Below the pieces are notes generated by a model that saw only the letters and a list, made by a program, of their open reading frames with translations, was not told where the DNA came from and did no database searches. A stretch of 32,213 bases of DNA from Azoarcus sp. (GTDB lineage Bacteria; Pseudomonadota; Gammaproteobacteria; Burkholderiales; Rhodocyclaceae). Shown here one piece after another: positions 1-32,213 of this stretch. The stretch lies in NCBI GenBank assembly GCA_031282905.1, contig JAITCV010000149.1, positions 1-32,213 of the forward strand. Direction: 5' to 3'. Both the position numbers and the translations under genes were made by a program. Numbering within the stretch: position 1 is the stretch's first letter; the number at the start of each line of letters is the position of its first letter.

Positions 1-2
1 TG

Positions 3-47
3 ACCATCGCCTACTTTGACAGACTTGGGGTACCCCGGCTCTCATAA
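3..47 (+). CDS. C-terminal tail of a possible group II intron reverse transcriptase/maturase (partial)
   Basis: An open frame enters from the left edge and stops at the TAA at 45-47, leaving about 14 residues that include YFDRLGVPRLS. It lies just upstream of an RNA segment that looks like intron domains V and VI. That is where the intron-encoded maturase ORF normally ends. The fragment is too short for a homology call of its own, so the assignment rests on position. Confidence 0.35.
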   Translation, partial: TIAYFDRLGVPRLS

Positions 48-134
48 CCTCAACGCCTCGAACCGCCCGGTGCGGACCCGCATGCCGGGTGGTGTGGCAG
101 GGGTACGGCCCAAAGGGCCGTACCCTATGCCGAT
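48..134 (+). mobile_element. 3' end of a group II intron (domains V and VI)
   Basis: Positions 60-93 form a 34-nt hairpin starting GAACCGCCCGG and closing with CCGGGTGGT, the size and shape of a group II domain V. It is followed by a second hairpin (about 96-131) in which GGGGTACGGCCC pairs with GGGCCGTACCC over an AAA loop. An unpaired TA follows on the 3' side, as expected for the branch-point adenosine of domain VI. The intron body and most of its maturase lie outside the window. The GGTGGTGTGG text after domain V matches what I recall of proteobacterial introns with an LtrA-type ORF. The exact class and 3' boundary (about 134) are inferred. Confidence 0.7.
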
Positions 135-250
135 GAAGATCAACAAACCTGGATCCCTCAGTTGACCATGGAGCGCGATCCAACCGTTCTTTTTGCTCAC
201 TGAACTCACCCCTAATACCTGCGCTCACGGAAAACCAGGGGTCAAATCGG
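135..250. other. Intergenic DNA downstream of the intron end
   Basis: This stretch lies between the intron 3' end and the stop of the convergent DUF2628 gene. A plus-strand frame running from the intron end (DEDQQTWIPQ...) reaches a TGA near 197-199. It could be the tail of an interrupted exon, but nothing identifies it. Confidence 0.3.
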
Positions 251-673
251 TCAAATCTCCCAGCCGATATCGCCCGTCGTTTTCAGTTTGTAATACCAGA
301 GAGTGGTGCGCCAACCGACAAGAGCGCTGTAAAGGAAACAAAGAGCCCTGAAAATCATCTCTCCAACCATGCCCAACATCACGGACACACCAATGCCCAC
401 CACCATGACCACGATGAGCACTCCCAACGTCAATGCGGCCTGACGTTTCAAGCCAATGATGAAAAGATAAATGAAGCTGAAGAAGAACGCCCATATGCTG
501 ACATTGATCTTGGCACGGTCTTTGAACGGCAGCGCCTTGAAAGCTGCCTGGAATTCCGCGCTCGGCTTCAGGCTGGGAAGACCGTAGCGTTCGTAAAAAT
601 CAAACCGGAATTTCCATGTTTCACTGAGTTCAGGGTCGTCGCGCCAGCTTGGCGTTGGCTGTTGGTTGTCCAT
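251..673 (-). CDS. DUF2628 family membrane protein
   Basis: This 140-residue protein has a soluble N-terminal part containing FYERYGLPSLKPS, then AFKALPFKDRAKINVSIWAFF. It continues into two or three hydrophobic segments at about residues 60-75, 80-100 and 103-120. The combination of an FYxxxG motif, a conserved Phe/Arg stretch and an aromatic first helix is typical of the DUF2628 family of small inner-membrane proteins, whose function is unknown. The start is supported by AAGGAG about 8 bases upstream on the minus strand. The gene converges on the intron remnant and is divergent from cutA. No function is claimed. Confidence 0.75.
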   Translation of the reverse strand: MDNQQPTPSWRDDPELSETWKFRFDFYERYGLPSLKPSAEFQAAFKALPFKDRAKINVSIWAFFFSFIYLFIIGLKRQAALTLGVLIVVMVVGIGVSVMLGMVGEMIFRALCFLYSALVGWRTTLWYYKLKTTGDIGWEI

Positions 674-817
674 TTGCGTACTCCTTGCGAAAGAATGGGA
701 TTGGCATTATAGGCGGCGAGATTTTTTTGGCAACCTCGGCGAATCGAGGCGAACCGGCCAGCCCGATCGCTGAAAAAACGAATGGACGCTTCCCCGATGG
801 CCGTAGAATGCCGCGTC

Positions 818-1162
818 ATGGATACAACACGCGCAGTCCTTCTCGTCTTCACCGCCTTGCCCGACGAGGCCAGTGCGCGTCGGCTCGCCACGCAACTTGT
901 CGATGCGGAACTCGCGGCCTGCGTCAATGTGCTCGCGCCCGTGACGTCGGTCTACCGTTGGCGGGGCGTGATCGAAACCGCCGCTGAAATCCCGCTGCTG
1001 ATCAAGACCACCGCCGAGCATTACCCGGCGCTTGAAGCGGCGGTGCGCGCCGCTCATCCTTACGAATTGCCTGAACTGATCGCGCTGCCCGTTGTCCGAG
1101 GGCTGGCGGCTTACCTCGACTGGGTAGCGGCGTCCACCGCGGGCTCATCCGATATCTCATAA
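818..1162 (+). CDS. cutA: CutA1 divalent-cation tolerance protein
   Basis: The 114-residue product matches the small trimeric CutA1 family along its whole length. Visible landmarks are the LAACVNVL strand, VYRWRGVIE, the LLIKTT strand and the HPYELPELIALPV segment. Family members bind copper and other divalent cations and have been linked to metal tolerance and to membrane-protein stability, but their biochemical role is unsettled. The open frame extends up to 782, adding MDASPMAVECRV. I prefer the ATG at 818 because homologues begin just before the first strand and run to 105-115 residues. No strong ribosome site separates the choices. dsbD follows 10 bases downstream, a pairing also seen in enterobacteria. 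Confidence 0.9.
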   Translation: MDTTRAVLLVFTALPDEASARRLATQLVDAELAACVNVLAPVTSVYRWRGVIETAAEIPLLIKTTAEHYPALEAAVRAAHPYELPELIALPVVRGLAAYLDWVAASTAGSSDIS

Positions 1163-1172
1163 TTTGCATGGC

Positions 1173-3059
1173 ATGGCTACATCGATCTTCTTTCCAATAT
1201 CTCCAGGCAAAACCGTGCATCTGCTGATCCGGTTGTTCCATCCGTGCGTCCTGGCCGTGGTGATACTGTCCAGCCTGTCATTCATGCGGTTGGCGCACGC
1301 GGACGAGCCGCTCGAACCCGAAAAGGCTTTTGTCATGCGCGCCACTGCCAGCAGCATGGAAACGGTCGAGGTCGTGTTCGAGATCGCGCCGGGCTACTAC
1401 CTTTATGGCGACCGTTTCCAGTTCGCGATCTCGCCCGCCGAAGTCGTTTCCGGCCCCGTCGAGCGTCCGCCCGGCAAGATCAAGGCCGATCCGTTTTTCG
1501 GCGAAGTCGAAATCCATCGCGGCCGTCTGAGCATGCTCTTGCCGATCGAGAACCGCGCGGGACACAGCCGTTTCACCCTCACTGTCACCAGCCAGGGCTG
1601 CTGGGATGGCGGCGTGTGTTACCCGCCCACGCCGCAACGCGCGGAAATCAATCTGGGCGCCAGTTCCTCCTCCGGAACGAGAAGTGCGCTCGGCGCCGCG
1701 CTCACCTCGCCAGAGGGCAGAGGATGGAGACCAGAGGATTCCCTCCCTTCTTCGACTGCGGTCGGTTCCGATGAAAGTGGCCGCATCGCCGGGCTGCTTT
1801 TTGCCGCCAACAATCCGTTGGTGCTGGTGAGTTTTTTTGGTTTCGGCTTGCTGCTGGCCTTTACGCCATGCACTTTTCCGATGATTCCCATCCTGTCGAG
1901 CATCATCGTTGGCAGCGGGCGGCCCGTCTCGCGTGGGCGGGCGCTGGCGCTGGCGTCCGCTTATGTGTTGGGCATGGCGTCGGCCTACGCCGCCGCCGGG
2001 GTCGCCGCCGGACTGACCGGCACCCTGCTTGCCGTCTGGTTGCAAAATGCCTGGGTGTTGTCGGCTTTTGCCCTGCTCTTTGTCGCGCTGGCGTTGTCGA
2101 TGTTCGGCTTTTTCGAATTGCAGTTGCCTTCCCGTTTGCAAAGTCGGCTTGCCGACAGCGCCAATCATGAAAAAGGCGGTCACCTCGGCGGCGTCGCGCT
2201 CATGGGAGCCTTGTCGGCGCTGATCGTCGGCCCTTGCGTGGCCGCGCCGCTGGCCGGCGCCCTGCTCTATATCGCCCATAGCGGCGATGCGATCCTGGGC
2301 GGCAGCGCGCTGTTCTGCATGGCGCTGGGCATGGGCGCACCACTCATCGCCGTCGCGCTGGCGGCGCGTTCGATCCTGCCCCGCGCCGGGGCGTGGATGG
2401 AGGGCGTGCGCCGCGCCGCCGGAGTTTTGTTGCTCGCGGTGGCGTTGTGGCTGGTAACGCCGGTTGTTTCCGCGCTGCTCATCATGCTGGGTTGGGCGGC
2501 GCTGTTCATTTTCTCCGGCATTTTCCTCTCCGCGCTCGACCCGCTGCCGCCTTCGGCCCGTGGCTGGGCGCGTTTCCGGAAAGGGGCCGGGGTGGCGCTG
2601 CTGGTCGCCGGAGTGGCGATGCTCGTCGGCGCGCTCGCTGGTTCGCGCGATCCGCTCCAGCCGCTCGCGGTGTTGCGCGCCCAGGCCGCGCCCGTCCAGG
2701 CGGCGACATTTACCCGGATCGATTCCGCCGCCGAACTCGAGGCCCAATTGCGAGATGCCAACCGTCCGGTGCTGCTCGATTTCTATGCCGATTGGTGCGT
2801 GAGTTGCAAGGAGATGGCGCGCGACACGTTCAGCGTTCCGAGCATCGCCGCGAAAATGAATCGAATGCGGCTACTCCAGGTCGATGTCACCGCCAACCGC
2901 GCGGAGCATCAGGCGCTTTTGTCCCGTTTCGGTCTGTTTGGCCCGCCCGGCATCGTTTTTTTCGACGCCACGGGACAGGAGCACAAGGGATTGCGGGTGG
3001 TGGGCTTCATGCCCGCGACCGATTTCGCCGCCATCCTCGACCGCGCGCTGCCGCCGTAA
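1173..3059 (+). CDS. dsbD: Thiol:disulfide interchange protein DsbD
   Basis: DsbD carries electrons from cytoplasmic thioredoxin across the inner membrane to periplasmic partners such as DsbC and CcmG. All three modules are visible. The N-terminal periplasmic alpha domain has CWDGGVC. A multi-helix membrane beta domain has its two redox cysteines in FTPCTFP and VGPCVAAP. A C-terminal thioredoxin-like gamma domain carries DFYADWCVSCKEM. A signal-like segment (HPCVLAVVILSSLSF, then AHA) precedes the mature N-terminus. The ORF track starts at a TTG (1164); the ATG at 1173 is more conventional, giving 628 residues. Neither has a clear ribosome site. The gene follows cutA closely and is 57 bases upstream of ribE. 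Confidence 0.95.
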   Translation: MATSIFFPISPGKTVHLLIRLFHPCVLAVVILSSLSFMRLAHADEPLEPEKAFVMRATASSMETVEVVFEIAPGYYLYGDRFQFAISPAEVVSGPVERPPGKIKADPFFGEVEIHRGRLSMLLPIENRAGHSRFTLTVTSQGCWDGGVCYPPTPQRAEINLGASSSSGTRSALGAALTSPEGRGWRPEDSLPSSTAVGSDESGRIAGLLFAANNPLVLVSFFGFGLLLAFTPCTFPMIPILSSIIVGSGRPVSRGRALALASAYVLGMASAYAAAGVAAGLTGTLLAVWLQNAWVLSAFALLFVALALSMFGFFELQLPSRLQSRLADSANHEKGGHLGGVALMGALSALIVGPCVAAPLAGALLYIAHSGDAILGGSALFCMALGMGAPLIAVALAARSILPRAGAWMEGVRRAAGVLLLAVALWLVTPVVSALLIMLGWAALFIFSGIFLSALDPLPPSARGWARFRKGAGVALLVAGVAMLVGALAGSRDPLQPLAVLRAQAAPVQAATFTRIDSAAELEAQLRDANRPVLLDFYADWCVSCKEMARDTFSVPSIAAKMNRMRLLQVDVTANRAEHQALLSRFGLFGPPGIVFFDATGQEHKGLRVVGFMPATDFAAILDRALPP

Positions 3060-3081
3060 CGCCCCGCATGCCACCTTCGTC

Positions 3082-3087
3082 TATAAT
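3082..3087 (+). promoter_or_regulatory. Candidate -10 element before ribE
   Basis: A perfect TATAAT hexamer sits 30 bases before the ribE start, in the 57-base gap after dsbD. No good -35 is visible at 16-18 bases, so this is only a candidate internal promoter. The gap is too short to hold an FMN riboswitch of normal size. Confidence 0.35.
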
Positions 3088-3116
3088 CGTTTTTTCTTCG
3101 CCTTTCACCGACCCCC

Positions 3117-3740
3117 ATGTTTTCTGGCATCGTGACCGCCATTGGTCATATCGAATATACCGAACCGCTGGGCGACGGTCTGCGCCTGACCGTCGACACC
3201 GGCAATCTCGATCTCGCGGATGTCGCTATTGGCGACAGCATCGCCAATAGCGGCGTATGCCTCACCGTGATCGCGCGCGAGGGCCAGCGGGTGAAATTCG
3301 ATGTTTCGCGCGAGACGCTCAACTGCACGGTTGGGTTGGCCCAGGCGGGCGGCGAGGTCAATCTCGAAAAGGCGCTGGCGCTGTCCGACCGCCTCGGTGG
3401 CCACCTCGTGACCGGCCATGTCGACGGTATCGGCGAGGTGGTGAGATTCGCTCCGGTCGCCGAGAGTTTCGAACTGGTGGTACGCGCGCCGGATGCCATC
3501 GCCGGCTACATCGCCCGCAAGGGATCGATCACGGTCAACGGGGTGAGTCTGACCGTGAATCATGTCGATGGACGCGATTTTTCGACCAATCTCATCCCGC
3601 ACACGGTGGAAATCACCAATCTCAAGCACCTGAAGGCGGGAAGCCTGGTCAACCTGGAAATCGACCTCATCGCCCGCTATGTTGAGCGCATGATGGCGTG
3701 GCGCGAGGCGCAGGACGCGCCGGATGCCGCCGCGCGCTGA
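3117..3740 (+). CDS. ribE: Riboflavin synthase, alpha subunit
   Basis: The product (207 residues) catalyses the dismutation of two 6,7-dimethyl-8-ribityllumazine molecules to riboflavin, the last step of the pathway. It begins with the family hallmark MFSGIVTAIG. It shows the internal duplication of two lumazine-binding barrels: the first half contains GVCLTVI and FDVSRETL, the second contains GVSLTVN and NLIPHTVEITNL. GHLVTGHVDG marks the start of the second barrel. Length is normal. It heads a ribE-ribBA-ribH-nusB run in which ribD, often the first gene of such clusters, is not present. Confidence 0.96.
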   Translation: MFSGIVTAIGHIEYTEPLGDGLRLTVDTGNLDLADVAIGDSIANSGVCLTVIAREGQRVKFDVSRETLNCTVGLAQAGGEVNLEKALALSDRLGGHLVTGHVDGIGEVVRFAPVAESFELVVRAPDAIAGYIARKGSITVNGVSLTVNHVDGRDFSTNLIPHTVEITNLKHLKAGSLVNLEIDLIARYVERMMAWREAQDAPDAAAR

Positions 3741-3788
3741 ACCCCCGCCGCCCGCCCCCCGCTCCGCTCTTTTCCTCCAGGAAAAACC

Positions 3789-4928
3789 ATGACTACGCTT
3801 ACCCTAGCTTCTCCTTCCCCACATTCCTCCCTGTCCCCGATTACCGAGATCATCGCCGAGATCAAGGCGGGCAGGATGGTCATCCTGGTCGATGAGGAAG
3901 ACCGCGAAAACGAGGGCGATATCATGCTCGCCGCGGAGTTCGTGACCCCGGACGCGATCAACTTCATGGTGACGCATTGCCGCGGTCTGGTTTGCCTGAC
4001 CCTCACCGCCGAACGCTGCCGGCAGCTTGGCCTCGAACAGATGGTGCGGGACAACCGCGCCCCGCACGGTACCGCGTTTACCGCCTCGATCGAAGCGGCC
4101 AGCGGGATAACGACCGGCATCTCGGCCCATGACCGCGCCCGCACGGTGCAGGCCGCTGTCGCCCGTCATGCCCGGCCCGAGGATATCGTGACGCCCGGTC
4201 ATATTTTCCCGCTCACCGCCCAGAAAGGCGGTGTGCTGATCCGCGCCGGTCACACCGAAGCCGCTTGCGATCTCACCCAGCTCGCCGGGCTGGAACCGGC
4301 GGCGGTGATCTGCGAGGTGCTCAAGGACGACGGCACCATGGCGCGGCTACCCGATCTGGTCGAATTCGCCCAAAAACACGGTCTCAAGATCGGCGCCATC
4401 CGCGATCTGATCGAATACCGCGCCGCCACCGAACGGTTGGTGGAAAAAATCGCCGACAAGGAAGTGCAGACCTTGCATGGCCGTTTCCATCTGGCCGCAT
4501 TCGAAGACAAGACCTCGGGCGACGTGCATTTCGCGCTCTACCATGGCGACATTCGCCCAGAACGCGAGACCTTGGTGCGCGTGCATGAGCCGATTTCCTT
4601 CATCGATTTTCTCGATGCCAGCAGCAGCGGTCACACTTTCCCGGTCAACGACGCGCTCGCCGGTCTGGCCGAAGCCGAAGCGGCGGTGATCGTGATGCTC
4701 TACCGTCCCCAGAGCGGGCGCGAACTGCTCGCCCGCCTGAGCGGCGAGGGCTGCCCGTCCGCGGCGATGCGCTGGGACGCGCGTCTCTCCGGCGTCGGCG
4801 CGCAAATCCTGCGTGGTCTCAACGTCGGCAAGATGCGCGTGCTGTCCAGCCCGCGCAAGATTCCCAACATGGCGGGTTTCGGTCTTGAAATCACCGGCTT
4901 CCAGGCTTCCTGCTGCAACCACGCCTGA
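3789..4928 (+). CDS. ribBA: 3,4-dihydroxy-2-butanone 4-phosphate synthase fused to a degenerate GTP cyclohydrolase II domain
   Basis: The N-terminal domain (about residues 12-210) is a complete RibB. It has the acidic motif [11 protein letters not shown], then [18 protein letters not shown] and GHTEAACDL. It converts ribulose 5-phosphate to dihydroxybutanone phosphate. The C-terminal region (about 215-379) aligns with GTP cyclohydrolase II, for example [10 protein letters not shown] and [16 protein letters not shown]. It lacks the zinc-binding cysteine cluster that normally follows the RVH motif: here the sequence reads [16 protein letters not shown]. Such inactive RibA halves are known from betaproteobacterial RibBA proteins, so a separate RibA is expected elsewhere. 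AGGAAAAACC precedes the ATG. Confidence 0.94.
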
Positions 4929-4966
4929 GCCTTTCTTCCCCATCTCCGCATTCTCTTCGAGACGCC

Positions 4967-5437
4967 ATGCCCCGCTACGAACACATCTCCGAATACGACA
5001 TCGACCTCGACGGCAAGGGACTGCGCATCGGCGTGGTCATGAGCCGTTTCAACCAAGACATCGGCGAAGGCTTGCTTGCGGCCTGTATCGACGAATTGCT
5101 CGCCTGCGGCGTGGCGCCGGAGTTGATCCGCATTGCCACCGTGCCCGGCGCGCTGGAGATCCCGCTGGTGTTGCAGCGCCTCGCCCGCAGCGGCAAGTTC
5201 GACGCCCTGGTGGCGTTGGGCGCGGTGATTCGCGGCGAGACCTATCACTTCGAACTGGTTGCCAATGAGTTGGGCGCGGGCATCACTCGCGTCACCCTCG
5301 ACGACGGCCTGCCGATCGCCAACGGCGTGCTGACGACCGAGGACGATGATCAGGCGCTCGCGCGCATGCGGGAAAAAGGCCACGATTGCGCACGGGCGGC
5401 GGTCGAAATGGCCATGTTGCAAAAAGTATTGCCATGA
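4967..5437 (+). CDS. ribH: 6,7-dimethyl-8-ribityllumazine synthase
   Basis: Lumazine synthase condenses dihydroxybutanone phosphate with the pyrimidine intermediate, producing the substrate of RibE; it forms a pentameric or icosahedral assembly. The 156-residue product has the phosphate and substrate motifs [24 protein letters not shown] and [14 protein letters not shown]. It ends with the [15 protein letters not shown] segment and an ARAAVEMA helix. Length is standard. It follows ribBA by 38 bases. Its TGA overlaps the ATG of nusB in ATGA, so the two are translationally coupled. Confidence 0.96.
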
Positions 5438-6009
5438 GTGGCACGGAACAGAGCGCCCATATCGCGGCGCGACGCAGCGCGCGCGAACTGGCGCTGCAAG
5501 GGGTATACCAATGGTTGCTGCAAGCCCCGTCCGATCCTGCCGCCATCCCTGGCGGCGGAGCCTCGCCTCATGACAACACAATCGCCGGACAACCGCCGTC
5601 CCAGATTCACGCGATCAGGGAACTGCTCGACAACGCGCCAACCACGGATGAAGATCGCGCCGCCGCGGTTTGTTCGGCTTGCGCCGATGTCGATTTTTTC
5701 ACCGTGCTGCTCAACGGCACGCTCGGCGAGGCGGAACATCTGCGCACACTGTTCGCGCCCCTGCTCTCCCGCGCCGTTGCCGAGCTATCGCCGGTCGAAC
5801 ATGCCATCATGCTGCTCGCCGCGCATGAACTGCTCCACGATCCGGCCACACCTTATCGCGTGGTCATCAACGAGGCGATCGAACTGGCCAAGAAATACGG
5901 CGGTACCGATGGTCACAAATTTGTAAATGGCGTTCTCGACCGCCTGGCGGCCAAGCTGCGCCCGGAAGAAGTCGCCGCCACGCGGGAAAAGACAAGAAAG
6001 ACAAAATAA
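5434..6009 (+). CDS. nusB: Transcription antitermination factor NusB
   Basis: NusB pairs with NusE (S10) at boxA in rRNA leaders and supports antitermination and 16S biogenesis. The protein has the N-terminal [16 protein letters not shown] helix and the C-terminal [18 protein letters not shown] followed by [11 protein letters not shown], both typical. At 191 residues it is longer than E. coli NusB (139). The extra length is mostly a low-complexity Pro/Gly/Asp insert at about residues 33-70 and a basic tail (TREKTRKTK). The start is the ATG overlapping the ribH stop, not the upstream start at 5386 in the ORF track. The next gene, parB, converges. Confidence 0.93.
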
Positions 6010-6046
6010 GACGGCGGCGGTTGGGAAGCCGCGAAGCAAGCAATCG

Positions 6047-6913
6047 TCACCCAGCGTCGGCGCGCAGGCGCCCGAGCAGACCGTCGAGCTGATCCAGGCT
6101 ACCGAAGCGGATCACGACCTCGCCCACGCCTTTCTTGTTGGCCTTGATCTTGACCGCCGCGCCGATCACGTCGGCGATTTCCTCTTCCAGCCGCAAGAGG
6201 TCGCGGTCGGGCGCGGGCAGGGCTTTGACCCGCGCCGGATTCAGCGCCTGCTGCACCAGGCGTTCGGTGTCGCGCACCGAGAGCCTCTTGGCCGCGACCT
6301 GGTTGGCGATCTGGATCTGACTGGCGCCATCGAGCGCCAGCAGCGCGCGGGCATGACCCATGTCGATGTCGCCCGCCATCAGCAATTCCTGCACCGGCTG
6401 GGCAAGGTTGAGCAGCCTGAGCAGATTGCTCGCCGCCGGGCGCGAACGCCCCACCGCGTCTGCGGCCTGCTGGTGAGTCATGCTGAATTCGTCAATCAGG
6501 CGCTGGATGCCGCCGGCCTCTTCGAGCGGATTCAGGTCTTCGCGCTGGATGTTCTCGATCAGCGACATCGCCAGCGCGGCGTCATCGGGAATCTGCCGTA
6601 CCAGACAAGGCACTTCTTCCAGTCCGGCGATCTCCGCCGCTCGCCAGCGCCGCTCGCCAGCGATGATTTCGTAGGCTTGCCCGCCCTCGTCGACAGGGCG
6701 CACCAGGATGGGCTGCATGATGCCGCGCGCCTTGATCGAGGCGGCGAGTTCTTCCAGCGAACCTGGATCCATGCGGGTGCGCGGTTGATACCGGCCGGGC
6801 TGCAAGCGCGCGTGTGACAGGTTTTGCAGTTCGCCTTGTTCGGTCTCGTCGTTCGGGACGATCAGGGCGTCAAGGCCGAGGCCAAGCCCTTTTTTGGGTC
6901 GGGGAGGAGTCAT
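6047..6913 (-). CDS. parB: Chromosome partitioning protein ParB
   Basis: ParB binds parS sites near the origin, spreads on DNA as a CTP-dependent clamp and works with ParA in segregation. The N-terminus KKGLGLGLDALI is the usual short ParA-interacting segment. It is followed by the CTP-binding core with LQPGRYQPRT, IMQPILVRPV, GERRWRAA and LIENIQREDLNPLEEA. The helix-turn-helix region contains MTHQQAADAVGRSRPAASNLLRLL, and a C-terminal dimerisation domain follows. Length (288) is normal. The gene sits 27 bases downstream of parA. I could not see a parS palindrome in the window. Confidence 0.95.
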   Translation of the reverse strand: MTPPRPKKGLGLGLDALIVPNDETEQGELQNLSHARLQPGRYQPRTRMDPGSLEELAASIKARGIMQPILVRPVDEGGQAYEIIAGERRWRAAEIAGLEEVPCLVRQIPDDAALAMSLIENIQREDLNPLEEAGGIQRLIDEFSMTHQQAADAVGRSRPAASNLLRLLNLAQPVQELLMAGDIDMGHARALLALDGASQIQIANQVAAKRLSVRDTERLVQQALNPARVKALPAPDRDLLRLEEEIADVIGAAVKIKANKKGVGEVVIRFGSLDQLDGLLGRLRADAG

Positions 6914-6940
6914 ACGCTATATGCATCCATGTTCAGCTTG

Positions 6941-7711
6941 TCAGAAAGTCCCGGACCGTTCGATCAGTTCGGCGGCAAAAGCGAGATAAGCCTGTGCTCC
7001 CCGCGAAGCCGGGTCGTAACGCACGCCTGGCATGCCGTGGCTGGGCGCTTCGGCCAGACGCACGTTGCGCGGCACCACGGCGCGGAACACCTTGTCGCCA
7101 AAATGGCTTTCAAGCTGGCTGGAGACCTGCTGCTGCAAGGTGACCCGCGGATCGAACATCACCCGCAACAGGCCGATGATCTTGAGGTCGCGGTTGAGAT
7201 GGGCGTGTACTTTCTTGATCGAATTGACCAGATCGGCAAGCCCTTCCATGGCATAATATTCACACTGCATTGGAATGATCACGCCGTGCGCGGCGCACAG
7301 ACCATTGAGCGTCAACAGCGACAATGATGGCGGACAGTCGATGAGCACGAAATCGTAATCGGCCATCGTCGTGACCAGCGCCTCGCGCAGGCGTTTCTCG
7401 CGCCGTTCGAGATTGACCAGTTCGATTTCGGCACCGGCGAGGTCGCGGTTGGCGGGCAGGATATCGTAGCCGCCGCTGGGCGACTTCACTCGCGCTTCAC
7501 CCAGTCCCGCCAGTCCGACCAGCAGGTGATAAATCGAGCGGTCGAGTTTGTGCTTGTCGATGCCGCTGCCCATGGTGGCATTGCCTTGGGGATCGAGATC
7601 GACGAGCAGCGTGCGCTGCCCAGCCTGGTGGAGGGCGGCGGAAAGATTGACGCTGGTAGTGGTTTTGCCCACCCCGCCTTTCTGATTGGCTACGCAAAAG
7701 ATATGCGGCAT
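6941..7711 (-). CDS. parA: Chromosome partitioning ATPase ParA (Soj family)
   Basis: The product (256 residues) is a deviant-Walker ATPase: MPHIFCVANQKGGVGKTTTSVNL contains the signature KGGVGKTT. It has LVDLDPQGN for Walker A' and VLIDCPPSLSLLTLNG for Walker B. The tail RLAEAPSHGMPGVRYDP is characteristic of the chromosomal ParA family. The ORF track extends to 8050, but that would add 113 unrelated residues; the ATG at 7711 places the P-loop where the family has it. In many proteobacteria parAB follows mnmG-rsmG. Here the upstream neighbour is the divergent ahpC region. Confidence 0.96.
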   Translation of the reverse strand: MPHIFCVANQKGGVGKTTTSVNLSAALHQAGQRTLLVDLDPQGNATMGSGIDKHKLDRSIYHLLVGLAGLGEARVKSPSGGYDILPANRDLAGAEIELVNLERREKRLREALVTTMADYDFVLIDCPPSLSLLTLNGLCAAHGVIIPMQCEYYAMEGLADLVNSIKKVHAHLNRDLKIIGLLRVMFDPRVTLQQQVSSQLESHFGDKVFRAVVPRNVRLAEAPSHGMPGVRYDPASRGAQAYLAFAAELIERSGTF

Positions 7712-7917
7712 GATCGTGAGTCGAGTACTGTCCGTGGAAAGGGTTGCGCGATGCGAAGCCTGCAAGTTTAGTCCATCGGGGGCCCAGTCTCCGAATCCCA
7801 TCACGGCGTCCGCAGCTTTTGCCGATCCCGCTCCCGGGATTGCACAGAAGGCGTGCTTGCCATTGCATGGCGTTTCGGGGAGCATCGAAGGCTCAAACAA
7901 TTGATCTGCGCAAGTCG

Positions 7918-7954
7918 ATAGTAAAAAACTATTAAATGTATCTCGAATATCAAT
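7918..7954 (+). promoter_or_regulatory. OxyR-type operator upstream of ahpC
   Basis: The OxyR consensus is ATAG-N7-CTAT-N7-ATAG-N7-CTAT. The sequence reads ATAG, seven bases, CTAT, seven bases, ATCT, seven bases, CAAT. The first half-site is perfect, the second is degenerate, and all three spacers are exactly seven. The site ends 23 bases before the candidate -10 box, abutting a poor -35, as expected for OxyR activation. The regulator gene is not in the window. Confidence 0.7.
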
Positions 7955-7977
7955 TAGGACGGCTCGCGCCACCCGGT

Positions 7978-7983
7978 TATGAT
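7978..7983 (+). promoter_or_regulatory. Candidate ahpC -10 box
   Basis: TATGAT lies about 70 bases before the ahpC start. The hexamer 17 bases upstream (TAGGAC) is a weak -35, consistent with an activator-dependent promoter next to the OxyR-type site. Confidence 0.5.
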
Positions 7984-8052
7984 GCAAGCCATGGACGTTC
8001 GATACCGCGTCCTCAACCGCAATATCTCCAACCCAGGCAAGGAGTTCCACCC

Positions 8053-8622
8053 ATGAGCAGTTCTCTGATCAACACCGAAATCCTCCCGTTCAAGGCCCAG
8101 GCTTTCCAGAATGGCAAATTCATCGAAGTCACCGACGCCAACCTCAAGGGCAAATGGTCGGTCGTGTTCTTCTACCCCGCCGACTTCACCTTTGTCTGCC
8201 CCACCGAACTGGGCGACCTCGCCGACAACTATGCCGAATTCAAGAAGCTGGGCGTCGAAATCTACGCCGTGTCGACCGACACCCACTTCACCCACAAGGC
8301 TTGGCACGACACTTCCGACACCATCAAGAAGATCGAATACGTGCTGCTGGGCGATCCCACCCACGTCATCAGCAAGAACTTCGGTGTCTATATCGAGGAT
8401 GCCGGTGTCGATGAGCGCGGCACTTTCGTGATCGATCCCAGCGGCAAGATCCAGATCATCGAGATCAACGCTGGCAACATCGGCCGGGATGCCAAGGAAT
8501 TGCTGCGCAAGGTCAAGGCCGCGCAATACGTCGCCGCCCACCCCGGCGAAGTCTGCCCGGCCAAGTGGAAGGAAGGCGACAAGACCCTGGCCCCTTCGAT
8601 CGATCTCGTCGGCAAGATCTGA
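8053..8622 (+). CDS. ahpC: Alkyl hydroperoxide reductase AhpC (typical 2-Cys peroxiredoxin)
   Basis: AhpC reduces hydrogen peroxide and organic hydroperoxides in the cytoplasm and is recycled by AhpF. The peroxidatic cysteine is in [13 protein letters not shown] and the resolving cysteine in [10 protein letters not shown]. The 189-residue length and C-terminal tail match the enterobacterial AhpC/Prx1 class. The chosen ATG follows AAGGAGTTCCACCC; the ORF track start at 7936 would run through the promoter. ahpF lies 82 bases downstream behind a terminator-like hairpin. Confidence 0.97.
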
Positions 8623-8647
8623 CCCCCTCTCGGTAGCATCGAGATTT

Positions 8648-8673
8648 ACAGCCGGTTCGCCGGCTGTTTTTTT
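8648..8673 (+). terminator. UUCG-loop terminator between ahpC and ahpF
   Basis: An 8-bp perfect stem (ACAGCCGG / CCGGCTGT) is closed by a TTCG tetraloop and followed directly by a run of seven T. It lies between two genes of one functional unit, so it probably gives partial termination and more AhpC than AhpF. A near-identical hairpin occurs at 18588-18613. Confidence 0.8.
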
Positions 8674-8704
8674 ACCTGAAACAACTCATTCACGGAGTAA
8701 CACC

Positions 8705-10255
8705 ATGCTCGACGACAACATCAAGGCCCAATTGCAAGCCTACCTGGAAAAGCTTGTTCACCCGATCGAGCTGGTGGCATCGCTGGATGAAGGCGACGCC
8801 TCCCGCGAAATGCTCGAATTGTTGCAGGACATCGCCGTGCTCTCCCCCAAGGTGAGCCTGCGCAAGGACGGTGACAACCTTCGCCGTCCCTCCTTCGGCA
8901 TCGCTCCGACCGGCCAAACGCCCCGCGTCCATTTCGCCGGGCTGCCGATGGGTCATGAATTCACCTCGCTGATCCTTGCCCTGTTGCAAAGCGGCGGCCA
9001 TCCGCCCAAGGCCGATCCCGAGATCATCGAACAGATCCGCGCCCTCGACGGCGAATTCCATTTCGAGACCTACGTTTCGCTCTCCTGCCACAACTGCCCG
9101 GACGTCGTGCAGGCGCTCAATCTGATGGCCGTGCTCAACCCCGGTGTCAGTCACGTCATGATCGACGGCGCGCTCTTCCAGGACGAAGTCGACAAGCGCC
9201 AGATCATGGCCGTGCCCACGGTCTTCCTCAACGGCCAGCCCTTCGACCAGGGACGGATGGAACTGGGCGAAATTCTTGCCAAGGTCGACAGCGGCGCGGC
9301 GGCGCGCGATGCGAAAAAGCTCTCGGCCAAAGAACCGTTCGACGTCCTCGTCATCGGCGCGGGTCCCGCCGGATCGGCGGCGGCCATCTATGCCGCGCGC
9401 AAGGGCATCCGCACCGGCATCGTCGCCGAACGCTTCGGCGGCCAGGTGCTCGACACGCTGTCCATCGAAAACTTCATCTCGGTCAAGGAAACCGAAGGGC
9501 CAAAGCTGGCCGCCGCGCTCGAAGAACACGTCCGTCAATACGGCGTCGACATCATGAGTCTGCAAAAAGTCGCCCGCATCGAACCGGGCGCGATCATCAC
9601 CGCACACCTTGAAAACGGCGCAAGCCTCAAGGCAAGAACGCTGATCCTTGCCACCGGCGCGAAGTGGCGCGAAATGGGCGTGCCCGGCGAAAAGGAATTC
9701 CGCGCCAAGGGCGTGGCCTACTGCCCGCACTGCGACGGCCCATTGTTCAAGGGCAAGCGGGTCGCGGTGATCGGCGGCGGCAATTCGGGGGTCGAAGCCG
9801 CGATCGACCTCGCCGGTGTGGTCGCCCACGTCACCCTGCTCGAATTCGGTGAAGCGCTCCGCGCCGACGCGGTGCTGCAACAAAAACTCGCCAGCCTGCC
9901 CAACGTCACCATCATCAAGCAGGCGCAGACCACCGAAGTCACCGGCACGGACAAGGTCAACGGCCTTGTCTACAAGGATCGGGTCAGCGGTGAAATCCGC
10001 CGGATCGAGCTCGAAGGCATTTTCGTGCAGATCGGTCTGCTGCCCAACACCGATTTCGTCAAGGACGCGGTGGAAACCACCCGGTTCGGCGAAATCGTCA
10101 TCGACCACCGCGGCCACACCTCGATGCCCGGCATCTTCGCCGCCGGAGACTGCACCACGGTGCCATACAAGCAGATCATCATCGCCATGGGCGAAGGCGC
10201 CAAGGCTAGCCTGTCGGCCTTCGACCACCTGATCCGCAATTCGGCCCCGGCCTGA
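8705..10255 (+). CDS. ahpF: Alkyl hydroperoxide reductase subunit F (AhpF)
   Basis: AhpF is the NADH- and FAD-dependent flavoprotein that reduces oxidised AhpC. The N-terminal double thioredoxin-fold domain carries the CHNCP disulfide ([12 protein letters not shown]). The thioredoxin-reductase-like body has an FAD site ([19 protein letters not shown]), the redox-active [11 protein letters not shown], an NAD-binding [10 protein letters not shown], and the closing FAD motif [15 protein letters not shown]. Length (516 residues) is close to E. coli AhpF (521). The ATG at 8705 follows GGAGTAACACC. The ORF track start at 8489 lies inside ahpC in another frame and is rejected. Confidence 0.97.
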
Positions 10256-10302
10256 AAGTTTCCCAATGAGCGTGAGACCGGCTTCCGGCCGGCCTCACGA
10301 AC

Positions 10303-10425
10303 TTGTTCTCCGACAACACGGAGTCGCACAACGCGCGCGGAATTGCTGCCAACCTGGTGGCGGTCAGAGTGAACAGGATGACCTACCGCCATGGCTACGG
10401 CATCCACTTTCCAAGGCTCCTCCCC
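10303..10425 (+). other. Unassigned open stretch fused in frame to the IS630 remnant
   Basis: The first 40 or so codons of ORF 10303-10647 read SDNTESHNARGIAANLVAVR and onward, which looks protein-like but matches no family I recognise. It has no ribosome site and no proper start (TTG). It is probably the scar of another gene joined to the transposase fragment. Confidence 0.25.
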
Positions 10426-10605
10426 AAACTCGCCAAGATCACGGAACGGCGTACCCGCCTGGACTGGGCGCATTTCATCCGTGATCTCGTCGACAAACAG
10501 TATGCGAGCGCGGAGCGGGTCGTTCTGGTCATGGACAATCTCGACACGCATTCGACGACATTGCTGTATGAAGCCTTCCCCGCCGGTGAAGCCCTGCGTC
10601 TTTCG
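10426..10605 (+). pseudogene. IS630-family transposase remnant
   Basis: About 60 codons match the middle of IS630-type DDE transposases: ERRTRLDWAHFIRDLVDKQY, then VVLVMDNLDTHSTTLLYEAF. The second catalytic aspartate (MDNLDTH) is present. The first aspartate, the catalytic glutamate and the whole N- and C-terminal parts are missing. After the match the frame diverges into unrelated residues. No terminal inverted repeats are visible nearby. This is a decayed internal fragment. Confidence 0.7.
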
Positions 10606-10899
10606 AAGAAAGATCGCCCGCGCGATCATCGAGCAATACGTCACTGAAAGAATCTGTAAAAAGATGGTGCAACCGGCCCCGGCCTTTCATCCTTGGGTGC
10701 AAGGCCGATTACACGGCGCAGACACGGAAGCCCTGAAAGGCGGTACCCATCCTTTCCAGGATCCACAGCGCCGGATGTCTTTTCTGTCTCCTGTTCCCTG
10801 ATGGGAGAAAAGTTGCGAGTGCAAGAATCCGCGTTTTGCGGTATGGTCGCGGCCTTGCCGATCTGGACGGAATGAACCCCCTTATCAGGACTCGCAAAA
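10606..10899. other. Unassigned intergenic DNA before dksA
   Basis: About 290 bases hold only short, unconvincing frames. The dksA promoter should lie here, but no hexamer pair with normal spacing stands out. Confidence 0.4.
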
Positions 10900-11346
10900 A
10901 TGAACGCAATCAGCTCACCTGCTCCGATGACCGCAGAAGCTCCGATGACCGAAGATGACATCCTGGCCGCGCCCGAGAACGACTACATGTCGCCCCGGCA
11001 GTTGGCTTTTTTCCGCCAGCGTCTGCTGGAAGAACAGAGTCAACTACTCAACAACGCCCAGGAGACCACGACCCACCTCCAGGACAATGAATCCACGCCC
11101 GACCCTTCCGACCGCGCCAGCGTGGAAGAAGAGCACACCCTGGAACTGCGGGTGCGCGACCGCGAGCGCAAACTGCTGAAAAAGGTCGAGGAAGCCCTTG
11201 CCCGCATCGACGCCAACGAATATGGCTGGTGCGAGGAAACGGGTGAGCCCATCGGCATTGCCCGCCTGATCGCCCGTCCCACGGCCACACTGTCCATCGA
11301 GGCCCAGGAACGGCGCGAAAAACTCAAGAAAATGCACGGAGGTTGA
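10900..11346 (+). CDS. dksA: RNA polymerase-binding transcription factor DksA
   Basis: DksA enters the secondary channel of RNA polymerase and, with ppGpp, retunes rRNA and amino-acid promoters. The 148-residue protein has the coiled-coil body, including [10 protein letters not shown], with the tip region around DPSDRAS. It also has a C-terminal globular region. In E. coli this region holds a four-cysteine zinc finger. Here it reads [12 protein letters not shown] and later [10 protein letters not shown], so only one of the four cysteines remains. This cysteine-poor version is common in alpha- and betaproteobacterial DksA. The ATG at 10900 gives a longer N-terminus than E. coli; an ATG farther in (MTEDD) is possible. 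Confidence 0.95.
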
Positions 11347-11365
11347 AATCCATTCAATCCATCCG

Positions 11366-11635
11366 TTGCGCCGCCTGGTTCGCGGCGTGCTCCACGGCCT
11401 GATTCGCGCCTACCAGTTGTGCATCAGCCCGTTCCTGGGCTCACGCTGCCGTTTTTACCCAAGCTGCTCAGACTACGCTCTTGAAGCCATTGCAGTGCAT
11501 GGCGCGGTCAAGGGCGGCTGGCTGGCGCTGACCCGTTTGCTGCGCTGTCATCCATGGCATCCCGGGGGATTCGATCCCGTCCCGCCCCGTATCTGCCACA
11601 AACGGCACGAACATTCCCGCGCCCATTCCCGATGA
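11366..11635 (+). CDS. yidD: Membrane protein insertion efficiency factor YidD
   Basis: The 89-residue protein matches YidD throughout: [31 protein letters not shown], then [20 protein letters not shown]. The three conserved cysteines are present. YidD helps YidC/Sec insert membrane proteins at the inner leaflet. The start is doubtful. The ORF track uses a TTG at 11366, but the only good ribosome site is GGAGG at 11338-11342. The in-frame codon after it at normal spacing is an ATC (11348). YidD usually lies between rnpA and yidC; here it stands alone behind dksA, 19 bases after its stop. Confidence 0.9.
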
Positions 11636-11699
11636 TATTGAAGATGATGTAGGTTACAGGTTTTCCACTTCGCTGCATGAATCCGCTCATCCACCCACG

Positions 11700-13565
11700 A
11701 TGCAAGCTACCGTTGCACTTCGCATCCTGAAGGTTTTCGTTGTCGTCCTTGGCGTCGTTTCCCTCGTGGCTTTATGGGTCGAAACGGGCGCCTGGGCCGA
11801 ATATACCGAAACCAACATACGCGCCCAGTTGCAACTGGAAGCCCGCCAACGGACGCGGGCCGCCGCGAACAGCATCCAGGCCATGGTGGGAAATTACGAC
11901 CTTGCCTTGCGCGCCATGAGCCACATCGTGGCCCAGGGCAGGGACACCCTGACGCAGAAAGACGGACTCGCCGGCATTTTGGTCCCCCCCCTGAACGCGC
12001 AGCTGATCCACGTCGATGCCGAAGGCTACACGGCCTTTTCTTCGCAAGGCCCCATTCCGCGCAACTATGTCGGCGATCGCGCCTACTTCGTCCAGCACCG
12101 CAACAAGCACAGCGACCGCTTGCTGATCAGCGAGCCCATGCTGGATCACGAGACCTCCGCCTGGGTCGTTCCCTTTTCCCGCGCCGTCTGGAAGGACGAA
12201 CAATTCGTCGGTGTGTCCGTGCTCAACGTGCCGGTGGAAAATTTGCTCGCCTTGCTTCGCCGCCACCAGGAATCACAACAGGACAGCCTGGCCCTGATTC
12301 TGCCCGGAGGCCAATTGCTGGCGCACCTGCTGGGCGCCAACAATGCGATGGTCTACGGCAAGAGCGCGCCCGCGCAACGCCCTTACCTGCAACAACCCGA
12401 ACTGATGCAAGGCGAATTCGAAGCCGTCGATATCGGCGACCAGACGCGACGCCAGTTCTCCTGGTTGCGCTTCCCCGACACGGGCCTGATTCTCTCCATC
12501 GGCATTTCCCCCGACGAAGTGCTGAAACCCGCGCATGCGACGATCCACAAACTGGAAATCGCCAGCGCGGCGATCTCCGCGCTGATCGTATTGTTGTCGA
12601 GCGCTCTGTTGACCGCCCTGATACGAATCGAGCGTTGCGAGCGCGAACGCAACATGCGCAAGACCGGCCACCAGGAACTGAGCAACAGCATGAGCGAAGG
12701 TCTCATCGAAATCGATACCGATAACCGTATTGCCCATGTCAACCCCGCGTTCACCACGATTACCGGCTATCCCGCCGACGTGGTCATCGGCAAGAATATC
12801 GACATGCTTTCCCCCGCGCACAGGGACATCCGCAGCCTGGGCAAGATGATCGCGCAATGGTCTGCGGCAGACTACACGGGCACGGCCGAAGGCGATTTCG
12901 ACGGCCATCGCGCCAACAGCCTGCGCAGCGGTGAAAATGGCGAACCGCGCGCCTTCATCGGCCACGCCGTGCTGGTCAACCAGGCGGAAGCCCGGCAGGG
13001 CGTGCGCCGCGTCGTGTTGCTGACCGATGTCAGCGCCATACGGCGCAAGGAAGACGAAATCTGGCATGAAGCCAACTATGACGCGCTCACCGGACTCGTC
13101 AATCGCGCGCTGTGTCACGACCACCTCAAGCTCATGGTCAACCATGCCCATGCCCACGATTGCGGCGTGGCGGTGCTGTTCATCGACCTCGATTATTTCC
13201 TGCCGATCAGCGAGCATCGCGGCGCTGCCGTCAGCAATCGCCTGCTGTACGAAGTCGCCTGCCGCCTGCGTGACTTGTTCCATAACGAAGACACCATCGC
13301 CCGCCTGCGCAGCGACCAGTTCGTCGTGCTCATCTCCGATTACGGCGCGGTCTCGGTCGCCGAACGCGCAGCGGCCCGGGTGGTCAGCCGCATCTCCGAC
13401 CCTTTCGTCGTGGATGCGGTCGAAGGCACCCAGATCGAAATCACCTGTAGTGTCGGCCTCGCCCGCTTTCCCGATGGCGGACACAACGCCGATGAACTGC
13501 TGGCCAACAGCGAACAGGCCATGTTGCGCGCTAAGGACAAGGGGCGCTCGAGCTGGAGCGCCTGA
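11700..13565 (+). CDS. Membrane sensor with periplasmic Cache-like domain, PAS and degenerate GGDEF domain
   Basis: The 621-residue protein has an N-terminal membrane helix (about 8-27). An extracytoplasmic sensor region (about 30-280) has Cache-type features (DRAYFVQHRN, LISEPMLD, VGVSVLNVPVENL). A second helix follows at 286-308. The cytoplasm holds a PAS domain (about 325-445, EGLIEIDTDNRIAHVNPAF) and a C-terminal GGDEF-fold domain (about 455-620) starting NYDALTGLVNRA. The GGDEF signature is replaced by RSDQF (537-541), and the usual FKxINDxxGH helix reads FLPISEHRG. Diguanylate cyclase activity is therefore unlikely; a GTP-binding or scaffold role is possible. No EAL domain follows. The ligand is unknown. 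Confidence 0.85.
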   Translation: MQATVALRILKVFVVVLGVVSLVALWVETGAWAEYTETNIRAQLQLEARQRTRAAANSIQAMVGNYDLALRAMSHIVAQGRDTLTQKDGLAGILVPPLNAQLIHVDAEGYTAFSSQGPIPRNYVGDRAYFVQHRNKHSDRLLISEPMLDHETSAWVVPFSRAVWKDEQFVGVSVLNVPVENLLALLRRHQESQQDSLALILPGGQLLAHLLGANNAMVYGKSAPAQRPYLQQPELMQGEFEAVDIGDQTRRQFSWLRFPDTGLILSIGISPDEVLKPAHATIHKLEIASAAISALIVLLSSALLTALIRIERCERERNMRKTGHQELSNSMSEGLIEIDTDNRIAHVNPAFTTITGYPADVVIGKNIDMLSPAHRDIRSLGKMIAQWSAADYTGTAEGDFDGHRANSLRSGENGEPRAFIGHAVLVNQAEARQGVRRVVLLTDVSAIRRKEDEIWHEANYDALTGLVNRALCHDHLKLMVNHAHAHDCGVAVLFIDLDYFLPISEHRGAAVSNRLLYEVACRLRDLFHNEDTIARLRSDQFVVLISDYGAVSVAERAAARVVSRISDPFVVDAVEGTQIEITCSVGLARFPDGGHNADELLANSEQAMLRAKDKGRSSWSA

Positions 13566-13611
13566 TTGCGCTGGAGCAGATCGGCAAACCGTGGCCATCA
13601 GTGATCAAGAC

Positions 13612-14445
13612 ATGTCGATGAACTCTTTTCACTCCCGTCAACGCCGCTTGCCCCCCGCGAGCATGGCGCGCGCCGTATGCGTTTCCACCACCTCGCGGGC
13701 CGATATCCTGCTCGTCGCCCAAGGGCTGGCGCAATCCCGCAATCAAGCGCAAGCGCTCATCCGGGCCGGGCAGGTCAGTTGGGCGGGTGGCGCGATCGCC
13801 AAACCCGCGCAGGAACTGCCTGCGGGAACACCGCTCACTTTGTGCGCCGCCGCCGGGGAAAACCACCGCTATGTCTCGCGTGGTGGGCTGAAACTGGCTG
13901 GCGCGCTGGCGCAAAGCGGGCTAGCGGTCGAAGGCTGGATTTGCCTCGATGTCGGCCAATCCACCGGCGGATTCACGGACTGCCTGCTGCAATCTGGCGC
14001 GGCCGCAGTCGTCGGCGTGGATGTCGGTCACGGGCAATTGCATCCCCGGATCAGGCAAGACGCCCGGGTCGATAGCCTCGAAGGCATCAATTGCCGCGCG
14101 CTCACCGCAGCCGATCTGGGGAAAAGCATGCCCGCCCACGGTTTCGACCTGATCACCGCCGACGTCAGTTTTATCTCCTTGACCCTGCTCCTGCCACAAT
14201 TTCCCCGCTTGCTTGCCCCTGCCGGACACATGTTGCTGCTCGTCAAACCCCAGTTCGAACTTGGACCAGACAAGGTCGACAAAGCCGGAATCGTGCGCGA
14301 TCCGGCGCTTTATGCCCAAGTGGAAGAAAAATTGCGCTCATGTTGCGAGAAACTACAAATGGATATATTGGGCTGGTTCGATAGCCCAATCGCCGGAAAA
14401 GACGGCAACCACGAATTCTTTATCTGGACCCGACATGCGCGTTGA
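13612..14445 (+). CDS. tlyA: TlyA-family rRNA (cytidine-2'-O)-methyltransferase
   Basis: TlyA enzymes use S-adenosylmethionine to methylate ribose 2'-OH groups in 16S and 23S rRNA; the family is often annotated as hemolysin A. An N-terminal S4 RNA-binding domain (RADILLVAQGLAQSRNQAQALI) precedes an FtsJ-type Rossmann fold. That fold contains LDVGQSTGGFTDCLLQSGA, VVGVDVGHGQL, TADVSFISL and LLVKPQFE. The fold ends with GKDGNHEFFIW. The start is uncertain: ATGs at 13612, 13618 and 13663 are in frame, and family members usually begin just before the S4 domain. The ORF track start at 13027 is antisense-like noise inside the GGDEF gene. The 3' end overlaps metF by 11 bases. Confidence 0.92.
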   Translation: MSMNSFHSRQRRLPPASMARAVCVSTTSRADILLVAQGLAQSRNQAQALIRAGQVSWAGGAIAKPAQELPAGTPLTLCAAAGENHRYVSRGGLKLAGALAQSGLAVEGWICLDVGQSTGGFTDCLLQSGAAAVVGVDVGHGQLHPRIRQDARVDSLEGINCRALTAADLGKSMPAHGFDLITADVSFISLTLLLPQFPRLLAPAGHMLLLVKPQFELGPDKVDKAGIVRDPALYAQVEEKLRSCCEKLQMDILGWFDSPIAGKDGNHEFFIWTRHAR

Positions 14446-15280
14446 TCTCTCCATTGAATTTTTCCCCCCGCAAACATCCGCAGGCGTCGGCAAACTCAAG
14501 GCCGAGCGCGCCAAACTCTCGGCATTGAATCCGGCATTCTTTTCCGTCACTTATGGCGCGGGCGGCTCCACCCGCGAGCGCACTTTTTCCATCGTCAGGG
14601 ACATCGCCGCCGAGGGGCACCATGCCGCGCCACACCTCTCCTGCGTCGGCTCGACCAAGGCGGGCATCCGCGAAATACTCCATGAATTCAAGGCGGCGGG
14701 CATTCGCCGCATCGTGGCGCTGCGCGGCGACCTGCCATCCGGCATGGCCGATCCCGGTGAATTGCGCTATGCCAACGAACTCGTCGGATTCATCCGTGCC
14801 GAAACGGGCGACTGGTTTCATCTCGATGTCGCCGCCTATCCGGAATGGCATCCGCAGGCAAGAAGTCCACAAGCCGATTTGCAGCATTTCGCCCGCAAGG
14901 TCGAAGCTGGCGCAGATTCCGCCATTACCCAGTATTTTTACAATGCCGACGCCTATTTCCACTTCTTGGACAATGTGCACGCCTTGGGGGTGGATATTCC
15001 CATCGTGCCCGGCATCATGCCTATCGTGAGTTTCAGCAAACTCGCCCGCTTTTCCGATAGTTGCGGCGCGGACATTCCGCGCTGGATGCGGAAGAAATTC
15101 GAAGAATATGGCGACGACACCGATTCCATCCGTGCCTTCGGCCTCGATATCGTCACTGAATTATGTGAAAGACTCCTGCGGGGCGGCGCGCCGGGGCTGC
15201 ATTTCTACAGCATGAACCAAGCCCGGCTCACCACGGAAATCTGGCAACGGCTGAATCGACAGTCAATACTCCCTGGATGA
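14435..15280 (+). CDS. metF: 5,10-methylenetetrahydrofolate reductase
   Basis: MetF is an FAD-dependent TIM-barrel enzyme that reduces methylene-THF to methyl-THF for methionine synthesis. The 281-residue product opens with LSIEFFPPQTSAG. It contains FFSVTYGAGGSTRERT, HLSCVGSTK, the RGDLPSG loop, ITQYFYNADAYFHFLD and IVPGIMPI, all characteristic. The ATG lies inside the last codons of tlyA, so the two are probably coupled. tlyA and metF supply and consume methyl groups in the same cycle; the ahcY gene often found with them in betaproteobacteria is absent here. Confidence 0.96.
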   Translation: MRVDLSIEFFPPQTSAGVGKLKAERAKLSALNPAFFSVTYGAGGSTRERTFSIVRDIAAEGHHAAPHLSCVGSTKAGIREILHEFKAAGIRRIVALRGDLPSGMADPGELRYANELVGFIRAETGDWFHLDVAAYPEWHPQARSPQADLQHFARKVEAGADSAITQYFYNADAYFHFLDNVHALGVDIPIVPGIMPIVSFSKLARFSDSCGADIPRWMRKKFEEYGDDTDSIRAFGLDIVTELCERLLRGGAPGLHFYSMNQARLTTEIWQRLNRQSILPG

Positions 15281-15467
15281 TTTTCCCGCCAGCCGTGGCG
15301 GCTGGAAAGCCAGTAACAGCAAGGGTTTCGGGCAAATCGGAGGAAGAAAAAGGGCTGGAACTTCAGATTAATAATATTAATGAAATACGTAAAAATATAA
15401 ATGACGAGAATTTATGATAATCCGGAGCTTGATAATTTTAAACATGCGCTGGGATATACTTAGAACA
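15281..15467. repeat. AT-richer spacer with a hairpin and an 11-nt direct repeat
   Basis: A perfect 7-bp hairpin (CCAGCCG-TGG-CGGCTGG, 15289-15305) follows metF but has no T run. Beyond it the sequence becomes clearly AT-rich. TAAATGACGAG occurs twice, near 15398 and 15469, the second copy overlapping the end of the next gene. This looks like a boundary of recently gained DNA, but no mobile-element ends are seen. Confidence 0.4.
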
Positions 15468-16082
15468 CTAAATGACGAGGCGGCCATAGCTGCTGTTACC
15501 ATTGTAATATTCACACAAGGCTCTTTCCAGGCAATTCAAGTAATCTTTGGGGTCGTCAACGGTACGCAGGAGATCTTCCCGCGATATACGATATTGTTCG
15601 CCATTGAAGTTGATGCGGGCTGTTTGGAGCTCGAATATCCTAGTCGTCCAGCCTGCATAAGCCTGCGGTACATAGGAAAGATCGCCTTTCCTGACCTCAC
15701 CGAAGTCCAGGAAGGCGACGAAGCCTCGATAGCATAATACGTAGCGTTCCTCTTCCCTGTACCCACTTGGAGCATGAGTGCCATCGGTACATCCCTCGAA
15801 GTAAAGCCATATGCTTCCAGTTCTGTTTATGATGATAGGTGCTGTGATCCTTTCGGGTTTCCAATTGTGCCAGTTGGGGGCCACCGAAACGAGCTTTTCA
15901 CAAAGCTCGGTTTTGTTTGGCACGAGGCTTGGAGCCTGTTGAAGCAGCCGTTCCGCAAAACTCAGCCCCGGCCCATCTGGCACCGATCTTTTGCAAAAAG
16001 TCCATTCGAGATTTCTCGTATGAAGTTCAGATATCCGCCGTACCAGTCGGGGCGTGGGTATTTGATGCGTGAATGTTCTCAT
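15468..16082 (-). CDS. Unrecognised 204-residue protein downstream of uvrD
   Basis: The frame is open for 221 codons; I place the start at the ATG at 16082 (MRTFTHQI). That ATG lies just after the uvrD stop, and the ORF track start at 16133 would overlap uvrD. I recognise no family. The protein is rich in Tyr, Trp, Asn and Arg. The C-terminal half is strand-like (RTGSIWLYFEG, YVLCYRGFVAFLDFGEVRKG, TARINFNGEQYRIS) and ends in a short helix with an ERALCEYYNG patch. No signal peptide or membrane helix is seen. Its composition and the flanking AT-rich spacer differ from the neighbours, suggesting acquisition. A solitary accessory or immunity-like gene is possible but unproven. Confidence 0.6.
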   Translation of the reverse strand: MRTFTHQIPTPRLVRRISELHTRNLEWTFCKRSVPDGPGLSFAERLLQQAPSLVPNKTELCEKLVSVAPNWHNWKPERITAPIIINRTGSIWLYFEGCTDGTHAPSGYREEERYVLCYRGFVAFLDFGEVRKGDLSYVPQAYAGWTTRIFELQTARINFNGEQYRISREDLLRTVDDPKDYLNCLERALCEYYNGNSSYGRLVI

Positions 16083-16093
16083 GCTGCTTCTTG

Positions 16094-18280
16094 TCAGACC
16101 GTTTCCAGCTTCGCCATCGCCAATACCAGCCATTTGACCCCGGCGTTGGCAAAATTGATTTGCACCTTGGCGTCCTCACCGCTGCCTTCGGCAGCGATGA
16201 TCACGCCCTGGCCGAATCTGGGATGGGCCACGCACTGGCCGATGCGCAAACCATTGGACAAGGTGCGCGCGGAAGCGGCAACGCTCCCGTATATGGCCGC
16301 GCCGCCGCTCGATTTGCCATAACCCATGCCGTAACCCGCCCCCGTTTGCGACCCCAGCCATTTGACCAGTTCCTCCGGGATTTCCTCGACGAATCTCGAA
16401 CGCATATGGTAATTCGTCTGGCCGTGCAGCATCCGGGTCTGGGCGGAAGAAAGGTAGAGACGTTCGCGCGCGCGCGTCACCGCCACGTACATCAGCCTGC
16501 GCTCTTCTTCCAGACCCTCGGCCTCCATCACGCTGTTTCCATGCGGAAACAGGTCTTCTTCCAGCCCGGAGATGAATACGATCTGGAATTCCAGCCCTTT
16601 CGCCGCATGCACGGTCATCAGCTGCACGGCTTCCTCGCCCTGCCCGGCCTGGTGGTCTCCCGCTTCGAGCGCGGCATGAGTAAGGAACTCGGCCAGCCCG
16701 GCGTGGTTCAACGCTTCATCCCCGGCAGAGCGCTCCTCGATCTCGAAATTCTTCGCGGCGGTCTCCAGTTCGTTGAGATTTTCCAGCCTTTCCGCGCCGT
16801 CCTTCTCGCTTTGGTAAAACGCGGCCAGGCCGCTTTTGTCGACCACATGCCTGACCAGTTCGGAGAGCGGCAGCGTGACGGTATCTCGCCGCATGTCCTC
16901 GATCAGACGGGCGAACTGGGCAAGCGCTATCCCGGCCTTGCCGGCGAGGTAAGGGATGGCGGCATGGAGGCTGCTGTTTCGGGCACGGGCAGCATCCTGC
17001 AAATTTTCCTGCGAACGCGCGCCGATGCCGCGCGTGGGGAAATTCACTACCCGGGCAAAAGCGGTGTCATCGTCCGGATTGGCGATCAGACGCAGATAGG
17101 CAAGCGCATGCTTGATTTCCTGGCGCTCGAAAAAACGCAGGCCCCCATGCACTCGGTAAGCGATGCCGGCGGCGAACAACTGGTGTTCGAGCGCGCGCGA
17201 TTGCGCGTTCGAGCGGTAGAGCAAGGCGATGTCGCTCCTTGCCGCCCCTTCGGCGATCAGATTCTGGATTTCCTCGACGATCCAGCGCGCCTCGTCGGTG
17301 TCGGAACAGGCTTCGAACACCCTGATCGGCTCACCCGCGCCGGATTCGGTCCACAGGTTCTTGCCCAGGCGCTTGCCGTTGTTGCGGATGATGGCGTTGG
17401 CGGCGTCAAGGATATTGCCATGCGAGCGGTAGTTCTGTTCCAGGCGGATGAGATGGCGCACATGGAATTCGCGCTCGAAATCGCGCATGTTGCCGATTTC
17501 CGCGCCACGAAAGCGATAGATGCTCTGATCGTCGTCCCCCACACAGAAAAGCGCCGCGCCACCAGCCTCGCCGCCGCTGGCCAAGAGCTTCAGCCAGCGG
17601 TATTGCAGCACGTTGGTATCCTGGAATTCATCGACCAGGATGTGGCGGAAACGGCTCTGGTAATGACGACGGATCGGCTCGTGGCGTTCGAGCAATTCGT
17701 AGGAGCGCAGCAGCAGTTCGGCGAAATCCACCACCGATTCGCGCTGGCATTGCGCCTCGTATTCCTGGTAGATCTCGATCCGCCGCCTGGTGTAGTCGTC
17801 ATAGGCATCGATCGTGTGCGGACGCCTGCCCGCTTCCTTGTTGACGTTGATGAAGAGTTGCAAATCCCGCGCCGGGAATTTGCCGTCATCGATATTCAAC
17901 GCCTTGGACAGACGCTTGATCGCCGCGAGCTGATCGCCGGAATCGAGTATCTGGAACAGCCGGGGCAATCCGGCATCGTGGTGATGCGCCCGCAGCATGC
18001 GGTTGCAAAGACCGTGAAAGGTGCCGATCCACATCGCCCGGGTGTTGACCATCAGCATCGCCTCCAGCCGCGTCTTCATCTCGTTGGCCGTCTTGTTGGT
18101 GAAGGTCACGGCCAGGATGGCCGCCGGACCAACCAATCCATTCTGGATCAGCCAGGCGATGCGGGTGGTGAGCACCCTCGTTTTGCCCGAACCCGCGCCG
18201 GCAAGGATCAGCGCGTGTTCCGCCGGCAAGGTAACGGCCTCGATCTGGGGGGTGTTCAGGTGGTCAAGCAGATTGGACAT
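16094..18280 (-). CDS. uvrD: UvrD-type superfamily I DNA helicase
   Basis: The 728-residue protein carries the full set of SF1A motifs. Walker A is AGAGSGKTRVL at about 28. Motif II is VDEFQDTN, motif III is GDDDQSIYRFRGA and motif IV region is LEQNYRS. Motif V is TVHAAKGLEFQIVFI and motif VI is RRLMYVAVTRARERLYL. UvrD unwinds DNA 3' to 5' in nucleotide excision and mismatch repair. Length matches UvrD (720 in E. coli). A C-terminal GQCVAHPRFGQGVI segment is the usual UvrD Tudor-like tail. Rep or PcrA could give a similar pattern, but the tail favours UvrD. Confidence 0.93.
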   Translation of the reverse strand: MSNLLDHLNTPQIEAVTLPAEHALILAGAGSGKTRVLTTRIAWLIQNGLVGPAAILAVTFTNKTANEMKTRLEAMLMVNTRAMWIGTFHGLCNRMLRAHHHDAGLPRLFQILDSGDQLAAIKRLSKALNIDDGKFPARDLQLFINVNKEAGRRPHTIDAYDDYTRRRIEIYQEYEAQCQRESVVDFAELLLRSYELLERHEPIRRHYQSRFRHILVDEFQDTNVLQYRWLKLLASGGEAGGAALFCVGDDDQSIYRFRGAEIGNMRDFEREFHVRHLIRLEQNYRSHGNILDAANAIIRNNGKRLGKNLWTESGAGEPIRVFEACSDTDEARWIVEEIQNLIAEGAARSDIALLYRSNAQSRALEHQLFAAGIAYRVHGGLRFFERQEIKHALAYLRLIANPDDDTAFARVVNFPTRGIGARSQENLQDAARARNSSLHAAIPYLAGKAGIALAQFARLIEDMRRDTVTLPLSELVRHVVDKSGLAAFYQSEKDGAERLENLNELETAAKNFEIEERSAGDEALNHAGLAEFLTHAALEAGDHQAGQGEEAVQLMTVHAAKGLEFQIVFISGLEEDLFPHGNSVMEAEGLEEERRLMYVAVTRARERLYLSSAQTRMLHGQTNYHMRSRFVEEIPEELVKWLGSQTGAGYGMGYGKSSGGAAIYGSVAASARTLSNGLRIGQCVAHPRFGQGVIIAAEGSGEDAKVQINFANAGVKWLVLAMAKLETV

Positions 18281-18381
18281 GGCGGCTCCTCGCGGGTCGC
18301 CATTCTAACTGTCCACAGGACGAAGCTGTCCGGGCAAGGCATGGATACAACGCCTGCGATCCTTGACCACGAAATTTTTGT

Positions 18382-18410
18382 TTGAAATTCCGCCTGCGTT
18401 GTACTACTCT
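18382..18410 (+). promoter_or_regulatory. Candidate plus-strand promoter
   Basis: TTGAAA at 18382-18387 and TACTCT at 18405-18410 are separated by exactly 17 bases. The -35 matches five of six consensus bases and the -10 three of six. It faces away from uvrD and no plus-strand gene lies downstream. Confidence 0.35.
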
Positions 18411-18416
18411 ATTGTG

Positions 18417-18613
18417 CACAGCAGCAATTTCACGAATGGCACTGACAGGAAACACCTTTAACCATATGTAAAGTTTTGAATTTGTGCCTTTCCAGCCGAT
18501 TTTGCAGCACAGCATGACAGCTATATGTCATGACGCCCCGGCGGCGGTGTTGCTCCCTGTTCCCTCCCTCTCCTTCACAGGAGATTTACACCCGGTTCGC
18601 CGGGTGTCTTTTT
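18417..18613 (+). ncRNA. Candidate small RNA of about 200 nt
   Basis: The interval begins about 7 bases after the candidate -10 and ends in a perfect intrinsic terminator. It contains a small internal hairpin (TGACAGCTATATGTCA). No reading frame of note fits. It does not show the conserved sequence I would expect of 6S RNA or another named family. The call rests only on the promoter-terminator arrangement. Confidence 0.25.
18588..18613 (+). terminator. UUCG-loop terminator, twin of the one after ahpC
   Basis: The 8-bp stem ACACCCGG / CCGGGTGT with a TTCG loop is followed by CTTTTT. It differs from the ahpC terminator by one base pair swapped from G-C to C-G, keeping the pairing. The preceding bases GAGATTTACA are identical in both. 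It is oriented on the plus strand with no known gene upstream. Confidence 0.7.
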
Positions 18614-18686
18614 GTCTACGTGCCGCGGCTGTTTGAACCGCCGTGGCAGGACAATCAGCCACCCAAGCGGCGGCTTTGCCGTCCGT

Positions 18687-19622
18687 TCAATCCGTTCCCT
18701 GAGCTGTTTCCTGAATTGCCACCAGCCGTTTCGGCCATAAGCGGCCGTCTTCTTTCCACTGTCCCAGGCCAAGGAAACCGGCCGGGCCGTAAAGGCGGAC
18801 GATTTCGTTCGCGCTGGTTTGCGCAAGGCGCAGAGCTTGGCCGTGCAGGATCTGGCTGGCGGCTTGCTGGTCGAGGGCGAGGCGTGGAAAGGCGGTGACC
18901 AGGGTGTCGACCGGGGCCAGCAGGGCATCGCGCTCGTCGAGCTTGGCGGCTTCCAGGGTCTCCAGGGTGAGGCTCGCGGCGAGGTCGAACGCGCCGATGC
19001 GGGTGCGGCGCAGGGTATGGAGGTGCGCGCCGCAACCCAGTGCCGCGCCGATGTCCATGGCAAGGCTGCGGATGTAGAAGCCCTTGGAGCAGGTGACGCG
19101 GATGACGAAACGCGCGCCGGAAAATGACAGCAGTTCCAGCGCCGAAACCGTGACCCGGCGTGGCGCGCGTTCGAGTTCGATGCCGGCGCGGGCGTATTCG
19201 TAGAGCGGTTTGCCGTCGCGTTTGAGCGCCGAATACATCGGCGGCCGTTGCTCGATGTCACCGGTATAGCAGGCGAGCGTGGCAAGGAGTTCGGTTTCGC
19301 CGGTGGTGACCGGCGCGCGCGCGACGATTTCGCCTTCGGCATCGCCGGTGGTGGTAGCGATGCCCAGTTCGACGCCAGCTTCATAAGTCTTGTCGGCGTC
19401 GAGCAACATCTGGGAGAACTTGGTCGCTTCGCCGAAAGTGAGCGGCAGGAGCCCGCTCGCCAAAGGGTCGAGAGTGCCGGTGTGTCCGGCTTTTTCGGCG
19501 TTGAGCAGGCGGCGGACGGTTTGCAGCGCGGCGTTGGAACTCAGGCCCACCGGCTTGTCGAGCAGCAACATGCCGTCGATCGCGCGGCGGATGACACGCT
19601 GCTGGATGCGCTTTTCTGCCAT
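18687..19622 (-). CDS. truB: tRNA pseudouridine(55) synthase
   Basis: TruB makes pseudouridine 55 in the T-loop of tRNAs and also acts as a tRNA chaperone. The 311-residue protein has the N-terminal GMLLLDKPVGLSSN. The catalytic-aspartate motif is GHTGTLDPLASGLLP. It also has the conserved QRPPMYSALKRDGKPLYEYAR and the VTCSKGFYIRSLAMDIG segment, and ends with a PUA-like region. Length is normal. It is the last gene of the rimP-nusA-infB-rbfA-truB operon, 12 bases after rbfA. Confidence 0.96.
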   Translation of the reverse strand: MAEKRIQQRVIRRAIDGMLLLDKPVGLSSNAALQTVRRLLNAEKAGHTGTLDPLASGLLPLTFGEATKFSQMLLDADKTYEAGVELGIATTTGDAEGEIVARAPVTTGETELLATLACYTGDIEQRPPMYSALKRDGKPLYEYARAGIELERAPRRVTVSALELLSFSGARFVIRVTCSKGFYIRSLAMDIGAALGCGAHLHTLRRTRIGAFDLAASLTLETLEAAKLDERDALLAPVDTLVTAFPRLALDQQAASQILHGQALRLAQTSANEIVRLYGPAGFLGLGQWKEDGRLWPKRLVAIQETAQGTD

Positions 19623-19634
19623 CTGGATCGCCGC

Positions 19635-20006
19635 TCAGTGGCCGGTGCGCGCGGCGTCCTCGCGCACCGCCTGCTCGATCAATTGCGACAGGCGACTGCC
19701 TTCTTCCACCGAGCGGTCATAGTGGAAATGCAATTCGGGCGTGGTGTGGATGCGTACCCGCCGCCCCAGTTCGCGGCGCAGGAAACCGCTTGCCCGGCGC
19801 AAGCCTTCGAGTATGGGCGGGACGCTTTGCGCGCCGCCCATCGCGGTGAAGAACACCTTGGCATGGGCGTAGTCGGGGGTGATCTCGACGTCGGTGAGCG
19901 AGATCATGTTTATCCGGGGGTCTTTGACTTCCTGGCGGATCAGTTCGGCCAGTTCGCGGCGAATCTGCCCGGAAATGCGCTGGGCGCGTAAATACTCTTT
20001 AGGCAT
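19635..20006 (-). CDS. rbfA: Ribosome-binding factor A
   Basis: RbfA binds immature 30S subunits and aids 16S 5'-end maturation, especially in the cold. The 123-residue protein has YLRAQRISGQIRRELAELI, a KH-like core with VKDPRINMISLTDVEITPDYAHAKVFF, and ELGRRVRIHTTPELHFHYD. All are typical. I start it at the ATG at 20006 (MPKEY), not at 20150 in the ORF track, because the family begins there. A 157-base gap with a palindrome separates it from infB. Confidence 0.95.
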   Translation of the reverse strand: MPKEYLRAQRISGQIRRELAELIRQEVKDPRINMISLTDVEITPDYAHAKVFFTAMGGAQSVPPILEGLRRASGFLRRELGRRVRIHTTPELHFHYDRSVEEGSRLSQLIEQAVREDAARTGH

Positions 20007-20112
20007 ATTCCATCCACGGTTGAAGCAGTTGAAGGACAAATGCGCATCGCGCATTGCATTTATCATTAATCGCATGGAGTGACGTGGTAGCATGCGACGA
20101 TTCAGTCCCCAA

Positions 20113-20137
20113 GGGACGAGGCATTGCCTCGCCCCTA
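20113..20137. repeat. REP-like imperfect palindrome in the infB-rbfA spacer
   Basis: GGGACGAGGCATTGCCTCGCCCC folds on itself around GAGGCA/TGCCTC. It resembles short dispersed intergenic palindromes seen in many genomes. A second exact palindrome, CATTGCAATG, lies just to its right. No other copy is visible in this window, so a dispersed-repeat identity is inference. Confidence 0.4.
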
Positions 20138-20163
20138 CAGACCATTGCAATGACGATGTGGAA

Positions 20164-23100
20164 TCAGAGCACCCTCGCCACTTCCTTGATTTCGAACACT
20201 TCGAGCTGATCGCCGATCATGATGTCATTGTAATTCTTGAGTTGCAGGCCGCATTCCTGCCCGGCGCGCGCTTCCTTGACATCGTCCTTGTAGTGCTTGA
20301 GCGATTCCAGTTCTCCCGACCACAGCACGGTGTGGTTGCGCAGCAGGCGCACCGAGGCGCTTCGCCGCACCGCGCCTTCGAGCACCAGGCAACCCGCGAT
20401 CGTGCCCACCCTGGAAATGGTGAATACTTGGCGGATTTCGACCATGCCGATGATTTCTTCGCGTTTTTCCGGCGACAGCATGCCCGAGAGCGCGGCCTTG
20501 ACCTCGTCTACGGCGTCGTAGATGATGTTGTAGTAACGGATATCGACATCGAAATTTTCGGCGAGCTTGCGCGCGCCAGCGTCGGCGCGGGTGTTGAAGC
20601 CGATGATGACCGCTTCCGAGGCCTGCGCGAGGTTGACGTCGGATTCCGAAATCGCTCCGACGGCGGCGTGGATGACTTGCACCCGCACTTCGTTGGTGGA
20701 GAGTTTTTGCAGCGATTGCACCAGCGCTTCCTGGGAGCCCTGCACGTCGGCCTTGATGATGAGCGCAAGGCTCTTGGTTTCGCCTTCGCCCATTTGTTCG
20801 AACATGTTTTCCAGCTTGGCGGCCTGCTGTTTGGCGAATTTGACATCGCGGAACTTGCCCTGGCGAAAGAGCGCGATTTCACGCGCCTTCTTTTCATCGG
20901 CGAGCACGATGGCTTCATCGCCCGCCGCGGGCACTTCCGCCAGGCCCAGGACTTCGACCGGGATTGCGGGACCGGCCGACTCGATCATCTTGCCGGATTC
21001 GTCGAGCATGGCGCGGATGCGGCCAAAGGTTGCGCCCACCAGCAGGATGTCGCCTTTTTTCAGCGTGCCCGATTGCACGAGCAGCGAGGCGACCGGGCCG
21101 CGGCCCTTGTCGAGCCGCGCTTCGACGATCAGGCCCTTGGCCGCGCCTTCGACCGCGGCTTCGAGTTCGAGCACTTCGGCCTGGAGCAACACCGATTCGA
21201 GCAGTTCGTCGACGCCTTGGCCGCTCTTTGCCGATACCGGCGCGAAAATGGTGTCGCCGCCGTATTCTTCGGGGACGACTTGCTCGGCGATCAGTTCTTG
21301 CTTGACCTTTTCGACGTTGGCCGCCGGTTTGTCGATCTTGGTGATGGCCACCACCAGCGGCACGCCCGCCGCCTTGGCGTGGTGGATGGCTTCGCGCGTC
21401 TGCGGCATCACGCCGTCATCGGCGGCGACCACCAGGATGACGATGTCGGTCGCTTGCGCGCCGCGCGCCCGCATGGCGGTGAAAGCTTCGTGTCCGGGGG
21501 TGTCGAGGAAGGTGATCATGCCGCGCGGCGTCTCCACATGGTAGGCGCCGATGTGCTGGGTGATGCCGCCCGCTTCACCGGCCGCCACCTTGGCGCGGCG
21601 GATGTAGTCGAGCAGCGAGGTCTTGCCATGGTCGACGTGGCCCATCACCGTTACCACCGGGGCGCGCGGCAGCAGTTCGTAATTCTTGTGTTCCTCAGTT
21701 TCGGCAAGGAAGGCGTCGGGGTCGTCGAGCTTGGCGGCGAACGCCTTGTGGCCCATGTCCTCGACGATGATCATCGCGGTTTCCTGGTCGAGCACCTGGT
21801 TGATGGTGACCATCATGCCCATCTTCATCAGCGCCTTGATGACTTCGGTGGCCTTGATCGCCATCTTGTGGGCGAGATCGGCGACCGAAATGGTCTCGGG
21901 CACGTGCACTTCGCGCACGATGGGTTCGGAGGGGGCCTGGAAGGATGAACGCTCCTCGGCATGTCCGCCGCGGCCACGGCCATGACCATGACGGCCACCG
22001 CCCTTGGCGCCGCGCCAGGAATTGCCTCCCGTGCCAGCGGCGCCGACTTCGCCACGAGTCTTGAGACCGCGGCGCTTGCTGCTTTCGCTTTCGCGCTCGG
22101 GGGTGCGCTTGCTGGTTTTGTCCTCGGCCTTGGCCGGGCGGTGCAGGGTGCCCGAAGCGCCACTCTTGGCGACCGGTTTGACCGCTGGTTTGACCACCGG
22201 TTTGGCCACTGGCTTGGCGGGTGTCCTGGCGGGCGGAGCGGCAGTGGGGAGCGCGGCGGGTTTTTCCTTTTGTTGCCGTTGCTCGGCAATGCGGGTTTCT
22301 TCTTCCTGGCGGCGGGTTTCGGCGGCAGCCTTGGTGGCGGCTTCGCGGGCCTGACGGGCGTGCAAGTCGGCTTGCTGACGTTCACGCAGTTCGCGGTGGC
22401 GGCGCGATTCCTGCTCGCGCGCGGCGCGCTCTTCATCGCTCAGGATCTGGGTGATCGGCGGTGGCGGCAGCGGCGTGGCGCGTTTTTTCACTACCACGCG
22501 CGCGGATTTGTCCGCTTCGGCCTTGGTTTGGTTTGCCTGGTTTTTCCTGGATTGCCCGTTGGATTGCCCATTGCCCGGCCTGGCATTGCCCGGCCTGTTT
22601 TTGGCGCCGGTTCTGGATTCGGATCTGGCGGACGGGGCGTTTTTGGGGGTAGCGACATGCTTGGGGGGGGGCGCACTGGGCACGTTGGCTACCGTGGCCG
22701 TATCGGCTAGGCTCACATCGGCCACCGCCTCGGTCACGGCAACCGCATCGGCAGCCACATTGGCTGGCGCTTCGACGGCTTCGCCGACTTCGCCGACTTC
22801 GTTGACGCTGGTGAGGTTCGATTCGGCTGCTGGTGCCGGTTCAGGCAATGTTTCAGCGACCGTGGCGGTGTCGACCGCCACCGCCGCGACTGCGGCCATG
22901 GTGTCGTCTACAGGAATGTCCGCGGGAATGTCCGCCGCCTCGGCCGCGACGCTGGTCGCGGTTTCGGGCGCGCCTTTTCCTTCGTTGGTTTCCACGCTTT
23001 CATCGCGCTTGACGAAGGTCCGCTTCTTTCTCACCTCGACCTGCACCGTGCGGGCGCGGCCAGAGGCGTCGGTGGCGCGAATCTCGGAAGTCTGTTTGCG

Positions 23101-23298
23101 GGTCACGGTGATCTTGCTTTTCTTCGTGCCGCCGCCATGCGAACCGCGCAGGTATTCGAGCAAGCGCGATTTATCCTGCTCGGTCAGGAAATCATCCTCG
23201 CCCGTCTTATCGACGCCGGCACGCTTGAGTTGTTCGAGCAGCGACCCAGCGGGCATTTTCAGCTCGCTGGCAAACTGGGTAACGCTTATGCCTTCCAT
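20164..23298 (-). CDS. infB: Translation initiation factor IF-2
   Basis: IF-2 is the GTPase that places initiator tRNA on the 30S subunit and promotes subunit joining. The 1044-residue protein starts with the IF2 N-domain ([20 protein letters not shown]) and the IF2-associated basic motif ([11 protein letters not shown]). A long low-complexity linker follows, Ala/Val-rich and then Lys/Pro-rich ([17 protein letters not shown]). The GTPase core begins near residue 540, with GHVDHGKT at 553-560, DTPGH at 599-603 and TKID at 653-656. The usual C-terminal barrels follow. It is longer than E. coli IF-2 (890), almost all of it linker. The gene is 15 bases after nusA. Confidence 0.97.
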
Positions 23299-23313
23299 AT
23301 CTCTGCTCTCCCT

Positions 23314-24789
23314 TCATTCTTCGAACCAATGGGCGCGCGCGACGGAAATCAACGCCTTGGCGCGTTCCTCGTCGATGGCGGTGATGTCGACCAGTTCATC
23401 GACCGCGAGATCGGCGAGATCGTCGCGGGTACGGATACCTTGGTCGACGAGCCGGGCCGCCAACGCCTTGTCCATGCCATCGAGATCGAGCAGATCATCG
23501 GCGGCGCCTTCGAGTGTTTCCTCCGTGACGATGGCCTCGGTCAGCAGCACGTCACGGGCGCGATTGCGCAGCTCGTTGACCGTGGCTTCATCGAAATCCT
23601 CGATGCCGAGCATTTCGGCCAGCGGCACGTAGGCAATTTCTTCGAGCGAAGAAAACCCCTCGTCGATCAGGATGTTGGCCACATCCTCGTCGACGTCGAG
23701 TTTTGCCATGAACAGATCGCGCAACGCGCCGCGCTCATGCTCGGCGCGAGTGGCGGATTCCTGTTCGCTCATCAGGTTGATCGTCCATCCGGTCAGCTCG
23801 GAGGCAAGCTTGACGTTTTGGCCATTGCGTCCGATCGAGATCGCCAGGTTGTCTTCATCGACCACCACATCCATGGCATGGGCTTCCTCGTCGACCACGA
23901 TGGAGACGACCTCGGCGGGTTGGAGCGCGGCGATCACGAACTGCGCCGGGTCGGGCGCCCACACGATGATGTCGACCTGCTCGTTGCTGACTTCGCCGCG
24001 CACCGCCGTCACCCGCGAACCGCGCAGCCCCACGCAGGTGCCGATCGGGTCGATGCGCTGGTCATTGGCCTTGACCGCGATCTTGGCACGCAGGCCGGGG
24101 TCGCGCGCGCAGCCCTTGATCTCGAGCAGACCGTCCTCGATTTCGGGCACTTCCAGCTCGAAGAGCTTGACCAGGAATTCGGGCGCGGTACGCGACAAGA
24201 TGAGCTGCGGGCCGCGCACGCCACGGTCGATCTTGAGCAGATAGGCTTTCACCCGGTCGCCGACGCGCAGGTTCTCGCGCGGGATTTGCTGGTCGCGCGG
24301 CAGCACCGCCTCCATGCGGCCCACCTCGATGATTGCGTTGCCACGCTCGATGCGCTTGATCGCGCCGGAGACGAGGAATTCCTCGCGTTCGAGGAAATCG
24401 TTGAGCACCTGCTCGCGTTCGGCATCGCGGATTCTTTGCAGGATGACCTGTTTGGCGGCTTGCGCGCCGATGCGGCCGAAGTCGACCGGTTCGAGTCCTT
24501 CCTCGATGTATTCGCCGATTTCGATGTCGGCACAGATGTCGCGCGCGTCGATGAGGCCCATCTGGGCCTCATCGTTGGTCACTTCCTCGTCGGGCAGCAC
24601 GATCCAGCGGCGGAAGGATTCATAATCGCCGGTTTCGCGGTTGATGATGACATGCACATCGGCATCGTCATGGACGCGTTTCTTGGTCGCGGAGGCCAGC
24701 GCCGATTCCAGTGCGGCGAACACGATGTCCTTGGCAACGTTCTTTTCGCGCGCCAGCGCGTCTACAAGCAGCAGAATTTCGCGGCTCAT
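23314..24789 (-). CDS. nusA: Transcription termination/antitermination factor NusA
   Basis: NusA binds RNA polymerase and nascent RNA, stimulating pausing, intrinsic termination and antitermination. The 491-residue protein has an N-terminal polymerase-binding domain (about 1-125, starting [18 protein letters not shown]). An S1 domain (about 135-200) follows, then two KH domains, including [13 protein letters not shown] and [18 protein letters not shown]. Two C-terminal acidic helix-hairpin-helix repeats (about 360-490) match those of gammaproteobacterial NusA. The ATG at 24789 is preceded by GGGGAGG. The gene lies between rimP (27 bases) and infB. Confidence 0.97.
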
Positions 24790-24816
24790 TGTTGTCAGAC
24801 CTCCCCAATCCAGAAT

Positions 24817-25254
24817 TCAGAATTTCGGAACAAGACGCGCCCGGTCGAGTTCGTCGAAAGGCACGACGAGTTCGCCCTGATCGGTATCGACCACGACCGC
24901 GCCTTCGCGCAGCCCCTGGAGCACGCCGGTAAAATTTCGCTGCTCGCCTACCGGCAGCGCGGTGCGAAGCCGGATCTCCCGGCCCGCGAAGCGCTCGAAA
25001 TCCGCTGGTTTGATGAGCGGACGGTCAAGCCCCGGCGAGGACACCTCCAGCCGGTCATAATCGACGTTCTCGACTTCGAACAACCGGGTCAATTGGTTGC
25101 TCACCATGACGCAATCGTCTACGGTCACGCCGCGTTCAATGTCGATGAAGACTCTGATGAGTCGGCCACGCGGCGAACGCTCGACGACCACCAGCTCGAA
25201 ACCGAGCCCGGTCACCGCCTGTTCGATCAAGGCATCCACGTTGAGCACACCCAT
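24817..25254 (-). CDS. rimP: Ribosome maturation factor RimP
   Basis: RimP is needed for assembly of the 30S subunit. The 145-residue product shows GFELVVVERSPRGRLIRVFID, then DCVMVSNQLTRLFEVEN and LEVSSPGLDRPL with the Sm-like C-terminal barrel. The ORF track starts at a TTG at 25257; the ATG one codon later is the natural start. It is the first gene of the nusA operon and is preceded by two tandem terminator hairpins on the same strand. Confidence 0.95.
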   Translation of the reverse strand: MGVLNVDALIEQAVTGLGFELVVVERSPRGRLIRVFIDIERGVTVDDCVMVSNQLTRLFEVENVDYDRLEVSSPGLDRPLIKPADFERFAGREIRLRTALPVGEQRNFTGVLQGLREGAVVVDTDQGELVVPFDELDRARLVPKF

Positions 25255-25272
25255 CAATCCGCCACCACAAAT

Positions 25273-25292
25273 AAAAAATGGGCGTTACGCCC
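25273..25292 (-). terminator. Promoter-proximal hairpin plus T run before rimP
   Basis: On the minus strand GGGCG-TAA-CGCCC is followed by ATTTTTTAT. The stem is only 5 bp but fully G/C. It lies about 20 bases before the rimP start, so read-through is needed for the operon to be expressed from any promoter farther upstream. Confidence 0.55.
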
Positions 25293-25309
25293 TTGTTTGA
25301 CCACAACTG

Positions 25310-25334
25310 AAAAACAGGCTCTAAGTGAGCCTGT
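25310..25334 (-). terminator. Second tandem terminator upstream of rimP
   Basis: On the minus strand an 8-bp stem (ACAGGCTC / GAGCCTGT) with a five-base loop ends in TTTTT. It precedes the hairpin at 25273-25292 by about 17 bases. It could end a transcript from the right or serve as an attenuator of the rimP-nusA operon. Confidence 0.65.
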
Positions 25335-25633
25335 CCCGAAGCCTGACGAGTATAGCGGCGAAAACGTTTCCTGGCAAAGCGGAGAGGATTCCACGCCGGG
25401 CTTGCATCACGCCGCCCACGAAATCCTGTCGCGGCGCGGCGGGATTGTCTGCTTGCCTACATTTTGTGGTCAACACTACACAAAAAAAGATATAACCCTA
25501 AATAAATATAACGTAAGTATTTGATTTATATGAAAATAATAGCTGGCGTGGACTTTGCTGGATTCTCTTTCGCTATATTTCAAGGAAGCATGCATGGATG
25601 CCGGAACGATGAAAACGACCGCGCCATCGGCTG
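25335..25633. other. Intergenic DNA with an AT-rich tract
   Basis: About 300 bases without a supported gene. The segment around 25480-25545 is strongly AT-rich and could hold promoters. A 34-codon frame from the ATG at 25530 reads MKIIAGVDFAG but matches nothing I know. Confidence 0.4.
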
Positions 25634-25924
25634 ATTCTCGACCTTGCCCTTGTCCCCGGCGAACTCGTCGCCCTGCTTGGCATCAACGCGGGGAAGAGCA
25701 CCCTGCTCGGATTGCTGCGGCCGGAGAGCGGGGAAATTCGCCTGGACGGCCAGCGGCTGGCCGACTGTTCGCACCGCCCGGCATCTGGCCTATGTTCCGC
25801 AAGCCCACGCTGCGTTTTGCCGCAACCGCGTGTCATCCTGTTCGACCAAGGTATCATCCTCGCCGACGACCCCGGCCAGATACTCACCACCGCCCTGCTC
25901 GAACGCATGCGGCGCACCATGTAA
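25634..25924 (+). pseudogene. Decayed ABC transporter ATP-binding subunit (FepC/BtuD-like)
   Basis: One frame reads ILDLALVPGELVALLG, a damaged Walker A (INAGKST with the GPNG part shortened), then LRPESGEIRLDGQRLAD. A different frame holds AYVPQAHAAF, the normal Q-loop region. The original frame then resumes at VILFDQGIILADDPGQILT, which is the C-terminal part of iron-siderophore or cobalamin ABC ATPases. The ABC signature and Walker B are missing and total length is about a third of normal. It is a deletion and frameshift remnant with no partner genes beside it. Confidence 0.75.
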
Positions 25925-25965
25925 ATGGTATAGAATTTCTCGATTTCCCTTCAAGGAGCCATACG

Positions 25966-26562
25966 ATGTGCCAGACTGAAACCCTCTCCGTTGTCATCAC
26001 CCCGGTCCCGAACTCAAACCCGATCCCGACCGTCAGCCACAAATGCGCCTGCGGCGGACATGGCGGCTTCGCCGGGCGCAAGGTGCCGCCCGGCCACGAT
26101 CTGGAATACCCATCCGTCGACTTTCCGCCATCGGGCTTCATCGCCGAAGTCGGCGAAACCGCCTTGCGCGCCTTGGTGCTGCGTCACCACACCCTGCTGC
26201 GCCAGCATGCGGAAATCGGCCATCTTTTTGCCAGGGACGATAAGGTGTTTGCCGAACGTGTGGCAAAAATCGCCGATTACATCGTCGAAGCCTGCGGTGG
26301 CCCGAGCGCCTATTCCGATGCCGAAGGCAGCGATGTGTGCATACGCACTCGCCATTTCCCGTTCGAGATCGACGAACGCGCGCGAGAAATATGGCTGGAA
26401 AAACTGTTCGTGGCCCTGGGCGAAACGCAATTCTCGCTGCTCGCCAAACAAACCTATTGGACATGGCTGGAAGCCATGTCGATACGCATGATCAATCGGC
26501 GCCACGCCAAGGCCCAGCCGACGCGGATCGGCTTCGACGAAGCGGTCGGGCGTTTTGGCTGA
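25966..26562 (+). CDS. Truncated-hemoglobin-like protein with an N-terminal extension
   Basis: The 198-residue protein starts at an ATG preceded by AAGGAG. Residues 58-175 look like a group II-type truncated hemoglobin: GETALRALVLRH, then GGPSAY at 111-116 and TRHFPFEIDERAREIWL, where His130 would be the proximal heme ligand. The family binds O2, NO or related ligands. The extension (1-57) carries CACGGHGG at 27-34, a possible metal-binding stretch. The B-helix Tyr/Phe positions read RHHTLL, so ligand chemistry may differ. Family membership is inferred from motifs; I have no alignment score. Confidence 0.65.
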   Translation: MCQTETLSVVITPVPNSNPIPTVSHKCACGGHGGFAGRKVPPGHDLEYPSVDFPPSGFIAEVGETALRALVLRHHTLLRQHAEIGHLFARDDKVFAERVAKIADYIVEACGGPSAYSDAEGSDVCIRTRHFPFEIDERAREIWLEKLFVALGETQFSLLAKQTYWTWLEAMSIRMINRRHAKAQPTRIGFDEAVGRFG

Positions 26563-26597
26563 CGCGGCCACAGCCGCAGCGGTCATGGAAAACGACC

Positions 26598-26909
26598 ATG
26601 GAAAGTCATATGCGCAAACATGCCGAAATACTTGCCGATTGGGCCCCCGATTTGTCTCTCAAGCTTGGACGGCCGGTCGAGGTCATCCGGGGAAAAGGGC
26701 TATCGGCCTACGATTTCCCGCCCAGTCAAAGGGTAAGAATCAATTTCGTCGATGGCTCCGTTGCCGAGTTCAACTATGCCTTTGCCTGTATCCGGGAAAA
26801 GGAATCCCAAGTCGCGGTTTTTACCGAGCATTGCGGTTACCTGGAATTCTGGCTCGAGCCGGAAATGGAAATCGTCGAGATCAGGGAGAACCACTACCGC
26901 CACGAGTAG
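26598..26909 (+). CDS. Small unrecognised protein next to the globin gene
   Basis: The 103-residue product has a helical N-terminus (HAEILADWAPDLSLKLGRPV). A strand-rich middle follows with RVRINFVDGSVAEFNYAF and AVFTEHCGYLEFWLEPEMEIVEI. It ends in a short charged tail. No family is recognised. An ATG at 26610 is an alternative start and has the better upstream GGAAAG. It follows the globin gene by 35 bases on the same strand, so the two may be co-transcribed. Confidence 0.6.
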   Translation: MESHMRKHAEILADWAPDLSLKLGRPVEVIRGKGLSAYDFPPSQRVRINFVDGSVAEFNYAFACIREKESQVAVFTEHCGYLEFWLEPEMEIVEIRENHYRHE

Positions 26910-26966
26910 AGATACCCGGTATTCCCACATTGCAAGCCGGGACAGGAGCGGCGAAGCCGGTCGTTT

Positions 26967-27545
26967 TCACTGTCCCTCTGTCTTCTGCCCTCTGTTTCCG
27001 GCCAGCAGCAGGAATGTATCGCGGTAATGGCGCAATTCCTCGACCGATTCGACGATGTCGGCAAACGCGGTATGGGCGCCAGCTTTTTTGACGCCCTTGT
27101 ACACCTCGGGATTCCAGCGTTTGGCGAGTTCCTTGAGCGTCGACACATCGAGGTTGCGGTAATGGAACCAGGCTTCGAATTTCGGCATGTGGCGGGCGAG
27201 AAAGCGACGATCCTGGCATACCGAATTGCCGCACATCGGCGAGACGCCCTTGGGTACCCATTGTTCGAGGAAAGCCAGCATTGTCGCCTCGGCCGCAGCC
27301 TCGTCGATGGTGGAAGCGCGCACGCGCGCGGTGAGGCCCGAACGGCCATGGGTGCTGGTGTTCCACTCATCCATCGCCTCGAGCACCGCGTCGGACTGAT
27401 GCACGACGATCACCGGCGCTTCGGCGACGATGTCGAGCCCGCTGTTGGTGATGAGCAGGCCAATCTCGATGATGCGATCCCGGTCGGGATCAAGTCCGGT
27501 CATCTCCATGTCCAGCCAGATCAGGTGGTTCGGATCCTGTGCCAT
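26967..27545 (-). CDS. orn: Oligoribonuclease
   Basis: Orn degrades RNA dinucleotides, including pGpG from c-di-GMP turnover, to mononucleotides. The DEDDh exonuclease signature is visible: [21 protein letters not shown] supplies the DxE pair, and [19 protein letters not shown] supplies the late His and Asp. [18 protein letters not shown] is a family-specific block. The 192-residue length includes a short tail beyond the E. coli form (181). The start at 27545 (MAQDPNHL) replaces the longer ORF-track start, which would run into rsgA. The gene is divergent from rsgA with 26 bases between starts. Confidence 0.95.
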
Positions 27546-27571
27546 AATCCTTCCGTCTTTTTCAAGCGCCG

Positions 27572-28543
27572 ATGGTAAAGCTCCGAATTGTGGCACAGAA
27601 TCCCCGCTTCCCGGCCAAATCTCATCTCTCCGCCCATCCCGCCGCGCCACGCCTGACCGGCACGGTCATCGCTGCTTTTGGCCGCCATTTCGAGGTCGAT
27701 ACCACTCTGGGCATTCTGCGCTGCTACACCCGGGGCAAGAAAAACGACCACGCTTGCGGCGATGAAGTCGACCTCACCCCCACCGGCAACGGTCAGGGCG
27801 TGATCGAAAATCTCCATCTCCGCCGCAACCTGCTGTGGCGCTCGGACGCCTTTCGCGCAAAGCGGCTGGCGGCCAATCTCAGCCTGGTCGTCATCGTCGT
27901 CGCCACCGAACCGGGCTTCTCCGATCTGCTGGTGTCGCGCTGCCTTGCCGCCGCCGAAAGCGAAAACATCGCCGCGCTCATCGTGCTCAACAAATCCGAT
28001 CTCAGCGAACGTCTACCCCAGGCGCGCGCGCGACTGCAACTCTTCGCCGAACTCGGCTATCCGGTGATCGAACTATGCGCGTTGGATGGCGTCGCGGAGC
28101 TTGCCGCGCGTCTCGAAGGCGAAAAATGTCTGCTCATCGGCCAATCGGGCATGGGGAAATCCACCCTGACCAACGCACTGGCCCCCAACGCCGCCGCCGC
28201 GACCCGCGAAATTTCCGCCGCGCTCGATACCGGCAAGCACACCACCACCTTCGCCCGCCTCTATCCGCGCGGCCAAGGCTGGCTGGTCGACAGCCCCGGC
28301 CTGCAAGCCTTCGGCCTCGCCCACCTCGGCCCGGAAGAACTGGCGCAAGCTTTCATCGAATTCCGCCCCCACCTCGGCCAATGCCGTTTCCGCGACTGCC
28401 GCCACGACGCCGAACCTGGCTGCGCGCTGGCTGCGGCGGTGGCTTCGGCGTCGCCCAACCCTATCCATCCCCGCCGTTTCGAGCATTACAAGATCATCCG
28501 CGCCGAAATCGACGCGGCGCGGCGGGCAAATCCGGGATGGTGA
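27572..28543 (+). CDS. rsgA: Ribosome small-subunit-dependent GTPase RsgA
   Basis: RsgA is a circularly permuted GTPase that checks late 30S maturation. An N-terminal OB-fold (about 25-80, [15 protein letters not shown]) precedes the permuted G domain. There G4 (VLNKSD) comes before G1 ([10 protein letters not shown]) and G3 (DSPGLQAFG). The C-terminal zinc site is visible as [14 protein letters not shown]. Length is normal. It is transcribed away from orn, so the two share a very short promoter region. Confidence 0.95.
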
Positions 28544-28585
28544 TTGCCCTTGTCCGTCACGCGCCCTCGTGTTGCAATCCGTCCC

Positions 28586-29302
28586 ATGTCCGCTCAACAC
28601 CCCAACGCTCGATTTTGCCGCGCGCTCGTCGCCTTGCTCATCTTCATCTGCTTGACGACTGCCGCATCCGTCCACGCACAGCAGGAGCCCGCACCGCTCG
28701 AAGCCATCGCCCGCCAGTTCATCGAAGAACAGACGCGCGGGCTGCCGGGCGAAGTCAGCATCGAACTCAGCCCGTTCGACGCCCATAACCAACTCCCTCC
28801 CTGTGTCGAGCTCGTCGCGTTCCTGCCCGCCGCCGCCCGCGCCTGGGGCGCATTCAGCATCGGCGTGCGCTGCGATTCTCCGGTGGAATGGACGGTATAT
28901 CTCCAGGCCCGGGTGAAATTGATCGCCGACTACTTCGTTACCGCTCGCCCACTCCGCGCCGGGCAAATCATCGGCCCCGACGACCTCGTCATCCGCCGCG
29001 GCGACATCGCCGCCCTTGCCGACGACATTCTCGCCGATGCCAGCCAGGCGATCGGCCGCCACGCCCGCCACGCCCTCGCCCAAGGCAGCCCGCTGCAAGC
29101 CCGCATGCTGCGCATGCCCGCCGCCATCCAGCAAGGCAGGGAAGTCACCGTGCTCAGCCAGGGTGACGGCTTCCAGGTCTCGAACACGGGCCGCGCGCTC
29201 AACCACGCCGCGCCAGGCGAAACGGTGCGGGTACGCATGCCCAACAACCAGATCATCACCGGCACCGCCCAGGCCAACGGCACGGTGATCGTCGGTTATT
29301 GA
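28586..29302 (+). CDS. flgA: Flagellar P-ring assembly chaperone FlgA
   Basis: FlgA is a periplasmic protein required to assemble the flagellar P ring from FlgI. The 238-residue product has a signal peptide (ALVALLIFICLTTAASVHAQ). A SAF-like C-terminal region follows, with RPLRAGQIIGPDDLVIRRGDI, GRHARHALAQGSPLQARML and GETVRVRMPNNQIITGTA. The ORF track starts at a TTG at 28544; the ATG at 28586 fits the signal peptide better. It follows rsgA closely and no other flagellar gene is present, so it is an orphan here. Confidence 0.9.
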   Translation: MSAQHPNARFCRALVALLIFICLTTAASVHAQQEPAPLEAIARQFIEEQTRGLPGEVSIELSPFDAHNQLPPCVELVAFLPAAARAWGAFSIGVRCDSPVEWTVYLQARVKLIADYFVTARPLRAGQIIGPDDLVIRRGDIAALADDILADASQAIGRHARHALAQGSPLQARMLRMPAAIQQGREVTVLSQGDGFQVSNTGRALNHAAPGETVRVRMPNNQIITGTAQANGTVIVGY

Positions 29303-29348
29303 GTTTCCTCGAATAAGTAAGCATCAAAAAGTAACTCGGGTTGATCAG

Positions 29349-29378
29349 CAAAAAGGACAAGCAAAGCTCGCCCTTTTT
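29349..29378 (+). terminator. Terminator-like hairpin after flgA
   Basis: AAAAAGG pairs with CCTTTTT around an inner AGC/GCT stem with a small internal loop, 47 bases after the flgA stop. The T run forms part of the stem. Efficiency is uncertain. Confidence 0.45.
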
Positions 29379-29481
29379 GGGAGTAAAGACAAGATCACCC
29401 CACTGCCAGATGGATTTTGCTTTGGGACTACACGGTTTGCAGCCAGGCTTTGCCTGCTTTCAAACCCAAGACAAACCGGCA

Positions 29482-29502
29482 AAAAAATAGGGGTTATTTT
29501 TT
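29482..29502. terminator. AT-only inverted repeat after nadA
   Basis: AAAAAATA pairs with TATTTTTT around a GGGGT loop between the flgA and nadA 3' ends. It could terminate from either side, but an all-A/T stem is weak. Confidence 0.3.
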
Positions 29503-29525
29503 GACGCCCCCTGACTCCCTGCTCA

Positions 29526-30656
29526 TCAGGATACCGTCAGCATGCGTTCGAGCGCGGTTCGTGCCGGTTCGGCCTCGCTCGCCGCTACCCGGATCGGGTT
29601 CACTATCTGGCCTGCGGCGAGGTTTTCCAGCGTCCAGGCCAGATGTTGTGGGTCAATGCGCTGCATTGTCGAGCACATGCACACCATGGGCGCCATGAAT
29701 TGAACGATCTTGCCTTGTGGTTTCATTTGCTCCGCCAGGCGATTGACCAGATTCAATTCGGTGCCGACCAGCCAGCGGGTATTGGCCGGGGCTGCCGAAA
29801 CGATATCGCGGATATATTCGGTGGAACCGACATGGTCAGATTCGCGGCAAACGTCGAGATTGCATTCGGGGTGCGAAATCACCTGCCCGTCCGGATATTG
29901 CGCGCGCCAGCGCCGGATATGTTCGACCTGGAACATTTGATGCACCGAACAGTGCCCTTTCCAGAGCAGGATGCGGGCATTGGCTATTTCTTCCGGGGCG
30001 AGTCCGCCGTTTTCGAGATCGGGGTCCCATACCGCCATTTGTTCAAGGGCAATGCCTTTCTTGAACCCCGTCCAGCGCCCCAGATGCTGATCGGGGAAAA
30101 ACAATACTTTTTCGCGGCGCGCGAGCGCCCAATCGACGATCTTGGGCGCATTGGTCGACGTACAGACAATGCCGCCATGTGCGCCGCAAAACGCCTTGAG
30201 ATCGGCGGCGGAATTGATATAGGTGACAGGAGTGATTTTTTCGTCCGGCGCGCCCAGCACGGCGGCGAGTTCGCGCCAGCAGCGTTCGACCTTCGCCAAA
30301 TTGGCCATGTCGGCCATCGAACAGCCGGCGGCCAGGTCGGGCAGGATGGCGGTTTGCTCGGGCCGCGACAAAATGTCGGCGACTTCGGCCATGAAATGCA
30401 CGCCGCAAAAGACGATGAACTCCGCGTCGGTCTGCGCTGCCAGCCGGGCGAGTTTGAGCGAATCGCCGGTCAGGTCGGCATGGCGATAGACATCGGCGCG
30501 TTGGTAATGGTGGCAAAGCAGCACTGCGCGTTTGCCGAGCCGGGCGCGCGCATCGAGAATGCGCGCCTGCGCGTCTTCTTCGGAGAGCACGCCGAAACGC
30601 TCGAAACCCAGATCCGCCCAGGGCGCGTCTCCAGGAGCAAGCCGCCCGCTGCTCAT
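29526..30656 (-). CDS. nadA: Quinolinate synthase NadA
   Basis: NadA condenses iminoaspartate with dihydroxyacetone phosphate to quinolinate for NAD synthesis and needs a [4Fe-4S] cluster. The 376-residue protein contains VLLCHHYQRADVY, the IVFCGVHFMAE segment and HPECNLDVC. Likely cluster cysteines are in AAGCSMAD, KGHCSVH and VCMCSTM. I start it at the ATG at 30656; the ORF track start at 30689 lies inside the upstream gene. Its ATG overlaps the rhodanese stop (ATGA), implying coupled translation. nadB and nadC are not in the window. Confidence 0.95.
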   Translation of the reverse strand: MSSGRLAPGDAPWADLGFERFGVLSEEDAQARILDARARLGKRAVLLCHHYQRADVYRHADLTGDSLKLARLAAQTDAEFIVFCGVHFMAEVADILSRPEQTAILPDLAAGCSMADMANLAKVERCWRELAAVLGAPDEKITPVTYINSAADLKAFCGAHGGIVCTSTNAPKIVDWALARREKVLFFPDQHLGRWTGFKKGIALEQMAVWDPDLENGGLAPEEIANARILLWKGHCSVHQMFQVEHIRRWRAQYPDGQVISHPECNLDVCRESDHVGSTEYIRDIVSAAPANTRWLVGTELNLVNRLAEQMKPQGKIVQFMAPMVCMCSTMQRIDPQHLAWTLENLAAGQIVNPIRVAASEAEPARTALERMLTVS

Positions 30657-31105
30657 GCCTGCTCCCAGGGCAGCCCGGCAAGCTTCCAACCGCCGACGTG
30701 ACTACGCTGCCTGTTGGCGTCGAGCGAGCCCTCGAAACCTTCGAGGACGTTGTAACAATTGTTATACCCGGAACGAACGGCGAGGCTCGCGGTTTCATCG
30801 GAGCGCCGTCCGGAGCGGCAGATGAACATCACCAGTGCCTCGGGGCTGACCGACTGGCGCAACTGCATCATGAAACGGTTATTGACTTGCCCGCTCGGCC
30901 AGAACTCGTATTCGATGTCGACCGTGCCCGGAATGCGCCCGACCCATTCGAGTTCGGCGCGGGTGCGGATATCGACGAGCTTCGCCCCAGGCGCGAGTTG
31001 CCACACCTGCCAGGCTTCGGCGGGCGTAAGCGCCCCCTGGTAGGACAATCCAAGCTCGACGGTGCGTTGATGCGCCAGATCAAGTAAGGCGTTGAGGGTT
31101 CCCAT
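30653..31105 (-). CDS. Rhodanese-like sulfurtransferase
   Basis: A single rhodanese domain of 150 residues: LVDIRTRAELEWVGRIPG, then an active-site loop CRSGRRSDETA with its catalytic cysteine, and VLEGFEGSLD. It has no signal peptide, so it should act in the cytoplasm. Rhodaneses carry persulfide sulfur to various acceptors. Its stop overlaps the nadA start, which suggests a link to NadA's iron-sulfur cluster or simply coexpression; this is inference. The CDF transporter gene is divergent, 50 bases away. Confidence 0.88.
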   Translation of the reverse strand: MGTLNALLDLAHQRTVELGLSYQGALTPAEAWQVWQLAPGAKLVDIRTRAELEWVGRIPGTVDIEYEFWPSGQVNNRFMMQLRQSVSPEALVMFICRSGRRSDETASLAVRSGYNNCYNVLEGFEGSLDANRQRSHVGGWKLAGLPWEQA

Positions 31106-31155
31106 GACAGTATCCGGCTAAAATCGGGGGCCAAAGTATATACCTGTCCGTTCCC

Positions 31156-32213
31156 ATGACTCCGACTTCGCCCGGCAACCTCGGCAACGATGGCGGCAAA
31201 CGTGCCCGCGCCATCCACAGGGTGGCGCTGGTTGCCATCGCCACCAATTCCGCCCTCATCATCGGCCAGATCTGCATCGGTCTTTTTGCCCACGCCTTCA
31301 GCCTGGTGGCCGACGCCGCCCATACGCTTTCGGATCTGATCACCGATCTGATGGTGCTCGTCGCCGGGCGGCGCGGCGCCGATCCCGCCGATATCGATCA
31401 TCCATACGGTCATGGCCGTATCGAAACGGCAAGCTCGTTATTGCTCGGCGGGGTGCTCATCGCGGTGGGATTCGGCTTTCTGTGGGCATCCGGCGTCCGC
31501 TTGCAGAACATGGATGCCCAGACGGCGGCAGTCTTGCATCCGGTGGCGCTCGTCATGGCGGCGGTCACGCTGGCGGCGAAGGAAATCCTGTTCCGCTTCA
31601 CGCTCACCGCCAGCCGGAGACTTTCCGCGCCCCTGCTCGAAGCCAATGCCTGGCACGCGCGCTCGGACGCGGCGTCCTCGCTGGTGGTGGCAATCGGCAT
31701 CGGCGGCAGTCTGGCGGGGTATCCCTTTCTTGAACCGCTTGCCGCGGCTGTGGTGGGTTTTCTCATCCTCAGCATGGGGCTGCGCCTGGGCTGGCAGGCG
31801 GTGCGCGAATTGATCGACACCGGCCTGCCGCCGGAGGAACTCGCCAGCCTGCGCCAGAGCATCGCCGCCACGCCAGGCGTCGTCGGCTTGCACGACATGC
31901 GCACGCGACGCATGGCCGACCGGGTATTGTGCGATACGCATATCCAGGTCGACCCCAGGATCACGGTGTCGGAGGGGCATTACATCGCGGAGCGCGTCTC
32001 GTTGGCCATATGCAAGTCACATCCGAAGGTGAGCGAAGTGCTCGTGCATGTCGATACCGAACGGGATGAATCGCCGCCATCGCCCAATATCGAGCAGTTG
32101 CCGGATCGTGAAATGGTCCGGGCGGATATCGAAGCCTTGCTGGGCGGGGACGGACCGGCGATCCAGCGTCTGCTGGTGCATTACCTGGGATGCCGGATCG
32201 AGGTCGAGGTTTA
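31156..32213 (+). CDS. Cation diffusion facilitator family transporter (runs to the window end)
   Basis: The frame is open to the last base, giving 352 codons plus TA, which may be the start of a stop codon. It is not in the ORF track because no stop is reached. The protein has several hydrophobic helices. The two metal-site HxxxD pairs are VADAAHTLSDLITD and NAWHARSDAASSL, and HPYGHGRIE is a conserved CDF block. A cytoplasmic C-terminal domain (from about GLPPEELASLRQSI) has the usual regulatory fold residues. These transporters export Zn2+, Fe2+, Co2+ or Mn2+; the substrate is not decided. Confidence 0.92.
   Translation, partial: MTPTSPGNLGNDGGKRARAIHRVALVAIATNSALIIGQICIGLFAHAFSLVADAAHTLSDLITDLMVLVAGRRGADPADIDHPYGHGRIETASSLLLGGVLIAVGFGFLWASGVRLQNMDAQTAAVLHPVALVMAAVTLAAKEILFRFTLTASRRLSAPLLEANAWHARSDAASSLVVAIGIGGSLAGYPFLEPLAAAVVGFLILSMGLRLGWQAVRELIDTGLPPEELASLRQSIAATPGVVGLHDMRTRRMADRVLCDTHIQVDPRITVSEGHYIAERVSLAICKSHPKVSEVLVHVDTERDESPPSPNIEQLPDREMVRADIEALLGGDGPAIQRLLVHYLGCRIEVEV

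Follow-up and report, generated by a model that had tools for sequence, protein, structure and literature searches.

We find that a globin gene in a 32,213-nucleotide contig of Azoarcus sp. (JAITCV010000149.1; this whole stretch is the window below) encodes a truncated hemoglobin akin to Hell's Gate globin IV (HGbIV), a member of the HGbIV-like clade with an added N-terminal cysteine tail, and that relatives of this protein recurrently lie among nitrogen-fixation and metal-uptake genes. Because its relatives adjoin genes of these two kinds, the protein probably helps to run the oxygen-sensitive, metal-hungry nitrogenase. The nif and metal-uptake context of the relatives is well supported; the chemistry of the globin and its tail is inferred.

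The gene and its globin core

The gene runs from an ATG at 25966 to a stop codon at 26560-26562, and the features of the gene and its heme region are as follows.

25966..26562, + strand: HGbIV-like 2/2 globin gene, 198 amino acids plus stop (translation, PF01152, 4nk1, Foldseek)
25953..25958, + strand: ribosome-binding site AAGGAG, 7 bases 5' of the ATG (read from the sequence)
26185..26190, + strand: codons of the distal His pair His74-His75, which align with HGbIV His70/His71
26353..26355, + strand: codon of His130 (in RTRHFPF), presumed proximal heme ligand, invariant in the 13-relative alignment

In the relatives inspected, an ATG-TGY start is likewise directly preceded by a purine-rich ribosome site. 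An in-frame TTG at 25555 would extend the protein to 335 residues; we reject this start because the upstream stretch overlaps, in another frame, an ATPase gene remnant (described below), and because relatives start with Met-Cys behind their ribosome sites. An open reading frame on the opposite strand (26014-26586) is without any Pfam match and was set aside. Just 3' of the globin gene lies a 103-residue reading frame (26598-26906, + strand) that matches nothing in Pfam and has no counterpart among the fetched loci.

The original prediction, made from the DNA letters, was of a truncated-hemoglobin variant with a Cys/His-rich N-terminal extension before the globin core. Exact translation and a profile search bear out this layout: PF01152, the bacterial-like globin family, matches residues 63-176 (E 2e-11) at 44.6 bits, above its curated cut-off of 21, and no NCBIfam family model matches the globin. 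The best solved relative is HGbIV (4nk1/4nk2), found with an E of 7e-28 from the single sequence and 2e-53 from a 13-sequence profile. The AlphaFold model (pTM 0.74) is confident in the globin core and of low confidence in the tail, and Foldseek ranks HGbIV chains first to third with group II truncated globins next. The prediction of a truncated-globin variant was right.

Foldseek and the alignment show the traits of group II truncated hemoglobins: the 2/2 fold, the proximal R-x-R-H and a conserved Trp (a Trp at position 143 is present in every alignment row). The group II Tyr at B10 is absent; His75 stands there, in place of the Tyr seen in six ordinary group II globins; HGbIV shares this His. 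The distal-pocket stretch RHHTLL (residues 73-78), which had been singled out in this protein, is a hallmark of the clade and not an oddity, since its His pair aligns with that of HGbIV, both His are kept in 25 of the 29 HGbIV-like clade members having that region, and all six ordinary group II globins compared have Phe-Tyr there; we therefore no longer treat it as unique to the window protein. The HGbIV pocket has been described as having His(B9), His(B10) and Ser(E11); HGbIV Ser97 aligns with Ile101 of the window protein. On the proximal side, His130 is invariant in ordinary group II globins as well, and its role as heme ligand is presumed from family knowledge. In a tree of globin domains the HGbIV-like clade separates from ordinary group II globins with split support of 100/100, and the window protein has the traits of the former: it clusters with HGbIV, carries the His74-His75 pair and is long (198 residues).

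Genomic neighbourhoods of relatives

We compared the open reading frames around the relatives all-against-all and found two recurring settings, nif and transporter. In L092 the globin gene lies between nifV/nifW/nifZ/PpiC and a NifA-type GAF/sigma-54 activator, the former group being followed outward by NifU and a NifS-like aminotransferase; homologues of these neighbours occur in L002, L003 and L094, and the L094 contig carries nifD, nifK, nifE, nifN, nifX and a NifX-associated gene. Molybdenum genes join the picture in L091 (nifE, modA, modB, ModE, Mop and NifQ) and L093 (Mop and NifQ near the globin). Physical linkage to nif genes therefore covers L002, L003 and L091-L094; the window copy lies outside any nif cluster. 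A scan for sigma-54/NifA promoters, for which a -24/-12 element and an upstream activator site would be expected, returned one perfect site, in L092 at -391, and a candidate upstream of the window gene scoring 9/11 at -422, a score with a background of about 0.1 per 500 bases; upstream of most members scanned there was none.

In the second setting (L001, L004, L006 and L086-L090) the globin neighbours transporter genes: Peripla_BP_2, FecCD, an ABC ATPase, TonB, MotA/ExbB, TonB receptors, SBP_bac_6 and DHOR. A common TonB receptor/SBP_bac_6/DHOR/Peripla_BP_2/FecCD/ABC ATPase locus is seen in L086 (1336-16074), L088 and L090, with a ModE-like protein (HTH_1 plus TOBE) at its end in L086; this locus may encode a TonB-dependent system for taking up a metal, either molybdenum or iron. 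An LLM-class oxidoreductase is common to L004, L005, L088, L090 and L065.

Three further observations concern these neighbourhoods. On Paraburkholderia nif plasmids, globin-like genes that are only distantly related (L065:4893-5522 and L066:3890-4522) lie between nifQ and DUF2325; the presumed proximal His is lost and C110 is kept, and the protein is perhaps a heme-free descendant. In genome G026 an ordinary group II truncated globin (L023; G026:C1:1316665-1316946) lies about 3 kb from nifK (G026:C1:1320017), so that a second globin type occurs near nif genes in the family. Finally, a protein of about 134-178 residues (L093:8621-9097, + strand) is encoded repeatedly in the vicinity of the globin gene, in loci of either the molybdenum/nif or the transporter kind; its homologues in L006, L007, L088, L090 and L091 share a conserved AYAE-L-AWRLRDGRWLI...MPR, and it has no Pfam, NCBIfam or plasmid match.

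Distribution with nitrogenase genes

Sixteen genomes carry an intact CxC globin, and in 13 of them a canonical nifK or nifH scores over the curated cut-off (G000, G003, G006, G007, G254, G504, G554, G556, G592, G1318, G1321, G1322 and G1323). As to the exceptions, G004 is 78% complete and has a nifH-like match under the cut-off, and the globin adjoins nifZ/PpiC-type genes in G1319 and a NifS-like gene in G1320. In a set of 200 genomes from the family, nifK is present in each of the six long-type carriers compared with 83 of the 194 others (p = 0.007, shared ancestry ignored). Within the genus, nifH is found in 5/6 genomes that have the globin gene, whether intact or as a relic, compared with 3/16 others (p = 0.011, or 0.039 for intact copies alone, shared ancestry being ignored in both), and three nif-positive genomes of the genus are without the globin gene. 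G747, whose globins are without the tail and core cysteines, has no nifK. The window genome itself carries nifH and nifK on contig C181. A broken globin copy, with an internal deletion and frame changes, lies at L009:4938-5303 (the same as L016; G010:C91), in a genome that retains nifH.

The cysteine tail

The tail and the cysteines that accompany it are encoded as follows.

25966..26094, + strand: added N-terminal tail, residues 1-43 (alignment; predicted disordered; dN/dS)
25969..25971, + strand: Cys2 codon, invariant; the N-terminal residue if Met is removed
26038..26052, + strand: codons of the H-x-C-x-C motif, His25-Lys-Cys27-Ala-Cys29 (13-relative alignment)
26293..26295, + strand: Cys110 codon (in EACGG); Cys110 occurs wherever CxC does
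26338..26340, + strand: Cys125 codon; Cys125 occurs wherever Met-Cys does

The extension had been put at 57 residues. It is real and, rather than being absent from all homologues, is common to 13 aligned relatives, but residues ~44-57 belong to a segment that HGbIV-type globins have before helix A, which leaves an added tail of about 43 residues. Residues 1-32 have a pLDDT below 50. In four pairs of relatives, dN/dS within the extension is 0.13, 0.20, 0.38 and 0.12, so that it is translated and constrained. The tail is homologous across relatives and under purifying selection.

All 13 relatives have M1-C2-Q3 and C27-x-C29 in the tail and C110 and C125 in the core, and most also have His25. The start is M-C-D in L090 and MCQ, with CGC, in L091. 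The linker from C2 to CxC varies in length and composition, and the L094 tail contains a long His-rich run. That M1, C2, Q3, C27 and C29 are fixed while the segment around them varies argues that the conservation of the cysteines is beyond chance. Of CACGGHGG (residues 27-34), highlighted by the original prediction, the C-x-C is conserved, usually as H-x-C-x-C and together with C2, but GGHGG is not, and we discarded the latter as a metal motif on the 13-relative alignment. Since C2, CxC and usually the His are retained in a variable, probably disordered tail, a metal or redox site there is plausible.

What might such a site do? One answer is that the protein handles metal, with a high-affinity HypB-like site (the Cys2 thiol and amine plus CxC) buffering or delivering metal imported by the linked transporters and the heme gating it by O2/NO. 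The Met-Cys start, the CxC (mostly H-x-C-x-C), the His-rich run of L094 and the modAB, ModE, Mop, NifQ and FecBCDE/TonB genes linked to relatives are consistent with this, and HypB does bind Ni via Cys2, Cys5, Cys7 and its N-terminal amine (PMC7055735). We nevertheless think it unlikely: the CxxCGC spacing of HypB is absent from the window globin, where C2 and CxC stand 24 residues apart compared with 3-5 in HypB, and in HGbIV and L086 CxC comes without an in-register Met-Cys start.

A second answer draws on the co-occurrence of the cysteines. CxC and C110 are found together in 18/18 tail-bearing rows and are both missing from six short-tailed members, and Met-Cys accompanies C125 in 16/16 rows, as might be expected of a thiol redox switch in which disulfides join cysteines of the tail to Cys110/Cys125 close to the heme and thereby let the globin report or resist oxidation. 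When followed on the tree, however, the coupling is not significant, because it stems from just one to three independent changes; C125 is missing in HGbIV and the cytosol is reducing, all of which makes a switch clearly unlikely. On the same tree, L078-L083 form one short-tailed sub-clade without any of the five cysteines, and L007, which adjoins it, keeps one tail Cys and C125.

The ATPase remnant

Upstream of the globin gene, 44 bases away, the window retains a broken transporter gene.

25637..25921, + strand: remnant of a FecE-type ABC transporter ATPase gene, frameshifted and shortened (tblastn)

It matches the ATPase of L001 (36.6% over 101 columns, E 8.6e-11, tblastn) and also those of L004, L006, L086 and L090. 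As this is a remnant of the ATPase of the transporter that adjoins the globin in relatives, the window appears to have once held a transporter-globin locus that has decayed, leaving only the globin intact.

The remnant and the transporter genes next to the globin in many relatives, with SBP_bac_6 and DHOR within these loci, also suggest an accessory of iron, heme or metallophore uptake: the globin would work for the TonB/FecBCDE transporter, perhaps by handling heme or iron in the cytosol, and its link to nif would reflect no more than a high demand for metal. The loci suit iron as well as molybdenum uptake. Yet copies in nif operons (L092, flanked by nif genes; L094; L091) have no adjoining transporter, and the window globin persists despite its broken one, so we hold this account to be very doubtful. 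That the gene is a relic being lost in the termite-gut lineage, with no current role in the window genome, is highly improbable: the adjoining ATPase and the G010 (= L009) globin copy are broken and the window is without nif neighbours, but the reading frame, ribosome site, five conserved cysteines and heme-region residues are intact, and nifH and nifK are present in the genome.

Proposed role

Our preferred reading, to which we give about even chances, is that diazotrophs use this globin to handle O2/NO in the surroundings of nitrogenase and that its tail binds metal or is redox-active. An HGbIV-like globin would then form part of a nitrogen-fixation and metal-supply genetic module of Betaproteobacteria-type diazotrophs. 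His130 would be the heme ligand and His74/His75 would face the heme distally, and the protein would bind O2 and/or NO, keeping these low, or oxidising NO, during assembly of nitrogenase and its metal clusters. With the initiator Met removed, Cys2 and Cys27/Cys29 (and His25) would make up a flexible metal- or redox-active tail, which may act with Cys110/Cys125 in tuning or reporting the heme state. In the window genome the linked transporter would have decayed, with the globin persisting alone.

In a bolder version the protein would couple O2/NO sensing to nitrogenase metal delivery. Cys2 and the H-x-C-x-C tail would carry Mo, Fe, Ni or Cu and exchange either the metal or electrons with Cys110/Cys125, close to the heme, and the nif/molybdenum module would thus include a metal or redox donor that is gated by heme. 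We consider this speculative and decidedly improbable.

Returning to the O2/NO-handling globin, the common neighbourhood of HGbIV relatives and their cysteine tail suggest for these proteins a function in oxygen- and metal-sensitive nitrogen fixation that can be put to the test; this proposed function extends to termite-gut symbiont genomes, and the five cysteines are named targets for mutation.

Comparison with known systems

With ordinary group II truncated hemoglobins (HbO, Bacillus subtilis and Agrobacterium types) the protein shares the 2/2 fold, the R-x-R-H with HisF8 and the Trp; those proteins differ in having the distal Phe-Tyr and in lacking the tail and all five cysteines. The nickel site of HypB resembles it, as a comparison of working principle only, in the Met-Cys start, the clustered Cys and (in the L094 relative) the His-rich run; HypB itself is a GTPase whose first seven residues contain CxxCGC, and the window protein is a globin.

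That globin genes occur inside nif clusters was known before, as illustrated by the nif-cluster cyanoglobin of Nostoc, which differs in being a group I globin, and by nrf2. The latter, an ordinary-size globin gene reported from an acid-mine nif cluster, has 414 bases (PMC3912193), too short for the tail. What appears new for the known globin class is the conserved cysteine tail together with the nif/metal context, although an earlier description is possible beyond openly licensed papers.

The closest system is HGbIV (PDB 4nk1/4nk2, Methylacidiphilum infernorum), for which the crystal structure is known, no assigned role was found in the openly licensed literature, and the host genome encodes nifHDKENB (PMC6688271). 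The idea of a globin variant with an added site holds as regards the variant, but the HH pair and a long CxC N-terminus are already present in HGbIV. The original prediction did not include the conserved core cysteines C110 and C125, the nif/molybdenum/TonB surroundings of relatives or the decayed transporter gene. The two share the clade, the His pair (at 70-71 in HGbIV), the C110 equivalent and a long N-terminus, with CxC within ACCCK at residues 19-23. They differ in that HGbIV is without C125, that an MCQ start in the same register did not align (HGbIV being compared from residue 6 on), and that the 2/2 cores are about 39% identical over the fold-aligned part.
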